From Clostridia bacterium (GTDB lineage Bacteria > Bacillota > Clostridia > Christensenellales > CAG-314), in the NCBI GenBank assembly GCA_036654455.1, contig JAVVRZ010000002.1:1-64000 (forward strand): a stretch of 64,000 bases of DNA, in the 5' to 3' direction. A model generated the notes under the pieces. It was not told the DNA's origin, did not search any database, and saw only the letters and a program-made list of their open reading frames with translations. Shown in pieces: positions 1-64,000 of the stretch. The position numbers and the translations under genes were made by a program. The first letter of the stretch is position 1, and each line of letters starts with the position of its first letter.

Positions 1-58
1 AAAACTTGCTAATTTCCTTGCAAAACGCATTAAAATCCTTGCTAAACTCATTTTGGGC

Positions 59-99
59 AAAAAAATATACACTCGTGTCGATTAAGACATAAGTGTATA
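59..99 (-). terminator. Rho-independent terminator of tRNA-Arg
   Basis: Read on the minus strand, 8-bp arms (66-73 and 92-99) enclose a second 4-bp helix with a 6-nt loop and are followed by seven T residues (65-59). It lies directly after the encoded CCA of the tRNA gene. Confidence 0.8.
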
Positions 100-105
100 C
101 CTAGA

Positions 106-182
106 TGGCGTACCCGAAGGGATTCAAACCCCCAACCACCAGAATCGGAATCTGGCATTCTATTCAGTTGAACTACGGGTAC
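106..182 (-). tRNA. tRNA-Arg (anticodon CCG)
   Basis: Reading the minus strand from 182, a 7-bp acceptor stem (GTACCCG with CGGGTAC), an anticodon arm with stem CCAGA/TCTGG and 7-nt loop TTCCGAT, a T arm containing GGTTTGAATCC, discriminator G and an encoded CCA (108-106) are all visible. The central loop triplet CCG reads the rare Arg codon CGG. A terminator follows directly, and the gene appears to be transcribed alone. Confidence 0.93.
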
Positions 183-187
183 AAAGT

Positions 188-459
188 AGAGTTTATCTAT
201 TGCAAGATTTATTTATTCAATAGAGTTTGTCTATCGCAAGGCTTATTTATTCGATAGTGTTTGTCTATTGCAAGGCTTATTTATTTGGTAGCGTTTGTCT
301 ATTGCTGGGCTAATTTATTCGATAGTGTTTATCTATTGCAAGATTTATTTATTTGGTAGTGTTTGTCTATTGCTGAGTTTATTTGTTTAATAGAGATTGT
401 CTATTGCTGGGTTTATTTATTCGATAGCGTTTGTCTATTGAAGGGCTTATTTATTTGGT
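188..459. repeat. Tandem array: eight imperfect 34-bp units
   Basis: Eight consecutive 34-bp units start at 188, 222, 256, 290, 324, 358, 392 and 426, followed by a broken ninth beginning GGCGTTTGCG. Every unit has the frame AG-GTTTGTCTATTG-(CAAG/CTGG)-TTTATTTATT-(CGAT/TGGT/CAAT). Unit junctions carry an imperfect inverted repeat (CAATAG or CGATAG facing CTATTG). Units are adjacent with no unique spacers, so this is a minisatellite and not a CRISPR. No reading frame of note crosses it. From 460 to 590 I see only AT-rich sequence. Confidence 0.9.
190..220 (-). promoter_or_regulatory. Possible promoter of tRNA-Arg inside the first repeat unit
   Basis: On the minus strand TAAACT (195-190) ends exactly 7 nt before the tRNA 5' end, and TTGAAT (220-215) lies 19 nt upstream of it. 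The 19-bp spacer is long. The same TAAACT box serves as the -10 of the gene at 5413. The whole element lies inside the proximal copy of the 34-bp repeat. Confidence 0.35.
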
Positions 460-588
460 GGCGTTTGCGAAAGTTAAAACGCCTCTTTAAGTGTAGTTAG
501 CTACAAATTAGTAAGCGCTTAGAAAACTTTGTTAAAATATTATAGCATAAAAAATATAAAATATAAACTTTTTTAATGGCTATATTAC

Positions 589-617
589 AAAACGCCTTGC
601 TAAATTGCAAAGCGTTT
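589..617 (-). terminator. Terminator downstream of gap
   Basis: The minus-strand hairpin AAACGCTTTGC / GCAAGGCGTTT has a 6-nt loop and is followed by TTTTG. It begins 32 nt beyond the gap stop codon. Confidence 0.65.
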
Positions 618-649
618 CTAGAATAATAAGTATAAACTATATTTGTTAG

Positions 650-1651
<1,002 letters not shown>

Positions 1652-1743
1652 TTAAATTTCCTCCTATTAATTTTAGCTATATTTGCTTACAATACTTATA
1701 TTTTGTTTACCAATTTATGCTTTTATGTTAAACTGTAATAAAG

Positions 1744-1772
1744 ATTATAAAAATAAAATGACTTTTTGTCAA
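1744..1772 (-). promoter_or_regulatory. Consensus sigma-A promoter for gap
   Basis: On the minus strand a perfect TTGACA (1772-1767), a 17-bp spacer and a perfect TATAAT (1749-1744) precede gap. This predicts strong constitutive expression. Confidence 0.88.
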
Positions 1773-1787
1773 TTAAATGATATTAGT

Positions 1788-1816
1788 TTGACAAAACAGA
1801 GGCAAAATATTTTATT
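1788..1816 (+). promoter_or_regulatory. Sigma-A promoter for fba
   Basis: TTGACA (1788-1793), a 17-bp spacer and TTTATT (1811-1816) lie 41 bp before the fba start. The -35 box is 16 bp from the -35 box of the divergent gap promoter. Confidence 0.65.
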
Positions 1817-1856
1817 TTTATAACAAATACGTTCAAATATTGAGGAGGATAATAAT

Positions 1857-2780
1857 ATGCCACTTGTTACAAGCAAAGAAATGTTTAAAAAAGCCTATGA
1901 GGGCGGTTATGCAATAGGAGCTTTTAACGTAAATAATATGGAGCAAATTCAAGGTATTATTAGCGCCGGACAAGAAACAAATAGTCCGTTAATCTTGCAA
2001 ATATCTATGGGCGCAAGAAAATACGCAAATATAGCTTACCTTAAAGGTTTAATCGACGCCGGAGTAGCTACGAGTAATCTTCCTATATGTATGCACTTAG
2101 ACCACGGCGATAGCTTTGAAATATGCAAACAATGCGTAGACGACGGCTTTACCTCGGTTATGATAGACGCATCAAGACTCCCCCTACAAGAAAATATTGC
2201 GTTAAGTCGCAAAGTGGTTGAGTACGCTCACGCTCGTAACGTAGTAGTAGAAGCCGAACTTGGCAAGCTCGCCGGCATTGAAGAACACGTTGATAACAAA
2301 TACGGTCAATACACTAACCCTAGCGAAGTAGAAGAATTTGTCAACAAAACAAACGTAGACAGCCTTGCAATAGCTATCGGTACAAGTCACGGCGCATTTA
2401 AATTTAAGGGCGAACCGATGTTAAGATTTGATATTCTTGAAGAAATAGAACAAAAATTACCGAATTTCCCAATCGTGCTTCACGGAGCAAGTAGCGTTCC
2501 GCAAGAATTTGTGCAAAAAATAAATCAATATGGCGGTAATATATCAGGTGCTCAGGGCGTTCCCGAAGCAATGCTAAGAGAAGCTGCAAAACGAGCGGTT
2601 TGCAAGATTAACATTGACAGCGACATTCGTCTTGCTATTACTGCAAGCATTAGAGAATATCTATTTACTCACCCCGACCATTTCGACCCCAGACAATATT
2701 TAACCCCGGCAAGAGAAGCTATCAAACAGATGGTAATGCGTAAAATTATCAACGTTTTGGGCAGTAATGGCAAAGCCTAA
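1857..2780 (+). CDS. fba: Class II fructose-1,6-bisphosphate aldolase
   Basis: This zinc-dependent aldolase cleaves fructose-1,6-bisphosphate to dihydroxyacetone phosphate and glyceraldehyde-3-phosphate. The 307-aa product has the HLDHGD motif at residues 80-85 (Asp82 catalytic, His83 a zinc ligand), the IGTSHGAF zinc/phosphate loop near residue 175 and VLHGASSVP near 207, all typical of the class II family. The ATG follows GAGGAGG by 8 nt. It is divergent from gap, placing aldolase and its product-consuming dehydrogenase side by side. A long hairpin at 2875-2915 ends transcription. Confidence 0.97.
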   Translation: MPLVTSKEMFKKAYEGGYAIGAFNVNNMEQIQGIISAGQETNSPLILQISMGARKYANIAYLKGLIDAGVATSNLPICMHLDHGDSFEICKQCVDDGFTSVMIDASRLPLQENIALSRKVVEYAHARNVVVEAELGKLAGIEEHVDNKYGQYTNPSEVEEFVNKTNVDSLAIAIGTSHGAFKFKGEPMLRFDILEEIEQKLPNFPIVLHGASSVPQEFVQKINQYGGNISGAQGVPEAMLREAAKRAVCKINIDSDIRLAITASIREYLFTHPDHFDPRQYLTPAREAIKQMVMRKIINVLGSNGKA

Positions 2781-2874
2781 ATTAAATATATCTTAGAAAT
2801 TAATATAATACTATAACGATATTGCTAAGAAGTTTTATGTAGCTTTAAATTTAAATTTTTATAAAAACATAAAT

Positions 2875-2915
2875 AACAAAAACAAGTACCTTAAAACTAG
2901 GTACTTGTTTTTGTT
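2875..2915. terminator. Bidirectional terminator between fba and folA
   Basis: Perfect 16-bp arms (2875-2890 and 2900-2915) surround a 9-nt loop. The outer stem supplies a T-rich 3' arm on both strands, so it can serve convergent fba (+) and folA (-). Confidence 0.8.
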
Positions 2916-2950
2916 AATATTATAATAAACTGTTAAATTAAGTTTAAAAG

Positions 2951-3457
2951 TTAAAATTGTTTAGGCATATTGTTAAAATATTTGTTAAAAGTAATTTCGT
3001 AGCCATTGTCTATAATTGGTTGAGATTGCTCGACGTTTGCCCAGTTTGTTAAAGTGTCTAAACAAGGGAAAAAGGCTGTCGCATCAATGCGACTAGCATT
3101 GACCTTAGTAATATAAGCAACTTTGCAATAAGGCAAAAGTAATTTGTAAACGCTTGCTCCGCCACAGACAAAGATTTGTTCGCTGTCGTAATCTCTTAAT
3201 ATTTCAAATAATTCTTGCAGACTTGTTGCCATAACGCAGTTGTCAAAAGTTTCGCCCGTATCGCAAAGCACTATATTTGTTCGTTTGGGCAAAGCTCTAC
3301 TGTGAGGAAAAGATTTTAGGGTGTTGCTACCTACCACTATGGTTTTGCCTAGCGTTTTGCCTTTAAAATTAACGGTTAAGTCATAAGGCAAACGAAACAG
3401 TAAGTCGTTATTTGCCCCTATCGCCCAGTTATTGTCAACTACTACGATTAAATTCAT
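2951..3457 (-). CDS. folA: Dihydrofolate reductase
   Basis: This enzyme reduces dihydrofolate to tetrahydrofolate, regenerating the cofactor oxidised by thymidylate synthase. The 168-aa product has the N-terminal WAIG loop (residues 11-14), LPYDL with the catalytic-type Asp, and IFVCGGASVY for the nucleotide-binding GG turn. The usual MGRxT NADPH-binding segment reads VGSNT, so the phosphate-binding Arg is not at its normal place. Starts 21 nt after thyA, last gene of the unit starting at 5413. Identity is secure from fold motifs and from coupling to thyA. Confidence 0.93.
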   Translation of the reverse strand: MNLIVVVDNNWAIGANNDLLFRLPYDLTVNFKGKTLGKTIVVGSNTLKSFPHSRALPKRTNIVLCDTGETFDNCVMATSLQELFEILRDYDSEQIFVCGGASVYKLLLPYCKVAYITKVNASRIDATAFFPCLDTLTNWANVEQSQPIIDNGYEITFNKYFNNMPKQF

Positions 3458-3478
3458 ATTTTTACTCCTAGTAAATAG

Positions 3479-4300
3479 TTAAATCGCCACTTCAAATTTA
3501 GGCGCAAAGTCGTTATATTTGTAATCAATTAGTTTTGCGCTGTTTGTGGTAAAGTCATAAAAGCTACCGACCTTGTCTAACACAAATTTAGGCGCTTGAT
3601 ACGTAGGAAGTTGTATAAGCTGTTCGACAATAGGAATGTGTCTATCATAAATATGAGCGTTTGCGATTACGTGTACTAATTCGCCTGCGACAAGACCGCT
3701 AACGCTTGCAAATAAATGTAATAGGATAGCGTATTGCGTAACATTCCAGTTGTTGGCTACCGCCATATCTTGACTGCGTTGATTAAGTATGCCGTTTAAA
3801 ACTTTGCCCGAAACATTAAGCGTAAGCGAATATGCGCAGGGATATAAGTTCATTTCGTGCAAATCTTGATGCACATACATATTAGCGATTATTCTTCTCG
3901 AATTAGGGTTGTTTACTAAATCGAACAGAATTCTATCTACTTGGTCGAACTCGCCCTCTGGGTATTTGTGTTTAACCCCTAGTTGATATCCGTAAGCCTT
4001 GCCTATTTCGCCGTCTTTTGCCCAGTTATCCCATATATGCGTGGTTAAATCGGCTACTTTGTTTGACTTTTTTTGCCATATCCAAAGAAGTTCTTCTAGC
4101 GCAGACTTATAAAACGTTCTTTTTAGCGTCATAATTGGAAATTCTTCTTGTAAATTATATCGGTTGACTAAGCCAAAAAGGCTAATTGTTCTCGCCGGCG
4201 TTTTATCTTGCCAACGTGGGCGAACTTCGCCTTGCTCGGTGACGCCATAAGCTAATATTTGTTTAATGTTATCTATAAAAATTTGGTCGGCTTTACTCAT
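3479..4300 (-). CDS. thyA: Thymidylate synthase
   Basis: This enzyme methylates dUMP to dTMP using methylene-tetrahydrofolate. The 273-aa product resembles the B. subtilis phage-type ThyA more than the E. coli form. The active-site Cys155 is in YPCAYS, the dUMP-binding RSQDM lies near 175, and HIYDRHI and the FYDF near the C-terminus match the family. Ala follows the catalytic Cys where many members have His. The ribosome binding site GGGAG overlaps the end of the upstream transporter gene (3-nt gap), so the two are translationally close. It sits between that transporter and folA. Confidence 0.95.
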   Translation of the reverse strand: MSKADQIFIDNIKQILAYGVTEQGEVRPRWQDKTPARTISLFGLVNRYNLQEEFPIMTLKRTFYKSALEELLWIWQKKSNKVADLTTHIWDNWAKDGEIGKAYGYQLGVKHKYPEGEFDQVDRILFDLVNNPNSRRIIANMYVHQDLHEMNLYPCAYSLTLNVSGKVLNGILNQRSQDMAVANNWNVTQYAILLHLFASVSGLVAGELVHVIANAHIYDRHIPIVEQLIQLPTYQAPKFVLDKVGSFYDFTTNSAKLIDYKYNDFAPKFEVAI

Positions 4301-4303
4301 AAA

Positions 4304-5413
4304 CTACTCCCTGTCCACGTTGATATGCACAAGATAGTTATTGCCTAGCGGACTAACTTTGTCTATTATTTCTTGTTTAATAGTTTCAAGCTTGGTCTTA
4401 CACTCAAAAGGAATAACGAGGTCGAATATAAGGTTGCTGTGCGTTGTTCCAAACACTACTCTAAAATCGTGCATTGATAGATTGCCGTCCATTTTATTGA
4501 CAATTTCTTCAACTTTTTGCCTAAGCTGATTTACCAAAGGGTCGTCTATCACGATAGGGTCTAGGTGGATTACCATAGTTATTTCGGGGGCAAAAGACAG
4601 CTCGATATTATCGATAATATCGTGACTGCTAAGAATAGGCTTAGACGAGTCGACCTCTACGTGCGCCGAAACAAAGGTCTTGTTGTAACCGTAGCTGTGA
4701 ACGACTAGGTCGTGAACGCCTAAAACTCCTTCGTGAGCAAGTATGCGTTGCTTAACGCTTTTGACAAACTCCTGCGTAGGAGCTTCGCCTATTAATTTAG
4801 ACATAATTTCTTTGGCAATCTTAAAGCCTGCAAAAATAATAACAAGGGCGATTAGAATTGTCATATATGCGTCTAGGTCTACGTTTGTAAAGTAGGTAAT
4901 TACCATTGCGATTAACACGGCGGTAGTGCTAATACAGTCCGCCAGAGAGTCAACTGCGGTTGCTTTAAGAACGGGCGAAGATATCTTTTTGCCCATAGTT
5001 TTGTTGTAAGCAAACATACCAAATTTTACCACAATCGACAACACAAGCACAATTATAGTAACTATGCTAAATTGTGTGGGAACGGGATTGATAATCTTCT
5101 CTATTGCGGTAATAAGTAGCTGTCCGCCTAAAAAAAGTACAATGAAAGACACTACAAGGGCGGAAATATATTCGGCTCTTGCGTGTCCAAAGGGGTGCTG
5201 TTTGTCTGCTGGAATTGAGGAAATCTTAAACCCTACTAGCGAAACTGCGTTGCTACCCAAATCTGATAAGTTGTTAAAGGCGTCGGCTACCGTAGCTATG
5301 CTAGAAAACAGTAGCCCGACGATAAGTTTAGAAGCAAATAGCACAAGGTTACAGCCAACCGATATTATACTTGACATTACTCCGTAGTAATTACGATTTC
5401 TTATTTTTTTCAT
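4304..5413 (-). CDS. Cation diffusion facilitator (CDF) family metal transporter
   Basis: A membrane antiporter of the CDF family (zinc, iron or manganese export by homology). From the ATG at 5413 the product is 369 aa. It has about six membrane segments in the first 200 residues, the signature ADAFNNLSDLGSN with metal-binding Asp residues in segment 2, HPFGHAR between segments 2 and 3, a second Asp pair (AVDSLAD) in segment 5, and a cytoplasmic C-terminal domain. A longer frame to 5449 exists, but its TTG start is the -35 box of the promoter, so I chose the ATG, which has no ribosome binding site. First gene of the unit with thyA and folA. Confidence 0.88.
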   Translation of the reverse strand: MKKIRNRNYYGVMSSIISVGCNLVLFASKLIVGLLFSSIATVADAFNNLSDLGSNAVSLVGFKISSIPADKQHPFGHARAEYISALVVSFIVLFLGGQLLITAIEKIINPVPTQFSIVTIIVLVLSIVVKFGMFAYNKTMGKKISSPVLKATAVDSLADCISTTAVLIAMVITYFTNVDLDAYMTILIALVIIFAGFKIAKEIMSKLIGEAPTQEFVKSVKQRILAHEGVLGVHDLVVHSYGYNKTFVSAHVEVDSSKPILSSHDIIDNIELSFAPEITMVIHLDPIVIDDPLVNQLRQKVEEIVNKMDGNLSMHDFRVVFGTTHSNLIFDLVIPFECKTKLETIKQEIIDKVSPLGNNYLVHINVDRE

Positions 5414-5420
5414 ATTATCT

Positions 5421-5449
5421 AGTTTAAGGCTTGCAACTTCTTTTGTCAA
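5421..5449 (-). promoter_or_regulatory. Promoter abutting the CDF start codon (leaderless)
   Basis: TTGACA (5449-5444), a 17-bp spacer and TAAACT (5426-5421) end 7 nt before the ATG at 5413. Transcription would start at about the first base of the ATG, consistent with the missing Shine-Dalgarno sequence. Confidence 0.65.
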
Positions 5450-5484
5450 TTACTTTTTTGACTTACAAAATTTTGACAAATAAT

Positions 5485-6798
5485 CTACGAATAGTCTAGT
5501 AACGACAAGAATTGCTCGGTTTGTTGCAAAATGTAGCCTAAAACTTGCTTGCAAGTAATCTCGTCGCATTCTACGTGCGCCCTTAACTTAGGTTCTGTTC
5601 CGCTAGGACGCAAAATTAATCTTGCTTGCGGATACATTGTTTCGACCTTATTAATTAAAGACGGTATTAAATTTTGCTTAATTTTTTCTTGGCTAGAAGG
5701 ACTTATAGGAATACTTAGGTCTTGGCTAGGCAAACAAACAAGTTCTTTGGTATAGGCTAAGATACTGCCAACTTCCTTATATATTTTACAAATCAGCAAG
5801 GCGTTAAATAAAGCGTCGGCAGTTGTAAAATACTGGCTAAATAAATAGTGACCGCTTTCTTCGCCTGCGATAACTATGCCTTCCTTGCTCATTAACTCGA
5901 ACATTTTGCTGTCGCCTACTGCGCTACGATATACGCTTACGCCTAGCTTATTAAGACTGTGTTCTAGTCCGCCATTAGTCAAGACCGTGCCTACGACTGC
6001 GTTATCTTTGAGTAGCCCTTTATACTTATAATACTTTGCGTAGGCATAAAAAACCGCATTGTTGTCTATAAGTTTATCCTTTTCGAATACGGTAAGTCTA
6101 TCTGCGTCGCCATCGAAAGCAAAAGCTAGGTCGGTATTAGTATCAATTTGCCCTTGCAAAAAGTTGGGGCAAGTCGCTCCGCAGTCAACGTTTATTTTCT
6201 CCCCTCTGTTAAAATAGCAATACGCTTTGACCTTAGCGTTTGCTTGATTAAATAGTTTGGGCGAAACCGAAAATGACGAACCGTAGCAACAGTCTAGCGC
6301 TATTGACATTCCGTCAAGGTCGACGTTAAGTTTGCCGAGCAAGTCATTTATGTATATTTCTTCAATATTGTCAAAAACTTTTACCTCTATCATTTGTTTA
6401 GGGTAGTACATCTTCAACCCTTGAATTTTGTTAGATAACGCTTGTTCTTGCGACGAGCAAAGTTTAACTCCATAACGGTCAAAGACCTTAAACCCGTTAT
6501 AGTTAGGCGGATTATGCGATGCGCTTATCATAACGCCGTAACTTGCGTTAAATTTTCTTACAAAGTGCGAAACCGCATTTGTAGGCATTATGCCGATGTT
6601 TATCACGTTACCGCCAAAATCATAAATACCTTGAACAAGGGCGGAAAGCAACATCGAGCCCGAAAGTCTTGTATCCCTACCTATTACTATTAAATTTTCG
6701 CTTTCGGCTAAACCTGTGCCTAGTTTATAGGCAAGCGAGGGCGTAATCGTTGCGCCCACTTCGCCTCGTATGCCGTCTGTTCCAAAAATATTAGTCAT
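5485..6798 (-). CDS. glmM: Phosphoglucosamine mutase (GlmM)
   Basis: It interconverts glucosamine-6-phosphate and glucosamine-1-phosphate for UDP-GlcNAc and peptidoglycan synthesis. The 437-aa alpha-D-phosphohexomutase opens with IFGTDGIRG, has the phosphoserine loop SASHNP with Ser94, the magnesium loop DGDADR near 228, the sugar-specificity loop GEESGH near 313 and the C-terminal phosphate loop RPSGTEPK. GlmM usually has GEQSGH, so a broader phosphomannomutase role is a minor alternative. The gene has a GGGAGG site buried in a leader inverted repeat (6802-6845). Confidence 0.86.
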   Translation of the reverse strand: MTNIFGTDGIRGEVGATITPSLAYKLGTGLAESENLIVIGRDTRLSGSMLLSALVQGIYDFGGNVINIGIMPTNAVSHFVRKFNASYGVMISASHNPPNYNGFKVFDRYGVKLCSSQEQALSNKIQGLKMYYPKQMIEVKVFDNIEEIYINDLLGKLNVDLDGMSIALDCCYGSSFSVSPKLFNQANAKVKAYCYFNRGEKINVDCGATCPNFLQGQIDTNTDLAFAFDGDADRLTVFEKDKLIDNNAVFYAYAKYYKYKGLLKDNAVVGTVLTNGGLEHSLNKLGVSVYRSAVGDSKMFELMSKEGIVIAGEESGHYLFSQYFTTADALFNALLICKIYKEVGSILAYTKELVCLPSQDLSIPISPSSQEKIKQNLIPSLINKVETMYPQARLILRPSGTEPKLRAHVECDEITCKQVLGYILQQTEQFLSLLDYS

Positions 6799-6801
6799 AA
6801 A

Positions 6802-6845
6802 AAAAGACCTCCCGTAAATAAAATAGTTGTCGTTTAAGGTCTTTT
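6802..6845 (-). promoter_or_regulatory. Inverted repeat in the glmM leader overlapping the ribosome binding site
   Basis: On the minus strand AAAAGACCT (6845-6837) can pair with AGGTCTTTT (6810-6802). The second arm includes part of the GGGAGG ribosome binding site and runs into seven T residues just before the ATG. The element could therefore hide the site or act as an attenuator. The loop is 26 nt. Function is inferred from position only. Confidence 0.45.
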
Positions 6846-6960
6846 GTGTATAAATATTCTTTGGTATTATAAAATTTTAATTGTTTTGATATTCTAAATA
6901 ATATGCTTTTGATAAATTATATGTTACCGAAAAACCGCTTGATAAGTATAAAATAAGCTT

Positions 6961-7854
6961 TTATTTATTTAAGCGTAGATAGGAAAGAGCCGATTCGCCT
7001 GCGACAGCTCCGTCGGCGCAAGCGGTTACAATTTGCATTAGATGCTTGTCAATGCAATCTCCGCAAGCAAAAATTCCGCCTTTGCTTGTAGCCATATTGG
7101 CGTCTACTATTATTCTACCGTTATTTACGTTAATTGTGTTTGCAACAAAACCCGTTAAAGCCGTTGTACCGACGTTGACAAACAGTCCGTCTATATCAAT
7201 GGTGGAGGTCAAATTTGTAACATTGTCTTTAAGAACAATTTTTTCAACCTTTTCGCCGATAATTTTTGTTGGGGTTGCATTATATATTATTTCAATATTT
7301 TCACGATTAAGCGGAGAAAGGAAGTTCTCGCTCTTTTGCTTATCGCCCTTATATATAAAATATAATTTTTTAACAATATTGCTTAAATAAATCGCATCGC
7401 TTATTGCTATTTTGTTATTGCCTACAAGGGCGACTGTTTTGTTGCGATAAAAAGCGCCGTCGCAAGTTGCGCAGTAGTGAGCGCCCCTGCCGATATAGTT
7501 TTGTTCTATACCTAGCGTTGCGTAAGTAGCGCCTGTTGCAATAATCACGCAACTACAAGCGTAGTCTTGCTTATTAGTTTTTACAATATAATTTTTGCCG
7601 TCTGCCAAAACAGAAGTAACTTCTTCATACTTCATTTCTAGCCCAAGTTTTGTCGCCTGCTCAAACATCTTTTGAGTAAGGTCGTATCCGTTTATTTGAG
7701 TATATGAGGGAAAATTTGCAATTTCATTGAGTCGGGCAGTTTGTCCGCCTACAAAAGATTTTTCAAAACATACTACGCTTGCTCCGCCCCTAAGCGCATA
7801 TATGCCTGCCGTAAGACCCGACGGACCAGAACCTATTATAATAATATCTATCAT
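6961..7854 (-). CDS. trxB: Thioredoxin reductase-like flavoprotein (possible ferredoxin-dependent type)
   Basis: A soluble FAD disulfide reductase. The 297-aa product has the FAD dinucleotide fold GSGPSG at residues 8-13, the redox dithiol CATC at 128-131 and the second FAD motif FACGD near 265, as in low-molecular-weight thioredoxin reductases. The NADPH half is unusual: the expected GGGxxA reads VGNNKIA (144-150) and the expected HRR-type motif is replaced by IYKGDK (167-172). Ferredoxin-dependent flavin thioredoxin reductases of Clostridia also lack these motifs. The ribosome binding site is AAGGGG. No thioredoxin gene is adjacent. Confidence 0.87.
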   Translation of the reverse strand: MIDIIIIGSGPSGLTAGIYALRGGASVVCFEKSFVGGQTARLNEIANFPSYTQINGYDLTQKMFEQATKLGLEMKYEEVTSVLADGKNYIVKTNKQDYACSCVIIATGATYATLGIEQNYIGRGAHYCATCDGAFYRNKTVALVGNNKIAISDAIYLSNIVKKLYFIYKGDKQKSENFLSPLNRENIEIIYNATPTKIIGEKVEKIVLKDNVTNLTSTIDIDGLFVNVGTTALTGFVANTINVNNGRIIVDANMATSKGGIFACGDCIDKHLMQIVTACADGAVAGESALSYLRLNK

Positions 7855-7971
7855 TTTTCCCCTTCTTTATTTTATCAGTATATTGTCTAAGTTATAGTTA
7901 TATGAGTTATCAAATAAGAATTTACCTAAATATTTGTCGCTTTTAAAACTAATTAAATAGTGTAATTAAAA

Positions 7972-8865
7972 TTAAATTTTGTGGATATTTATTTTTTTGT
8001 CTAAGTAATTATTGCCGTTGTTAAAAAATTTGAGCAATACGCCTACAAAATATAGAGCAATTCCAAAAGTTATATACAAGACTTGTTGAGCAAATTTAAC
8101 GGTAAAGAACTGTTTAAGGGCAACAAGTATTCCGTTTGACGAATATTGATAGACGTAGAGCAACATAAATCCGCAAAAAACAAGAACAAAGCCCATTATG
8201 CCGAGCGAAACCAAACTCTGCATTCCGCCTTTACCGCCCTTGTCGAAGTAACGCTTAGACGCCATAAAGCCCATAGCAAACATTCCGGCTAGCATTACAT
8301 ATAGCCCGCCCGTTAAAAAAGTCTTAGTTATCATAACGGTAGCGAGCATAATAATAAAGGCAAATAAAAACGGCGTAAGAATAACTTTATGCCAAGGCAA
8401 AAGTTCCTTTTTAAGTTCGTCCCGTTCCTTACTTAATTTGCTGACAAATTTCTCATAACATTTGTAATGCGACACACATACCACTTCTTCTACCGAAAAA
8501 TATATTCTTTCTTCTTGATTTAATCTCTCTCCGCAAAATGAGCATAGTTCGCTTGTGCTAGATTTGCATAACCTTAGTAATTGTGTAATAAAGTTAAGCA
8601 CGGCTACTATATCGTCGGTCGAAGCAAAGACCGAAACAATAGGCGGAGACATACGAAAAGTAACTATGCCATAACGCTGAGCGTTCTCCTCCATTGTGCT
8701 TATAAAGGAATTTATTTCGACTACTTGGGTATTAAAATAGCAAGCGAGCATACCGCCCTGCATAGCAAGACAAACGTCATAGCCGTTAAACGTGCCATAC
8801 ACTCGGCTATGATAATATTTAAAATTATATTGCGAGGCAAATAGCCCCAAAAAATTAGTCGCCAT
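7972..8865 (-). CDS. Hypothetical membrane protein with a CxxC...CxxHxxC zinc motif
   Basis: Family not recognised. The 297-aa product has a soluble N-terminal half (1-100), then Cys108-x2-Cys111 and Cys130-x2-His133-x2-Cys136, which look like one treble-clef or LIM-like zinc site, a short charged helix (141-155), and four membrane segments (about 158-180, 184-204, 218-245, 262-282). The N-terminal half is therefore probably cytoplasmic and carried on a membrane anchor. It is transcribed alone from the promoter at 8893-8921. A purine-rich AAAGGAAA site lies rather far (about 14 nt) upstream of the ATG. No neighbour suggests a pathway. Confidence 0.75.
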   Translation of the reverse strand: MATNFLGLFASQYNFKYYHSRVYGTFNGYDVCLAMQGGMLACYFNTQVVEINSFISTMEENAQRYGIVTFRMSPPIVSVFASTDDIVAVLNFITQLLRLCKSSTSELCSFCGERLNQEERIYFSVEEVVCVSHYKCYEKFVSKLSKERDELKKELLPWHKVILTPFLFAFIIMLATVMITKTFLTGGLYVMLAGMFAMGFMASKRYFDKGGKGGMQSLVSLGIMGFVLVFCGFMLLYVYQYSSNGILVALKQFFTVKFAQQVLYITFGIALYFVGVLLKFFNNGNNYLDKKINIHKI

Positions 8866-8892
8866 ATATTATTTATTTCCTTTTATGCCTAT

Positions 8893-8921
8893 ATTATGGC
8901 ACAGTTTTAACTTTATTTCAA
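8893..8921 (-). promoter_or_regulatory. Promoter of the zinc-motif membrane protein gene
   Basis: On the minus strand TTGAAA (8921-8916), a 17-bp spacer and CATAAT (8898-8893) give a 27-nt leader to the ATG at 8865. Confidence 0.6.
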
Positions 8922-9060
8922 CATTTTCGACTAATCGCTTTTGTAAAAGTTTTGTGAAGATTTTTATAATTTACTTTTTGTTTTAGTGATTATAAATAAA
9001 GGCAAAACACAAACAAAGCGTTTACAAAATATAGCCTAACCTAACTTAACAAAAGCAACA

Positions 9061-9090
9061 AAAATGCCACCTTAAAAAAGGTGACATTTG
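9061..9090 (-). terminator. Terminator of rplM-rpsI
   Basis: On the minus strand an 11-bp stem with one mismatch, containing CACCTT/AAGGTG, is followed by TTTTT (9065-9061). It lies 26 nt past the rpsI stop. Confidence 0.75.
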
Positions 9091-9116
9091 TAAAAATAAT
9101 TGTAAACTTGGAAAAA

Positions 9117-9527
9117 CTATCTCTTTGAAAATTGAGGAGCTTTTCTTGCTTTTTTGAGACCGTATTTCTTTCTTTCTTTCATTCTTGGGTCACGTGTTAA
9201 AAAGCCTGCTTTTTTGAGAGTCGTTCTGTCTTCGCCGGCAAGAAGTAAGGCTCTTGAAAGACCTTGTCTAATTGCGCCAGCTTGACCTGTCGAACCGCCT
9301 CCGCAAACGTTGACAAATATATCGTATTTGTTTACGCTAGCTGTGATTTCGAGAGGTTGACGAACAATGTATCTAAGCGTATCTAATGGGAAATAGTCGG
9401 CTATATCCCTATTGTTAATTGTAATTGCGCCTGCGCCCGTAGGTAATACACGCACACGAGCGATTGACTTCTTACGCCTGCCTGTACCCCAAAATTGTGT
9501 CTTTTTCTTTAAAATAACTTTCGCCAT
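9117..9527 (-). CDS. rpsI: Ribosomal protein uS9
   Basis: A small-subunit ribosomal protein whose C-terminal tail reaches the P-site tRNA. The 136-aa product has the family signature [19 protein letters not shown] (about residues 75-93) and the highly basic tail [17 protein letters not shown] ending in the conserved Lys-Arg. The ribosome binding site AGGAGG lies upstream, and the start is 11 nt after the rplM stop. It is co-transcribed with rplM, the standard pairing, and followed by a terminator. Confidence 0.98.
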
Positions 9528-9538
9528 AGTTTGCCTCC

Positions 9539-9973
9539 TTAAATATCAAGCGTAAGCGCTACGGGTTGTTGCGCTTGCTGTTCGTGCTCTGCGCCCTTGT
9601 AAACTCTCAATTTTTTAAGCATTTCTGCGCCGAGAGAATTTTTGGGAAGCATACCTTTAACTGCTCTATAAACTACAAAGTCACTTCTATTTTGCATAAG
9701 TTTACCATAGGTAATCTCGTGCAGTTGTCCAGCCATACCAGAGTGACGACGGAAGACTTTATCTTCTAATTTGTTGCCTGTTAAAACAACCTTGTCGCAG
9801 TTAATAATAACTACGTGGTCGCCGGTATCTACGTGGGGAGTAAACGTAGGTTTATTCTTCCCTCTAAGTATTGCGGCAACGCTACTTGCAAGCCTGCCTA
9901 GTACTAGACCGCTTGCGTCTATCAAGAACCATTTGCGTTCAATGGTTTGTTTGTTTGCCATATAAGTTTTCAT
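9539..9973 (-). CDS. rplM: Ribosomal protein uL13
   Basis: A large-subunit ribosomal protein. I place the start at the ATG at 9973, giving 144 aa beginning MKTYMANK, the usual N-terminus. GTGAGG lies 7 nt upstream, so a GTG four codons earlier is part of the ribosome binding site and not a start. The family motifs [21 protein letters not shown] and [11 protein letters not shown] are all present. The upstream L13-type leader RNA is expected to repress rplM-rpsI when free L13 accumulates. Confidence 0.97.
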
Positions 9974-10004
9974 AATGTTCCTCACTTAGTTAATTAAGAT
10001 TTTT

Positions 10005-10083
10005 GCTGTTCACGACGAATAAACATCTTTGTGGAGGAAGATAGTCAAGGGCAGAGCTTAAATACCCTTTGCTTATTCACAGC
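10005..10083 (-). ncRNA. L13-type ribosomal protein leader
   Basis: On the minus strand GCTGTGAATAA (10083-10073) pairs with a 3' strand TTATTC...ACAGC (10022-10005) that has a 7-nt bulge, closing a multibranch structure. Inside it AAGGGTA pairs with TGCCCTT (7 bp), and ATCTT pairs with AAGAT. Position before rplM and architecture match the Firmicutes L13 leader, an autogenous L13-binding mRNA element. The mature 5' end would be close to 10083 from the promoter just upstream. Confidence 0.8.
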
Positions 10084-10089
10084 CTTTTA

Positions 10090-10118
10090 ATTGTATATAA
10101 TGACTAATTTTTTGTCAA
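10090..10118 (-). promoter_or_regulatory. Promoter of rplM-rpsI
   Basis: On the minus strand TTGACA (10118-10113), a 17-bp spacer and TACAAT (10095-10090) precede the leader RNA. rplM-rpsI are thus separately promoted from truA. Confidence 0.85.
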
Positions 10119-10200
10119 GCAAAAATGTTAATTTTGTGTATAAATATGATTAATTTAATCTAAAACTTGTTAAAAACTCTCAGTAAGCTAATAGTATAGT

Positions 10201-10929
10201 TTAATATACTACGTCGATTAAGGTTAGCCCTTTGGGACTAAGCGTCTTAAAATATTTTGTACGCTTACCTTGCGCTAACATATCGTCAATATCTTGCAAA
10301 ACAAGTTTTTCATACCCTATGTCGAGCAAAACTCCGCAAATATTGCGAACCATATTATATAAAAAGGAATTACCGCAAACAAAAACTTCAATAACGTTTT
10401 GCGTAACCACAACTTCAAGACTATAAATAATACGAACTGTGCTTTTTACTTCGCTTGACTTAGCAAACCCTAAAAAATCGTGTTCGCCTAATAATTTTTC
10501 CGCCCCTTGTTTGATTAAATCAACGTTTGGCATTTTATAAAGTTGAAGATAGGTTTGGTCGAGCGCAGGAATACGAGTGTTAGACACATAAAATCGATAA
10601 ACATAGGTTTTTTTGATTGCATTTCTTCTTGCGTCAAAAGTATTAGATACTATTTCGGCGGAATGAACGGCTATGTCTTGTGGCAAAAATCTATTAAGCC
10701 CTAGCGGAATTTTTGCTAAATCAATATTACTTGGCGCATCATAATGAGCGACATAATAAGTTGCGTGCACGCCTTCGTCGGTTCTACCTACGCCGGTAAT
10801 TCTAATAGGCTTTTTATATAGTTCTAAAAGGGCGTTTTCAAGCTCGCCTTGTATTGTTTTGCCGTTATTTTGAAGTTGAAAACCCGAATAATTTGTGCCT
10901 AAGTAAGAAATAATAAGTTTTATTCTCAT
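10201..10929 (-). CDS. truA: tRNA pseudouridine(38-40) synthase
   Basis: It isomerises uridines 38-40 in the anticodon arm of many tRNAs. The 242-aa product carries the catalytic Asp51 in GRTDEGVHA, YRFYV, the FLYNMVRN segment near residue 190 and RxxYFKTLSPKGL close to the C-terminus, all typical of TruA. It begins directly after the ecfT stop with no gap, so it is the last gene of the ecfA1-ecfA2-ecfT-truA unit, an order conserved widely in Firmicutes. Confidence 0.96.
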   Translation of the reverse strand: MRIKLIISYLGTNYSGFQLQNNGKTIQGELENALLELYKKPIRITGVGRTDEGVHATYYVAHYDAPSNIDLAKIPLGLNRFLPQDIAVHSAEIVSNTFDARRNAIKKTYVYRFYVSNTRIPALDQTYLQLYKMPNVDLIKQGAEKLLGEHDFLGFAKSSEVKSTVRIIYSLEVVVTQNVIEVFVCGNSFLYNMVRNICGVLLDIGYEKLVLQDIDDMLAQGKRTKYFKTLSPKGLTLIDVVY

Positions 10930-11784
10930 TTAAAATATCATCCATTTAATTATAGGCAGAAAACCTCTTCCTAGCGACATATCTCTAATTAAAAATACCA
11001 TAGTAAAGAATATAGCGATAACAAGCGTTCCCACCGCATCACGCCACGAAAGACGCATTTTCTGCATTTTTGTTCGTTTAGTCGAACCCTCATAACAACG
11101 AGAGTCCATAGCCAAAGCCGTTTCGCCAGCCCTGCGGAAAGAAGAAATTAGTAGAGGTATAAGTATAGGCACAAAAGCGCCGGCTCGTTTGAAAATATTG
11201 CCGGTATCAAAGTTAGCGCCTCTTGCCTTTTGAGCACGAATAATGCGGTCGGTTTCTTCAATTAAGGTAGGTATAAAGGCAAGCGCAAGCGACATAATTA
11301 AGGCTAATTCGTGTACAGGCGCTTTTATAAGCGTTAGCGGATAGAGCAAGCTCTCTATGCCGTGAGTAAGTTCAACCGGCGTTGTAGTAAGCGTAAGCAA
11401 ACTTGCGCCTAACACTAAAAAGATAAGTCTAAGCATCATATAGCCGGCAAAAATTAAACCCGTATCGTAAATTTGAAATATCCACCAATCGACAAGCAAC
11501 TTTGAAGTTTCGCTAGGCGAAGTAAAAAAAACATTGAGGATACTTGTAAAGATTACAATAAACATTATGCCTTTAATACTTTTTAGCACGCTTGAAAGCG
11601 GAACTCTTGAAAAAGCTACCGCAATCAACAAAAATACAAGAATAATGCCAAAGGCAAAAAAACTTGTGGCAAAAAAGATACCTATTAAATAAAAAATATT
11701 TAATAGAATTTTTATTCTTGCGTCCATCTTATGAACAAACGACGTTGTCGGGTAATATTGTCCTAGCGTTACGTCGTTAAGCAT
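10930..11784 (-). CDS. ecfT: ECF transporter transmembrane component EcfT
   Basis: This membrane scaffold couples the two EcfA ATPases to interchangeable vitamin- or metal-binding S components. The 284-aa product has hydrophobic segments near residues 28-65, 70-90, 108-135 and 245-265, and the two cytoplasmic coupling motifs of the family: ARG in RAQKARGA (about 188-195) and the related SRCYEG segment (about 227-232). It overlaps ecfA2 by 8 bp. This shared module should serve the S components at 26848 and 33352. Confidence 0.94.
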   Translation of the reverse strand: MLNDVTLGQYYPTTSFVHKMDARIKILLNIFYLIGIFFATSFFAFGIILVFLLIAVAFSRVPLSSVLKSIKGIMFIVIFTSILNVFFTSPSETSKLLVDWWIFQIYDTGLIFAGYMMLRLIFLVLGASLLTLTTTPVELTHGIESLLYPLTLIKAPVHELALIMSLALAFIPTLIEETDRIIRAQKARGANFDTGNIFKRAGAFVPILIPLLISSFRRAGETALAMDSRCYEGSTKRTKMQKMRLSWRDAVGTLVIAIFFTMVFLIRDMSLGRGFLPIIKWMIF

Positions 11785-12625
11785 TTTTCACCCCAACAAG
11801 CTCGATAATTGATTTGTACACTTCTTGCACGTTACGCCCTTTGACAACTATGCCCTTTTGCGCTAGCATATATTTTACTTGCGCCATTGCCGGCATTTCT
11901 AAATTTTGGCTTAAATTGTCGGGATTTTCAAACATTTGCTCGGTAGAACAATCTTTAACTATTCTGCCATTGTCAAAAAGAAGGACTCGTGAAGTATTCT
12001 CGTATATTTCGTTCATATCGTGGCTAACCATAATAATGGTGCTACCCGAAGCGTTAAGTCCCCTAACCAACTGTAATATTTGCAATTTACCTTGTGGGTC
12101 TAGCCCGGCGGTAGGTTCGTCAAGCACTATTATACTGGGATTCATAACAAGTACGCCCGCTAGCGCAACTCTACGCCTTTCGCCACCCGAAAGGTCAAAA
12201 GGCGACTTGTCTTTGACCGTATCGTAGTCGAGTCCAACAAGATTGATTGCCGACTTGACAAGCTGAGCAATCTCGGGCTTAGTTAGTTTAAAGTTTTTTG
12301 GTCCAAAACCTATGTCTTCTTCTACCGTATTTGCAAAGAGTTGATATTCGGGATATTGAAAAACCATACCGACTTTACTGCGAAGTCGCATTAAGTCGAC
12401 TTTTTTGCTTGTTAAATCAATATCGTCAACTATTACGCTACCGCTTTGCAATTTGATTAAGCCGTTAAGATGCTGAACAAAAGTAGACTTGCCCGAACCT
12501 GTTTGACCGATAACGCCTATAATTTCACCATCATTTATGGTTACGCAAACATCGTCTAAGGCTTTTTTGGCAAACGTAGTTTTTTTGTTGTATATATAAG
12601 TAAGATTTTTTACAATAATTGGCAA
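11777..12625 (-). CDS. ecfA2: ECF transporter ATPase EcfA2
   Basis: One of two ATPases that power the ECF vitamin transporters. The 282-aa product has Walker A GQTGSGKS (40-47), Q-loop FQYPEYQ near 90, ABC signature LSGGERRR near 144, Walker B IIVLDEPTAGLDP near 165 and the switch His in MVSHD. LSGGERRRVA and the PEYQLF sequence are typical of EcfA2. It overlaps ecfA1 by 16 bp and ecfT by 8 bp, so translation of the three is probably coupled. Confidence 0.95.
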   Translation of the reverse strand: MPIIVKNLTYIYNKKTTFAKKALDDVCVTINDGEIIGVIGQTGSGKSTFVQHLNGLIKLQSGSVIVDDIDLTSKKVDLMRLRSKVGMVFQYPEYQLFANTVEEDIGFGPKNFKLTKPEIAQLVKSAINLVGLDYDTVKDKSPFDLSGGERRRVALAGVLVMNPSIIVLDEPTAGLDPQGKLQILQLVRGLNASGSTIIMVSHDMNEIYENTSRVLLFDNGRIVKDCSTEQMFENPDNLSQNLEMPAMAQVKYMLAQKGIVVKGRNVQEVYKSIIELVGVKNA

Positions 12626-13455
12626 AGTTTATCTCCTAATTCGTTGGCGTCTACGCAATAATCGGGTAAATTTAACCCAAACTTGTAGAGTAAGCTATTA
12701 AGCTCGGCTGTTCTAGGCAGAGCTAGCCCGATTTTGTTAAGGTCAATAGTAGTAAATATTTGCTTAGGAGTGTCCTCGGCTACGATACCGCCCTTATTCA
12801 TTACAATAACTCGGTCGGCGGTCAAGACTTCTTCCATAAAGTGAGTTATTAAAATAACCGTCATTTTTAACTCTTTGTTGAGCATTTTTGCTATTGAAAT
12901 TACTTCTTTTCGTCCGGAAGGGTCAAGCATAGCCGTTGATTCGTCAAGCACAAGCACTTTTGGTTTCAAAGCAAGAGCGCCGGCTATGGCTATACGTTGT
13001 TTCTGCCCGCCCGAAAGCTTATGGGGCGAACGCTTAGCGTATTCGAGCATACCTACGCTAGAAAGCGCCCACTTAACACGCTCGACAATCTCTTGTTGAG
13101 GAACGCCTAAATTCTCAGGTCCAAAAGCAACGTCTTCTTCTACAATACTAGCTACGGTTTGGTTATCGGGGTTTTGAAATACCATACCTACGTCTTTTCT
13201 AATATCAAATCTATTTGCCTTAACGCAAGTATCTTTTCCAAAAACTTTAACCACGCCTTTGGGTATAAGCAAAGCGTTAAGAATTTTTGCAAGCGTAGAT
13301 TTGCCCGAGCCGTTATGCCCCACTATTGCCACAAATTCGCCCTCGTAAAAGTCTACGTTGATATCGCTTACGCCTAAGACATAAGAAACTTCGCCGTTTG
13401 CGCTGTAAGTTTTGTAAGAATACGACATATCCTTAATTTCTATTATTTTTTCCAT
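12610..13455 (-). CDS. ecfA1: ECF transporter ATPase EcfA1
   Basis: The partner ATPase of EcfA2. The 281-aa product has Walker A GHNGSGKS (46-53), Q-loop FQNPDNQ near 92-98, signature LSGGQKQR near 147 and Walker B VLVLDESTAMLDP, where Ser replaces the usual Pro after the catalytic Glu, as in many EcfA1 proteins. It is the first gene of the ECF/truA unit and has its own promoter at 13464-13492. It is divergent from the PFOR gene. Confidence 0.95.
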   Translation of the reverse strand: MEKIIEIKDMSYSYKTYSANGEVSYVLGVSDINVDFYEGEFVAIVGHNGSGKSTLAKILNALLIPKGVVKVFGKDTCVKANRFDIRKDVGMVFQNPDNQTVASIVEEDVAFGPENLGVPQQEIVERVKWALSSVGMLEYAKRSPHKLSGGQKQRIAIAGALALKPKVLVLDESTAMLDPSGRKEVISIAKMLNKELKMTVILITHFMEEVLTADRVIVMNKGGIVAEDTPKQIFTTIDLNKIGLALPRTAELNSLLYKFGLNLPDYCVDANELGDKLCQLL

Positions 13456-13463
13456 AGGTTATA

Positions 13464-13492
13464 ATTATATCATATAAGTGTTTTTTACACAA
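13464..13492 (-). promoter_or_regulatory. Promoter of the ecfA1-ecfA2-ecfT-truA unit
   Basis: On the minus strand TTGTGT (13492-13487), a 17-bp spacer and a perfect TATAAT (13469-13464) precede the ecfA1 ATG at 13455. The -10 box lies only 8 nt before the ATG, and I see no good ribosome binding site between them, so this gene too may have a very short leader. Confidence 0.65.
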
Positions 13493-13561
13493 TTAATATA
13501 CTTATAATTAGATAAATTCTAATTAAATTGACAAATTATACATAAACTACAAGCTCTATTA

Positions 13562-13590
13562 TTGACTTTTATTACGCAAAATAATATAAT
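13562..13590 (+). promoter_or_regulatory. Promoter of the PFOR gene
   Basis: TTGACT (13562-13567), a 17-bp spacer and a perfect TATAAT (13585-13590) give a leader of about 50 nt before the AAGGAG site and ATG. Confidence 0.85.
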
Positions 13591-13648
13591 GGGTGGGAAT
13601 GGTTTTTAAATAGAATTATATCAAAATAACATATACAAGGAGAACAGT

Positions 13649-16600
13649 ATGAGAAAAGTTACCATCGACGGAAATACTGCTGCGGCGCACGTAGCTTACG
13701 CATTTTCCGACTGCGCATCTATCTATCCTATTACGCCTTCTTCGCCTATGGCAGAAGTTGCCGACGAATGGGCAAGTAGCGGTAGGTTAAATTTATTCGG
13801 TCAAAAATTAAAAATTGCCGAAATGCAAAGCGAAGCAGGCGCAGCAGGCGCTATGCACGGTTCGCTAACAGCCGGCGCATTGACAACCACCTTTACGGCA
13901 AGCCAAGGCTTGCTACTTATGATTCCCAATATGTACAAAATTGCAGGCGAATTACTGCCCTGCGTTATGCACGTTTCGGCAAGAGCGCTTGCAACTCACG
14001 CATTGTCAATATTTGGCGACCATCAAGACGTTATGGCGTGCAGGCAAACGGGTTTTGCATTGCTTGCAAGTAACAGCGTACAAGAAGCTATGGATTTAGC
14101 CCTTGTCGCTCACTTAGCTACGCTAGAATCGAGAATACCTTTTATACACTTCTTTGACGGTTTTAGAACCAGTCACGAAGTTAGCAAAGTAGACGAGATT
14201 AGCTACGAAGAAATGGACGCCTTGCTTGACCGCAAATATGTTGACGAATTTAGAGCTAGGGCGTTAAACCCCGAGCACCCCGAGCTAAAAGGTAGCGCTC
14301 AAAACCCCGACATTTATTTCCAAAACGTAGAAGCTCACAACAAATATTATGACGTTACGTCATCTATTGTTGAAAAATATATGAGTAAAGTAAGCGCTCT
14401 TACGGGCAGAACTTACAACTTATTCGACTACGTTGGCAGTCAAAAAGCTCAAAACATTATAGTTATAATGGGTAGCGGAGCAGAAGCTTGCGAAGAAACG
14501 GTAGAATATTTAAACGCTTCGGGTTCAAACGTAGGCGTGCTTAAAGTAAGACTATATCGTCCCTTTGCAACCGAAAAATTTATTGAAGCGCTACCTAAGT
14601 CTACCAAACGTATTTGTGTACTTGATAGAACAAAAGAATGTGGCAGTCAGGGCGAACCTCTTTATTTAGACGTTGTAACCGCAATTGCAAAGAGCGGTCG
14701 TAATATTGAAGTGGTTGGCGGTAGATACGGTCTAGGCAGTAAAGAATTTACCCCTTCTATGGTACTCGCTTGCTACAAAAATCTTGAAAAGAAAGAACCT
14801 ATCAACAGTTTTTCAGTAGGTATCGAAGACGACGTAACTAATAAGTCTCTACCTATCGACCAATTTATCGATATTGCTACTTCCGGCACAACAAGATGTA
14901 AATTCTACGGTCTAGGTAGCGATGGCACAGTCGGCGCAAACAAAAATAGTATTAAAATTATAGGCGACCATACCGAGCTTTATGCGCAAGGATATTTTGA
15001 ATACGACAGTAAAAAGAGCGGTGGTATAACAATTTCTCACCTACGCTTTGGCAACAAGCCAATTAAATCGACGTATCTAATCGACCAAGCCGAATTTATC
15101 GCTTGTCACAACGCTAGCTACGTAACAAAGTACGATATGCTTAGCGACGCTAAGGAAGGCGGAATTTTCCTACTTAACTGCGCTTGGAGCGACGGCGAAC
15201 TTGAAGAACGCTTGCCCGCTTATATGAAAAACCAAATCGCCAACAAACACCTTAAATTTTACTGCATCAACGGACTAGAACTTGCAATCGCAAGCGGTTC
15301 GGCAAAATCGCAAAATATGGTAATGCAAGCCGCCTTCTTTAAGCTAGCTAACATTATCCCAGCCGAACAAGCCGAAGACTATATGAAAAAAGCCGTTATT
15401 AAAACCTATGGCAAGAAAGGCGAAAAAGTTATACAAAGCAACTTCTCGGCAATCGAAAAAGGTATGAACGGTTTCCACCAAGTCAACGTGCCAACTAGTT
15501 GGGCTGTGACCAAAGACGGCGCAGTCGTAGTTGATAATATTGACAATAAATATTACCAAGACTTTGTTAAACCTATCTTAAACCGTGACGGCAACAACCT
15601 TAAAGTAAGTTCCTTTGACCCTACCGGAACAGCCCCTACCGGCACGACTCAATTTGAAAAGAGAAATATAGCCGTAATGCTACCTAAGTGGATAAGCGCA
15701 AACTGCATACAGTGTAATCAATGTTCGCTAGTTTGCCCGCACGCAGTAATTCGCCCCGTATTAGTAGCAAACGACACTAAGTTAATCGACGGATTTGACA
15801 CAGTTAAGGCAAACGGCGTAAAAGACGCTCAATTCCGTATGCAAATTAGCCCTTATGACTGCACAGGTTGTTCTTCTTGCGCAAACATTTGCCCAAGCAA
15901 ACAAAAAGCTCTTGTTATGGTTCCAGCCGAAGAAGTAGACGAAGTAGCCAACTATGAGTTCAGTCAAAAAGTTGAGAAAATTTCTAACCCGTTAAATAAA
16001 TTTACAGTAAAGGGCAGTCAATTTGAGCAACCTTTATTTGAGTTTAGCGGAGCGTGCGCAGGTTGTGGTGAAACTCCCTATGTAAAATTAGTAACACAGT
16101 TATTTGGCGAACAAATGTTAGTAGCAAACGCTACGGGTTGTTCTTCAATTTATGGCGGTAGCGCTCCTACTTGCCCCTATACAACTAAGGCTAATGGCTT
16201 TGGACCGGCGTGGGCAAACAGCTTATTTGAAGATAACGCAGAGTTTGGCTTTGGTATGAACCTAGCTCAAATGCAAAGACGTAACCGCATAGCCGACCTA
16301 GTTAAGCAACTTAAAGAAAAATTAGCCGATTGCAAAGAATGCGCAGATATTTGTCAAGAATGGCTTGACGGAAAAGACGACACTACTAATAGCAAGGTCG
16401 CAAGTCAAAAATTGTTAAAAATTATTACCGATTGTAAAGATTGCGGTTGCGAATGCGACAAACTTTGCAAAGAAATCTATCAAAATAAAGATTGTCTTGT
16501 TAAAAAGTCAGTTTGGATATTTGGCGGAGACGGCTGGGGCTATGACATTGGTTACGGCGGACTTGACCACGTACTAGCAAGCGGAGAAGACGTAAACGTT

Positions 16601-17152
16601 CTTGTGCTTGATACCGAAGTTTATAGCAATACCGGCGGACAAGCAAGCAAATCTAGCCCGACAGGCGCAGTAGCTAAGTTTGCGGCAGGCGGAAAGCCCA
16701 TTAAAAAGAAAGACTTAGGTATGATGGCTATGAGTTATGGCTATGTTTATGTAGCGCAAGTAGGTATGGGCGCAAATATGGCGCAATTAGTTACCGTTCT
16801 TAAAGAGGCTGAGGCTTATAAAGGTCCGTCTTTAATAATCGCTTACTCGCCTTGCATTAATCACGGTATTGATATGTCAAATTCTATGAACGAAATTAAG
16901 AAAGCCGTTGATTGCGGTTACTGGCAACTATACCACTACAATCCAGAATTAATAGAACAAGGTAAGAATCCTTTCTCGCTAGATAGCGTAGCTAACCCTG
17001 AGGGAAGTTATCGTGATTTCATTATGAAAGAAACACGTTACAGCTCGCTGACAAAAACTAAACCCGAAGTCGCAGACGTTCTTTTTGCAAAATCTGAAAA
17101 AGAAGCCAAAGAAAGAGTAGCAAAATACGCTAAACTCGCCGACAAAGAGTAA
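13649..17152 (+). CDS. nifJ: Pyruvate:ferredoxin (flavodoxin) oxidoreductase
   Basis: It oxidises pyruvate with CoA to acetyl-CoA, CO2 and reduced ferredoxin, the key step of anaerobic pyruvate breakdown. The 1167-aa homodimer-type enzyme has all domains fused: the N-terminal YPITPSSPMAE pyruvate/TPP region (about 29-39), a 2[4Fe-4S] ferredoxin domain with CIQCNQCSLVCP (from 685) and CTGCSSCANICP (from 738), CAGCGE (from 803) for the third cluster, and the TPP-magnesium motif GGDGWGYDIG (from 959). The ribosome binding site is AAGGAG. It is monocistronic with its own promoter and terminator. The Cys-rich stretch around 890-935 is the usual cluster insertion. Confidence 0.98.
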   Translation: MRKVTIDGNTAAAHVAYAFSDCASIYPITPSSPMAEVADEWASSGRLNLFGQKLKIAEMQSEAGAAGAMHGSLTAGALTTTFTASQGLLLMIPNMYKIAGELLPCVMHVSARALATHALSIFGDHQDVMACRQTGFALLASNSVQEAMDLALVAHLATLESRIPFIHFFDGFRTSHEVSKVDEISYEEMDALLDRKYVDEFRARALNPEHPELKGSAQNPDIYFQNVEAHNKYYDVTSSIVEKYMSKVSALTGRTYNLFDYVGSQKAQNIIVIMGSGAEACEETVEYLNASGSNVGVLKVRLYRPFATEKFIEALPKSTKRICVLDRTKECGSQGEPLYLDVVTAIAKSGRNIEVVGGRYGLGSKEFTPSMVLACYKNLEKKEPINSFSVGIEDDVTNKSLPIDQFIDIATSGTTRCKFYGLGSDGTVGANKNSIKIIGDHTELYAQGYFEYDSKKSGGITISHLRFGNKPIKSTYLIDQAEFIACHNASYVTKYDMLSDAKEGGIFLLNCAWSDGELEERLPAYMKNQIANKHLKFYCINGLELAIASGSAKSQNMVMQAAFFKLANIIPAEQAEDYMKKAVIKTYGKKGEKVIQSNFSAIEKGMNGFHQVNVPTSWAVTKDGAVVVDNIDNKYYQDFVKPILNRDGNNLKVSSFDPTGTAPTGTTQFEKRNIAVMLPKWISANCIQCNQCSLVCPHAVIRPVLVANDTKLIDGFDTVKANGVKDAQFRMQISPYDCTGCSSCANICPSKQKALVMVPAEEVDEVANYEFSQKVEKISNPLNKFTVKGSQFEQPLFEFSGACAGCGETPYVKLVTQLFGEQMLVANATGCSSIYGGSAPTCPYTTKANGFGPAWANSLFEDNAEFGFGMNLAQMQRRNRIADLVKQLKEKLADCKECADICQEWLDGKDDTTNSKVASQKLLKIITDCKDCGCECDKLCKEIYQNKDCLVKKSVWIFGGDGWGYDIGYGGLDHVLASGEDVNVLVLDTEVYSNTGGQASKSSPTGAVAKFAAGGKPIKKKDLGMMAMSYGYVYVAQVGMGANMAQLVTVLKEAEAYKGPSLIIAYSPCINHGIDMSNSMNEIKKAVDCGYWQLYHYNPELIEQGKNPFSLDSVANPEGSYRDFIMKETRYSSLTKTKPEVADVLFAKSEKEAKERVAKYAKLADKE

Positions 17153-17164
17153 TTGAGTAACATA

Positions 17165-17199
17165 ACAGCCTAATATCTACATTATTAGGCTGTTTTTTT
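17165..17199 (+). terminator. Terminator of the PFOR gene
   Basis: The hairpin AACAGCCTAAT / ATTAGGCTGTT is followed by a run of seven T residues, 12 nt after the stop. Confidence 0.9.
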
Positions 17200-17229
17200 A
17201 TCATTTTTAATAAAATTTTAGTTTTGATA

Positions 17230-17258
17230 TTGACAAAAACAACCAAAAGGTTTATAGT
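17230..17258 (+). promoter_or_regulatory. Promoter of the lipoprotein gene
   Basis: TTGACA (17230-17235), a 17-bp spacer and TATAGT (17253-17258) lie 61 bp before the ATG at 17320. Confidence 0.82.
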
Positions 17259-17319
17259 GTCACTATGCTACTTGCAAAATAAACAATATTACTAATATGA
17301 CATTGTTGGAGGACATTAA

Positions 17320-18213
17320 ATGAAAATTAAGAGAATAGCTATACTATTAGTTTTACTAACCCTAGTGAGTCTTGTTTTGACCGGTTGCGGAAATGAAAAC
17401 AAACTTATGACTATGGTTGAAGAATATAGGTCGCTTATCGAAGGTCAAGAGTTTACCGACGCTGACCTTGATAAATTTATTTATAGCGAACTTCCCCAAG
17501 AAACAATCTTAAAACTTAAAGAAGATATGACCAGTTGGCCCAACGAAAAAATAGGCGAAGGCGTTACTTTTGACCTTGTACTTAAAGAATTTGTCCATTA
17601 TGACAAGGCTATGACGGACTCGCTAACAAAAAAGTACGGCTTTAAAGTTTCCGCAATGGCAGTTTGCAAAGCCAACTACAATTTTGTGCTACAAAACGTT
17701 TCAATTTTCTCAGGTTCGACAGCTGAAATAATCTTTATGAAAATTGCTGGTAACTGGTATATAGGAAGCGTAATTTATGACAAAACTAACCTTCTTAGAG
17801 ATTCTAATATCTCTCTACCCGTACAAGCTTTTGCAGACTTCTTAGTTAACCCACCGAAAAATCAGGCGGTATACGAATCAACGTTTAACGCTCTATTTAA
17901 CCCCTTGCTTCCCGTTGAGCAACGTGACAAGCTTAAAGTTAAGCTACTCGAATGGGTTACTAATAACGCTGTTGAAGGTTCTAATCTTAAAGTTGACTTA
18001 AAGGATATTGTATATCTAACCAAAGATTATGTTGAGAAAAATGACTTTGCAAAGATATATGGCGAAGAATATAAGGTTTCCCTTTCGGTAGCAATTAGAA
18101 TTAGAGTTAGAGTAGGCACTAAAACAATAGTAGATAGCCAAAAAACAAAAAATCCTCAAATTGTGCTTGTTTATGTTGGCACGACCTGGTATATAGCCGA
18201 CGTAATTTATTAA
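17320..18213 (+). CDS. Hypothetical lipoprotein with two related domains
   Basis: Family not recognised. The 297-aa product has a lipoprotein signal peptide: basic MKIKR, hydrophobic core and lipobox LTGC with Cys23, so it should be anchored on the outer face of the membrane. The mature part is an internal duplication: residues about 30-155 and 170-297 each run through an LVN/LIE start, a helix with DKLK or LKLK, a VxFDLVLKE- or LKVDLKDIV-type strand, and end in GNWYIGSVIY or GTTWYIADVIY. This pattern suggests two copies of an NTF2- or DUF-type ligand domain. The gene has GGAGG, a strong promoter and terminator, and stands alone. Confidence 0.8.
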   Translation: MKIKRIAILLVLLTLVSLVLTGCGNENKLMTMVEEYRSLIEGQEFTDADLDKFIYSELPQETILKLKEDMTSWPNEKIGEGVTFDLVLKEFVHYDKAMTDSLTKKYGFKVSAMAVCKANYNFVLQNVSIFSGSTAEIIFMKIAGNWYIGSVIYDKTNLLRDSNISLPVQAFADFLVNPPKNQAVYESTFNALFNPLLPVEQRDKLKVKLLEWVTNNAVEGSNLKVDLKDIVYLTKDYVEKNDFAKIYGEEYKVSLSVAIRIRVRVGTKTIVDSQKTKNPQIVLVYVGTTWYIADVIY

Positions 18214-18226
18214 AATATTAAATTTG

Positions 18227-18260
18227 AAAGCTACGGTAAATTTACCGTAGCTTTTTTTTA
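18227..18260 (+). terminator. Terminator of the lipoprotein gene
   Basis: A perfect 14-bp inverted repeat (18227-18240 and 18241-18254), which leaves only a small loop when folded, is followed by T residues. Between here and 18408 I see no further feature. Confidence 0.85.
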
Positions 18261-18407
18261 TTTTTATTTATAGAATATAACCGTTAACCTATTTTTGTTT
18301 AGATAAATTTCTAACTCTCGCCTATCAAGTTGTCCTTTTAGCTCGCAGTAGTTGTAGCGACACATTTAAAAAAACGTTATTTATTTAACATCGCTGATAA
18401 CTTCTAG

Positions 18408-19526
18408 CTATTTTACTTTATTCGCTTGATTTAACGCAAATATTTCTTCTACCGCAAGCGCAACTTTGGTAATTTGCATAGCCTTATTTATTGGAATTAT
18501 TTTATAGACATTGTCTTTGCTTAAATAAAAGCAGTTGTTAGGTTCATAAGAAAGCGAATACATACCATTTGAGTTAAAATGTAATTCGTCGCCGTTTAAA
18601 AAAAGCGTAAAACCTCTTATATCGTGCTTAACTTTTCCTTTGACCTTAGACGCAAACTTATTGTTGATTGTTTGACTAATTAGACAATCGTCTTCGAAAC
18701 AATATTTATCCGCCTGAATTTGACTGCGGACGCTATCTTTTTGCTTGTCGTACCACTCTGTAAAGCTAAGGCGGTCTAATCCGTTTGAGATTACTCCGTA
18801 ACTGTCCATAGCGTAAATTTTGCCACAAGAATTGCATTTGATTAAATTGTCGTCGCTAGTCATATTAAATTCGCTACCGCAATTTAAGCATTTGTAAAGT
18901 ACGGTGTGAATATTGTAAGCGGGTCTATCGACTTTTATTTTATTTTCTTGTTGATATTTGTATTCGTCATAACTAAGCGAATTGATTATTTTATCGTAGA
19001 TTACGTCTATATCTAAATTGCTAAGTTCTTCTGCGTATGCAATAATATTAGCCTCGCACTTAATTTTGCTTGTTCTATTAATTTTACACCACTTATTATA
19101 ATGAAGATAACCGCCCTGACACTTGATAGCTACCGTTGTAACGCCTAAAAACTTTACAAGTTTTGCAATCGACATAGGAATATGGCTTGTCCTGCCATCG
19201 CAACTTAGACGCCCTTCGGGATAAAGCGTAACTACCGCAGATTTGTCGCATAGACTCTTAATTTGTTTTACCAGCTTAATATTAGGCGTAAACTGCCGTT
19301 TAGTAAGCGCCCCTACGGCATTTAAAATATGTCTATGGCGAGCCAGAAAATTTTCGGCGACTATAAAGTTACAAGTATACGCCTTTAAGGCTCTACTTAC
19401 TAGGTGAACGTCTTTTTCGCTAGCGTGGTTAGCAAGTATTAGTAAAGGCGGTGTCAACCCCTCTAAACAAGTTGTGTCAAATGTAGCGTCAAGTTTGTCG
19501 CAAATAGGTTTTGACCAAAACCTCAT
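18408..19526 (-). CDS. PlsC-like acyltransferase with a C-terminal zinc ribbon
   Basis: Likely a membrane-associated lysophosphatidate-type acyltransferase. From the ATG at 19526 it is 372 aa. The catalytic motif NHASEKD (HX4D; residues 33-39) and the substrate motif YPEGRLS (about 102-108) are clear. Unlike ordinary PlsC (about 200-250 aa) it continues with a four-Cys zinc ribbon (CLNC at 213-216, CNSC at 231-234) and a 130-residue domain of unknown role. An ATG at 19532 is an alternative start; a TTG at 19565 is the promoter -35 box. There is no ribosome binding site. Acyl acceptor cannot be told from sequence. Confidence 0.72.
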   Translation of the reverse strand: MRFWSKPICDKLDATFDTTCLEGLTPPLLILANHASEKDVHLVSRALKAYTCNFIVAENFLARHRHILNAVGALTKRQFTPNIKLVKQIKSLCDKSAVVTLYPEGRLSCDGRTSHIPMSIAKLVKFLGVTTVAIKCQGGYLHYNKWCKINRTSKIKCEANIIAYAEELSNLDIDVIYDKIINSLSYDEYKYQQENKIKVDRPAYNIHTVLYKCLNCGSEFNMTSDDNLIKCNSCGKIYAMDSYGVISNGLDRLSFTEWYDKQKDSVRSQIQADKYCFEDDCLISQTINNKFASKVKGKVKHDIRGFTLFLNGDELHFNSNGMYSLSYEPNNCFYLSKDNVYKIIPINKAMQITKVALAVEEIFALNQANKVK

Positions 19527-19536
19527 ACACATCTTG

Positions 19537-19565
19537 TATATAAATTTATTTGGTAGTCGTGTCAA
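19537..19565 (-). promoter_or_regulatory. Promoter close to the acyltransferase start codon
   Basis: On the minus strand TTGACA (19565-19560), a 17-bp spacer and TATATA (19542-19537) end 10 nt before the ATG at 19526, which has no Shine-Dalgarno sequence. Confidence 0.5.
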
Positions 19566-19576
19566 GAATATACCTC

Positions 19577-19607
19577 AAAAAAAGCAACCGTTGTTGTTTC
19601 GGTTGCT
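19577..19607 (-). terminator. Terminator of yabP-yabQ-divIC
   Basis: On the minus strand AGCAACCG / CGGTTGCT with a 9-nt loop is followed by seven T residues (19583-19577). Confidence 0.85.
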
Positions 19608-19609
19608 AA

Positions 19610-19894
19610 TTAATTTAATTTATCGTTTACCCAAGCAATTTCTTCCTGAGTAAGTAACCCTAACTTTTTGGCTTGTTCTATTATGTAGTCGGTAGTTTTG
19701 CGGTACTCGATGTCGTTACGATATTTATCGATAAGAAATTCGTTATCCTTAATTTGCTTTACAAGTTCCTTAATTTTGTTTTCAAAAGTAAACTTTTGCA
19801 CAAGCAAAGTCGTCAACACAAAGCAAAGCACTACCACTACGAGTATGGCTAGGCAACCGGCTAATAATATTTTTTTATTTTGAAATATTGTCAT
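19610..19894 (-). CDS. divIC: DivIC/FtsB-family septum protein
   Basis: Small bitopic division protein that joins the FtsL/DivIB subcomplex. The 94-aa product has one N-terminal membrane segment (about 9-32), a coiled coil (about 35-65) and the short family motif DYIIEQAKKLGL (69-80), matching the septum formation initiator family in size and layout. It overlaps yabQ by 20 bp. The order yabP-yabQ-divIC is the same as in Bacillus and many Clostridia, which supports the call despite the short sequence. Confidence 0.8.
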   Translation of the reverse strand: MTIFQNKKILLAGCLAILVVVVLCFVLTTLLVQKFTFENKIKELVKQIKDNEFLIDKYRNDIEYRKTTDYIIEQAKKLGLLTQEEIAWVNDKLN

Positions 19895-20210
19895 TACCCT
19901 TTTCCTTAAAGTTTGTTGCCTTATTATACAACCACTTTAAGACTTTGTCAATAGAGGTAAGACAAGTTTTGCAATAAATAAAAAGTCCCAGTCCTAAGGC
20001 AAAAAAGCAATAAAGACTGAATTTACCGCAATTAATAGCTAAATTAAGATAAAAAACAGCTATTAGACTAGTTACGCCATACAAAACATCGGCAATTACC
20101 ACAAATACCTTGTTACTACTACGGTGCGTAACTGTATAAAACAGCCCTAGCGCAATTCCCACAAGAGTAAATACGGCAAAAATAAATGGTTGGGATAGCG
20201 TTACGTCCAT
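19875..20210 (-). CDS. yabQ: YabQ-like spore cortex protein
   Basis: Membrane protein of the YabQ family, needed for spore cortex formation in Bacillus. The 111-aa product has four hydrophobic segments (about 9-27, 37-56, 60-80 and a weaker fourth) and the family-like features GxxLGLFY near the first segment and NCGKFSLYCFFALGLGLFIY in the middle. It is shorter than B. subtilis YabQ, lacking the long C-terminal part. The call rests mainly on position between yabP and divIC and on topology. Confidence 0.68.
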   Translation of the reverse strand: MDVTLSQPFIFAVFTLVGIALGLFYTVTHRSSNKVFVVIADVLYGVTSLIAVFYLNLAINCGKFSLYCFFALGLGLFIYCKTCLTSIDKVLKWLYNKATNFKEKGNDNISK

Positions 20211-20459
20211 CTATTTAAATAAAGAAAAAGAGAATTTCTTCTTAACTTTGCCAAAATTTATGGAGTGAAGCGCACTATAACTTATGACGCACAAACCTTG
20301 TTCAAGTTCAAGTTTACTAATGCTTATTCCCTCGCCTTTAAAAGAGATTTGCCCTTCTTGCCTAGAAATAATGGCTTCTTTGTCAAAAATACTTTCGACG
20401 TTAGTGACGCCTTTTATTGTGGCGTCTTGATTAGTTACGCTTAGGTAATTCTCGCTCAT
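20211..20459 (-). CDS. yabP: YabP/YqfC-family sporulation protein
   Basis: Small soluble protein of the YabP/YqfC family, a sporulation protein active in the mother cell in Bacillus. The 82-aa product has the family pattern of beta strands: VTNVESIFDKEAIISRQEG followed by ISFKGEGISISKLELEQG and SYSALHSINF. The ATG follows GGAGG by 8 nt. A 21-nt inverted repeat at 20472-20492 sits directly before that site. It starts the yabP-yabQ-divIC unit; yabQ begins directly after its stop. Confidence 0.8.
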   Translation of the reverse strand: MSENYLSVTNQDATIKGVTNVESIFDKEAIISRQEGQISFKGEGISISKLELEQGLCVISYSALHSINFGKVKKKFSFSLFK

Positions 20460-20471
20460 TATTATTCCTCC

Positions 20472-20492
20472 GCATTAATAATATATTAATGC
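20472..20492 (-). promoter_or_regulatory. Inverted repeat next to the yabP ribosome binding site
   Basis: GCATTAAT (20472-20479) and ATTAATGC (20485-20492) form perfect 8-bp arms with a 5-nt loop immediately upstream of GGAGG. It may be an operator or a small mRNA hairpin. I found no convincing sporulation sigma-factor box nearby. Confidence 0.4.
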
Positions 20493-20556
20493 AGATTAGA
20501 TATTATTAAAAGAATTGCCCTTAACTAATTATAATTTAATTTTTTGGTAATTTAGT

Positions 20557-21942
20557 CTATTTGACCTTATCGACAACTTGTCCGCTTAAAGTGTCCTTTA
20601 CTACGTAGCCTAATTCCAATAACTTATCTCTAAGCTTGTCAGCGCTTGCAAAATCTTTATTTTGTCTTGCAAGTTTGCGTTGCGACAATAAATCAATAAC
20701 TTCTTCGGGCAAGGTTAGCTCTTCTTGTTTAGGTTCTGCTTTTGCAAGGTTAAGGCCAAATACTGTGTCCATTTTTACAATTAAATCGAATATATCTTTG
20801 CTCTTAGGCTCTTTAATTGCCTTATACATTATTCCTAGCGCCATAGGAATATTTAAATCGTCGCTTATAGCTTCTTCGTAAGCAAGCAAATATTTGTCAA
20901 TTACTTCTTTGCCAGTTGTTTGACTAGCTTGTTTATGCGCATAAAGCGTAGCTATTAATCTGTCGTAAGCTGTTTGCGAGGCAGTTAAAGCCTCGAAAGA
21001 AAAGTTTAATTTTTGTCTATAATGCGTGTTTAAGCAAAAATATCTAAATGCCATTGCCGAATAGCCCATATTTGTAAAGTCGGTAACGGTGTAGCCGTTG
21101 TTTAAAGATTTGCTCATTTTACCGCCTTCAAATAACATCCATTCGTTATGAAGCCAGTAATTTACCGTTTTCTTACCTAACCAGCACTCGCTTTGCGCAA
21201 TTTCATTTTCGTGGTGAATTGGAATATGGTCGACTCCGCCGGTATGAATATCAAAAACTTCGCCTAAATACTTCTTGCTCATAGCCGTACACTCAATGTG
21301 CCAACCCGGAAAACCCTTGCCCCACGGGCTGTCCCATTGCATAATATGATTTGGCGTAGCTTTCTTCCAAAGCGCAAAATCGGCAGGGTGACGCTTGCCT
21401 GAATTAACTTCGACCCTTGCGCCGGAAAGTTGTTCGTCAAGGTTAATGCCCGACAGCTTGCCGTAGCCTGCAAACTTAGATATGTCAAAATATATGCCGT
21501 CTTCGGTTTCGTAAGCGTATCCGTTAGAGAGTAGGTCGACGACTATGGCTATCATTTCTTTGATATTATCAGTAGCGTGTGGCACTACAACGGGACGCAA
21601 ATTGTTAAGACTGTCAAAATCTTTAAAGAAAGCGTTTGTGTAAAATTTAGCAATTTCTAACGGAGATTTATGTTCTTCTTTTGCCGACTTAGCCATTTTG
21701 TCTTCGCCTGTATCGGCGTCAGAAAGCAAATGCCCTACGTCGGTAATGTTCATAACGCTTTTTACCTTGTAGCCAAAGTATTTAAGTGTTCTAACAAGAG
21801 TGTCGACAAAAACATAAGCACGCATATTGCCGGCGTGAGCGTATTTATAAACGGTTGGACCGCAAGAATATATGCCGACTTCTTCTTTAATAGGAACAAA
21901 TTCCTCTTTGGTTCGTGATAAAGTGTTATAAAATCTAATCAT
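20557..21942 (-). CDS. cysS: Cysteinyl-tRNA synthetase
   Basis: Class I synthetase that charges tRNA-Cys. The 461-aa product has Cys27 in YSCGPTVY (zinc ligand), the HIGH-type box HAGN at 36-39, [10 protein letters not shown] near 215 with a further zinc Cys, [10 protein letters not shown], and the KMSKS box near 268. The length is normal. The ATG has AGAGGTAG upstream. It is divergent from serS; no T-box signature is visible in the intergenic region, so the gene is not obviously under amino-acid control. Confidence 0.97.
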
Positions 21943-22118
21943 TTTCGCTACCTCTTAACTTATTGATATAATTTTACTATTTTTTATTGTTTAAGTCAAC
22001 AAAGTTAAACTTAAAGTATATTTTTATTGTAAGCCTGACACATATTTTGCCTGTAATTATTTGTAAAATCGTAGCTTTTGTGCTAAACTACAACTAACTA
22101 AATAAAGAGGATATTATT

Positions 22119-23387
22119 ATGTTAGACATTAAATTAATAGTAGAGAACAAACAGTTGGTAGAAGCTCGCCTAGCAAAAAGAGGCGGGGCTTACGACTTAG
22201 ATACAATAATCGAGTTAGACGCTAAACGCCGTAGCATTATCGCCGACGTTGAGGCAAAAAAAGCCGAGCGAAATAGCGTAACAGCCGAGATTGCTCAGCT
22301 CAAACGCTCAAAGCTTGACGCAAGCGACAAAATTATCGCTATGGGCAAACTTGCCGAAACTATCAAGCAACTTGACTTAACCTTAACCGCAGTACAAGAC
22401 GAACTTAATTCTGCAATGGCAGTGCTACCAAATATGCCCGACGACGACATTATAGCAGGCGATAAGGAACAGAATCAAGTTATAAAAATTATCGGCGAAA
22501 AGCCAAACTTTAACTTTAAATTTAAAAATCACGTAGATTTATGCGTAAGCCATAACTTAATCGACTACGAAAGAGGGGTAAAACTAGGCGGTAATGGTTA
22601 TTGGATATATCGCAATAAGGGCGCAATTCTCGAATGGGCGCTACTCAACTTTTTTGTGGAAGAACATCTTGCGGATAACTTCGAGTTTATTCTTCCTCCG
22701 CACATGCTAAGCTATAAATGCGGTTATGGCGCAGGGCAATTTCCCAAATTTGCCGACGAAGTTTATTGGATAGACGGCGACGGCGCTCAAAAACAATTTA
22801 TGTTGCCCACGGCCGAAACTGCGCTTGTAAATATGTATAGCGGAGAAATTTTAAAAGAAAGCGACCTACCGATTAAGATGTTTGCTTATACCCCGTGTTA
22901 TCGCAAGGAAGCCGGTAGCTATCGTCAAGAAGAACGTGGTATGATACGAGGACATCAATTTAATAAGGTAGAAATGGTAAGCATAGCTACCCCCGAACAA
23001 AGCGCAAAGGCGTTTGAACTGCTCGTAGCCAAAGCCGAACGCATAGTTACTAAGCTAGGTCTACATTTTAGAATAAGCAAACTTGCAGGAGCGGATATTT
23101 CAGCCTCTATGGCTCGCACTTACGACATAGAAATATGGCTACCAAGTATGAATATTTATAAAGAAGTAAGTAGCGTATCAAATAGTAACGACTATCAAGC
23201 TAGACGCAATAACACTAGATACAAGGATAGTTCGGGCAAAATTAAATTTGTGCACACCTTAAACGGTAGCGGTCTAGCTACAAGTAGATTAATACCCGCT
23301 ATTGTCGAACAATGCCAAAATGCCGACGGAAGCATTACAGTACCCGAAGTTTTGCGTAAATATACAGGTTTTGATATAATAAAATAA
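22119..23387 (+). CDS. serS: Seryl-tRNA synthetase
   Basis: Class II synthetase that charges tRNA-Ser (and tRNA-Sec if present). The 422-aa product has the N-terminal two-helix coiled coil (about 30-105) that recognises the tRNA long arm, motif 2 in YRKEAGSYRQEERGMIRGHQF (near 265-285) and motif 3 with NGSGLATSRLIPAIVE (near 387-402). The ribosome binding site is AGAGGAT. A weak promoter (TTGTAA, 17 bp, TAAACT) may lie at about 22059-22087. Single gene, ended by the hairpin at 23504. Confidence 0.97.
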   Translation: MLDIKLIVENKQLVEARLAKRGGAYDLDTIIELDAKRRSIIADVEAKKAERNSVTAEIAQLKRSKLDASDKIIAMGKLAETIKQLDLTLTAVQDELNSAMAVLPNMPDDDIIAGDKEQNQVIKIIGEKPNFNFKFKNHVDLCVSHNLIDYERGVKLGGNGYWIYRNKGAILEWALLNFFVEEHLADNFEFILPPHMLSYKCGYGAGQFPKFADEVYWIDGDGAQKQFMLPTAETALVNMYSGEILKESDLPIKMFAYTPCYRKEAGSYRQEERGMIRGHQFNKVEMVSIATPEQSAKAFELLVAKAERIVTKLGLHFRISKLAGADISASMARTYDIEIWLPSMNIYKEVSSVSNSNDYQARRNNTRYKDSSGKIKFVHTLNGSGLATSRLIPAIVEQCQNADGSITVPEVLRKYTGFDIIK

Positions 23388-23503
23388 TGCCAAAATTTAT
23401 TTAACTTGCTATATTTACAAAATAATTAACAATTTTGACAAATAGTTATACTTAACAAATATTTTTAGCCATCTCTAACAAAATTAATAATTAAACCTTA
23501 CCA

Positions 23504-23537
23504 AAGAAACATCTTCGCTACGATGTTTCTTTTTTTT
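23504..23537 (+). terminator. Terminator of serS
   Basis: AAGAAACATC / GATGTTTCTT with an 8-nt loop is followed by a run of T residues. It lies about 115 nt past the stop; the sequence between is AT-rich with nothing else recognisable. Confidence 0.8.
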
Positions 23538-23624
23538 GACTTTTAACTTAAATATTTATTTTTATATATACTTTTTATCTAAACTAATAAGTATATTTTT
23601 TTAATTAAATTAAAAACTAATAGT

Positions 23625-24305
23625 ATGCTTATAATATTTTTACGAACAGGTATATTGTTCTTTATTTTATTGCTAGTAATACGCCTTATGGGCAAACGGC
23701 AAATAGGCTCGATGGAGCCTTTCGAACTTGTAATCACGCTTATTATTGCCGAACTTGCCTGCATACCTATGGCAGACCGCAACATTCCAATTAGCTATGG
23801 CATAGTAGCTATACTTACGATGTTCTTTATACATCAACTCATACTTTTGCTATCGAAAAATATGCGACTTCAATCTATCCTTTCGGGCAAACCCGTAATG
23901 GTAATTGACAAGCAAGGTATATGCGCAAATTCGCTTAAACAACTAAATATGCAGGTCAACGACTTATTGCAAGCAATACGCTCGGCAGGATATTTCAGCG
24001 TTGAAGAAATTGACTACGGTTTAATGGAAACAAATGGTCAACTCTCGGTTGTACCAAACAAAGATACTTCAAAAGAGCCTAAAACTCTACCTATACCTAT
24101 AATTCTTGACGGCAAATGGGACGACGACGATATGCGTAGATACAAGGTAGATAAAGACAAAATTACAAGCATAATAAAAAGCAAAAAACTAAAAATGAAA
24201 AACATCTTGTTGCTTACAGCCGACCAAAAAAATAGGGTTATCATACACATCAAATACAAACCTTTTATAGCCCTAGACTACAAGGAGAAGTTGATTAATG
24301 AATAA
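23625..24305 (+). CDS. DUF421 (YetF-like) membrane protein
   Basis: Member of the DUF421/YetF family, small membrane proteins of unknown biochemical role, often linked to spores in Firmicutes. The 226-aa product has three N-terminal membrane segments (about 1-20, 32-52, 56-76), with the family hallmark RLMGKRQIGSMEPFELV between them (about 21-37), followed by a cytoplasmic alpha/beta domain with the VMVIDKQG and YFSVEEIDYGLMETNG motifs. The start matches the family N-terminus, although I see no ribosome binding site. It overlaps the next gene by 8 bp. Confidence 0.88.
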   Translation: MLIIFLRTGILFFILLLVIRLMGKRQIGSMEPFELVITLIIAELACIPMADRNIPISYGIVAILTMFFIHQLILLLSKNMRLQSILSGKPVMVIDKQGICANSLKQLNMQVNDLLQAIRSAGYFSVEEIDYGLMETNGQLSVVPNKDTSKEPKTLPIPIILDGKWDDDDMRRYKVDKDKITSIIKSKKLKMKNILLLTADQKNRVIIHIKYKPFIALDYKEKLINE

Positions 24306-24675
24306 AAGTCTAATAATAGCCTTAATTCTACTTGTAGTGGTAATAACGGGCGGAGTGCTAGAATTTGTACTTGTCGGCAAAGAATACAAAAAATTTGAAA
24401 AACAAGTAGAAGTTTATAAGCAAAAAGCCTTCGACAAGACAATTACAAATGAAAACGTAATTGATATGAAAAAACAATGGATAAAACTAAGAGAGCTAAG
24501 CGAGCTATTCTTACCTCATATAGACACTTACGAATTGAATCTTAGAATAACCGACTGCACAGCTTTTGTCGAACTTAAAGACTATAAAAACGCATATAAT
24601 CAACTAAGTATAATAGCTATGCTTGCCGAATATATCCCTAACCTTGCAGTGCCGGATATTCAACACGTAATATAA
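24298..24675 (+). CDS. DUF4363-like protein
   Basis: A 125-aa protein with one N-terminal membrane segment (about 4-24) followed by an all-helical extracytoplasmic part (about 30-120) with regular Leu/Glu/Lys spacing. This layout, and translational overlap with a DUF421 gene whose end carries its ribosome binding site (AAGGAG), match the DUF4363 family commonly paired with DUF421 in Clostridia. Function unknown; the pair probably acts together in the membrane. Confidence 0.72.
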   Translation: MNKSLIIALILLVVVITGGVLEFVLVGKEYKKFEKQVEVYKQKAFDKTITNENVIDMKKQWIKLRELSELFLPHIDTYELNLRITDCTAFVELKDYKNAYNQLSIIAMLAEYIPNLAVPDIQHVI

Positions 24676-24698
24676 ATACCATTTCTATTACTTGTTTT

Positions 24699-24745
24699 AA
24701 AAATTAGACTTATCAAACTAAATTTGATAAGTCTAATTAATTTTA
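24699..24745. terminator. Bidirectional terminator between DUF4363 gene and GDPD gene
   Basis: Perfect 16-bp arms (24702-24717 and 24723-24738) with a 5-nt loop and T-rich flanks on both strands lie between convergent genes. Confidence 0.78.
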
Positions 24746-24775
24746 AATATTGTGGTTTATAAGTCTAAATATAAA

Positions 24776-25810
24776 TTACTTTTGACTATTGTAAACTTCT
24801 TGCAATCTACTAGGGTAATCTGTCATAATACCGTCGACCTTTAAATCAATTAATCTACGCATATCTTCGACCTTGTTGATTGTCCAGAATTGTACGGCAA
24901 TGTTATGTCTGTGCGCAGTAGCTACAAAGTTGCGTGTGGCTATTTGTATTCCGCTCATATCCATTGGCACTTGTAGACAAGTAATCGGCTCAAAATAGAA
25001 TAAATCTACCAAAAACCAACTTGTAATAAGCAAACCTGCCGCCCCCATATATTCGGGACTAAAAATCAAATTTTTATACTGCTTTTTGTATTCTTTAAGC
25101 AATTTATATATGTCGCTGTTAAAAGAACCTAGACTAACTCGGTCAAATGAATTATATTTTTCTAATAGGTTGATTGTTTCTTTTAGAGCAAGCGCCCCTA
25201 ATTGTCCGTCTTGCTTAATCTCAACGCTAATTAAATTGTTGGGAAAGGCGATTAAAACTTCTTCGAGGGTAGTTACAAGGAATTTGCTCTCGTGTCTTGC
25301 CGAAACGCCCGACGGATAGGTAACGTCGCTAGGTTTAACGGTCTTACCGTCAAAATTTGGGTGAGAACTTATGTATTGTTCCCTTGGCTTTGATTGGTCG
25401 TAAACATCATAGCCTAAGTCGCTTGAAATCATTGGGTTAGAATAATTGAAGTCTACGTTTTTAAGCAAATAATCATAGGTGTAGTTGGATACAAGCCCTG
25501 TTATATTAGTTGTGCGGTCAAGCGCTAAATCGTGACACATTACAAGTACGCCGTCGCTAGTGATTGAAACGTCGGTTTCTAACATAACGTTAGGGTTAAT
25601 GCTGTATGCGTTGTAATAGGCTTCAAGCGTATTCTCGGGGAATTCGCATCTACCGCCTCGATGGGCAATCAATAAAGGCAAACTGTCGTTAACAATAAGC
25701 GGATTATTCTTAACTTTGCTACGTGGAAAGATTGCGATTGTCCCCCAAACAAGAATTATTACGCTAATAATAATTAACGCTTTATGCCACCTTTTAAGTT
25801 TTAAAGTCAT
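24776..25810 (-). CDS. Glycerophosphodiester phosphodiesterase family protein
   Basis: Predicted to hydrolyse glycerophosphodiesters to glycerol-3-phosphate and an alcohol. The start is the ATG at 25810 (344 aa), 8 nt after AGGAGG. A membrane segment at about 8-27 without a lipobox suggests a signal anchor with the catalytic domain outside. The TIM-barrel motifs LIAHRGG (catalytic His), PENTLEA, ETDVSIT and MCHDLALDRTT are intact, as is QFWTINK near the C-terminus. An insertion of about 60 residues after the catalytic HD motif is longer than in minimal GDPDs. Single gene. Confidence 0.9.
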   Translation of the reverse strand: MTLKLKRWHKALIIISVIILVWGTIAIFPRSKVKNNPLIVNDSLPLLIAHRGGRCEFPENTLEAYYNAYSINPNVMLETDVSITSDGVLVMCHDLALDRTTNITGLVSNYTYDYLLKNVDFNYSNPMISSDLGYDVYDQSKPREQYISSHPNFDGKTVKPSDVTYPSGVSARHESKFLVTTLEEVLIAFPNNLISVEIKQDGQLGALALKETINLLEKYNSFDRVSLGSFNSDIYKLLKEYKKQYKNLIFSPEYMGAAGLLITSWFLVDLFYFEPITCLQVPMDMSGIQIATRNFVATAHRHNIAVQFWTINKVEDMRRLIDLKVDGIMTDYPSRLQEVYNSQK

Positions 25811-25920
25811 AATTGTGTCCTCCTGCTGTATTCTAGCTAATATTAACAATTATTTTTAGTTAAGTCAATATACGATTGACGAAAAATATTAAAATTTATT
25901 AAAAATGTTTAATTTTGCTG

Positions 25921-26643
25921 TTAAATATCGTCTATTTCTTCAAATAACCGCCCTATTGACTCATTTATACATAAATCGGCTTGTTGATCATAAGGGGTAA
26001 TTGACTTGTTGATAAGTACTAATTTACTACCCTTGTAATAATTGATTAGACTAGATGCCGGATAAACAGTTAGCGATGTTCCGCCGACAATAAGCATTTC
26101 GCATTTCTTTATAGCCGAAACAGCGCCAAGAATTGTTTGTTCGTCAAGACTTTCCTCATAAAGCACAACGTCGGGCTTGATTACTCCGCCACATTCGCAA
26201 TGAGGAATTCTATCGCTATTTACAATTCTATCTACGCTAAACAGCTTACCACAGTTTTCACAATAATTGCGATGTACCGACCCGTGCAATTCGAAAACGT
26301 TTTTGCTACCAGCCATTTGATGCAATCCGTCAATATTTTGAGTTACTACGGCTTTAAGTTTATTTTTTTGTTCAAGCTTTGCAAGATATCTATGTGCGTA
26401 ATTAGGTTGAGCAGTTAAATTAATCATTTTTTGTTTGTAAAAATTATAAAACTCAGCGGTATTATTTACAAAAAAGTCGTGGGATAAAATTTGCTCGGGC
26501 GGATACTTGTATTGTTGCGAATAAAGACCGTCCGTCGAACGAAAGTCGGGTATTCCGCTCTCGGTTGAAACGCCTGCCCCTCCAAAAAATACGATATTCG
26601 AGCTAGCGTCTAACCAGCTTTTTAAAATTTCTTGCTTTGTCAA
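25921..26643 (-). CDS. cobB: SIR2-family NAD-dependent protein deacylase
   Basis: NAD+-dependent removal of acetyl (or other acyl) groups from lysines. The 240-aa product has the Rossmann motif GGAGVSTESGIPDFRS (about 20-35), TQNIDGLH (about 119-126), the catalytic His in ELHGS, and four zinc Cys in CENC and CECG. Translation starts at a TTG with AAGGAG 7 nt upstream; here the TTGACA-like sequence is coding, not a -35 box. It is transcribed alone or with an unknown upstream unit. Targets are unknown. Confidence 0.92.
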   Translation of the reverse strand: MTKQEILKSWLDASSNIVFFGGAGVSTESGIPDFRSTDGLYSQQYKYPPEQILSHDFFVNNTAEFYNFYKQKMINLTAQPNYAHRYLAKLEQKNKLKAVVTQNIDGLHQMAGSKNVFELHGSVHRNYCENCGKLFSVDRIVNSDRIPHCECGGVIKPDVVLYEESLDEQTILGAVSAIKKCEMLIVGGTSLTVYPASSLINYYKGSKLVLINKSITPYDQQADLCINESIGRLFEEIDDI

Positions 26644-26729
26644 CTTCTCGCTCCTTGATTTATTAAATAATTAACTTAATTTGACCTAAACGTAAAGTTG
26701 CGATAATATTAATTATTTTCTAAATTTCT

Positions 26730-26847
26730 GTGTTGTCGGTTTCGCTACTTTTTTCAGTTATTTTGTTTGCGTGCTCGGCTTGATTGTCAATAGTTTTGTC
26801 GTTACGCATAAGTTTAAGGCTTGATTAGCATTCTCAACTACTGCATT
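26730..26847 (-). pseudogene. Degenerate continuation of the downstream S-component tail
   Basis: Read past the stop at 26848 in the same frame, the codons give NAVVENANQALN, which echoes the last coded residues VVEDTNEKLDN. A shifted frame then offers about 30 hydrophilic codons beginning MRNDKTID. The stretch looks like a duplicated or formerly longer C-terminal tail that is no longer translated. Neither piece has a ribosome binding site. The rest of the gap to 26643 holds nothing I recognise. Confidence 0.35.
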
Positions 26848-27426
26848 TTAATTATCTAATTTTTCGTTTGTATCTTCAACTACTACGTTTGAGTCGCCCA
26901 CTTTTGCATTTATTTCATATTTTTGTATCAATTTATCAATTATTCCTATTCGCATAAGTATAAACATTAGTAGCCCGTTTACAGCGGTGTTAAGTAATTG
27001 AAAAGGAAGTCTTGCCCACAAATAGACAAAGAAAGTCTTGCCTTTGCTATACATCAACCATAACGCATAGGTATTTAAAAATGCCGTAACTAAGACTGTG
27101 CAAATAACAAGAGCTATTACTAACTTAACATACTTATTTACGCCTTTAATCTTAAATATTAAGGCGGGAATAACCGCAATTAACACGCTGGACATAAAAA
27201 TAACTGGGTTAAACGCCCCTTTTGGCACAATTAAACAGCCTATAAGGTCGCCTAACGCCCCTACGATTAAAGCAGGGGTAAGCCCTAAATAAAAAGCGGC
27301 GGCAAAACACACTAAATATGTAAAAGAAATGTAATTGCTACCCATAATAGGAATAGAAAAAATATTTGCAAGCACGTCAAGAGCCACAAATATAGCCGTG
27401 ATACTCAGCTTTTTAGCCGTTAACAT
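26848..27426 (-). CDS. folT: ECF transporter S component, folate type (FolT-like)
   Basis: Substrate-binding membrane subunit that docks on the shared EcfA1-EcfA2-EcfT module. I place the start at the ATG at 27426 (192 aa, MLTAKKLS), which has GGGGGA upstream. There are about six membrane segments; an early ALDVLANIFSIP motif, the N-terminal Ala-rich helix that contacts EcfT, and NPVIFMSSVLIAVIPALIF fit the FolT-like S-component group. Substrate assignment to folate rests on the tetrahydrofolate riboswitch in its leader (27499-27594). The hydrophilic tail (about 170-192) is odd and seems to have decayed beyond the stop. Confidence 0.88.
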   Translation of the reverse strand: MLTAKKLSITAIFVALDVLANIFSIPIMGSNYISFTYLVCFAAAFYLGLTPALIVGALGDLIGCLIVPKGAFNPVIFMSSVLIAVIPALIFKIKGVNKYVKLVIALVICTVLVTAFLNTYALWLMYSKGKTFFVYLWARLPFQLLNTAVNGLLMFILMRIGIIDKLIQKYEINAKVGDSNVVVEDTNEKLDN

Positions 27427-27498
27427 AAAAAATCCCCCTTTATGCAAAGGAAGACCGTAGAAATACTTACGCAATACTTAAAGTATGCGTTTATTATC

Positions 27499-27594
27499 GC
27501 AACGGACGCAATACAGTACCGCAAGAGCTTGGCTCTTTTCGTTGCTAGACGACTTCCCATTCATAGCACACTTAACGCACTGTATCTACTTTGC
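27499..27594 (-). ncRNA. Tetrahydrofolate (THF) riboswitch
   Basis: On the minus strand the segment carries the conserved THF riboswitch pieces in order: AGTAGAT, GCGTTAAGTGTG, ATGAATGGGA, GTCGTC, AACGAA, GCGGTACTG and GCGTCCG, with the outer stem closing GCAAAG...GTTGC. A hairpin in the expression region pairs UCCUUU with AAAGGGGGA, which includes the ribosome binding site of the folT-like gene. Binding of reduced folate would thus be expected to lower translation of the transporter. Family membership is from sequence recognition; regulation direction is from the known class. Confidence 0.9.
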
Positions 27595-27600
27595 ATATTT

Positions 27601-27629
27601 ATTATAGCACAGCTTGCAAAAAAATACAA
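27601..27629 (-). promoter_or_regulatory. Promoter of the riboswitch-folT transcript
   Basis: On the minus strand TTGTAT (27629-27624), a 17-bp spacer and a perfect TATAAT (27606-27601) end 6 nt before the riboswitch 5' end. Confidence 0.82.
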
Positions 27630-27660
27630 TATTTGTCGCAAATATTTGAGTCTTTCGCCC

Positions 27661-27693
27661 TTAAAAAAGACTTAGTAAGTTCTACTAAGTCTT
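27661..27693 (-). terminator. Terminator of the coaX-uvrB-uvrA unit
   Basis: On the minus strand AAGACTTAGTA / TACTAAGTCTT with a 5-nt loop is followed by a T run. It lies about 75 nt beyond the uvrA stop. Confidence 0.85.
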
Positions 27694-27767
27694 ATTAGCT
27701 GTCAACAAATATTCGATATAAAAACTATTTAAAGTAAACGCAACTTATTAAACAAAAATTTAATAAA

Positions 27768-30593
27768 TTACTGATTATTTATATCTTTGTCAAATAATTT
27801 CTTTAAATATTGACCGGTATAACTATTTGGTTGCAGGCTAAGTTGTTCGGGCGTGCCGACGGCAATTATTCTACCGCCCTCGTTGCCACCCTCTGGCCCT
27901 AAATCAATACAGTAATCGGCGACTTTAATCATATCTAGGTTGTGTTCGATTACAATTACGGTGTTACCGCCCTCGACAAGCTTGGTTAAGATGTAAATTA
28001 ATTTGTTAACGTCGGCGCTATGCAGTCCGGTTGTAGGTTCGTCAAGCAAATATAGCGTTTTTCCTGTGCTTCTGCGAGCTAATTCGCTTGCTAATTTAAC
28101 CCTTTGCGCTTCTCCGCCCGAAAGAGTAGTCGCCGATTGCCCTAGCTTAATATAGCCTAACCCAACTTGGCTAAGAGTATTTAGTTTATTTCTAATCGAG
28201 AAAATAGCGTCAAAAAATTCTAACGCCTCGTCTACGGTTAAATCAAGAACTTCATAGATATTTTTGCCCTTGTATCTAACTTCGAGCGTTTCTCGGTTGT
28301 ATCGCTTCCCCTTGCACACTTCGCAGGGTACAAAAACGTCGGCAAGAAAGTTCATCTCAATCTTTTTTATACCGTCGCCCGAGCAATTCTCACAGCGACC
28401 GCCGGGAACGTTAAAGGAAAACCGTCCAGCCTTATAGCCTCGCTCTTTTGCAGAGGGGGTTTGCGCAAATAACTCTCTAATTTGAGTAAATAAACTTGTA
28501 TAAGTCGCAGGGTTTGACCTAGGAGTACGCCCTATTGGCGACTGGTCAATGTTAATTATTTTGTCAAGTTGTTCGCAACCCTTAATCTCTTTGCACTCGA
28601 CCGAAACAGCCCTAGCTCTGTTTAATTTGTGCGACAAATACGGCATTAATGTTTGGTTGATTAAGCTACTCTTACCGCTACCCGAAACGCCGGTAATTGC
28701 TACAAAACAACCAAGAGGAATATTTACGTCGATATTTGCAAGATTATTTTTGGTAGCGCCAACAATAGTTAAGTAGCCCTTGGGTTGTCTTCTTTGAGAA
28801 GGAATGTCAATTTTTAATTTACCCGATAAATATTGACCGGTAACGCTTTGCGGGCAAGCCATAATTTGTTGCGGAGTACCTACCGCAACGACCTCTCCGC
28901 CGTGAACGCCTGCGCCTACGCCAATATCTATGACATAGTCTGCCGACATAATTGTTTCTTCGTCGTGTTCTACCACAATTAAAGTATTGCCTAAATCTCT
29001 AAGCTTGCAAAGAGCGTCAATAAGTTTGCGATTATCACGTTGATGTAGACCTATCGAAGGTTCGTCTAATATATAAAGCACGCCCACTAGACCGCTACCT
29101 ATTTGGGTTGCAAGTCTAATTCTTTGCGCTTCTCCGCCCGAAAGACTGCCCGAACTACGAGCAAGCGTAAGATAGCCTAACCCGACATCGATTAAAAACT
29201 TTAATCTGGTTTTAATTTCTTTAAGCACCATTTTAGCAATAACGCTCTTAGTTTGGTCAAGTTCGAGGTTGTTAAAAAAGTTTAACGTATCCACTATGCT
29301 TAGTTGACACAAGTCATAAATATTCTTTCCGCCTACAAGGATAGATAGAACTTGTTTTTTAAGTCGTTTGCCTTGACAGACTGGACAAGGCGTTTGAACC
29401 ATATATTTTTCATATTCCTGTTTGGCAAAGTCACTTGTAGTTTCGGTATATCTACGTTTAAGCATAGGCAGCAACCCTTCCCAACGGCTAGCTTTATAGG
29501 CGTAATCGCCGTTTTTTGTGTATACGGCAAAAGGTTGACTACTGCCATAAAGAATAATGTCAAGTTTGTCTTTGGGTAACTTATCAAGCGGAGTATCGCA
29601 AGAAAACTCAAATTTTTCGGCAAGCGAATTAAGATAGTTGTGCATCCACGTTCCGCCGTCCATACTAAACCCAATAAGCTTAATTGCGCCGTTGTTGAGC
29701 GTTAAACTGCGGTCGGGTATGACTAAATCTAGGTCAAATTCGGCAAGAACGCCTAACCCCGTACAATTAGGACAAGCGCCAAAAGGAGAGTTGAAGGAAA
29801 ACATTCTAGGTTCAAGCTCTTCTATGCTTACGTCTTCGCAATCGGGACAAGTATATTTAGAAGAATATAAGGTTTCTACGCCTTCGCAATCGCATACGAC
29901 TAGCCCGTCGGCAAGTTTTAAGGCAATCTCTAAGCTATCGGTCAAGCGTTTGACTATGTCGGGCTTATTAATCAACCTATCCACAATCACGCTTATAGTG
30001 TGACGAGTATTCTTTTCTAGGTCTATTGTTTGGTCAAGATTGGTTAAAATTCCGTCGACTTTTACCCTTGCAAAACCTGCCTTTCTAAATTGGTCGAAAA
30101 GTTTGTTAAATTCGCCTTTTCTTGCCCGGACTACGGGAGCTAAAATTTGAAGTTTACTATTTTCGGGGTTACTAATTATTTTGTCGCAAATACTGTCAAC
30201 GCTTTGTTTTACAATTTCTCTACCGCATTTGTAGCAATAAGAAGTGCCTATCCTTGCATAAAGCAATCTTAGATAGTCGTATATCTCGGTTACCGTACCA
30301 ACGGTACTGCGTGGATTGTTATTAGTTGTCTTCTGGTCTATTGAGATTGAGGGCGACAAACCCTCGATATATTCTACGTCGGGCTTGTTCATTTGCCCTA
30401 AAAATTGCCTAGCGTATGCTGACAAACTCTCGACATACCGACGCTGTCCTTCGGCAAAAATTGTATCAAAAGCAAGGCTAGACTTTCCGCTACCTGAAAT
30501 ACCGCTAAATACTACTAATTTTTCACGAGGAATAACTACGTCTATGCCTTTTAAATTATTTTCTCTTGCATTTTTGATAATTATATCTTTCAT
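27768..30593 (-). CDS. uvrA: UvrABC excinuclease subunit A
   Basis: Damage-recognition ATPase of nucleotide excision repair; its dimer loads UvrB on DNA. The 941-aa product has both ABC modules: Walker [12 protein letters not shown] near 30-40 with a zinc site (CYKCGRE and CPDCEDV regions), signature [12 protein letters not shown] near 485, a second Walker [11 protein letters not shown] near 638, the C-terminal zinc finger [11 protein letters not shown]...CEVCKGKRY near 735-765 and the second [12 protein letters not shown] near 830. The ATGA overlap with uvrB indicates coupled translation. Confidence 0.98.
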
Positions 30594-32554
30594 TTAGTCT
30601 TTTTCTCTAACCTTTTTTGTAATTTTGATAATTGTTCTCTCAATATTATGGCTCTTTCAAAGTCAAGCTGTCCTGCCGATAAACGCATAGCCGCTTGAAC
30701 TCGCTCGATTTCTAGTTTAATATCAATCGGGGTCAAATTAATGTCGACTTTTCTAATACTTATAGTATTCTCTACATTATGCACAATAGTTTTTGGAGTT
30801 ATGCCATATTTAGTATTATAATCTTTTTGAATTGCCCTTCTGCGATTTGTCTCGTCGATAGCTCTACGCATACTGCCGGTGATATTGTCGGCGTACATAA
30901 TAACGTGACCTTTTACATTTCTTGCCGACCTACCGATAGTTTGTATTAAAGCGCTTTCGCTACGCAAAAAACCTTCTTTGTCGGCGTCTAAAATAGCTAC
31001 TAGCTCGACTTGTGGCAAGTCTAGCCCTTCTCTAAGCAAATTTATGCCCACAAGACAGTCAAAGTCGCCATTTTTTAATCCGCTAAGTATTTGTATGCGT
31101 TCCAACGTGTCTATTTCACTGTGCATATATTTGACGGCTATTCCCCGTTCGCCTAAGTATTTGCTAAGCGACTCAGCCATTTTTTTAGTAAGCGTAGTTA
31201 CAAGAACACGACCTTTGTCGGCGACAACCTTTTTAATATTTGCAATTAGGTGGTCGATTTGCCCTTGTGTCTTGACGACTTCAATCGGGGGGTCGATTAG
31301 CCCGGTTGGACGTATAATTTGTTCGACTAATTGGTCGGCTCGGCTTAGCTCGTATTCGTTAGGAGTTGCCGACATATAGATAACTTGTCCTATTCTCTTG
31401 TCGAATTCGTCATAGGTAAGCGGTCTATTGTCGTAAGCGCTCTTCATTCTAAAACCATAGCCTACAAGATTTTCTTTTCTTGCTCGGTCGCCATTATACA
31501 TACCTCTAATTTGAGGTAGGGTGATATGGCTCTCGTCGACTATGGTAATAAAGTCGTCGCCGAAATAATCTATTAAGGTGTATGACGGCTGACCTGCTTT
31601 TCTTCCGTCAAAATAACGAGAATAATTCTCAATACCGCTACAAGTATTGAGTTCGTTGAGCATTTCTAAGTCGTAATTTGTGCGTTGAACAAGCCTAGTT
31701 GCTTCCATAAGCTTGCCTTGCTGTTTAAGTTCTTCTACCTCGATTGCTAGGTCAGCTCTTATTTGAGCGATAGCCTCTTGTTTGTCGCTCACGGTATAAT
31801 GAGTAGCGGGAAAAATTGCAACGTGATTTAATTCGGCAAGTTTTGCTCCGCTTACGGCATTGCATTGACTAATTCTCTCAATTATATCGCCAAAAAACTC
31901 AATTCTTATCGACTTATCCATAGACGAACTAGGAAAAACTTCAATGATATCTCCCCTTACTCTAAAAACGCCACGTGCAAATTCGTAGTCGTTGCGCATA
32001 TACGCAAGTTCGATAAGCCGTTTAATCATATCTTCACGATTAAATTCTTGGCTAGGTCTAAGCGACAGAGCCGACTTGTAGTATTGTTCGGGAGCGCCTA
32101 GACCATAAATACAAGAAACGCTAGCTACTACGATAGTATCTGTGCGTTCGGCTAGGCTACAAGTAGCGGAGTGTCTAAGCATATCTATTTCGTCGTTTAT
32201 ATCAACTTCTTTTTCGATATATAAGTCCTTGTTAGGCATATACGACTCGGGCATATAGTAGTCGTAGTATGAAACAAAAAATTCAACTCTGTTATTGGGG
32301 AAAAACTCTCTTAACTCGTTGCATAACTGCGCAGCAAGGGTCTTGTTATGGCATATAACAAGAGCTGGACGGTTTGCCTTAGCGATTACCGAAGCTACGG
32401 TAAAGGTCTTGCCACTACCCGTTACGCCCCTTAAAACCTGATAACGCAGTCCGTCGGCTATTCCCTGCGAAAGCTTTTCGATGGCTTGCGGTTGGTCTCC
32501 GCAAGGTGAAAAAGCCGAGCGCAATTCGAAATTTCTTTTTTCTATTTCTCGCAT
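30590..32554 (-). CDS. uvrB: UvrABC excinuclease subunit B
   Basis: DEAD-type helicase-like subunit that verifies damage and recruits UvrC. The 654-aa product has Walker [13 protein letters not shown] (near 40), the beta-hairpin [10 protein letters not shown] (near 93), DESH box (near 338), helicase motifs with QTIGRSARN (near 540), and the C-terminal UVR motif (about 620-652) that contacts UvrA and UvrC. It overlaps coaX by 13 bp upstream and uvrA by 4 bp downstream. Confidence 0.98.
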
Positions 32555-33321
32555 GGCGTATTTAATTTATACAAAATATTTAGTCCTTCAAGCGACAATT
32601 CACGGTCAACATAGTCGTGTAAATTAAATTTATCGGTTACAAGTTGAGATAGTCCGCCGGTAAAGATAATTTTAGCGTCCTTTGCGTTTAATTCTTTCTT
32701 AATTTCTTCAAGCAAAAACTTAGTTTGCCCGATTGCGCCGTAAATAATACCCGATTGAATTGCCTTTCTGGTTGTATTCTCGATTACGTTAGGGGTAACT
32801 ACAAGTTCTACCCTTGGAAGCTGAGCCGTATGAGAACATAGAGCTTCAAGCGTAGTTTTTATTCCCGCCGTGATACAACCGCCGACAAATTCCTTCTTGC
32901 TGTTTACGGCGTTATAAGTCGTAGCCGTACCAAAATCTACTAGAATAAAGGGAGCGCCATATTTTTTTAAGGCGGCTACGCAATTTACGATTCGGTCGCT
33001 ACCTAGCTCCTTAGGCGATTCGTATTTAATATTAAGTCCGGTTTTTATGCCTGCCGAAACAGTAATTAATTTAAAACCAAAATAATATTCGATAGCGTGA
33101 AAAAGCGAATAGTTAAGTTGAGGTATTACCGAGGACATTATTCCCCCTGTAATTTTGTGTTCGTCAATATCGTTACTGCGGAAGAGTTGTTTGATTATAG
33201 CTATTGTTTCGTCCGAAGTACGCCTTACGTCTGTGCCTATCTTCCAACTGCCGACAAGTTCGTCTCCCGTAAATAGCCCCAACTTAATATTAGTGTTGCC
33301 TACGTCTAAGGTTAGTATCAT
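32542..33321 (-). CDS. coaX: Type III pantothenate kinase
   Basis: It phosphorylates pantothenate, the first committed step of coenzyme A synthesis; type III enzymes are not feedback-inhibited by CoA. The 259-aa product has the phosphate loop DVGNTNIKLGLF (6-17), the GSDRIVN motif near 107 and the VDFGTATTYN substrate/metal motif near 128. It follows the S component at 33352 by 30 nt and overlaps uvrB. The arrangement couples a probable vitamin-uptake protein to the kinase that traps pantothenate. Confidence 0.95.
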   Translation of the reverse strand: MILTLDVGNTNIKLGLFTGDELVGSWKIGTDVRRTSDETIAIIKQLFRSNDIDEHKITGGIMSSVIPQLNYSLFHAIEYYFGFKLITVSAGIKTGLNIKYESPKELGSDRIVNCVAALKKYGAPFILVDFGTATTYNAVNSKKEFVGGCITAGIKTTLEALCSHTAQLPRVELVVTPNVIENTTRKAIQSGIIYGAIGQTKFLLEEIKKELNAKDAKIIFTGGLSQLVTDKFNLHDYVDRELSLEGLNILYKLNTPCEK

Positions 33322-33351
33322 TTGTTATTCTCCTAAAAGTATTAGCTTGTA

Positions 33352-33969
33352 TTATTCTTCTATTTTTGCGACTCTACCTTCAATACCTAGATGCAAAGCT
33401 ACCCTTGTTCTTAGCACGAGTATAGGAACAAATATAAGTGAAATTAAGTATTCGGGTAAAATATTGGTAAAAATTACTATTTTTATAGTTGTAAATAGCG
33501 CAGTATATTCTTCGCCCATATAGAGTTTTATTCCATTTAAAGCCAACAAATATAAAACTGTGTTAATACATAAACCTATTAACGTGCCAAGCACCAAAGA
33601 AATAACTTGTTTGACAGTTTGATTATTGACATCTTTTAAAATAATTAAAAACAACTTGTAAACTGCAAATGCGCCTATGCCTACGAATAATCTAGGGACA
33701 ATGTAAAGTAAAGGGGCAAAATAGATTGGAACGGCGACTGCGTTAAAAATTATTCCTTTGATTAAGCTTGCAACGCCAAAGAACAAACCCGAAAAGAAAC
33801 CTATTAGCCAGTCATTCTTAATGAAACAAAAACTAAATGTAATGAGTAAAACACAAGCTGCGGTTGAAATTGGCAAAGCCAAACTAATTAGCCTATCTAA
33901 CATCATTGCCACAAAGATTGCCGCAAACATAATGCCATAAAGCGCAATGTAGTAAGTTTTATTTTTCAT
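33352..33969 (-). CDS. ECF-type S component, possibly for pantothenate
   Basis: A 205-aa polytopic membrane protein with about five to six membrane segments (starting at 7-27, 32-52, 55-75, 85-110, 122-145, 160-185). The N-terminal helix with small residues (IALYGIMFAAIFVAMML) and size fit an ECF S component, which would use the EcfA1-EcfA2-EcfT module at 10930-13455. It is the first gene before coaX, so pantothenate is the most economical substrate guess (compare PanT), but the sequence itself does not prove it. The leader at 33970-34060 has alternative pairings. The ribosome binding site is AAGGAA. Confidence 0.65.
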   Translation of the reverse strand: MKNKTYYIALYGIMFAAIFVAMMLDRLISLALPISTAACVLLITFSFCFIKNDWLIGFFSGLFFGVASLIKGIIFNAVAVPIYFAPLLYIVPRLFVGIGAFAVYKLFLIILKDVNNQTVKQVISLVLGTLIGLCINTVLYLLALNGIKLYMGEEYTALFTTIKIVIFTNILPEYLISLIFVPILVLRTRVALHLGIEGRVAKIEE

Positions 33970-33979
33970 TTTTTCCTTA

Positions 33980-34060
33980 AATTACGGCTTGAAATATACC
34001 GCATACTGTTTATTTACTCAAACAGTCAAACTTTAAGATACCGTTAGTTAAATACGGTTC
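33980..34060 (-). promoter_or_regulatory. Structured leader with mutually exclusive helices (candidate riboswitch)
   Basis: On the minus strand ACCGTA (34058-34053) can pair with the nearby ACGGT (34044-34040) or with TGCGGT (34003-33998). TGCGGT can in turn pair with GCCGTA (33988-33983) next to the ribosome binding site. An independent CTGTTT/AAACAG helix (34025-34020 and 34011-34006) sits between. It matches none of the riboswitch consensus sequences I know (TPP, FMN, preQ1-I, THF). Confidence 0.45.
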
Positions 34061-34064
34061 GCTT

Positions 34065-34071
34065 ACATTAT
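34065..34071 (-). promoter_or_regulatory. Probable -10 box for the S component-coaX-uvrB-uvrA unit
   Basis: A perfect TATAAT is present on the minus strand near 34071-34066 with GTTACA about 17 bp upstream. It would start the transcript just before the structured leader. Confidence 0.5.
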
Positions 34072-34161
34072 ACCATAAAGCTTAAAATTTGTAACAAAAT
34101 TTAACCCCAAACCATAGAGTAAATTAGACATTCCTATGTCAATCTTTATTGGAGGTTATGT

Positions 34162-34374
34162 ATGTTCGGAGAATTTTTTTCACAAGACGAGCACGGTGGC
34201 GGACGTGGCGGTTGTGGCGGTTGCAACTGGATTATTCTTATAATCATATTCTGTTGCTGTTGTGGTGGCAAGATTAAGAACTTTTCAATCAACGTAAATC
34301 CCTGCTGTCTAATTCTATTACTTGGCTTATTGTGGTGCTGTGGCGGAATTCGCCTAGGTCAAAAAGACTGCTAA
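34162..34374 (+). CDS. Small Cys/Gly-rich membrane miniprotein
   Basis: A 70-aa protein with 11 Cys: Cys18 and Cys21 in a Gly-rich GGCGGC segment, four in a row at 31-34, pairs at 48-49 and 59-60, and Cys70 as the last residue. Two short hydrophobic stretches (23-32 and 50-58) suggest membrane insertion with Cys clusters at the interface. GGAGG lies 8 nt before the ATG. Small Cys/Gly-rich proteins like this occur in Clostridia but have no known role; metal or cluster binding is possible. It stands alone with a terminator at 34449. Confidence 0.7.
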   Translation: MFGEFFSQDEHGGGRGGCGGCNWIILIIIFCCCCGGKIKNFSINVNPCCLILLLGLLWCCGGIRLGQKDC

Positions 34375-34448
34375 TACTTTTTAAAGTATTGCCCCAAGCA
34401 GTTTAAAATTTACCAAAGAAGTACATAGTACTTAAAAACCATTAAAAG

Positions 34449-34480
34449 ATAGACTGTCTTTATGGCAGTCTATGCTTTTT
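34449..34480 (+). terminator. Terminator downstream of the miniprotein gene
   Basis: ATAGACTG / CAGTCTAT with a 9-nt loop is followed by GCTTTTT. A weaker hairpin (AATACTTT / AAAGTATT nested in ACTGC / GCAGT) lies just after the stop at 34367-34405. The rest of the gap to 34640 is AT-rich without other features. Confidence 0.7.
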
Positions 34481-34639
34481 AATATGATATTAATTATGGG
34501 TTTACTTTTTACCTTACTAAAACAATAATTTTTAATTTATTTCAACGTAATTTGTCTAGTTTATCTTTCAAAATAACTATATTATAAACGACATAAGCGT
34601 TAAATTATTAGTGATAATCGCACTTTTATCGCAAGACGT

Positions 34640-34668
34640 TTGACATTTTTGCTTAATAATAATACAAT
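34640..34668 (+). promoter_or_regulatory. Promoter of the F420-ligase-like gene
   Basis: TTGACA (34640-34645), a 17-bp spacer and TACAAT (34663-34668) precede the AAGGAG site and ATG at 34704. Confidence 0.83.
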
Positions 34669-34703
34669 TTATGTAAGTCATCTAAATAAGGAGCTACCAA
34701 CAA

Positions 34704-35882
34704 ATGAAAACAGTCGGGACAATTAGCATAGGCGTTAAAGCGCCAATAATCAAGCGTGGCGACGATTTAGTAAAGATAGTAACAAGTAGCGTACTGCAAG
34801 CCGAGCAAGAACTCGCCTTGCCCTTACTTGATAACGACATAGTCGCCGTAACCGAAGCGGTAGTCGCTCGTTCGCAAAACAACTACGCAACAATCGACCA
34901 AATTGCAAGCGATATAGCTAGCAAAACCAACGGCGGAGTCGTAGGACTACTTAACCCCATACTTTCAAGAAATCGTTTTTCTCTAATTCTTAAAGCAATT
35001 TCAAAAGCGTGTCAAAAAGTTATTATTCAGCTCACCTATCCTTGCGACGAAGTCGGCAATCCTTTGTTTGCAAATTCGCAAGAAGTTCTTGTAAATTCTA
35101 ACGTCAACCCTTATTTTGATAGTTTTACCTACGAACAATTCGTAGATACTTTCGGCAAACCTTGCCACCCTTTTACCAAAGTCGACTATTTAGAGTATTA
35201 TAAGTCGATTTGCCCTAATTGCGAAATTATTCTTAGCAACCGTAGCGATAACTTGCTTAAATATACAAACACTATTATAGTAGCCGAAATTCACTCTCGG
35301 CAACACACCAAAAAGCGCTTGCAAAGCTTGGGCGCTAAGGTTATTTGTCTTGACGAAATATTGACTTCTAGCGTAGACGGTAGCGGATTTAACAGTCAAT
35401 TTGGCTTGCTTGGCAGTAATCTTGCAACCCAAACAAGCATAAAACTTTTTCCTAACAACGCGCAATTATTTGTCGACCAACTAGCTAGTTCGCTTAAAAC
35501 TGCAACAAACAAAAATATTCAAGTAATGGTTTACGGCGACGGAGCTTTTAAAGACCCTGTCGGCGGTATTTGGGAATTAGCAGACCCAGTAACTAGCCCT
35601 GCATACACAAGTAACCTTTGCGGTAACCCTAACGAGCTAAAATTAAAGTATCTTGCCGACACTACGCTTAAAGATTATTCGGGGCAAGAAGCAGTTGAAC
35701 GCATGCAAGATATTATTAAGAATAAGAGTAAAGAAAACGACGCCTTTAATACACAGGGTACGACACCTCGTAGGTATATCGATTTGCTTGCAAGTTTAGC
35801 CGATTTAACTAGCGGTAGCGGTGACAAGGGTACGCCCATAATACTTATTAAAAATTACTTCAACAACTATGCGGATAAATAA
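34704..35882 (+). CDS. Coenzyme F420-0:L-glutamate ligase-like protein
   Basis: Related to CofE, which adds L-glutamate to F420-0 with GTP. The 392-aa product has the family features in the N-terminal half (IKRGDDLVKIV near 18-28, DNDIVAVTEAVVARSQN near 43-59) and PVGGIWELADP with GNPNELKLKYLAD in the C-terminal part. It is longer than archaeal CofE (about 250 aa). No other F420 gene is in the window, and F420 is not expected in Clostridia, so the acceptor is probably a different molecule. Likely operon with the next gene (46-nt gap). Confidence 0.72.
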   Translation: MKTVGTISIGVKAPIIKRGDDLVKIVTSSVLQAEQELALPLLDNDIVAVTEAVVARSQNNYATIDQIASDIASKTNGGVVGLLNPILSRNRFSLILKAISKACQKVIIQLTYPCDEVGNPLFANSQEVLVNSNVNPYFDSFTYEQFVDTFGKPCHPFTKVDYLEYYKSICPNCEIILSNRSDNLLKYTNTIIVAEIHSRQHTKKRLQSLGAKVICLDEILTSSVDGSGFNSQFGLLGSNLATQTSIKLFPNNAQLFVDQLASSLKTATNKNIQVMVYGDGAFKDPVGGIWELADPVTSPAYTSNLCGNPNELKLKYLADTTLKDYSGQEAVERMQDIIKNKSKENDAFNTQGTTPRRYIDLLASLADLTSGSGDKGTPIILIKNYFNNYADK

Positions 35883-35928
35883 AAATTAATTTACAAGTTC
35901 TATCGTAATATGCTATAAGGAGAAAAAT

Positions 35929-36870
35929 ATGAAAAGAAGAGAAGCTTTTAGAATTAAAACCGTAGACCCAACATTTTCTTTAATTATGAGTATAATGCCT
36001 CGCAGGTACGACGCTACAAATTACTCTATGATTGACATTCCTTGCGAAGGTATGGACAAATTTATAGCAAAAAAGCGTGAAGAAACCGGCGAAAAATATT
36101 CTTATATGCACATAATAATTGCTTCGTTAGTGCGTACGCTTGCTATTCGCCCTCATTTCAACCGTTTTGTAATGAACGCTAGACTTTACGAACGTTACGG
36201 CGTTACCGTTTGCTTTACAATTAAGCAAGTACTTAGGGACGACGCCGAAGAAATTACCATCAAGCACACCTTCTGCGGACACGAAACAATACAAGAAATT
36301 AAAAATACGCTTGACCATTTAATTGACTCTAATCTCAATCAAACTAGCGTCAGTAGTACGACAAAAACAGCTCGCACCGTAGGCGGACTACCTATTTGGC
36401 TATCCAAAATGGTAGTAAATTTCTTGCGCATTACCGATAAAAATAACTGTATGCCCAAAAAATTCTTAGATATATCGCCCTTCCACACAAGTTTTTTTAT
36501 TACAAACCTTAAATCAATTAAAATGAGCACAATCTTTCACCATTGTTACGACTTCGGCACGACCGGACTATTTGTAGCTATGGGCAAAGAGAAAATGGAA
36601 CCGGTTGTAAACGAATTAAATCAAGTAGTACCCAAAAAAATAATAAAATTAGGTTTTTCTTGTGACGAAAGAATATGCGACGGACACTATTCGGGCGGTT
36701 CTTTCCAAGTACTTAAACGCAATATGTTATTTCCGGAAAATCTTGAAACCGAGTATCACGACCAAAAAGTTGACGCCGAAATAGCTAGACAAGCTAAACA
36801 AAAAGCAATCGACCAAGCAATTAAACTTAAACAGCAAGCAAAGCAATCAAAAAAACAGATTAAGAAATAA
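35929..36870 (+). CDS. Stand-alone 2-oxoacid dehydrogenase E2-like acyltransferase domain
   Basis: A 313-aa protein resembling only the C-terminal catalytic domain of E2 acyltransferases and chloramphenicol acetyltransferase. There is no lipoyl or E1/E3-binding domain. Family features are HIIIASLVRTLAIRPHFNRF (about 61-80), FHTSFFITNLKSI (about 185-197) and the C-terminal active-site block FSCDERICDGHYSGG (about 243-257). The block normally reads DHRxxDG, and here Glu247 replaces the catalytic His. The last 40 residues are a Lys/Gln-rich helix. AAGGAG precedes the ATG. Acyl substrate unknown; a non-catalytic binding role is possible. Confidence 0.75.
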   Translation: MKRREAFRIKTVDPTFSLIMSIMPRRYDATNYSMIDIPCEGMDKFIAKKREETGEKYSYMHIIIASLVRTLAIRPHFNRFVMNARLYERYGVTVCFTIKQVLRDDAEEITIKHTFCGHETIQEIKNTLDHLIDSNLNQTSVSSTTKTARTVGGLPIWLSKMVVNFLRITDKNNCMPKKFLDISPFHTSFFITNLKSIKMSTIFHHCYDFGTTGLFVAMGKEKMEPVVNELNQVVPKKIIKLGFSCDERICDGHYSGGSFQVLKRNMLFPENLETEYHDQKVDAEIARQAKQKAIDQAIKLKQQAKQSKKQIKK

Positions 36871-36911
36871 ACCTAAATCAGTAACAAAATATTAAACTAA
36901 TAATTTTTAAA

Positions 36912-36950
36912 AAAATTACCTCTTACCCAAAAAGTAAGAGGTAATTTTAT
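36912..36950 (+). terminator. Terminator of the E2-like gene
   Basis: A 15-bp stem (AAAATTACCTCTTAC with GTAAGAGGTAATTTT) has a 7-nt loop. It lies 42 nt past the stop and has T residues in the 3' arm. Confidence 0.65.
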
Positions 36951-36998
36951 CTTTAAAATTTGTTTAATAGAGTTAAAGCGTTTAACTCTAAGCCTATT

Positions 36999-37023
36999 AA
37001 AAAGCCTGTGGAAAACCACAGGC
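36999..37023 (-). terminator. Terminator of the ferredoxin gene
   Basis: On the minus strand GCCTGTGG / CCACAGGC with a 4-nt loop is followed by TTTTT (37003-36999). A separate palindrome AGAGTTAAA-GCG-TTTAACTCT lies at 36969-36989. Confidence 0.85.
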
Positions 37024-37038
37024 AAAGGCGTCTAGCTG

Positions 37039-37212
37039 TTATTCAGCTTCTTTTATTGCGCCAACAGGACATTGAGCTGCGCAAGTACCGCAGTCAACGC
37101 ACAGGTCAGGGTTAATCTCAAATTTGCCGTCGCCTTCGTAAATAGCCTCGGTAGGACAAACAGATTGACAAGAACCACAAGCTATGCAAGCATCTGTAAT
37201 TTTGTGAGCCAT
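37039..37212 (-). CDS. 2[4Fe-4S] ferredoxin
   Basis: Small soluble electron carrier, the expected partner of PFOR. The start is the ATG at 37212 (57 aa), 8 nt after AGGAGG; an upstream in-frame extension lacks a ribosome binding site. Two complete CxxCxxCxxxCP motifs are present: CIACGSCQSVCP and CVDCGTCAAQCP. The size and the absence of extra domains are those of clostridial ferredoxins. It has its own promoter (37242-37270) and terminator and so is monocistronic. Confidence 0.96.
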   Translation of the reverse strand: MAHKITDACIACGSCQSVCPTEAIYEGDGKFEINPDLCVDCGTCAAQCPVGAIKEAE

Positions 37213-37241
37213 AGTAAATACCTCCTCTACTAAGTAACTAT

Positions 37242-37270
37242 ATTCTAACACCTATTGATAGTACTGTCAA
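37242..37270 (-). promoter_or_regulatory. Promoter of the ferredoxin gene
   Basis: On the minus strand TTGACA (37270-37265), a 17-bp spacer and TAGAAT (37247-37242) lie 30 bp before the ATG. Confidence 0.82.
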
Positions 37271-37296
37271 ATTATTAACCAAGACAAACAAACTTT

Positions 37297-38166
37297 TTAG
37301 TCAATAATATTCTTTAAGTCGGGTTCTACGCTGTCGTCGATAGCTTCGGCTATCACCTTAGAAGCTTTAATTTCTTCTAGGTCATAATCGTGGTATTCGC
37401 TTTGGTCGCCCGAAGTAATCTCCGCCTTGACTTTACGTCTAAGTAGGTCGACAGAAACCACTCTTGCCTTGCCTTGCGGAGTAGTAATAATGCTATTTAT
37501 TGCCGGCATAAAACGGCTTGTTTCTTCGTAATGGTCATTCTCAAATCTTAAACAACACATTAAAAGACCGCATAAACCGCTAATTTTACCGGGATTTAAA
37601 GATAAGCCTTGCGTTTTTGCCATGTGAATACTTACTTTATCGTCAAAGTCAGTTAAATGAGTAGCGCAACAACAAGGACGACCGCAAGGGCCAAGTCCGC
37701 CTACTTGTTTACACTCGTCACGCTTGCCTATTTGTCTAAGTTCAACCCTTATATGAAATACGCTAGCTAAATCTTTGACAAGCTCCCTAAAATCTACCCT
37801 ACCGTCGGCGGTGTAATAAAGAATAATTTTAGCGTCGTCAAAGGTGTATTCGCAACCGGTTAAGTTCATACCGAGCTTGTGCTTGTCAATTTTTTCTTGG
37901 GCAAGTTGCATAGCTCGCTCTCTTTTTGCAAGATTATCTTGCTGGTGGGCTAAATCTTTTTCGGTAGCTTTTCTAATAATTGGTTTGAGTTGCCCTTTAA
38001 TCTCGTCGTCGGCAACTTCTTTATTAGCAATAGCTACAAAACCAAATTCTATGCCTCTAATTGTTTCGACAATAACGTTATCGCCTACATTAAATTCTAT
38101 GCCTTCGGGTGAAAAGTAATAAACTTTGCACGCGCTTTTAAATCTTACGCCTACTATATCTGGCAT
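37297..38166 (-). CDS. ricT: PSP1-domain protein RicT (YaaT)
   Basis: Member of the RicT/YaaT family. In B. subtilis RicT joins RicA and RicF in an Fe-S complex that influences RNase Y, biofilm and sporulation. The 289-aa product has the PSP1 domain (about 60-150) and the conserved Cys set in CKQVGGLGPCGRPCCC (about 152-167) and CGLLMCCLRFEND (about 195-207). It overlaps holB by 13 bp, as in the conserved tmk-holB-yaaT order. RicA and RicF are not in the window. Confidence 0.93.
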   Translation of the reverse strand: MPDIVGVRFKSACKVYYFSPEGIEFNVGDNVIVETIRGIEFGFVAIANKEVADDEIKGQLKPIIRKATEKDLAHQQDNLAKRERAMQLAQEKIDKHKLGMNLTGCEYTFDDAKIILYYTADGRVDFRELVKDLASVFHIRVELRQIGKRDECKQVGGLGPCGRPCCCATHLTDFDDKVSIHMAKTQGLSLNPGKISGLCGLLMCCLRFENDHYEETSRFMPAINSIITTPQGKARVVSVDLLRRKVKAEITSGDQSEYHDYDLEEIKASKVIAEAIDDSVEPDLKNIID

Positions 38167-39116
38167 TTGTGTTTTACCTCCAAAATTTTGAGTATTAAGT
38201 TGTCAAGCGTAGCGTCATAGGACACGCCTCTATCTATATTTCGTTTGGCAGTATCAATATATTCGATTATTCTATACACGCTTTCTTTTGAGTAATTGTT
38301 AGCTACAAGTTTAAGCTCGTCTATATAACTAGATAATTCTAGCTCGCCATTTAATTTTACGCTATTTAGTAGAATTGTTTGCATAAGCAAAAACAATTCT
38401 TTACATTTTTGCTCGTATTTTGCAAGTTTTGACACATATTTAATTGCGTAACCCGACGAAGTCATATTTATAAACATATCGAAGACAATATCGCACATTT
38501 GAGAGTCGTTACTAAGCAAAATTTGCTCGGCTCGGTAAAGATTGCCCACGCATAGCACACTTGCAATTTGAGATGGTTTAAGTTCAAAACCATTTGCGAC
38601 AAAATAGTCGGCAATTTGTTTAGGCGGAGTTTTTTCAAGCGTAACGCAATAACACCTACTTTTTACAGTGTCGTTAAGCTCGCCTAAATTAGTTACGCCG
38701 ATAAAAATATAAACGTTGCTATTTGGTTCTTCTAAGGTTTTTAAAATTTTGCCTTGCCAATTATCGGCAAAAGACATTTTGCAAGCATTGACTAGAAAAA
38801 CTCTATTTTTGCTTATTTTGGGCTTTACCACTGACAAATCTACAAGTTCTTCAATATTTGCGACGTTTATTCTATCTTTTTCGTTTGGATAACTTGAACA
38901 ATCTACGTGAAGTCCTTTAAGGGCGTTAAGACAGTTTACGCACGACAAGCAACCAAAATTGTCGCATAAGGCAAAACAACTTAGCAGAGTCAAGCTTTTT
39001 TCAACCATACTAGCTTCGCCCTCTATTATATAGGCGTGACTTGCTTTGTTGCTGGCAAAAGCCTGTTTGATTGTCTTAATTGGTTTATTTGCAAGTAGAA
39101 GTCTAGTTAAATCCAT
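38154..39116 (-). CDS. holB: DNA polymerase III subunit delta'
   Basis: Clamp-loader subunit delta'. The 320-aa product has the zinc-finger Cys set CDNFGCLSCVNC (about 51-62), no functional Walker A, as expected for delta', and the SRC motif in VKSRCYCV (about 150-157). The helical C-terminal domain is present. It lies 2 nt downstream of tmk and overlaps ricT, an order shared with Bacillus and Clostridia, which supports delta' rather than another AAA+ subunit. Confidence 0.92.
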   Translation of the reverse strand: MDLTRLLLANKPIKTIKQAFASNKASHAYIIEGEASMVEKSLTLLSCFALCDNFGCLSCVNCLNALKGLHVDCSSYPNEKDRINVANIEELVDLSVVKPKISKNRVFLVNACKMSFADNWQGKILKTLEEPNSNVYIFIGVTNLGELNDTVKSRCYCVTLEKTPPKQIADYFVANGFELKPSQIASVLCVGNLYRAEQILLSNDSQMCDIVFDMFINMTSSGYAIKYVSKLAKYEQKCKELFLLMQTILLNSVKLNGELELSSYIDELKLVANNYSKESVYRIIEYIDTAKRNIDRGVSYDATLDNLILKILEVKHKCQI

Positions 39117-39118
39117 AT

Positions 39119-39739
39119 TTATAAGATTCCTCTAACTTTTAGAGCGTATTTAATTTTTTCTTGCGTTTCTTCTCTTGTGCCAGAAGCGTTGATTACTATA
39201 AACCTAGACGGTTCTTGTCTAATCAATTCGTGGTAAGCCGAATATACTTTTTTGTGAAACTCAGCGTTTTGCACCTCTATCCTATCTCTTTTGTCAACTC
39301 CGCCTTTTCTTGCGAAGGCAAGTTCGGGAGCAAGGTCAAGAAAGATTGTGTATTGAGGCATATATTCGCCTATGGCTATGCTATTTAAAAGACGAACTTT
39401 TTCTAGTCCTAGTCCTCGTGCTATGCCTTGATAAGCGTAGGAGCTATCTACAAACCTATCGCAAATTACAGTTTTGCCTTGATTTAGGGCAGGAACGATT
39501 ATTTCATTAAGATGTTGGGCTCGTGACGAAGCGTAGAGAAAAGCCTCGCACAAATCGCAAATCTCGGCGTTATTTGCGTCAAGTATAATTTGGCGAATTT
39601 TCTCTGCGACCCTTGAACCGCCCGGCTCACGTGTAAACAAGATATTTAAATTGTTTTGCTCGCAATATTGTTTAAGCATTTTGGTTTGCATAGTTTTGCC
39701 TACGCCTTCGCAACCTTCTATCGTGATAAATTTATTCAT
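39119..39739 (-). CDS. tmk: Thymidylate kinase
   Basis: It phosphorylates dTMP to dTDP, downstream of thyA. The 206-aa product has the P-loop EGCEGVGKT (about 8-16), the FTREPGG dTMP-binding motif (about 35-41) and DRFVDSSYAYQG (about 94-105), in place of the usual DRY start. It opens the tmk-holB-ricT unit. A possible promoter is TTGCAA, 18 bp, TACTAT on the minus strand near 39790-39761. Confidence 0.96.
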   Translation of the reverse strand: MNKFITIEGCEGVGKTMQTKMLKQYCEQNNLNILFTREPGGSRVAEKIRQIILDANNAEICDLCEAFLYASSRAQHLNEIIVPALNQGKTVICDRFVDSSYAYQGIARGLGLEKVRLLNSIAIGEYMPQYTIFLDLAPELAFARKGGVDKRDRIEVQNAEFHKKVYSAYHELIRQEPSRFIVINASGTREETQEKIKYALKVRGIL

Positions 39740-40040
39740 TATATTTTCCTTTCTACTTGATAGTACTCTAATTCTATTTGTAATTGCAAATTAATAATAA
39801 AACTTTTTGTCAACCTAATAAATTAAAGCACACAGTAGCAAAATTGTCAAATAGTATTTTGTTTGTAACTCAACGGCATAGGTCAAACTAAAAAAGTTTT
39901 GTCTAGTTAGGGTTTTGTAAATTTTGTAATCTATGACTAAATTACTTTTTCCTTTTAATTGTAATGGCTATTTAAACTTTTATCTACATATATATTTTAC
40001 CACATTTTGCCTTATTATTGTAGAATTTAAACAAAAAATA

Positions 40041-40049
40041 TGCTACAAT
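40041..40049 (+). promoter_or_regulatory. Extended -10 promoter abutting the ATP-grasp start codon
   Basis: TGCTACAAT (TGn plus TACAAT at 40044-40049) ends 7 nt before the ATG at 40057. There is no ribosome binding site. The remaining gap 39740-40040 is AT-rich and holds nothing else I recognise apart from the possible tmk promoter. Confidence 0.5.
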
Positions 40050-40056
40050 AAAAAAT

Positions 40057-40932
40057 ATGAAAAAAGGTTTAATTATCATAAACGCTTTCTCAACAAGAGG
40101 CGGACAAGAATATCAAGCGGATAGACTTTTACAAGAATTTAAAGCGCTAGGAGTAGAGATTAAAGTTATTACAAATCTTCTCACAGCCTACATTGATTGC
40201 GACAAAATTAAGGCAAATATACCCGATTGCGACTTTGTAATATATCTTGACAAAGACCGTCATTTAGCCGAAATGTTAGAGCTTGCAGGTTATAAATTGT
40301 TTAACAGCGCTCGTTCGATTTATCTTTGCGACGACAAAATGGCTACCTATATAGCCCTTGCAGGACACGACATCGCTATGCCCTTTACTATCAGTTCCCC
40401 CCTCAATTACTCGCCTACGGGTAGCTTTAACGAGCTTGAAACGCAAATTTGTAGCAAACTTAGCTTTCCTATTGTAGTTAAGCAATGTTTTGGCTCGTTT
40501 GGTCAGCAAGTTAGTCTAATAAATAACGTAACCGAACTTAGGGAAATTTACGCTAGACTTAAAGGCTTGCCTCACCTATATCAACAGTATATCGCATCTA
40601 GTTACGGCTTTGACAATAGAATAATTGTAATAGGCGGAAAAGTCTACGCTTCGATGTTACGTCGCAACGAGAATGACTTTCGGTCTAACCTCGAACTTGG
40701 CGGAGTAGGTAGCAAAATCGAACCCAAACAAAGTTTTATAGATATGGCGGAAAAAGTAGCAAGCGTACTCAACTTAGATTATTGTGGCGTCGACATAATG
40801 TTTGACCAAAATAGTCAACCTATACTATGCGAAGTAAACAGCAATGCTTTCTTCAAGGGTATTGAGTCGGTTACGGGTATAAACGTAGCTTCCGGCTATG
40901 CTCAACATATTTATAACAAAATTTATAAATAA
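40057..40932 (+). CDS. RimK-type ATP-grasp ligase
   Basis: Predicted to form an amide or peptide bond via an acyl-phosphate intermediate. The 291-aa product has an N-terminal preATP-grasp region (1-90), the phosphate-binding loop FGSFGQQV (about 148-155), the ATP-binding YQQYI segment (about 175-180), an Arg-rich substrate segment (SMLRRNEND) and the metal-binding VDIMFDQNSQPILCEVNSN (about 245-263). This layout matches RimK/LysX-type ligases. No substrate partner gene (lysW-like carrier, peptide) is adjacent. Leaderless by promoter position. The terminator at 41075 is shared with the YitT unit. Confidence 0.82.
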   Translation: MKKGLIIINAFSTRGGQEYQADRLLQEFKALGVEIKVITNLLTAYIDCDKIKANIPDCDFVIYLDKDRHLAEMLELAGYKLFNSARSIYLCDDKMATYIALAGHDIAMPFTISSPLNYSPTGSFNELETQICSKLSFPIVVKQCFGSFGQQVSLINNVTELREIYARLKGLPHLYQQYIASSYGFDNRIIVIGGKVYASMLRRNENDFRSNLELGGVGSKIEPKQSFIDMAEKVASVLNLDYCGVDIMFDQNSQPILCEVNSNAFFKGIESVTGINVASGYAQHIYNKIYK

Positions 40933-41072
40933 ACAATAACTAATTAAATACTCTTAAACATTAAAATTGCTAAATTTAAACGAAGAATTATAAGTATTGC
41001 TAAAAAGCAATAAGCCAAAATACTAAAAATTGATTAAAAATAGTAATAAATAAAAATTAATAAATTTCAATT

Positions 41073-41107
41073 AAAAAAACACGCAAAAATATTTTTGCGT
41101 GTTTTTG
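41073..41107. terminator. Bidirectional terminator between ATP-grasp and YitT genes
   Basis: A perfect 32-nt palindrome (41075-41106) built around ACACGC/GCGTGT with A-rich and T-rich ends works on both strands. The gap 40933-41072 is AT-rich with nothing else seen. Confidence 0.78.
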
Positions 41108-41135
41108 TTTATCTTAAATTAACACTATACGTAGA

Positions 41136-42209
41136 TTAGTCTTTGCTAATTAGTTCTTCTTCCTTATTTCTAAAACCTAAACCGACAACTTCTTTAACGT
41201 TAAGCACGTATGCAAAAGCCTTATTGTCGACTTCTCTAATTAATTGTTTTGCAGCGTTGATTTGGCGTTTGTAAATTACACATATCACAAGCATCTTCTC
41301 ACTGTTTGTATAAGTGCCACGAATTTTAATATTTGTAACTCCGTGTTTGAGGTCATACATCAAAGCGTGACTGACTTCTTGCGGTTTGTCGGTTACAATT
41401 TCTAGCACCATAGCCGAAGAATAACCTTTATACATTATCTCGCCTATTACTTCGGAAGCAAACAAAGCCATCATTGAGAACACAAAGACGTTAAAACTCA
41501 TAAGCACCACTGCGCTTAAAGCCGAAACAGCTATATCCATATATAAAATGTTGCGAATTGTCGTAACTGAGTTTTTCTTGCGAATAAGTAGGGCAATTAT
41601 ATCGCTACCGCCTGTTGAACCGTGAGCGTTGAGCATCATTGGTAGAGCTAGCCCCGATAGTACGCCACCCATAAGCACAAATAACACCGTTTGTTCGCTG
41701 TTTGTTGTGTTGAGCAATCTAGCGAGGTCGAAAAACTTAATCAGCCATAAAAATATTGAAGTAAGTAGAACGTTTATGGTAGTTCTAATAGTCCAACGTT
41801 TGCCTACTTTAAAAAAGGCTATTATCAGTAGAGGTATATTGATAAATATTAAAAAGTAGCAAGCCGAAAAAATAGGGCTGACGCTATATAGTTTTATTTC
41901 AATTAAACTTGCAATACCGGTAGCTCCGCCTAGAACAATGCTGTTAGGTATTAAAAACAGTTGTACGGCAAGCGCCCTAGCAAGGGCGGAAAAAACAGTA
42001 TAAAGCCCGGTTTTTATTGTAAATAAAGGCGATTTTTTTGGCGGTACGGCAGAAACCACCTCGGCAGAACTTGTAGCTTTGTCCGTATCGGTTGAAGGTT
42101 GTGTTGATATATTTATCGTATTGTCTATTTGAGTAGCGTCGGTATCGGTTGAAGCCGAATTATTCGTCGTGTCGGCGTCGCCTATAATGTCAAGGTTTTG
42201 TTTGCTCAT
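41136..42209 (-). CDS. YitT family membrane protein with a Ser/Thr/Asp-rich N-terminus
   Basis: Member of the YitT family (membrane domain plus DUF2179), of unknown transport role. The 357-aa product begins with about 62 low-complexity residues rich in Ser, Thr and Asp, then five or six membrane segments including PNSIVLGGATGIASL (about 88-102) and GSTGGSDIIALLIRKK (about 195-210), then a soluble DUF2179 domain (about 265-345). It overlaps the upstream paralogue by 4 bp (ATGA), so both proteins are made together. The N-terminal extension is absent from its partner. Confidence 0.88.
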   Translation of the reverse strand: MSKQNLDIIGDADTTNNSASTDTDATQIDNTINISTQPSTDTDKATSSAEVVSAVPPKKSPLFTIKTGLYTVFSALARALAVQLFLIPNSIVLGGATGIASLIEIKLYSVSPIFSACYFLIFINIPLLIIAFFKVGKRWTIRTTINVLLTSIFLWLIKFFDLARLLNTTNSEQTVLFVLMGGVLSGLALPMMLNAHGSTGGSDIIALLIRKKNSVTTIRNILYMDIAVSALSAVVLMSFNVFVFSMMALFASEVIGEIMYKGYSSAMVLEIVTDKPQEVSHALMYDLKHGVTNIKIRGTYTNSEKMLVICVIYKRQINAAKQLIREVDNKAFAYVLNVKEVVGLGFRNKEEELISKD

Positions 42210-43093
42210 AAAACTTTGTACCTCTTGTTAAAATCAGGACGTAAGATTACGCCGTCTACCGCAGTTGTAAAAGCAAAACACTCTGCGTCGTTAATTTGTA
42301 ATATTTTTTTAATTAATGGAACTTGTCTAACTTGAACAACAACCTCAATTACCGAATTCTTGCAGGACTCGCCACTAGGCTGTTGGCACTCAATTACGTT
42401 TGCCCCTCTTTTAAGAGCGTTAGTTATGCTAGAACCAACTTCGGCGGGTTTATCGGTAATAATTGTAAATTTAACTAGCGGGTCGGCTAATTGACTGAAA
42501 TGGTCAAGCACAAAGCTACATACATAACTATAAAGCAAAGAGTAAACTACAATCCAAAGGTTGTATCCGCTTTGCTTGGTGAAAAAACCGCCTATTGACA
42601 TTACCACAATATTAATGCTCATTAAGATTGTGCCGATGCTGGCGTCGGGCTTCTTCTTGGTAATAAGTTTTGCTACGATTTCCGTTCCGCCATTACTACC
42701 GCTAGCGCCGTAAGCAAGCACTAATGTCATACCTGCAAGGATACCGCCGATAAATACGGCGACGAGTATTTCTCCGTCAAAAACAGGCAAATGCAGTATA
42801 TCAAACAACTCCATAATAACCGACCCCATAACGGTGGCGTAGATTGTTTTAACCGCAAATTCCTTAGATAAAAATATTACCGAAAGTACAAGCAAAGGTA
42901 AATTTAACAAAAAGGTGCTATATTGCACAGGAAAACCCGTAGCGTAGTATATAATACTAGCTATACCGCTAAAACCGCCCGGTACTAAGTTGTTAGGAAC
43001 AACAAACATGTGTAGGCAAGTAGCGGTGACTAACGCCGAACAAGTTAGCCTTAAATAACTTAAAATAGTGTTTTTAATATTAATTTTCTTCAT
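42206..43093 (-). CDS. YitT family membrane protein
   Basis: Paralogue of the preceding protein. From the ATG at 43093 it is 295 aa, with five or six membrane segments, PNNLVPGGFSGIASI and GSNGGTEIVAKLITKK at the positions matching the partner, and a C-terminal DUF2179 domain. A longer frame to 43129 begins with the TTG of the promoter -35 box and should not be used. The ATG has no ribosome binding site and lies 7 nt from the -10 box. First gene of a two-gene unit; heteromer formation is plausible. Confidence 0.88.
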   Translation of the reverse strand: MKKINIKNTILSYLRLTCSALVTATCLHMFVVPNNLVPGGFSGIASIIYYATGFPVQYSTFLLNLPLLVLSVIFLSKEFAVKTIYATVMGSVIMELFDILHLPVFDGEILVAVFIGGILAGMTLVLAYGASGSNGGTEIVAKLITKKKPDASIGTILMSINIVVMSIGGFFTKQSGYNLWIVVYSLLYSYVCSFVLDHFSQLADPLVKFTIITDKPAEVGSSITNALKRGANVIECQQPSGESCKNSVIEVVVQVRQVPLIKKILQINDAECFAFTTAVDGVILRPDFNKRYKVL

Positions 43094-43100
43094 CAATCGT

Positions 43101-43129
43101 ATAGTATCAAATAGCCAAAAAAAAGTCAA
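43101..43129 (-). promoter_or_regulatory. Promoter abutting the YitT start codon (leaderless)
   Basis: On the minus strand TTGACT (43129-43124), a 17-bp spacer and TACTAT (43106-43101) end 7 nt before the ATG at 43093. Confidence 0.68.
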
Positions 43130-43195
43130 TAAAAAAGCGACGTGTGTATTGAGGAAAGTAGGTAAAATTAGTTAGAAATTGTCGGTTGGCAAGTA

Positions 43196-43223
43196 TTGAC
43201 AAAAGCAAAACGTATTCTATAAT
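43196..43223 (+). promoter_or_regulatory. Promoter of the gene at 43297
   Basis: TTGACA (43196-43201), a 16-bp spacer and a perfect TATAAT (43218-43223) are followed by a leader of about 66 nt with a small hairpin GTCGA / TCGAC. Confidence 0.78.
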
Positions 43224-43296
43224 ATTTTGCGTCGAGATTGATACATCGACAAAAAAATGGTTGTATTTGGGTTGTTGCAACTTTTAGGAGGGTATT

Positions 43297-43917
43297 ATGG
43301 ACGAACTCATAAAAACCGTTTTGGAACTGGGCGCAAGCGACGCTTATCTCTTGATTGGCGCATTGTGCTGTTGTTTTTTGACCGCTATTGCAAAAAAAAT
43401 GTTGATTAACAAAGTAAAAGTCGACGTATTGCATACTTTTGACCCTTCTACCTTATTCCCCTATATATTTGGAATTGTAATTTGTATAGTTGTAAGTTTA
43501 TGTACAAACAAGACAAAGTTTGACATACTTATTTCGTTACAAAGGGGGCTGATTACCGGCGCTCTAAGCACGGCGTTATACCATCTCTATCAATCGGTTA
43601 ACAAAAAAGGACTTAAATCTTTGCTTAAAGACGACTTGTTTAATTTATTCTATAACCAGTTGTTAGCCTTTACGTCTGCGCCTGAGCAACTGCTTAGCAA
43701 GCAAATAAGCCTGCCCGACTTAATTGGGCAGGCGCAAACGCTTGCAAATAGCGCTAAATCTATCTATACGGAATTTACAAACAAGGAAATTAGAACAGAA
43801 AAATTGACTAAACTTCTAGGAGGAATTATCGACGACGAGGACGTGACAAATTTATTGCCTCTACTTGACAAAGCGTTAGCCAATTATTGTGGTAGAAAAC
43901 AAAAAACAGCGGGATAA
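43297..43917 (+). CDS. Hypothetical membrane protein
   Basis: Not recognised. The 206-aa product has two N-terminal hydrophobic segments (about 14-33 with a CCCF cluster, and 50-68), a weaker third (about 78-98) and then a soluble mostly helical domain (100-206) rich in Leu, Asp and Lys. AGGAGG lies 8 nt before the ATG; a strong promoter and terminator make it a single-gene unit. It stands between the YitT pair and rsmI with no functional hint from neighbours. Confidence 0.75.
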   Translation: MDELIKTVLELGASDAYLLIGALCCCFLTAIAKKMLINKVKVDVLHTFDPSTLFPYIFGIVICIVVSLCTNKTKFDILISLQRGLITGALSTALYHLYQSVNKKGLKSLLKDDLFNLFYNQLLAFTSAPEQLLSKQISLPDLIGQAQTLANSAKSIYTEFTNKEIRTEKLTKLLGGIIDDEDVTNLLPLLDKALANYCGRKQKTAG

Positions 43918-43923
43918 AAATTG

Positions 43924-43955
43924 AGGGTTACATAATAAATGTAACCCTTTTTTTA
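43924..43955 (+). terminator. Terminator of the gene at 43297
   Basis: GGGTTACAT / ATGTAACCC with a 5-nt loop is followed by seven T residues. Confidence 0.9.
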
Positions 43956-43972
43956 TGCTATTGCTAAAAATT

Positions 43973-44102
43973 ATTATTTTTACAACGTTTATTTTATCAA
44001 GATTATTTTTGCAACGTTTATTTTATCAATATTATTTTTGCAACGTTTATTTTATCAAGATTATTTTTGCAACGTTTATTTTATCAAGATTATTTTTGTA
44101 AG
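43973..44102. repeat. Tandem array: four 29-bp units plus a partial fifth
   Basis: Units start at 43973, 44002, 44031 and 44060; the partial one runs 44089-44102 up to the rsmI stop. The unit is ATTATTTTTGCAACG followed by TTTATTTTATCAAG. The copies differ at only two positions (A for G in the first copy, T for G at one end), so the array is young. There are no spacers. Confidence 0.92.
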
Positions 44103-44104
44103 TT

Positions 44105-44899
44105 CTATTTAATTGTCTTAGCGTATATTTCGTTTTTGGTGATGTTGCGGTCTTTTGCGACTTGCTTAATGGCTTGCATTTTGGTTAGTCCGCAATCGAT
44201 ATAGTAATCTATATGTTGTTGAACTGTTAAATTTGTCAGCGGGTTGACTTCGAGTTTGCCCTCGACAACAATTACAAATTCGCCTTTTGCAACGTCGATT
44301 TTTACGCTACCTAATGTTCCAAAAGTAAGGCTTTCGTAAAGTTTGGTAAGCTCCCTAGCTATACAAACTTGCCTTTCGCCTAAGACAGTGTATAAATAAG
44401 CGAGGTCATCTTCGACATTATGAACCGAAGAATAAAATATTAGCGTACAGGCAGTTGAAATAGTCTGCCAAAGCTTATCTCTTTCGACTGTCTTTTCGGG
44501 CAAAAACCCCACAAAAGTAAATGGAGAAGAAAAACCCGAAAGCGCAACTGCGTTGACAAAAGCGCAACTGCCCGAAATAACGGTATAAGCGATATTGTTT
44601 TCTTTCAAATAATTAACCATTATTTGTCCGGGGTCGCTTATCGTAGGCATGCCTGCGTCTGCAATCACGGCGACAGTACCTACTAAAATGTCTTGTGAAA
44701 GTTGAGCAAGGGTAGAAACTTCGTTAAATTTATGGTAAGAACGAAGAGGTTTTGTTATATTAAAATTTTTAAGAAGCATACCGCTATGCCTAGTATCCTC
44801 GCAGTAAATAACGTCGACAGAATTAAGCGTTTCGATTGCACGAGGACTCATTTCCCCGAGATTACCTATTGGAGTTGCCACAAAATAAACTTTTACCAC
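44105..44899 (-). CDS. rsmI: 16S rRNA (cytidine-1402 2'-O) methyltransferase
   Basis: It 2'-O-methylates C1402 in the decoding centre of 16S rRNA with SAM. The 264-aa product has the family start VYFVATPIGNLGEMSPRA, the ISDPG motif near 87, the GFLPEK segment near 133 and VIVVEGK near 212. The start codon is GTG, with GTGGGG upstream. The stop abuts the 29-bp repeat array. It lies 172 nt downstream of a TrmN6-like methyltransferase, the usual partner in Firmicutes. Confidence 0.94.
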   Translation of the reverse strand: MVKVYFVATPIGNLGEMSPRAIETLNSVDVIYCEDTRHSGMLLKNFNITKPLRSYHKFNEVSTLAQLSQDILVGTVAVIADAGMPTISDPGQIMVNYLKENNIAYTVISGSCAFVNAVALSGFSSPFTFVGFLPEKTVERDKLWQTISTACTLIFYSSVHNVEDDLAYLYTVLGERQVCIARELTKLYESLTFGTLGSVKIDVAKGEFVIVVEGKLEVNPLTNLTVQQHIDYYIDCGLTKMQAIKQVAKDRNITKNEIYAKTIK

Positions 44900-45071
44900 T
44901 TTTTCCCCACTTCTTTTATACTTATTATAAGAGTAATTGTTATCCCCCTATTTTACGCCGAAATTTTTGCTATTTTTTGTATTTGACAGCTTATGTTAAC
45001 TTGCGATATAACTACAACTATCGTCGCTACCAACACTGTTTATATAATTTGCAGTTGATACAACTTCTTTG

Positions 45072-45956
45072 CTAAACTTTACCGTATAATTGTTTGACAG
45101 TTTGCGTATAATTGCCGTCTTTATCAAAAATTATTATGTCCGGCAGTATGGTTAGACCAACCTTACCGCATTTTGTCGCCTTAATAATTACAGTCTTTGG
45201 GCTAACTCCCTGTCGAGCGCAAATAAAAGTAAGTTCTTTGGGCTGTAAATTGTAGTGACTGGCAAGAACCATAATTTCGCTTAACCGCTGAACTTGATGT
45301 ATTAAATAGAAACTACCCGAATCTTTCAAAATTGCCGAGCTTAACGCTAAAAGTTGCTGTAAAGTAAGCCCGACTTCGTGGCGAGCAAGCAAAATTTCTT
45401 GATTTTGTTGAGTTTGCCCGGAATTTAGCTTGCGGTAAGGCGGATTTGCCACCACGCAATCTACGTCTTGAAAATAGTTAAGGTAGTCGTTTGCGATTAA
45501 ACTAATTTTTCCGTCTAAGTTTATGTCCTCTACCGAGTTAGGTTTTGCCGTTAAATTAGACTGTTTAACGCTTAGACTTTGCCGTTTATTTGTAATAGCC
45601 GATAAAATATCGTTACAGTCTAGGCATAAGGGCTTTATTATATCTTGCTGATTATTAATCTTTAAGCTAAGCAAACAATTATTGTAAAGCGACTGTTGAA
45701 ATTCTACCGCAACTACGCTACTTGGGCGTTGCTTATAAGCGAGCAATATTGATATCACTCCCGAACCGCTACAAAGTTCGACTACATGTTTGCTTGCGAT
45801 ATTTTTTACGCTGTTTGCAAGCAAAACCGAGTCGCTGGTAAAACGATACCCCGATTTGCTCTGCACAATAAACAAGTCGCCGACTTCAAGGTCTTCGGCA
45901 ACTTGATTTGCAGACAAAACTATGCCTTTTTGAGCTAAAATATCATCAATGCCCAT
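45072..45956 (-). CDS. TrmN6-like tRNA(adenine) N6-methyltransferase
   Basis: Predicted SAM-dependent methyltransferase of the TrmN6/YabB type, acting on A37 of a tRNA by homology. The 294-aa product has motif I ELCSGSGVIS (60-69), the N6-adenine catalytic motif NPPY (171-174) and FTSDSVLLA near the N-terminus. Between them residues about 120-160 form an insertion not seen in the short E. coli-type enzymes. It begins directly after the FAH-family gene and lies upstream of rsmI. Confidence 0.88.
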   Translation of the reverse strand: MGIDDILAQKGIVLSANQVAEDLEVGDLFIVQSKSGYRFTSDSVLLANSVKNIASKHVVELCSGSGVISILLAYKQRPSSVVAVEFQQSLYNNCLLSLKINNQQDIIKPLCLDCNDILSAITNKRQSLSVKQSNLTAKPNSVEDINLDGKISLIANDYLNYFQDVDCVVANPPYRKLNSGQTQQNQEILLARHEVGLTLQQLLALSSAILKDSGSFYLIHQVQRLSEIMVLASHYNLQPKELTFICARQGVSPKTVIIKATKCGKVGLTILPDIIIFDKDGNYTQTVKQLYGKV

Positions 45957-46706
45957 CTATTCGGCGATTACTCTATTAGTAATACTGCCCAAAGAAGAAA
46001 TTTGTATGGTTACGGTATCGCCAACGTGGATTTCGCCTACGCCTTGCGGTGTGCCGGTTAGAATAATATCGCCAACTTCAAGCGTCATTATACTTGAAAC
46101 AAATTCGACAATATCGTAAACGTTTCTTATTAGGTCGGCGGTGTTGCCGTCTTGTACGACAGTTCCGTTAAGAACGGTTTGAACGGTTAGATTTGTTGGG
46201 TCAATATCGGTTGTAATATAGCTACCAACAGGACAAAAGGTATCATAACCCTTAGCACGTGTCCATTGACCGTCAATTTTTTGAAAATTACGCTCCGAAA
46301 CATCGTTTGCGCAAGTATAACCAAAGATATATTTGCCAGCGTCGGCTTTGCTCGCCTTGCGAACACGCTTGCCGATTACTATTACAAGTTCTGCCTCATA
46401 GTGAACTGTGCTTGCAAGCGTTGGATAAACTATATTGCCCTCAGGCGCAAGTAACGCCGAAACAGGTTTTTGAAAGATTACAGGTAACATATTAGGGTCG
46501 TGACGCATTTCTTCACGGTGCTTAGCGTAATTTACGCCCAAAGCGACAACCTTAGTTGGGACGACTGGGCAAAGCAAACTTGACACTTCTATTTGCTTGC
46601 CAACGCTAAATTCGCCGTAAATGTCGCCCGAAATTAGATAATATTTGCCGTCTTTATATTCGGCGTAAGTTGGAACGTCATTAAACAAAACTCTCGCAAT
46701 TTGCAT
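45957..46706 (-). CDS. Fumarylacetoacetate hydrolase (FAH) family protein
   Basis: A 249-aa protein of the FAH family, whose members hydrolyse or decarboxylate 2-oxo-type substrates with a divalent metal. It has ALGVNYAKH (about 56-64), the metal-binding HYEAELVIVIGK (about 100-111) with the two Glu ligands, the later Asp in the CANDVSERN segment (about 130-138), and the C-terminal GTPQGVG motif. The narrow substrate cannot be deduced; oxaloacetate decarboxylase or acylpyruvase activity is common in this subgroup. AGAGGT precedes the ATG. Confidence 0.9.
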   Translation of the reverse strand: MQIARVLFNDVPTYAEYKDGKYYLISGDIYGEFSVGKQIEVSSLLCPVVPTKVVALGVNYAKHREEMRHDPNMLPVIFQKPVSALLAPEGNIVYPTLASTVHYEAELVIVIGKRVRKASKADAGKYIFGYTCANDVSERNFQKIDGQWTRAKGYDTFCPVGSYITTDIDPTNLTVQTVLNGTVVQDGNTADLIRNVYDIVEFVSSIMTLEVGDIILTGTPQGVGEIHVGDTVTIQISSLGSITNRVIAE

Positions 46707-46940
46707 AATTTAGACCTCTTAATAATCATATATTTATGATTATTTTATCATACTTAATCAATTTAATCAACCTCAACTTAGATTAATTTTTAAATATTGA
46801 CTTATCTTTTTTTTAAAAAAACTTCTTACTTTACCTTGCTAACCCTTGCTTATTTACGCTAAACTAAACAATCAATAATTAATCTTGCCGGCTTAAACAG
46901 TCTAACGAGCAAAATGTTTTTGTAAAAAGAAAAATAGTCC

Positions 46941-46969
46941 TTTACAACTTGTTTAAAATACTGTATAAT
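46941..46969 (+). promoter_or_regulatory. Promoter of tRNA-Val
   Basis: TTTACA (46941-46946), a 17-bp spacer and a perfect TATAAT (46964-46969) end 11 nt before the tRNA. Confidence 0.85.
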
Positions 46970-46980
46970 TTAATAAATTC

Positions 46981-47056
46981 GGGCGATTAACTCAGTTGGG
47001 AGAGTGTCTTCTTGACGTGGAGAAAGTCACAGGTTCGAGTCCTGTATCGCCCACCA
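46981..47056 (+). tRNA. tRNA-Val (anticodon GAC)
   Basis: The acceptor stem GGGCGAT pairs with ATCGCCC, the anticodon arm is TCTTC-TTGACGT-GGAGA, the T arm has GGTTCGAGTCC, discriminator A and an encoded CCA. The loop triplet GAC gives Val. One G-T pair is present in the anticodon stem. Confidence 0.95.
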
Positions 47057-47058
47057 AA

Positions 47059-47090
47059 AAACGACAATATAACTATTGTCGTTTTTTTGT
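47059..47090 (+). terminator. Terminator of tRNA-Val
   Basis: AAACGACAATA / TATTGTCGTTT with a 4-nt loop is followed by T residues. It starts 3 nt after the CCA. Confidence 0.9.
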
Positions 47091-47226
47091 ACTCTATTAA
47101 CCTTGAATTGTCAATTATTTTTGCGACGGTCGCAAATGCTTATTTAGTCTTATAAGCATATTGTGTTTTTACGATACAAATTAAAAACGCCTAAATTACA
47201 TTTTATTGTGGCGCAAGCTAAAACGC

Positions 47227-48771
47227 CTAGTTGGTAACGTCGAAAACTTTGTTACAAAGCGCTTGGGAAAACTCAATTTCGTGCGAAACAAGAAGAATTG
47301 CGCCCGTGTAAGCTTGCAGAGCTTTGAGAAGTTCTTCTTTGGCGAGAACGTCAAGATGGTTTGTCGGTTCGTCAAGTATAAGTAGCCCGGTTGGCTTGCG
47401 TTCAAGAGAGGCGAGTTTGGCTCTAACTTGTTCTCCGCCTGACAAATTACCTATCGCCTTAGTGGCAAGGTCGCCTTTAAGTCCTACGCTAGCGAGCAGG
47501 GTTCTAATTTCTTTTTGGGAATATTTAGGATAGATATTTTGAAGGTAAGCAATCGCCGAATTTGCAAGGTTACTAAATGAAAAGTCTTGTTCGAGATAGC
47601 CTACTTTTGCATTTGCGTTGATTGAAAACTTGCCCGATAGACTGGGAATTAACTGCATAATTGTCTTAACTAGCGTGGTCTTGCCAATGCCATTCGTACC
47701 ACGTATCCACAGCTTGTCCTCGCCTCCAATATGAATTGATAGGGGCGGAAGCAAAGGTTTGTCGTAGCCAATTACCAAATTATCAACTACTAACATATTT
47801 TTAGTAATAACCGAGTCGCACTCAAAAGAAAAAGTCGATGGCAGTACGGTTACGGGTTTAGTTAGCACGTCCATTTTGTCAAGCATTTTTTTACGACTGT
47901 TAGCCATACCGGCGGTTGCCGCACGAGCCTTATTTTTGGCTATATATTCTTCCATCTTCTTAATTTCACGCTGTTGACGCTCATAAGAATCAACATATTG
48001 ACGTTGATTATTGTCGTGTGCAAGCAAAAATGCGTCATAATTGCCGGGATATTTCTTAATTTCGTGGTTCTCTATGCTTAAAATAAAGTTTGTAACTCTA
48101 TTTAAAAATGCGGTATTGTGCGAAACTAACAAAAACGTGCCTTGATAAGTTTCTAGATATTTAGCTAGCCATTCGATATGTTCAAGGTCTAAAAAGTTTG
48201 TAGGCTCGTCAAGCATAATCAAATCATAGTCGTCAAGCAATAATTTCGCTAACATTACTTTGGCTCGTTGCCCTCCGCTTAATATAGATACGCTAGTATC
48301 GTAACCGATAGCGCCTATGCCTAGTCCGTTGGCAACTTTCTTAATGGTTGCGTCCATTTCATAAAAACCCGACGTTTCTAATCGTTCTTGAAGTCTAGAA
48401 CTCTTGTTGCATAACTTTTCAAGTTCGTCTAGGTCGGTTAAATTAGACATTTCGTTATAAAGCTGTTCGAGGCGTTGCTCGGTTACAAATAAATTCTCAA
48501 AAGAAGTCTTTAAGTAATCCATAACCGACAAAGATTTGTCGATATTTGCGTGTTGGTCAAGATAACCAAAACGAACGCCGTTAAGCCACAGCACTTCGCC
48601 TTCGTCTTGCATAATTTTACTTGCGATAATGTTGACGAAAGTTGTCTTGCCTGCGCCGTTAAAGCCAACAATACCTATATGTTCTTTACTGTTAACGTTA
48701 AAACTTGCCTTTTCAAACAAAATTTTACCGTCAAAAGAGTGGGTTAAATTGTTTACCGTTAGTATGCTCAT
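47227..48771 (-). CDS. ABC-F family ATPase
   Basis: A soluble tandem ABC ATPase of the ABC-F class, which binds ribosomes and affects translation or antibiotic protection, rather than transporting. The 514-aa product has Walker A GFNGAGKT (36-43), signature LSGGQRAKVMLA near 165, a long linker rich in charged residues (about 245-310; the P-site interaction motif), a second Walker A GTNGIGKTT near 358, and LSGGEQVRAKLA near 445. No membrane segment. GGAG precedes the ATG. It cannot be assigned to a resistance subfamily from sequence alone. Confidence 0.92.
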   Translation of the reverse strand: MSILTVNNLTHSFDGKILFEKASFNVNSKEHIGIVGFNGAGKTTFVNIIASKIMQDEGEVLWLNGVRFGYLDQHANIDKSLSVMDYLKTSFENLFVTEQRLEQLYNEMSNLTDLDELEKLCNKSSRLQERLETSGFYEMDATIKKVANGLGIGAIGYDTSVSILSGGQRAKVMLAKLLLDDYDLIMLDEPTNFLDLEHIEWLAKYLETYQGTFLLVSHNTAFLNRVTNFILSIENHEIKKYPGNYDAFLLAHDNNQRQYVDSYERQQREIKKMEEYIAKNKARAATAGMANSRKKMLDKMDVLTKPVTVLPSTFSFECDSVITKNMLVVDNLVIGYDKPLLPPLSIHIGGEDKLWIRGTNGIGKTTLVKTIMQLIPSLSGKFSINANAKVGYLEQDFSFSNLANSAIAYLQNIYPKYSQKEIRTLLASVGLKGDLATKAIGNLSGGEQVRAKLASLERKPTGLLILDEPTNHLDVLAKEELLKALQAYTGAILLVSHEIEFSQALCNKVFDVTN

Positions 48772-48857
48772 TAATTTACTCCAAAATATTTATTTATTAT
48801 ATCATAAGATAGCTTTTTATAAAAGCAAATAATAAAATCGCTAGTTTTTTACAAACT

Positions 48858-48882
48858 AAAAGGCAAGAACACTTGCCTTATT
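48858..48882 (-). terminator. Weak terminator upstream of the ABC-F gene (end of nothing on minus; hairpin only)
   Basis: AAGGCAAG (48860-48867) and CTTGCCTT (48872-48879) form an 8-bp stem with a 4-nt loop and only four T residues on the minus strand. It sits after the acetyltransferase gene (minus), which it would terminate. Confidence 0.5.
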
Positions 48883-48920
48883 AAAGACTTAAAAGATAAA
48901 ACTATTAATTTAAAGAAAGG

Positions 48921-49532
48921 TTAAATATTCTCCCAGTCGATTAATTGGTCTTTATAAAAATATTTATGGTCTTTGGCGGAAATTGGACGAATAACCTTGC
49001 AAGGGTTGCCGTAAGCCACAACGTCGCTAGGAATATTCTTAGTGACTACGCTCCCTGCGCCTATTACGCTATTATTGCCTATTGTAACGCCCGGCATAAC
49101 TAAAACGCCCGCACCTATCCAAACGTTGTCGCCAATTACCACGTCTTTGTTATATTGATACCCTTTTGAACGTAGAGTGGGTTCGATAGGGTGACCGGCG
49201 GTAGCGATTGTAACATTAGGCGCAAACATAACGCAGTCGCCTACTGTAATATTACCGTCGTCGACTAAGGTTAAATTAAAGTTTGCGTAAACATTGTCGC
49301 CAAAACTAACGTGACTACCGCCCCAGTTAGCGTGAAGAGGCGGTTCGATATAGGAATTGTCGCCAAAGTGAGCAAACATTGTTTTGAGCATATTAGTTCG
49401 TTTGTCAAGCTCGTTTGGTCGGCAAGCGTTAAATTCGTAAAGCGACATTAGACACTCAACCTGACTCTTTAATATTTGAGGCGAAAGCGGTAGATAAAGT
49501 AACCCTTTGTCCATACGTTCTTTTTCAGTCAT
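48921..49532 (-). CDS. Maltose/galactoside-type O-acetyltransferase
   Basis: A left-handed beta-helix acetyltransferase that uses acetyl-CoA to acetylate sugars. The 203-aa product has the MAC N-terminal helix region (1-55), hexapeptide repeats from about 70 to 180, the catalytic His in TAGHP (about 112-116), and GAGVLVMPGVTIG and VIGAGSVVTK motifs. Size and sequence match the Maa/LacA family. AAGGAA precedes the ATG. It lies 63 nt after the FGGY kinase and could be part of the same unit. Confidence 0.92.
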   Translation of the reverse strand: MTEKERMDKGLLYLPLSPQILKSQVECLMSLYEFNACRPNELDKRTNMLKTMFAHFGDNSYIEPPLHANWGGSHVSFGDNVYANFNLTLVDDGNITVGDCVMFAPNVTIATAGHPIEPTLRSKGYQYNKDVVIGDNVWIGAGVLVMPGVTIGNNSVIGAGSVVTKNIPSDVVAYGNPCKVIRPISAKDHKYFYKDQLIDWENI

Positions 49533-49595
49533 ATATTTCCTTTTTAAAGCGAATAAGTAAAACCTTAATTAAACAATTAGCCTTTGTAAAACAGG

Positions 49596-51146
49596 TTAAT
49601 CACGTTTTAAGATGTCGTAGAGCTTCTTATAAATTGGTTGCAACTGCGGATAAGTTTGTTTATAGACCTCAGTATACAATTCGTGATAGAGTTTATGATT
49701 GTCTAAATTAGGAATAAACTCGCTTGTATAGTGCGTCATTGAAGCAACTGCGGTTTGGTAGTCGGGATAGTCTTTCATAGCGACATAGCCGGTAATTGCT
49801 CCGCCTAAGCCTGTCGCCTCATAAGTCTGTATTCGCTTAACGGGTAAACCAAACATATCGGCTGTCATTTGACAAATAACGTCGCTTTGACTACCGCCCC
49901 CCGCTACTGTTAAAAATTTAATATCGTTGCCTGTACGCTTCTTCAAATTTAAATAACCGTCGTAAAGAGCGTAGCCTACGCCCTCGATAATAGCCCTATA
50001 TAAGTGGGCTTTGGTATGAACGGAATTGAAACCTATAATACTGCCCTTGCCTTCGGGTTGTTTGAGTTGAGGCGCCCAGTAAGGCTGTAACATTAGCCCT
50101 TCGCAACCAACGGGGACATTGTTAAGCTCTTCATTGAGAATTTCTTCGGGTGGAATATCAAGCTCCCTAGCCTTGTTAACTTCTTTTTGCGCAAATTCGT
50201 TTAAAAACCAGTTAACCATCCAGTACCCACGATAAATTTGTATTTCGGGGTTAAATAGCGTTGGCGCTACCGACGGATAAGAAGGCATAAACGTCATTGG
50301 TTCGATATACTTTTGGGTGGCAAATTGTATTGTAGAAGCTGTTCCAAAGGAAAGGCTTGCGCTATTCTGGTCTATTAAACCTAGCCCTATTGCCTCGCTA
50401 CCTTTGTCGCTACCGGCAGAAATTAAAGGTAAGCCCTCTTTAATGCCCGTAAGCTCGCTTGCTTTTTTGGTGACTAAACCTATTACTTGGTCGGGTTGAA
50501 CTAATTCGGGTAGCCAACTATGGTCAATAATACCAAAAATGGGATATTGAATATCGCTTGTAGGTTTCCACTTGCGTTCTTTATACTGCATAGGAATATG
50601 CCCGATACAGCCAGCGACCGACTCTTTAAATTCGCCTGTTAGTTTAAAGTTAAGTAGCCCGCCTAAGCTCATATATTTGTAAGTTTTTTTCCAAAGTTGA
50701 GGTTGGTTCTCGGCTATCCAGTTGCTTTTGGTAATTTTGCGTTGAACGTCAATCGCCTCGCTCATACCTACTAAACGGAAAGCGACTTTGCATTTAAGGG
50801 GAAGGGGCGCTTTGCACTCGGCTCGTCGTTGGTCAAGCCAAAGTATAAAATCTCTAATAGTATTGCCTTGCTTATCTACGCAAGTAAAAGTATCTCTCAT
50901 TGGAGAAACGGTCATACAAATAATGTTGTTCCAACGCTCGCCTATTTGCGTTTTACAGTCGTTAGTAGCCCTACATAGGCTGTCCCAGTACAAATCAATA
51001 CTTTGTTCAGCCCAACCCGAATGTAGCGCATAGTAAGATTGAGGATATTTTTGCTTAGAAATGCAAATAAGTTCGCCAACGTTGTTAAATACCATAGCCC
51101 TAAGGCTCTGCGTGCCACAATCAATAGATAATACTAGTCGTTCCAT
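49596..51146 (-). CDS. FGGY-family carbohydrate kinase
   Basis: Predicted to phosphorylate a pentose, ketose or polyol with ATP. The 516-aa product has the phosphate-1 motif DCGTQSLRAMVF (about 7-18), ILWLDQR near 95, the phosphate-2 motif SFGTASTIQF (near 270) and the adenosine-binding AGGGSQSDVICQM (near 413), all typical of the FGGY fold. It is close to xylulokinase in architecture, but the sugar cannot be fixed. GGAGA precedes the ATG; the gene starts 18 nt after the upstream P-loop kinase. No sugar transporter or isomerase is nearby. Confidence 0.9.
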   Translation of the reverse strand: MERLVLSIDCGTQSLRAMVFNNVGELICISKQKYPQSYYALHSGWAEQSIDLYWDSLCRATNDCKTQIGERWNNIICMTVSPMRDTFTCVDKQGNTIRDFILWLDQRRAECKAPLPLKCKVAFRLVGMSEAIDVQRKITKSNWIAENQPQLWKKTYKYMSLGGLLNFKLTGEFKESVAGCIGHIPMQYKERKWKPTSDIQYPIFGIIDHSWLPELVQPDQVIGLVTKKASELTGIKEGLPLISAGSDKGSEAIGLGLIDQNSASLSFGTASTIQFATQKYIEPMTFMPSYPSVAPTLFNPEIQIYRGYWMVNWFLNEFAQKEVNKARELDIPPEEILNEELNNVPVGCEGLMLQPYWAPQLKQPEGKGSIIGFNSVHTKAHLYRAIIEGVGYALYDGYLNLKKRTGNDIKFLTVAGGGSQSDVICQMTADMFGLPVKRIQTYEATGLGGAITGYVAMKDYPDYQTAVASMTHYTSEFIPNLDNHKLYHELYTEVYKQTYPQLQPIYKKLYDILKRD

Positions 51147-51164
51147 ATCTTCTCCAAAAATAAA

Positions 51165-52052
51165 TTAATCTTTGTAATTAAAACCGCACATTGTTTGCCA
51201 ACTAACAAGGTCTGCGTTAGATTTCTTAATATATTCGCCTACGGTTAGCCCGTTAGGCAAGGTATCGTCTTGCGAATAAATTAACGCTTCGAGATAACCT
51301 AAATGAGCAAGATTTGCCGAAACTACTAATGTATGCCCGGTATAAATATAAAGTTTATTTGCAAAACTTAACACTTCAAGTTTAGGCAAGGCGCAACGAC
51401 AATTAATTTGTTCTATAAAATAATCTACCTTAGCTACTCTAATCGTATCTACGTTAAGAGTAGGATAAATATTGCTTGGCGAAACATAAACACGGCGTAA
51501 CTTTGGATTATTTTTATAGTCGTCTAGGGCGCTTAAAATAAGCTCGGCTACCTTTTCGGGCGAAATTGTAGTGGTGTCTATAATTAAATTGTAGTTAGAA
51601 AAATCTGTTACGTCTACGTTGTAAACAGTTTTGTAACGAGAAACTTCTTCTTCGTATCTTGCGTCAAGCTCGGCTTGGGCATCTTCGATTGAACTAAAAG
51701 TTTCTTCTTCTGCTTTGCGGTTAGCAAATACTCGCAAAGAGGCGACGTAGGGCGAAACAAGCAACCTAACTTTAAACGACGGCGTGATAAAATGCCAGGC
51801 TAGGCGAGAGTCGAAAATTATATCTTTATCGGCGTTATCCTTAGCGTATTGCTTAGACTTGCCATCGATTAAGTAATCATAGTTATAGTCATTACTGCAT
51901 AGACGGTTGAGTTCAAGCGTGCTTAGACCTTTGTCACGAGCGATATCTCGTTGAATTCTGCCCGTACTAAATATGTCGTAGCCTTGTCTTGCAAGTATGT
52001 CGCATACGGCGGACTTACCGCTTCCTAACTGTCCGTTAATTGTTATAAACAT
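51165..52052 (-). CDS. Cytidylate-kinase-like P-loop protein with a C-terminal extension
   Basis: A 295-aa protein. The N-terminal half (1-175) is a nucleoside-monophosphate-kinase-like P-loop domain with GQLGSGKS (7-14), GRIQRDIA (about 32-39), IIFDSRLAWHF (about 78-88) and an Arg-containing lid. The C-terminal 110 residues (about 185-295) begin VYVSPSNIYPT and contain LYIYTGHTLVVSANLAHLGY, loosely resembling a ParB/sulfiredoxin-type domain. The substrate of the kinase half is unknown. Own promoter (52094-52122) and an 18-nt gap to the FGGY gene. Confidence 0.75.
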   Translation of the reverse strand: MFITINGQLGSGKSAVCDILARQGYDIFSTGRIQRDIARDKGLSTLELNRLCSNDYNYDYLIDGKSKQYAKDNADKDIIFDSRLAWHFITPSFKVRLLVSPYVASLRVFANRKAEEETFSSIEDAQAELDARYEEEVSRYKTVYNVDVTDFSNYNLIIDTTTISPEKVAELILSALDDYKNNPKLRRVYVSPSNIYPTLNVDTIRVAKVDYFIEQINCRCALPKLEVLSFANKLYIYTGHTLVVSANLAHLGYLEALIYSQDDTLPNGLTVGEYIKKSNADLVSWQTMCGFNYKD

Positions 52053-52093
52053 ATATGTATCCTTTAAAAATGTATTTTGACCTCTACTTATTC

Positions 52094-52122
52094 ATTTTAT
52101 CACATAATAAAGACTTTTGCAA
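52094..52122 (-). promoter_or_regulatory. Promoter of the P-loop kinase-FGGY unit
   Basis: On the minus strand TTGCAA (52122-52117), a 17-bp spacer and TAAAAT (52099-52094), with an extended TG before the -10 box. Confidence 0.78.
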
Positions 52123-52130
52123 TAAAGATA

Positions 52131-52161
52131 AAAAATAAGACTAACAAATTTTGTTAGCCTT
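52131..52161 (-). terminator. Terminator of the DUF1846 gene
   Basis: On the minus strand AAGGCTAACAAA / TTTGTTAGTCTT (one G-T pair) is followed by TTATTTTTT. Confidence 0.72.
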
Positions 52162-52168
52162 AAATAAA

Positions 52169-53650
52169 TTATTCGGTATATAAGTCGCCCGAAACGTATA
52201 CGTCTTCGCTTGTAACGTCAATGCCTAGTTTTCTAAATACCGAATAAGTGCCTTGTGTAAGTATTCTGGTTGTGTGAACTTGGCAACCCTTTAATTTGGG
52301 CAGTTGTTTTAAAGCGATTATTGCCGTATCGTTGTAATATTGCGAGATAGATAACGCTACAAGAACTTGTTCAAGCGTCATCATTTCACGCTTGCTCTTA
52401 TAAACATTGCGATTTAAAAACACTATTGGCTCGATAACTTCGCAAGGTAACAACTTAACTTCGTCATATATGCCTGCAAGCGTCTTTAAAGCGTTGAGGG
52501 TGCAAGAAGCGGAAGACGTAAGCAAATCTGATTGTTTACCTGTAATTACTTGACCGTTTGCAAGCTCGATAGACGTAACGGGAACACTGCATTGACGCTC
52601 GTATTCTAACGCAGGGGTAACGCAGGGGCGGTCGGTCACCGACAACCCAAGTTTGCGCATTAAAAATTCTAATCTTGTAACGGTATCAAGCCCTACAAGA
52701 CCTTTCTTATAGTCGACCTTGGCGACTAGATAGCGACGAATAACTTCTTGGCAAGAAGCGTATCTACACGCTGAGTCGTCTATAATTGCGCTTGAAAGAC
52801 AGTTTACCCCCATATCAGTGGGGCTAAAATATATTTGTTCGCCGGCAATATTTGTCAAAATATTGTTGACAACGGGAAAAGCCTCGATATCTCGATTGTA
52901 ATTTGTAGTTGTGATATTGTAACGCTGTAAATGATAAGGGTCAATCGTGGTAACGTCGCCTAAATCTGCCGTCGCAGCTTCATAAGCTACGTTAATCGGG
53001 TGCGAAAGCGGTAAATTCCAAATAGGAAAAGTTTCAAACTTAGCGTAGCCAGCCTTGACTCCGTGAAGATTCTCGTGATAAAGTTGAGAAAGGCAAGTTG
53101 CAAGCTTACCGCTACCCGGACCGGGCGCAGTAACGACAACAAGAGGACGAGTGGTTGGAATATAAGGATTTTTGCCGTAACCTTCGGGGCTGACGATAGT
53201 TTCTACGTCAAGAGGGTAACCCTTAGTTTCTTTATGAATATATACTTTTTCGCCCTTGTTTGTAAGATTTCTAATAAACTGGTTGACTTGTACTTCGTCT
53301 TCGTAAAGGGTAATTACAATAGCCGAAACAAGAATGCCTACCTTACGCAAGTTGTCAATTACACGTAAAGATTCTAGGGAATAAGTTATGCCAAAGTCAG
53401 CTCGAATTTTGTTACGAACAATATCTTTGCTACTTATACAAAAAATAACTTCTACCCTATCCTTTAACTTTTGAAGCAAGCGAATTTTTACATTTTCGTC
53501 AAAACCCGGCAAAATTCTCGAAGCGTGAAGGTCGTCAAATAACTTACCGCCAAATTCTAGGTAAAGTTTATTATCAAATTGATTGATACGCTCTAAAATT
53601 TTAGCCGTTTGCTGTTCGACGTATAAATTATTATCAAACCCTATTTTCAT
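52169..53650 (-). CDS. DUF1846 family protein
   Basis: A 493-aa soluble protein of the DUF1846 family, widespread in Firmicutes and without an assigned function. Family features are MKIGFDNNLYVEQQ at the start, FGGKLFDDLHASRILPGF (about 33-50), KDIVRNKIRADFG (about 76-88), the P-loop-like TAPGPGSGKLATCLSQLYHE (about 175-194) and DMGVNCLSSAI near 285. The GxGSGK loop suggests nucleotide or phosphate binding. It has its own promoter and terminator and is monocistronic. GGGAG lies upstream of the ATG. Confidence 0.88.
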   Translation of the reverse strand: MKIGFDNNLYVEQQTAKILERINQFDNKLYLEFGGKLFDDLHASRILPGFDENVKIRLLQKLKDRVEVIFCISSKDIVRNKIRADFGITYSLESLRVIDNLRKVGILVSAIVITLYEDEVQVNQFIRNLTNKGEKVYIHKETKGYPLDVETIVSPEGYGKNPYIPTTRPLVVVTAPGPGSGKLATCLSQLYHENLHGVKAGYAKFETFPIWNLPLSHPINVAYEAATADLGDVTTIDPYHLQRYNITTTNYNRDIEAFPVVNNILTNIAGEQIYFSPTDMGVNCLSSAIIDDSACRYASCQEVIRRYLVAKVDYKKGLVGLDTVTRLEFLMRKLGLSVTDRPCVTPALEYERQCSVPVTSIELANGQVITGKQSDLLTSSASCTLNALKTLAGIYDEVKLLPCEVIEPIVFLNRNVYKSKREMMTLEQVLVALSISQYYNDTAIIALKQLPKLKGCQVHTTRILTQGTYSVFRKLGIDVTSEDVYVSGDLYTE

Positions 53651-53732
53651 TAGTTGACCCGCTCCCTTTTTTAATTATTGTAACCCTTATAAACGCTTTT
53701 TATAAATGTCTTAAAAAATAATTCTGCCCGTA

Positions 53733-53761
53733 ATTTTACCAAATTTAACTATAAATTTCAA
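53733..53761 (-). promoter_or_regulatory. Promoter of the DUF1846 gene
   Basis: On the minus strand TTGAAA (53761-53756), a 17-bp spacer and TAAAAT (53738-53733) leave a leader of about 75 nt. Confidence 0.72.
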
Positions 53762-53834
53762 GACTTTTTGAACTTAAAAAAAATTATCTTTTTCATTATT
53801 ATAATTGCGAAAGGTATTTTTTCCCTCTATGTAT

Positions 53835-53863
53835 TTGACAAACGACAATTAATATTATATTAT
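53835..53863 (+). promoter_or_regulatory. Promoter of tRNA-Gln
   Basis: A perfect TTGACA (53835-53840), a 17-bp spacer and TATTAT (53858-53863) end 14 nt before the tRNA. Confidence 0.82.
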
Positions 53864-53877
53864 TATTAAACTAATAT

Positions 53878-53951
53878 TGGGGTATAGCCAAGCGGTAAGG
53901 CAACGGACTCTGACTCCGTCATCGTAGGTTCAAATCCTACTACCCTAGCCA
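53878..53951 (+). tRNA. tRNA-Gln (anticodon CTG)
   Basis: The acceptor stem TGGGGTA pairs with TACCCTA (including a G-T pair), the anticodon arm is ACGGA-CTCTGAC-TCCGT, the T arm has GGTTCAAATCC, discriminator G and an encoded CCA. The loop triplet CTG gives Gln, reading CAG. The start with U1 is usual for tRNA-Gln. Confidence 0.94.
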
Positions 53952-53957
53952 AACTTA

Positions 53958-53988
53958 AACGGCGACAAAATTTCGTTGCCGTTTTTTT
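53958..53988 (+). terminator. Terminator of tRNA-Gln
   Basis: AACGGCGAC / GTTGCCGTT (one G-T pair) with an 8-nt loop is followed by seven T residues. From here to 54134 I see only AT-rich sequence. Confidence 0.88.
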
Positions 53989-54134
53989 AATTGCTGTTTT
54001 TAGTTTAATATTTGCAAAAATATTTATTTTCTTTTGGCTATATCGTCTTAACTATATTTATTTACTATTTAACGCTGTCTACTATCTAACAATGTTTATT
54101 TATTGTTACTTAATTCGACCTAAACTAAGTAAAA

Positions 54135-54159
54135 TAAAAAAGTCGCTAAAAGCGACTTT
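54135..54159 (-). terminator. Terminator of the phosphoribosyltransferase gene
   Basis: On the minus strand AAAGTCGCT / AGCGACTTT with a 3-nt loop is followed by TTT and more T residues, 12 nt past the stop. Confidence 0.85.
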
Positions 54160-54170
54160 AAGTTTGTAGC

Positions 54171-54707
54171 TTATAAAAGTGGAATAGAAGCGAGGTAGAA
54201 GATATCTTTACGCTCCGCTGCTTTACCTTCTGCAAGCACAAAGGCTTTTTTGCAGATAATACCGCCTGCAAGTTTTACTAATTGTTCGCAACCTAGTAAA
54301 CTATTGCCGGTGCTAACTACGTCGTCTATAATGGCAACTTTCTTGCCCCTCATAAGTTCGACATCGTGACGAGAAACATATAATTTTTGCGTTTGACCAG
54401 TAGTGATACTTGAATTAATCTCAACTTCAATACCGTCCTGCATATAGAGTTTCTTGGTCTTTCTGGCAACGGCATAGTAGTCGTGACCCAGAATACGAGC
54501 GATACAGTGGGTTAGTTGAAGCGCCTTGCTTTCGGGCGTAAATAAGATATCGCAACCTTCAACAAAAGGAGCTAACGCCTTAGCGCAATGCTCAGTTAGC
54601 TTTTGAGCGCCGTGAAGATTAAAGAAAGCAATCATTACTCCGCTTGGAAGCGGTAAAATTGGCAGTTCCGCCGTCATACCTGCGATGTCTAATTTAAGTA
54701 AGTCCAT
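54171..54707 (-). CDS. Adenine-phosphoribosyltransferase-like protein
   Basis: Type I phosphoribosyltransferase fold. The 178-aa product has the PRPP-binding motif VAIIDDVVSTGNSL (124-137) and the adenine-PRT-like TPESKALQLTHCIA (about 57-70) and YAVARKTKKLY (about 78-88). Length matches Apt, but the motifs vary enough that a purine-related regulator or xanthine/hypoxanthine enzyme is possible. AAGGAG precedes the ATG. It is transcribed alone from the promoter at 54760. I found no purine riboswitch in the leader. Confidence 0.8.
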   Translation of the reverse strand: MDLLKLDIAGMTAELPILPLPSGVMIAFFNLHGAQKLTEHCAKALAPFVEGCDILFTPESKALQLTHCIARILGHDYYAVARKTKKLYMQDGIEVEINSSITTGQTQKLYVSRHDVELMRGKKVAIIDDVVSTGNSLLGCEQLVKLAGGIICKKAFVLAEGKAAERKDIFYLASIPLL

Positions 54708-54759
54708 AATTATCTCCTTGCCTGATAAATCTTTTGTCTATTGCTAAAACAACATTTTA

Positions 54760-54788
54760 ATGTTACTACTAATAGATTATTTTGTCAA
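54760..54788 (-). promoter_or_regulatory. Promoter of the phosphoribosyltransferase gene
   Basis: On the minus strand TTGACA (54788-54783), a 17-bp spacer and TAACAT (54765-54760). The rest of the gap (54789-54908) is AT-rich with nothing recognised. Confidence 0.65.
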
Positions 54789-54908
54789 ACCTTTTACAAG
54801 TAGCGAATAAAACACGCTCAATTTATTTTTACATTTTAAAGTAAGCCTAACGCTTAAACAGATACAAATATTAACGCATAACCTAACTCGATAGTTAAAT
54901 TCAACTAG

Positions 54909-54927
54909 ATTGATATAAAATATCAAT
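54909..54927. promoter_or_regulatory. Palindromic operator candidate for the HTH regulator gene
   Basis: A perfect 19-nt inverted repeat (ATTGATAT-AAA-ATATCAAT) ends 8 bp before the -35 box of the HTH gene promoter. Its size and position suit an autoregulatory site for the XRE-type product; this is inference. Confidence 0.5.
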
Positions 54928-54935
54928 ATAATATA

Positions 54936-54964
54936 TTGCAAAGTGGGTTAGCAAATAGTATTAT
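54936..54964 (+). promoter_or_regulatory. Promoter of the HTH regulator gene
   Basis: TTGCAA (54936-54941), a 17-bp spacer and TATTAT (54959-54964) give a leader of about 35 nt. Confidence 0.72.
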
Positions 54965-55003
54965 ATTAATGTAAAACAAAATAAATAAAAGGAAGTAAAC
55001 AAT

Positions 55004-55492
55004 ATGAACACAACATTAGGAGAAAAAATAGCATTTTTAAGAAAACAAAAACAGTATACGCAAGACCAACTCGCCGAAAAAATGGGCGTTACGGCGCAAT
55101 CGGTTAGCAAGTGGGAAAACGACGTTACAAGCCCGGATATTTCTTCCCTTCCGCTACTGGCAAAAATTTTTGACACCACGGTAGACGACCTACTTGGAGC
55201 GACTACAATCGAACAAATTCAGCAATCTCAAACCTTAACTAACAAAGAAGTTAAGAATTTAATGTTAAAAATTAAAATTCTTTCTAGCGACGGCGACAAA
55301 GTCAACGTACAGCTACCCTACACTTTTATTAAAACTGCAACTAAAACGGGTATGAAAATTCCAACAATCAGCCAAAAATTAGAAGGCGTTGACCTAGAAG
55401 AATTATTTCAATGTGTTGAAATGGGAATGCTTGGCAAAGTCGTAGACATTGTAAGCAAGGACGGCGACACTATTGAGGTGTGGGTGGAATGA
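55004..55492 (+). CDS. XRE-family HTH regulator with a C-terminal LP domain
   Basis: A DNA-binding regulator. The 162-aa product has an XRE helix-turn-helix (about 5-60; QDQLAEKMGVTAQSVSKWEND holds the recognition helix) followed by a linker and a C-terminal domain (about 85-162) that starts KIKILSSDGDKVNVQLPY and ends VVDIVSKDGDTIEVWVE. That type of small domain recurs in Firmicute regulators. AAGGAAG precedes the ATG. The next gene starts with an ATGA overlap and encodes a related C-terminal domain only. Confidence 0.88.
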   Translation: MNTTLGEKIAFLRKQKQYTQDQLAEKMGVTAQSVSKWENDVTSPDISSLPLLAKIFDTTVDDLLGATTIEQIQQSQTLTNKEVKNLMLKIKILSSDGDKVNVQLPYTFIKTATKTGMKIPTISQKLEGVDLEELFQCVEMGMLGKVVDIVSKDGDTIEVWVE

Positions 55493-55728
55493 AAATTTTA
55501 ATTTGTGGCGAGAAGAAAAAAACGTCGTTGCATTTGCCTTTATCAATAGTTAAAACTAAATTTATAATTAAACTGATTTGCAAAAAAACCAAATTACAAG
55601 AAGATATAATAGACAAAAAAGACATTCTTAGTATTCTTAAACCTAGTTTAAAAGAATTAAAGAAATATAAAGGGTTGCAAATAGTTGAAATTATAAGTAA
55701 CGACGCTACTATAATCATAACAATTTAA
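55489..55728 (+). CDS. Small protein related to the C-terminal domain of the upstream regulator
   Basis: A 79-aa protein starting at the ATG that overlaps the regulator stop (ATGA). It aligns by eye with the regulator C-terminal domain: KKTSLHLPLSIVKTKFIIK matches KVNVQLPYTFIKTATKT, and KGLQIVEIISNDATIIITI matches LGKVVDIVSKDGDTIEVWV. It has no HTH and no membrane segment. It may bind the same ligand or dimerise with the regulator. No independent function is known. Confidence 0.72.
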   Translation: MKILICGEKKKTSLHLPLSIVKTKFIIKLICKKTKLQEDIIDKKDILSILKPSLKELKKYKGLQIVEIISNDATIIITI

Positions 55729-55733
55729 CTAAC

Positions 55734-55761
55734 AAAAAGACAGCTAAAAATAGCTGTCTTT
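55734..55761. terminator. Terminator between the small protein gene and pfkA
   Basis: AAAGACAGCTA / TAGCTGTCTTT with a 4-nt loop has T residues after it on the minus strand and TTTATTTG on the plus strand. It lies between convergent genes. Confidence 0.8.
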
Positions 55762-55794
55762 ATTTGTTAAAAAATTAATATAAATTAAAATAAA

Positions 55795-56754
55795 CTATTC
55801 GGCAAGAATATTTGCAATATTTAAAAGTTTCTTGTCAAAGACCTTCTTCATTGAAAGCGCTTTGTCAATATCTAAGGTTATTATTTTATTGTTCTTTATG
55901 CCTACAACTTGAACTTGATTTTTTTGTAGAACTTTTACAGCTTCAACGCCAAACCTTGCGCCAAGGAGTCTATCTTGCAAAGTCGGGCTTCCGCCTCGTT
56001 GTATATGCCCAAGCACTACGCTACGCATTGAAATTTTTGTCAAGGCTTTAAGCACGATTGCAAGTTCTTCCGCCTTGCCTGCGCCTTCGGCTACTACAAT
56101 AATATCGCTTGTTTTGCCTTTTTTGTAGTTGGCAAGCACAAGGTCGGCAAGCTTAGTTACGTCGTATTCCACTTCGGGAACAAGAATAGCCTCAGCTCCC
56201 CCTGCGATGCCTGCGTACAGGGCTAAATCGCCACAACGCCTACCCATAGTTTGCACAAAGCAAGCCCTATCGTGAGAAGTCATAGTGTCACGAAGCTTGT
56301 TGATAGCGTCAAGAATAGTATTGACTGCGGTGTCAAAACCCAAAGTATAGTCGGTATAAGCTAAGTCATTGTCGATTGTGCCGGGAATACCCGCAATTGC
56401 AATACCGCTAGCTTTGGCGAGTTCGTTTGCGCCTGCAAAAGTACCGTCGCCGCCGATAACGCATAAGCCTTCTAGTTGAGCTTCTCTTATTCTGTCACAA
56501 GCTAACGCTAAGCCCTCTTTGGTCATAAATTCTGCCGAACGAGCCGTCTTTAATATCGTACCGCCTCGTTGAAGAATATCCGACACGCTACGGCGATTAA
56601 GTTGTTGATAATTGCCTTTAAGAAGCCCTTCGTAGCCCCTTTCAATGCCGTAAACGTCAATGCCTTGATTGATAGCATATCTTACAAAAGCTCTTAACGC
56701 CGCATTCATACCCGGAGCGTCGCCACCGCTTGTTAAAACACCAATTTTTTTCAT
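55795..56754 (-). CDS. pfkA: ATP-dependent 6-phosphofructokinase
   Basis: It phosphorylates fructose-6-phosphate to fructose-1,6-bisphosphate. The 319-aa product has GGDAPGMNAALRAFV (about 10-24), the ATP motif GGDGTFAGA (about 101-109), the catalytic GTIDND (about 124-129), MGRRCGD near 169 and the HIQRGGSP signature near 248. Gly at GGDGT marks the ATP rather than PPi type, and the size is that of bacterial PfkA. AGAGG precedes the ATG. It stands alone after the GH20 unit. Confidence 0.97.
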   Translation of the reverse strand: MKKIGVLTSGGDAPGMNAALRAFVRYAINQGIDVYGIERGYEGLLKGNYQQLNRRSVSDILQRGGTILKTARSAEFMTKEGLALACDRIREAQLEGLCVIGGDGTFAGANELAKASGIAIAGIPGTIDNDLAYTDYTLGFDTAVNTILDAINKLRDTMTSHDRACFVQTMGRRCGDLALYAGIAGGAEAILVPEVEYDVTKLADLVLANYKKGKTSDIIVVAEGAGKAEELAIVLKALTKISMRSVVLGHIQRGGSPTLQDRLLGARFGVEAVKVLQKNQVQVVGIKNNKIITLDIDKALSMKKVFDKKLLNIANILAE

Positions 56755-56889
56755 TTTTACCTCTTTACAAATTCTTTTGTATATATTTATTGATTAAGAA
56801 TTTTAATACTTTAAATTTATTTTACTTTGCTAATATTACTTTGCTTTTTTGTTTGCCATTACTTTTTTACGACTAATTTCCTCTATTAG

Positions 56890-58458
56890 TTATTTCTTTT
56901 CTTTTATTTGAGCGTTTTGCTGTTTGTTAAATTCGCAATAAGCGTCTTTGGCTAAGGCTTTCATAGCTGTTACAAGATTGCGACCCTTAAATTCGTAGCC
57001 CCGAGCATATTCTACACCCAAAACATCTAGCGTGTGGTAATAATTTTGTAGTCTTGCTACAAATTGAGCGTAGTCGGTTGACCCGCTCCACGCATTCTCG
57101 GCAAAAGCGTATAGACGAGGAAAAAGATTAAAATCAAGTTTTTTTCGATTTGGAATATGTTCCGTCCAGACACAGCACTCCATACCCAAGACGTTTTTCT
57201 CGCCCTGTTTGGTAATGCCTTTAAATATAGGGTTAAAATTATATACCCTAGAAATAGGCGTCATAGCGTAAGAATAATCAAGATAAGTTGAGGTAAAGTA
57301 AGCTATAATTGCCTTTCGACCTCTATTTATGTGTTTAATCGTATCTTGCCTAGAACGCATAAGTCGACTTGTCCAATGCTCGACTACAACCGAATTTGAC
57401 AGCTTGTCGCTCAAACATTCGTTCCAACCAACTACAATTTTACCTCGTGATTGCAAGAACTTTTCAATATAATTAAACATATAGCTTTGTAGTTGCTCAT
57501 AGTTTGCAAGTCCTAGTTCGTTTAGTTTTGCCTTGCATTTAGAACATTTCTTCCACTCGTCTTTGGGCGCTTCGTCACCGCCGATATGAATATAAGGATA
57601 TGGAAATAGCTCGCAAACTTGACTAAAAATATCTTCTAAAACTTTGTACACCTTAACGTTGCCTGCGCAAAGAATATGTTTAGATACGCCCCAACTTTCC
57701 CACAAACTAATTTGTTTGCTTTCGCAAGATAACTCGGGCATAGCCATAAGTAGAGCCTGCGTATGACCGGGGAAATCTATCTCGGGCATAATGTCTACGC
57801 CTAATTTTTGGGCGTAAGCAATAATTTCTTTTAAGTCTTGTTTGGTCAAAAAACCACAAGATACTTTACCGTCTTGCTCTTGTCGATTTGACTTCGCATA
57901 ATTTATTACACAAGCGCTGTTGTTGGTAAGCTCGGGGTAGCCGTCAATTTGCATTCGCCAGCCTTGGTCGTCGCTTAAATGCAAATGCAAGACATTTATT
58001 TTAACACGAGAGGCAAGGTCGATTAAACGCATAATTTCTAGCTTATCAAAAAAGTGTCTAGCTATGTCAAAATGTAATCCTCTATAAGAAAATCGTGGTT
58101 TATCTTTTAGTTGAAAACAGTTTAAAATAATTGACGATTTATGCGAAAAATCTAAATTTGCAATCTGCCTTAGCGTTTGAAGCCCCCATATTGCTCCACG
58201 AACGGTAGAAGCAGACAGAGTAATAAGCGTAGGGGTAACTTTAATGGCGTACGCCTCGACGTCAAGCGTCGGCTCACAAATAATTTCTATACCTTTTTCG
58301 CCTTGCAAGGTAGAGCCTATTGACTTGCTAATTAGATTCTCTAACAGCAATTTTACTTCCTTAAATTGTTCGCATGAAGTAACGCCGACTGACTTATCTA
58401 CAATAAATTGCCCTTCTTTATGTTTAAAAAAGTTGGGGCGGGGTATTAAATTATTCAT
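56890..58458 (-). CDS. Beta-N-acetylhexosaminidase (GH20)
   Basis: It removes terminal N-acetylglucosamine or N-acetylgalactosamine from glycans. From the ATG at 58458 (AAGGAGG 8 nt upstream) it is 522 aa. The GH20b N-terminal domain (about 1-115) is followed by the TIM-barrel with HLHLSDDQGWR (about 155-165), the catalytic Asp-Glu pair in HIGGDE (about 284-289) and WNECL near 338. No signal peptide, so it probably acts inside the cell on imported oligosaccharides or muropeptide-derived sugars. It follows the SIS isomerase gene by about 60 nt. Confidence 0.94.
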   Translation of the reverse strand: MNNLIPRPNFFKHKEGQFIVDKSVGVTSCEQFKEVKLLLENLISKSIGSTLQGEKGIEIICEPTLDVEAYAIKVTPTLITLSASTVRGAIWGLQTLRQIANLDFSHKSSIILNCFQLKDKPRFSYRGLHFDIARHFFDKLEIMRLIDLASRVKINVLHLHLSDDQGWRMQIDGYPELTNNSACVINYAKSNRQEQDGKVSCGFLTKQDLKEIIAYAQKLGVDIMPEIDFPGHTQALLMAMPELSCESKQISLWESWGVSKHILCAGNVKVYKVLEDIFSQVCELFPYPYIHIGGDEAPKDEWKKCSKCKAKLNELGLANYEQLQSYMFNYIEKFLQSRGKIVVGWNECLSDKLSNSVVVEHWTSRLMRSRQDTIKHINRGRKAIIAYFTSTYLDYSYAMTPISRVYNFNPIFKGITKQGEKNVLGMECCVWTEHIPNRKKLDFNLFPRLYAFAENAWSGSTDYAQFVARLQNYYHTLDVLGVEYARGYEFKGRNLVTAMKALAKDAYCEFNKQQNAQIKEKK

Positions 58459-58517
58459 TTGCAAAGCCTCCTTTTGTATATTAAAACATTAAAATATATA
58501 TAAGCAAATTAATAAAA

Positions 58518-59558
58518 TTACTTGGTTATTGTCACTTTGCTTAGCCCCCTAGGACTGTCGGGGTTGAGAGAGCGTTTGAGCGACAAGCTATTTGCCAGTA
58601 ACTGTCCTGCGACAACGGCGCTAAACGGAGCGTAGAATTGGTCGCATTCGGGTAAAAGCACGCCAAAAGCGCTTGACGAAACAAGCTCTTGCGATTGTGA
58701 AATAGTATATATATTGCAACCGACCGAACTGAGTTTGTTAAAAATTTCTTGATTATCTAGATAAGTTTGACCATTTAAAGCTATTAAGAGAATATTGCTA
58801 TCTGCGTTAACTAAGGCAAACGGACCGTGATGGAAGTTAGAAATAGCGTAACTGCGAGCGTTTAAATAGCAAGTCTCTTGAAGTTTAAGGGCTATTTCGT
58901 CGCCAACCGCAAGGGCTAATCCCCTAGAAAGCACAAACAATTCTTTTGCGACAAGTAGTTTGTCGGCTAAAATATCAAGCTGTGGCGCAAGCTCGAAAGT
59001 GCTATCAAGCAAGCTAGGCAAAATCGGAAGCTTTGACGGCAAATGCGTCTTTTCGTCGGCAAGGGCAAAAACTATCATTTGCAAAACTAACATCTGCGCC
59101 GTAAAAGTCTTGGTTGCGGCAACGCTAATTTCTTCCTCGACATCTAAATAGAAATGGTACTGCGTAGTAAGCGAAAGCGAACTGGTAAGACTGTTAGTCA
59201 CTGCTACGCAAGTTGCGCCTTGTTTGCTTGCCTCAAACAATACTAATTGTACGTCAAGCGCTTTGCCACTTTGGGATACGCCTATTACTACCGAGTTAGA
59301 CATATCTAATTTGCCTTTGTATGCGGTAATAACCGAAGGGTTAACAAAATTTACTGGTATACCAACTAAAATCTCGCATAGATATTTGAAATACATACAC
59401 GCATTGTTGCTACTACCCCTAGCTACTACAAAAATTTGCTTTATTTTTTTATCTTTTATATTCTTGGCTAACCTTTGGGCTAACTCTTGATTAGTCTCAT
59501 AAGTATTCTTTAATACTTTACTTTGAGAAAGTATTTCTCTATACATAATTGTTTCCAT
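58518..59558 (-). CDS. SIS-domain sugar isomerase (AgaS/GlmS C-terminal-like)
   Basis: Related to the isomerase half of GlmS, but without the glutaminase domain; such proteins deaminate or isomerise hexosamine-6-phosphates or fructosamine-phosphates. The 346-aa product has two SIS domains: VVARGSSNNA (about 43-52) and GVSQSGKALDV (about 92-102) in the first, and a second after about 180, with the basic catalytic C-terminal tail NPDSPRGLSKVT. GGGAGG lies 8 nt before the ATG. It leads a two-gene unit with GH20, which fits amino-sugar use. An 18-nt palindrome lies upstream. Confidence 0.88.
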   Translation of the reverse strand: METIMYREILSQSKVLKNTYETNQELAQRLAKNIKDKKIKQIFVVARGSSNNACMYFKYLCEILVGIPVNFVNPSVITAYKGKLDMSNSVVIGVSQSGKALDVQLVLFEASKQGATCVAVTNSLTSSLSLTTQYHFYLDVEEEISVAATKTFTAQMLVLQMIVFALADEKTHLPSKLPILPSLLDSTFELAPQLDILADKLLVAKELFVLSRGLALAVGDEIALKLQETCYLNARSYAISNFHHGPFALVNADSNILLIALNGQTYLDNQEIFNKLSSVGCNIYTISQSQELVSSSAFGVLLPECDQFYAPFSAVVAGQLLANSLSLKRSLNPDSPRGLSKVTITK

Positions 59559-59612
59559 ATTATACCTCCCTACTATATTATCAATTATATTCTTGTTAGG
59601 TCTATTGTGTAC

Positions 59613-59630
59613 TAAATAACTGATTATTTA
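59613..59630. promoter_or_regulatory. Palindromic site upstream of the SIS-GH20 unit
   Basis: TAAATAA (59613-59619) and TTATTTA (59624-59630) are perfect 7-bp arms with a 4-nt centre. They lie about 55 bp upstream of the SIS start, between divergent units. A TATAAT lies on the minus strand at 59589-59584, just downstream. A repressor site is possible. Confidence 0.35.
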
Positions 59631-59731
59631 TATATATTTTACCATACATTAATAATTTTTCAATTCTTTTTATTAAAGCATTTTGAAAGTTTCACCAAAA
59701 TTTGTTATAGCGTTTGACAATTTGTGATATA

Positions 59732-59740
59732 ATAAATGAA
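59732..59740 (+). promoter_or_regulatory. Possible extended -10 promoter of the ABC exporter gene
   Basis: TGATATAAT (59732-59740 region) is an extended -10 box about 25 bp before the ATG at 59765. A TTGACA lies only 8 bp upstream of it, so the -35 is not well placed and may not be used. Confidence 0.4.
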
Positions 59741-59764
59741 AATCTTACTATAAGCGGGTGTAAT

Positions 59765-62311
59765 ATGTTACAAATTAAAAACATAACAAAAATCTATACT
59801 GGCGCAAATAGCGTTACCGCATTAGACGACATATCGGTGACGTTTAAGAAGAATGAGTTCGTTTCTATACTTGGTCCTTCCGGTTGCGGAAAAACAACAC
59901 TGTTAAATATTATCGGCGGATTAGATAGGTATACCTCGGGCGATTTGGTAATTGACGGCATATCTACCAAAGATTATTTCGAACGAGATTGGGACGCTTA
60001 TCGCAACAACTCTATCGGTTTTGTCTTTCAAACCTACAATTTAATACCTCACCAAAATGTTTTGCAAAACGTCGAGCTATCGCTTACGCTTGCCGGAATG
60101 GACAAACAAGAACGTTTGCAAAAGGCAAAACTTGCGCTTGAAAAAGTAGGTCTTGCCAATCAATTAAAAAAATACCCTAATCAACTTTCGGGCGGACAAA
60201 TGCAAAGGGTTGCAATAGCAAGGGCGATTGTAAACGACCCGGAAATTATCCTTGCCGACGAGCCGACCGGCGCATTAGATAGCGTAACAAGCCAACAAGT
60301 ACTTGACCTACTTAAAGAAATTGCAAAAGATAAATTAGTAATAATGGTTACGCATAATACTTACCTTGCGCAAGCATATTCGACACGAATAATCAATCTT
60401 CTTGACGGCAAAATTGTAAGCGACAGTTCGCCGTTAGCGCAAGACGACGCCGTAATAACAAATGGCGAGCGACCTAAAAAAACAAAAATGTCAATCGCAA
60501 CCTCTTTCAAATTGAGTATGCGTAATTTAATTACCAAACGGACAAGAACCTTCCTTACGAGTTTTGCCGGTAGCATTGGCATAATAGGTATTGCCCTTGT
60601 GCTTGCTGTTTCTAACGGATTTAGCATATTTATTGACAGCTTACAGCAAAATACTATGTCTAACGCCCCAGTTACAATTTATTCTTCAATATTAAAAAGT
60701 CAAGCGTTAGACTTTGAAAATATTCACAATATTATGGGCGGAAACTCGCAAGAAAAACCTAAACCCCCGCAAGACGCTTATCCGGATATTGACCAAAGCG
60801 GAATTACCGCAGGCGGAGATGTTTCTTGGGAAGACGTTGGCGACGTTGCAAGCGACCTACAACATACTAATAATTTTACCCCCGAATTTATCGAATATCT
60901 TAAAGAAAATACCAAAAACTTTATTAAAGTGGCAACTTATAACAGCGGACTACAACTAAATATGTTTATGCGCAAAGGCTTTGACCAAAACGGCGAACTT
61001 CAAAAAATTTCCGTCCCATACTATTCTATCGCCGAAATGATGGCGACAATGGATTTAAGTAAATATATGCGTTATGTCGATAGCTTTAACGCAATGTATT
61101 CTTCTATAAATTGGACAAGTTTAATTAAAGAAACATCTTTTATCACCGACAACTACGACACGCTTGACGGAGAATTTCCAACAAAAGAAAACCAAATTGG
61201 GCTTGTGGTTGACGAATATAATAAAGTTGATAAAACCGTGCTTGAAGCGATGGGATTTAGTCAAGAACAAATTAAACTCGGCTTTAAAACAAGCGACTTT
61301 GTAGGCAAGACAATAACCGTGCTACCTAATAGTTTATTCTATAAATATTCGTTTGAAACCTTGCAAAAAGAAGATAAAAATCTTAATATAATTACCTTGA
61401 CGCAAAATAAAAATATCGAAGAAATGTATCAAGATAAGCAAGCGATTACGCTAACTATTAGCGGTGTAGTTAGAGCTAAATTTAATTCGCCTTCTCCACA
61501 TTTCAACACCGGAATAATATATACCCCTATGCTTACCGACAAAATGCTCGAAACAACAAATAGCCAGCAACTTATTAAAGATTACGAAAAAGCCGACGCT
61601 ATTTGTATTAAAACGTCTTCGACAACTTCAAATATAACGGCGGTAAAAGACCCCAAAACTAAGGGCGAATTCTATCCGCACTTTTTGCCAAGTAGCGTAA
61701 ACGAAAATTGGCAAACGACTTCTAAAATTCTTGGGCTAAGCGATATGCCTTCAAAAATATATATCTACGCAAAAGACTTTGAGTCAAAAGCAAAAGTTCT
61801 TAATACGATTGACGAATTTAACAAGGACAAAGAAGAAAAAGACCAAATACTTATTTATGACCCTACCGGGCTACTTACAAATTATATGGGCATATTGATT
61901 GACGGCATTAGCTATGTTTTAATAGCTTTTGCGGCAATTTCACTTGTTGTTAGCAGTATTATGATAGGGATAATTACTTATGTATCTGTTGTAGAGCGCA
62001 CAAGAGAAATCGGCGTATTGCGTAGTTTAGGCGCTAGCAAAAAAGATATTATGGTCGTATTTATCTCCGAAACTTTTATAATCGGGCTTGTAGCAGGCGT
62101 ACTGGGTATTGGAATAAGCTATTTCCTAAGTCTTATTATCAACCTAATAATGTCCTCAGTTGCTCCGCTACTGTCTTCGCTAGCAATGCTTAACCCCTTG
62201 CACGCTCTTATGCTCGTAGGCATAAGCTTTGTATTAACGGTATTTGCAGGCGTAATACCCGCCCGCATTGCAAGCAACAAAGACCCCGTAACCGCTCTAA
62301 GAACAGAATAA
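59765..62311 (+). CDS. MacB-like ABC exporter (ATPase fused to FtsX-type permease)
   Basis: A single-chain half-exporter likely to form a dimer. From the ATG at 59765 it is 848 aa. The ATPase (1-225) has Walker A GPSGCGKT (about 40-47), LSGGQMQR near 145 and Walker [14 protein letters not shown] near 165. A first membrane segment near 275-300 is followed by a large extracellular domain (about 300-700) and three C-terminal segments of the FtsX type (about 715-740, 775-800, 815-840), with [15 protein letters not shown] between them. No separate outer-membrane partner exists or is expected here. The substrate could be a peptide or lipoprotein. Site GCGGGTG before the ATG is weak. Confidence 0.92.
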
Positions 62312-62474
62312 ACAATGTTTAGACTAATCTAGATATAGTCTTGATGCCTTAACCTTATAAACTTAACGCAAGACAAACAAAATAAATACGTTGTAAAAGC
62401 AAGACAGACAAAATTTGTTTGGTAGCGCTACTCGGGTAAAACCAAAATAATTAAACAAATGTAACTATAACAAT

Positions 62475-62509
62475 AAAAGACGCTTGTAAATATTTACAAG
62501 CGTCTTTTT
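62475..62509. terminator. Bidirectional terminator between the exporter and the binding-protein gene
   Basis: Perfect 16-bp arms (AAAAGACGCTTGTAAA and its complement) with a 2-nt centre run out into T residues on both strands. The rest of 62312-62542 is AT-rich with nothing recognised. Confidence 0.82.
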
Positions 62510-62542
62510 AATACAAAATTTAAAATACTATATTTTTATTAT

Positions 62543-64000
62543 TTAATCAAGTTTAACTCTTTTTTTGCGATAAGCTCTAATATAATAAACCGCAACCATA
62601 ACGCCTACTACGGCAACGCAGAATGCAAGCACATAGAGCAGTAACGCCCAAGGAGATATACCGGTAGAACGAACTTTTTCCCACATAGTTACTACCGAAG
62701 CGTTCTTATCGCCAAAATCGTGCATAACGCCTAGCGTAGGGTCGTCTATTGTTGGATAACGACGCAAGTCGTTAAAGAAATAGTCAAGCGAATCGTCTCT
62801 TGCGGTTTGCAAAGCGTCTAATACTATTTCGTGAGTATAGCTATCGGGCAAAACTTCAAGCAATTTGGTAGCTAGGTCAATTTCAAACTGGTCGTTAGTT
62901 GTTTCGGCTTGTCTATCTTCTCTTGCATTAGCCGTAACGTCGACAACTTTTTGATGAATATCGTCAAAGATATCTTCGGCTAAGTTAAGTTCGGCGTCCT
63001 CGTAAACTTCGTATACTTCATAATAAATAGATAGAGCATTCTCGTCCTGTTGTATTAAGTCTCTATTTACTGCGCTAGTATACCCTATCTCCATCATATT
63101 GTACATACCTACCGAGGTGCTATTTAAAAAGTCAATAAATATTTTTGCGCCTTCTAGATTTTTACAAGTCGTAGGTATTACCCAACCGTCAAACCATACG
63201 TTACCGCCAACTTTGGGAATAATATAGTCAAGATTAATGCCGACTGCTTCGGCTTCCTCGATGGCGTACATTGCGTCGCCCGACCAAGCAAGGTCAACGA
63301 GCGCTTGCTTTGCAATCATTTCATTCTTGCCAAAGTCAACCTCATAACCATATAGTTGGTCCTTCTGCTCGATTAAAACATCTTGCGAAAGCTGTAACAG
63401 GGTATCGTCAATAGTATTAATCAGTTGTTCAACCGTTAGTTTAGTATATTTTTCGGGTAACATATCGTATTCTTTAAGGTATAGTAAGGTTGCCGCATAA
63501 GCGTCACGTATGCTATCTTTCATATAAATTTTACCTAGAATATCTTGACTAACCAAACCGTTTGCATTCTTATTCCACAGTAACCCCCAGCCGGCTTGTT
63601 CAGCTTGTTCCCTAGTAATTACATCGGCATTAAATAGAATACCTAGCGTGCCATACATATACGGCACAAAATATTCTGTAAGGTCTATTCCTGTGCTTGC
63701 GGTATAATCGGCAAAACTTTCTTTTACTTTGTTTACTATATCGGGTTCGACGTTGCCGGAATTAGTGTAGAATGGGTCGTTAAAATAATCAATCTTCAAT
63801 AATTTATCAGCTACAAGTAATTTTTGTATAGCGTATTCGGACGGACAAGCTACGTCGATACTAGCGTCGTTATTCATAATTTTAGTGAGCATTGTTTCGT
63901 TAGTGTCAAATGTTACATATTTAAGAATAACGTCTCGCCCTGTCTTTTCTTTATAAAACGCCATAAAATCGTCTTCATAGTCGTAAATATAGTCTGCCCA
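62543..64000 (-). CDS. Polyamine-type (PotD-like) substrate-binding protein with C-terminal membrane anchor, 5' end outside the window
   Basis: Partial: the frame is open to base 64000 and continues upstream in the code WADYIYDYEDDFMAFYKEKTG. The visible 485 residues form a periplasmic-binding-protein type II fold with the spermidine/putrescine pattern (CPSEYAIQKLL, YMYGTLGILFN, LAWSGDAMYAIEEA, NVWFDGWVIP). After the fold (about residue 340) it goes on through a charged 100-residue linker into one membrane segment and the basic tail RAYRKKRVKL. The anchor is thus C-terminal, not a lipobox. It could be the C-terminal part of a fused permease-binding protein; the missing end decides this. Confidence 0.85.
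   Translation of the reverse strand, partial: WADYIYDYEDDFMAFYKEKTGRDVILKYVTFDTNETMLTKIMNNDASIDVACPSEYAIQKLLVADKLLKIDYFNDPFYTNSGNVEPDIVNKVKESFADYTASTGIDLTEYFVPYMYGTLGILFNADVITREQAEQAGWGLLWNKNANGLVSQDILGKIYMKDSIRDAYAATLLYLKEYDMLPEKYTKLTVEQLINTIDDTLLQLSQDVLIEQKDQLYGYEVDFGKNEMIAKQALVDLAWSGDAMYAIEEAEAVGINLDYIIPKVGGNVWFDGWVIPTTCKNLEGAKIFIDFLNSTSVGMYNMMEIGYTSAVNRDLIQQDENALSIYYEVYEVYEDAELNLAEDIFDDIHQKVVDVTANAREDRQAETTNDQFEIDLATKLLEVLPDSYTHEIVLDALQTARDDSLDYFFNDLRRYPTIDDPTLGVMHDFGDKNASVVTMWEKVRSTGISPWALLLYVLAFCVAVVGVMVAVYYIRAYRKKRVKLD

Follow-up and report, generated by a model that had tools for sequence, protein, structure and literature searches.

What kind of RNA precedes a presumed pantothenate uptake operon in a Clostridia genome, and how might it govern the genes behind it? 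In the window, that is, the whole 64-kb stretch of DNA analysed here, a leader on the minus strand lies directly upstream of a gene for a membrane S component of an ECF transporter, which is followed by coaX and then by uvrB (Table 1). The initial annotation took this leader for a switch-like RNA starting just after a clear TATAAT, with three complementary segments that pair in mutually exclusive combinations, and suggested that it might sense pantothenate or CoA as a member of a class not yet established. The TATAAT is present, and transcription is predicted to start around 34060, at the foot of the first hairpin.

Table 1. Features of the leader and its operon, in window coordinates
Feature	Position	Strand	Basis or remark
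-10 element TATAAT	34067..34072	(-)	read directly; relatives carry TATAAT-like hexamers at this position
H1, first pan stem-loop, GAACCGUAUUUAACUAACGGUAUC	34037..34060	(-)	within the R2 match 33967-34063
H1 bulged A's	34053 and 34039	(-)	window register by hand; columns invariant in relatives
H2, middle hairpin, ACUGUUU-loop-AAACAGU	34005..34026	(-)	lineage-specific spacer helix
H3, second pan stem-loop, AUGCGGUAUAUUUCAAGCCGUAAU	33981..34004	(-)	window aligned by R2
H3 bulged A's	33997 and 33983	(-)	window bulge register read by hand
Shine-Dalgarno AAGGA	33974..33978	(-)	read directly
ECF transporter S component, PanT-like, membrane, 205 aa	33352..33969	(-)	family profile A4; ATG at 33969
coaX, type III pantothenate kinase	32542..33321	(-)	PF03309, 4e-65; conserved beside the S component
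EcfT of an ECF module	11068..11742	(-)	PF02361, 1.9e-42, sole match in the genome

EcfT, encoded in the same window, is available to the S component. Divergent from the leader, on the plus strand (34704-35882), lies a gene for an F420_ligase-family protein (PF01996) that scores below the NCBIfam CofE cut-offs; a gene of this family also adjoins the same operon in the relative L028. Elsewhere in the window, a tetrahydrofolate riboswitch (RF01831, 73.5 bits) occupies minus-strand positions 27498-27595, downstream of uvrA.

A three-hairpin leader conserved among relatives

Read directly from the minus strand of the window, ACCGTA...ACGGT forms a local hairpin (H1), ACTGTTT and AAACAGT form a middle helix of 7 bp (H2), and TGCGGT...GCCGTA forms a second hairpin (H3) beside the AAGGA Shine-Dalgarno sequence. 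Folded alone, this leader is unremarkable: its minimum free energy is -18.5 kcal/mol (z = -1.58), and 12 of 200 shuffled sequences fold equally well. In the alignment to the covariance model R2 described below, the loop-closing pairs of the window hairpins are imperfect. Helices in the single sequence are within chance expectation, and the case for a structured RNA therefore depends on the relatives.

Homologues of the S component occur in 44 of 61 related genomes. A scan of the genome contigs gave no match with the single window protein as query and did give matches with the family alignment. Where records of this family carry a name, they are metagenome assemblies of Clostridia, often from animal gut (goat, sheep, yak and bins labelled "Lapin"), and one bears the name Candidatus Limihabitans. 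In nearly every family locus, the S component is followed by coaX and then uvrB. The leaders at the same place are strikingly alike, and all three hairpins are common to 27 relatives: H1 reads GGUCGUAUCC...GGAACGAUAC, H2 reads UAUCUUUU...AAAAGAUA, and H3 reads UCGUACC...GGACGA, followed by GGAG and the start codon.

Two alignments carry the evidence for pairing. The first (A2) comprises 19 leaders, mostly of one genus, aligned without structural information; 97.6% of its cells are paired compared to 92.6% in shuffles, with 22 two-sided changes compared to 7, and none of 500 shuffles matches either the cells paired or the covariation score. The second (A3) adds more distant leaders to reach 27, with the window excluded. 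Here, 98.4% of cells are paired and two-sided changes occur at 17 of 24 pairs, again matched by 0 of 500 shuffles. The pairing percentages of A3 are biased upward because it was fitted to the structure of a model, whereas the swaps in A2 are independent of such fitting. By helix, A3 has two-sided changes at 5 of the 9 pairs of H1 and at all 8 pairs of H3, with 98.2% of cells paired in H2 and 99.5% in H3. The four bulged A's (columns 11, 30, 100 and 138) are invariant in all 27 relatives. By comparison among relatives, then, the leader is a three-hairpin structure far beyond chance.

A covariance model built from A3 (R2), which includes neither the window sequence nor any canonical pan sequence, finds the leader in the 64-kb window at 32.4 bits (E 3e-4), the next match scoring 10.6 bits; in the 1.37-Mb genome, it is the sole match at E up to 10. 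Such a model was one of the checks that the initial annotation had proposed, and the covariation it looked for is present in the hairpins. An earlier model built mostly from one genus (R1) missed the window leader under default filters and scored it at 20.5 bits without them, a discrepancy resolved by R2. Across 396 genomes of the order, every R1 match falls in the S-component family, before the PanT-like gene or its truncated start. One instance of the latter is a partial duplication, in which a second complete leader is followed by the first S-component codons only (L066:1430-1600, minus strand, genome G011). In another locus (L008:1392-1494), the leader seems to retain the second stem-loop alone. 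A third (L029:1240-1500) carries an insertion of about 150 nt inside the H2 region, seemingly with inverted-repeat ends, and H1 and H3 are intact on both sides of it, a hint that H2 is a spacer.

Relationship to the pan motif

The pan motif, in the account given of it by Weinberg et al. (2010; PMC2864571), is a stem interrupted by a pair of highly conserved bulged A's; it mostly occurs as two copies in tandem, lies upstream of panB, panC and aspartate decarboxylase genes and has an architecture suggestive of a dimeric protein site. Its Rfam model, RF01749, matches the leader of one relative (L005) end to end at 30.5 bits. Searched against 41 family genomes, it gives 10 matches at E<=1, of which 7 are the leaders described here; in three genomes (G014, G001 and G030) the match falls elsewhere, and the one inspected, in G014, looked like chance. 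On family leaders, the scores range from 20 to 33 bits, and the best (32.9) remains below the gathering score of 36.2, as do all matches in the 41 genomes, this cut-off being the score threshold of a curated model and not a structural feature. The window leader itself has no RF01749 match even at E 10, and its Rfam matches at E<=10 are chance matches only. Neither the window leader nor those at the loci of ten relatives gave a credible match to any other Rfam family.

The search works in the other direction as well. R2 matches canonical pan RNAs of distant Bacillota in register at about 15 of 47 loci; the individual scores are modest, and the support comes from position and register. Stems with two conserved bulged A's are found in all 27 relatives and, by hand reading, in the window, and both the window and all 27 leaders of A3 have two of them in tandem, namely H1 and H3. 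One trait of the motif is missing: downstream there is no operon of panB, panC or aspartate decarboxylase genes, the leader instead preceding the PanT-like S component and coaX. Given the reciprocal matches, their position and their register, which indicate common ancestry, we class the leader as a divergent pan RNA that falls outside the curated RF01749 family. The notion of a class not established thus gives way to a relative of a motif described in 2010 (PMC2864571). H2 is an addition of this lineage, as the RF01749 consensus has an unpaired linker there.

Would a pan RNA be at home before such genes? Across the phylum, pan matches occur in 164 of 398 genomes. Among 50 canonical loci read, whose genes were assigned by Pfam on representatives and otherwise by recognisable sequence starts, most precede panB, panC or a gene for a DUF2520 reductase-like protein. 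In others, the RNA precedes BioY with a PanT-like S component and coaX (L102, L114 and L117), birA with the same kind of S component (L081), or an OPT transporter with a Fumble-type (type II) pantothenate kinase (L104 and L107), which is possibly a further system for uptake of pantothenate or a precursor. Two more (L111 and L113) have a transporter of the bile-acid-symporter family (SBF), followed by panC. These transporter and kinase loci include canonical pan RNAs scoring above the RF01749 cut-off; as canonical pan is already tied to uptake and kinase genes, the arrangement in the window is coherent.

The S component itself fits this setting. Its family profile (A4) matches only two chains in the PDB at E up to 10, 4RFS_S (3e-13) and 6ZG3_C (4e-6), and both entries are solved PanT structures (PMC7755397). 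The relationship is distant in sequence, however, and the window protein alone reaches only E 0.026 against the Pfam family ECF_trnsprt. Within the family, panC (pantoate ligase) was found in 0 of 37 genomes searched and panB (hydroxymethyltransferase) in 0 of 41, so the lineage probably depends on pantothenate uptake. From this lack of detectable panB and panC, the homology to PanT and the linkage to coaX, the S component is predicted to carry pantothenate, which lends substance to the pantothenate link first drawn from coaX.

Proposed control of translation and the competing explanations

In 26 of 27 relatives, a Shine-Dalgarno-like run starts 1 base after the last H3 pair, and in the remaining one it starts 2 bases after; the start codon follows 9-13 bases later in the leaders of these 27 relatives. 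In the leaders of the window's family, H3 and the start codon are nowhere separated by a terminator. What look like terminators in some of these leaders are mostly hairpins lying beyond the leader, or H1 running into a stretch rich in U. Canonical copies differ in this respect, as 45 of 50 loci (L067-L117) have an intrinsic terminator within about 100 nt 3' of the pan RNA compared to 2 of 50 when shuffled. On average, the terminator's 5' arm pairs more strongly with the final strand of pan than shuffled sequence does (mean -12.3 kcal/mol, and -9.1 in shuffles), pointing to transcription attenuation as the usual mechanism of canonical pan and suggesting, short of proof, that a formed and bound second stem-loop leaves the terminator free.

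On this basis, the leader is probably a tandem pan RNA of divergent sequence, and the operon whose translation it probably controls serves pantothenate salvage, with a PanT-like S component followed by coaX. The spacer hairpin H2 lies between two stem-loops that carry a pair of bulged A's apiece, and H3 ends beside the Shine-Dalgarno sequence. Once a factor signalling that pantothenate or CoA is sufficient had bound the stem-loops, the ribosome would be kept off the leader, and uptake would fall. Because the Shine-Dalgarno sequence lies beside H3 and not inside the helix, occlusion would require that the candidate factor be bound. In other Bacillota pan RNAs, the same bound state would favour the downstream terminator. 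That the leader regulates at all, with this polarity and in response to this signal, we infer from these features. For this factor, a protein is a likelier candidate than a small molecule, and it would probably be dimeric, as suggested by Weinberg et al. CoaX was considered for this role: coaX is present in 59 of the 60 genomes that have pan or its variant, but also in 18 of the 19 that lack a match, so co-occurrence is uninformative on CoaX as the binder. Pan is not known to have a binding protein.

The competing explanation that survives best is direct sensing by the RNA of pantothenate, 4'-phosphopantothenate, CoA or acetyl-CoA, where a ligand bound across both bulged-A stem-loops would stabilise H3 and thereby block the ribosome at the adjacent Shine-Dalgarno sequence. 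In favour of such a riboswitch, the pan core is strictly conserved, as are all four bulged A's, and pan is associated with several unrelated kinds of pantothenate genes across the phylum. We nevertheless consider it rather unlikely, as two small, similar hairpins joined by a variable linker that tolerates the large insertion in L029 look more like repeated protein sites, and the discussion of pan by Weinberg et al. (2010; PMC2864571) took the same protein-site view. Likewise improbable, and slightly more so, is the combined reading in which a pantothenate-auxotrophic lineage moved pan from biosynthesis to uptake and from transcription attenuation to control of the ribosome-binding site, and in which the RNA also senses pantothenate or CoA directly. 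Were this true, pan would be a novel class of riboswitch that works through two expression platforms.

Two further explanations deserve little credence. A helix between the Shine-Dalgarno region and the strand just 3' of H1 (CUUAAA with UUUAAG) could hide the ribosome-binding site and act as the switch, and it does appear in the minimum-energy fold of the window and in the relative L002. Over 28 leaders, however, 198 of 200 shuffles pair at least as strongly as the real sequences, which contradicts conservation of this helix; in the window by itself, it could still act. It is just as hard to credit that the leader is non-regulatory, its stem-loops merely stabilising the 5' end of the mRNA. H1 does start at the predicted transcription start, but the exact conservation of the bulges, the tandem layout, the fixed distance to the Shine-Dalgarno sequence and the homology to pan RNAs that precede terminators all argue otherwise. 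Finally, the originally proposed switch, in which the 5' strand of H1 pairs either locally or with the 5' strand of H3 so that H3 hides or frees the ribosome-binding site, has the necessary complementary segments in the window yet is scarcely believable, because none of the 27 relatives has the full cross-pairing in any of 7 registers, whereas local H1 is complete in 27 and H3 in 26; the local hairpins and middle helix of that proposal stand, and H1 and H3 coexist instead of excluding one another.

Significance and comparison with known systems

The RNA class itself is known and the leader is a divergent version of it; what appears to be new is the target, namely uptake together with the kinase, and the expression platform, with H3 abutting the Shine-Dalgarno sequence. 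In the open-licence literature, no description of pan upstream of PanT-coaX was found. As far as the searchable literature shows, the reader of the pan motif has not been named since 2010. A natural pan variant from genomes in which no synthesis of pantothenate is detectable uncouples the sensor from the genes of biosynthesis. A protein binder, if pan has one, ought to be retained even in family genomes as small as these (1.0-2.4 Mb), which narrows the search. The window leader would serve as a compact translational test construct. In addition, a pan-type leader supports assigning this very divergent family of S components to PanT.

LicT/SacY RAT and PyrR sites are protein-controlled hairpin attenuators built from small, conserved hairpins with bulges or internal loops. 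The likeness to them lies in small conserved hairpins with bulges, set at a decision point between termination and readthrough; the window leader departs from them in that no terminator is involved. Also among the closest known systems is the pan motif RF01749. Both have tandem stem-loops with two bulged A's each at equal spacing, both are tied to pantothenate genes, their models match reciprocally, and the GUAUC...GAAC core is shared by hairpin 1 of most relatives. The window's family differs in scoring below the Rfam cut-off, in the extra hairpin H2 in its linker, in having a PanT-like S component and coaX downstream in place of panB/C/D, and in adjoining the Shine-Dalgarno sequence without the terminator typical of canonical copies. 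Under the favoured reading, the polarity would be kept, with the bound state being off, and the expression platform would be different, the window's family acting on ribosome access.
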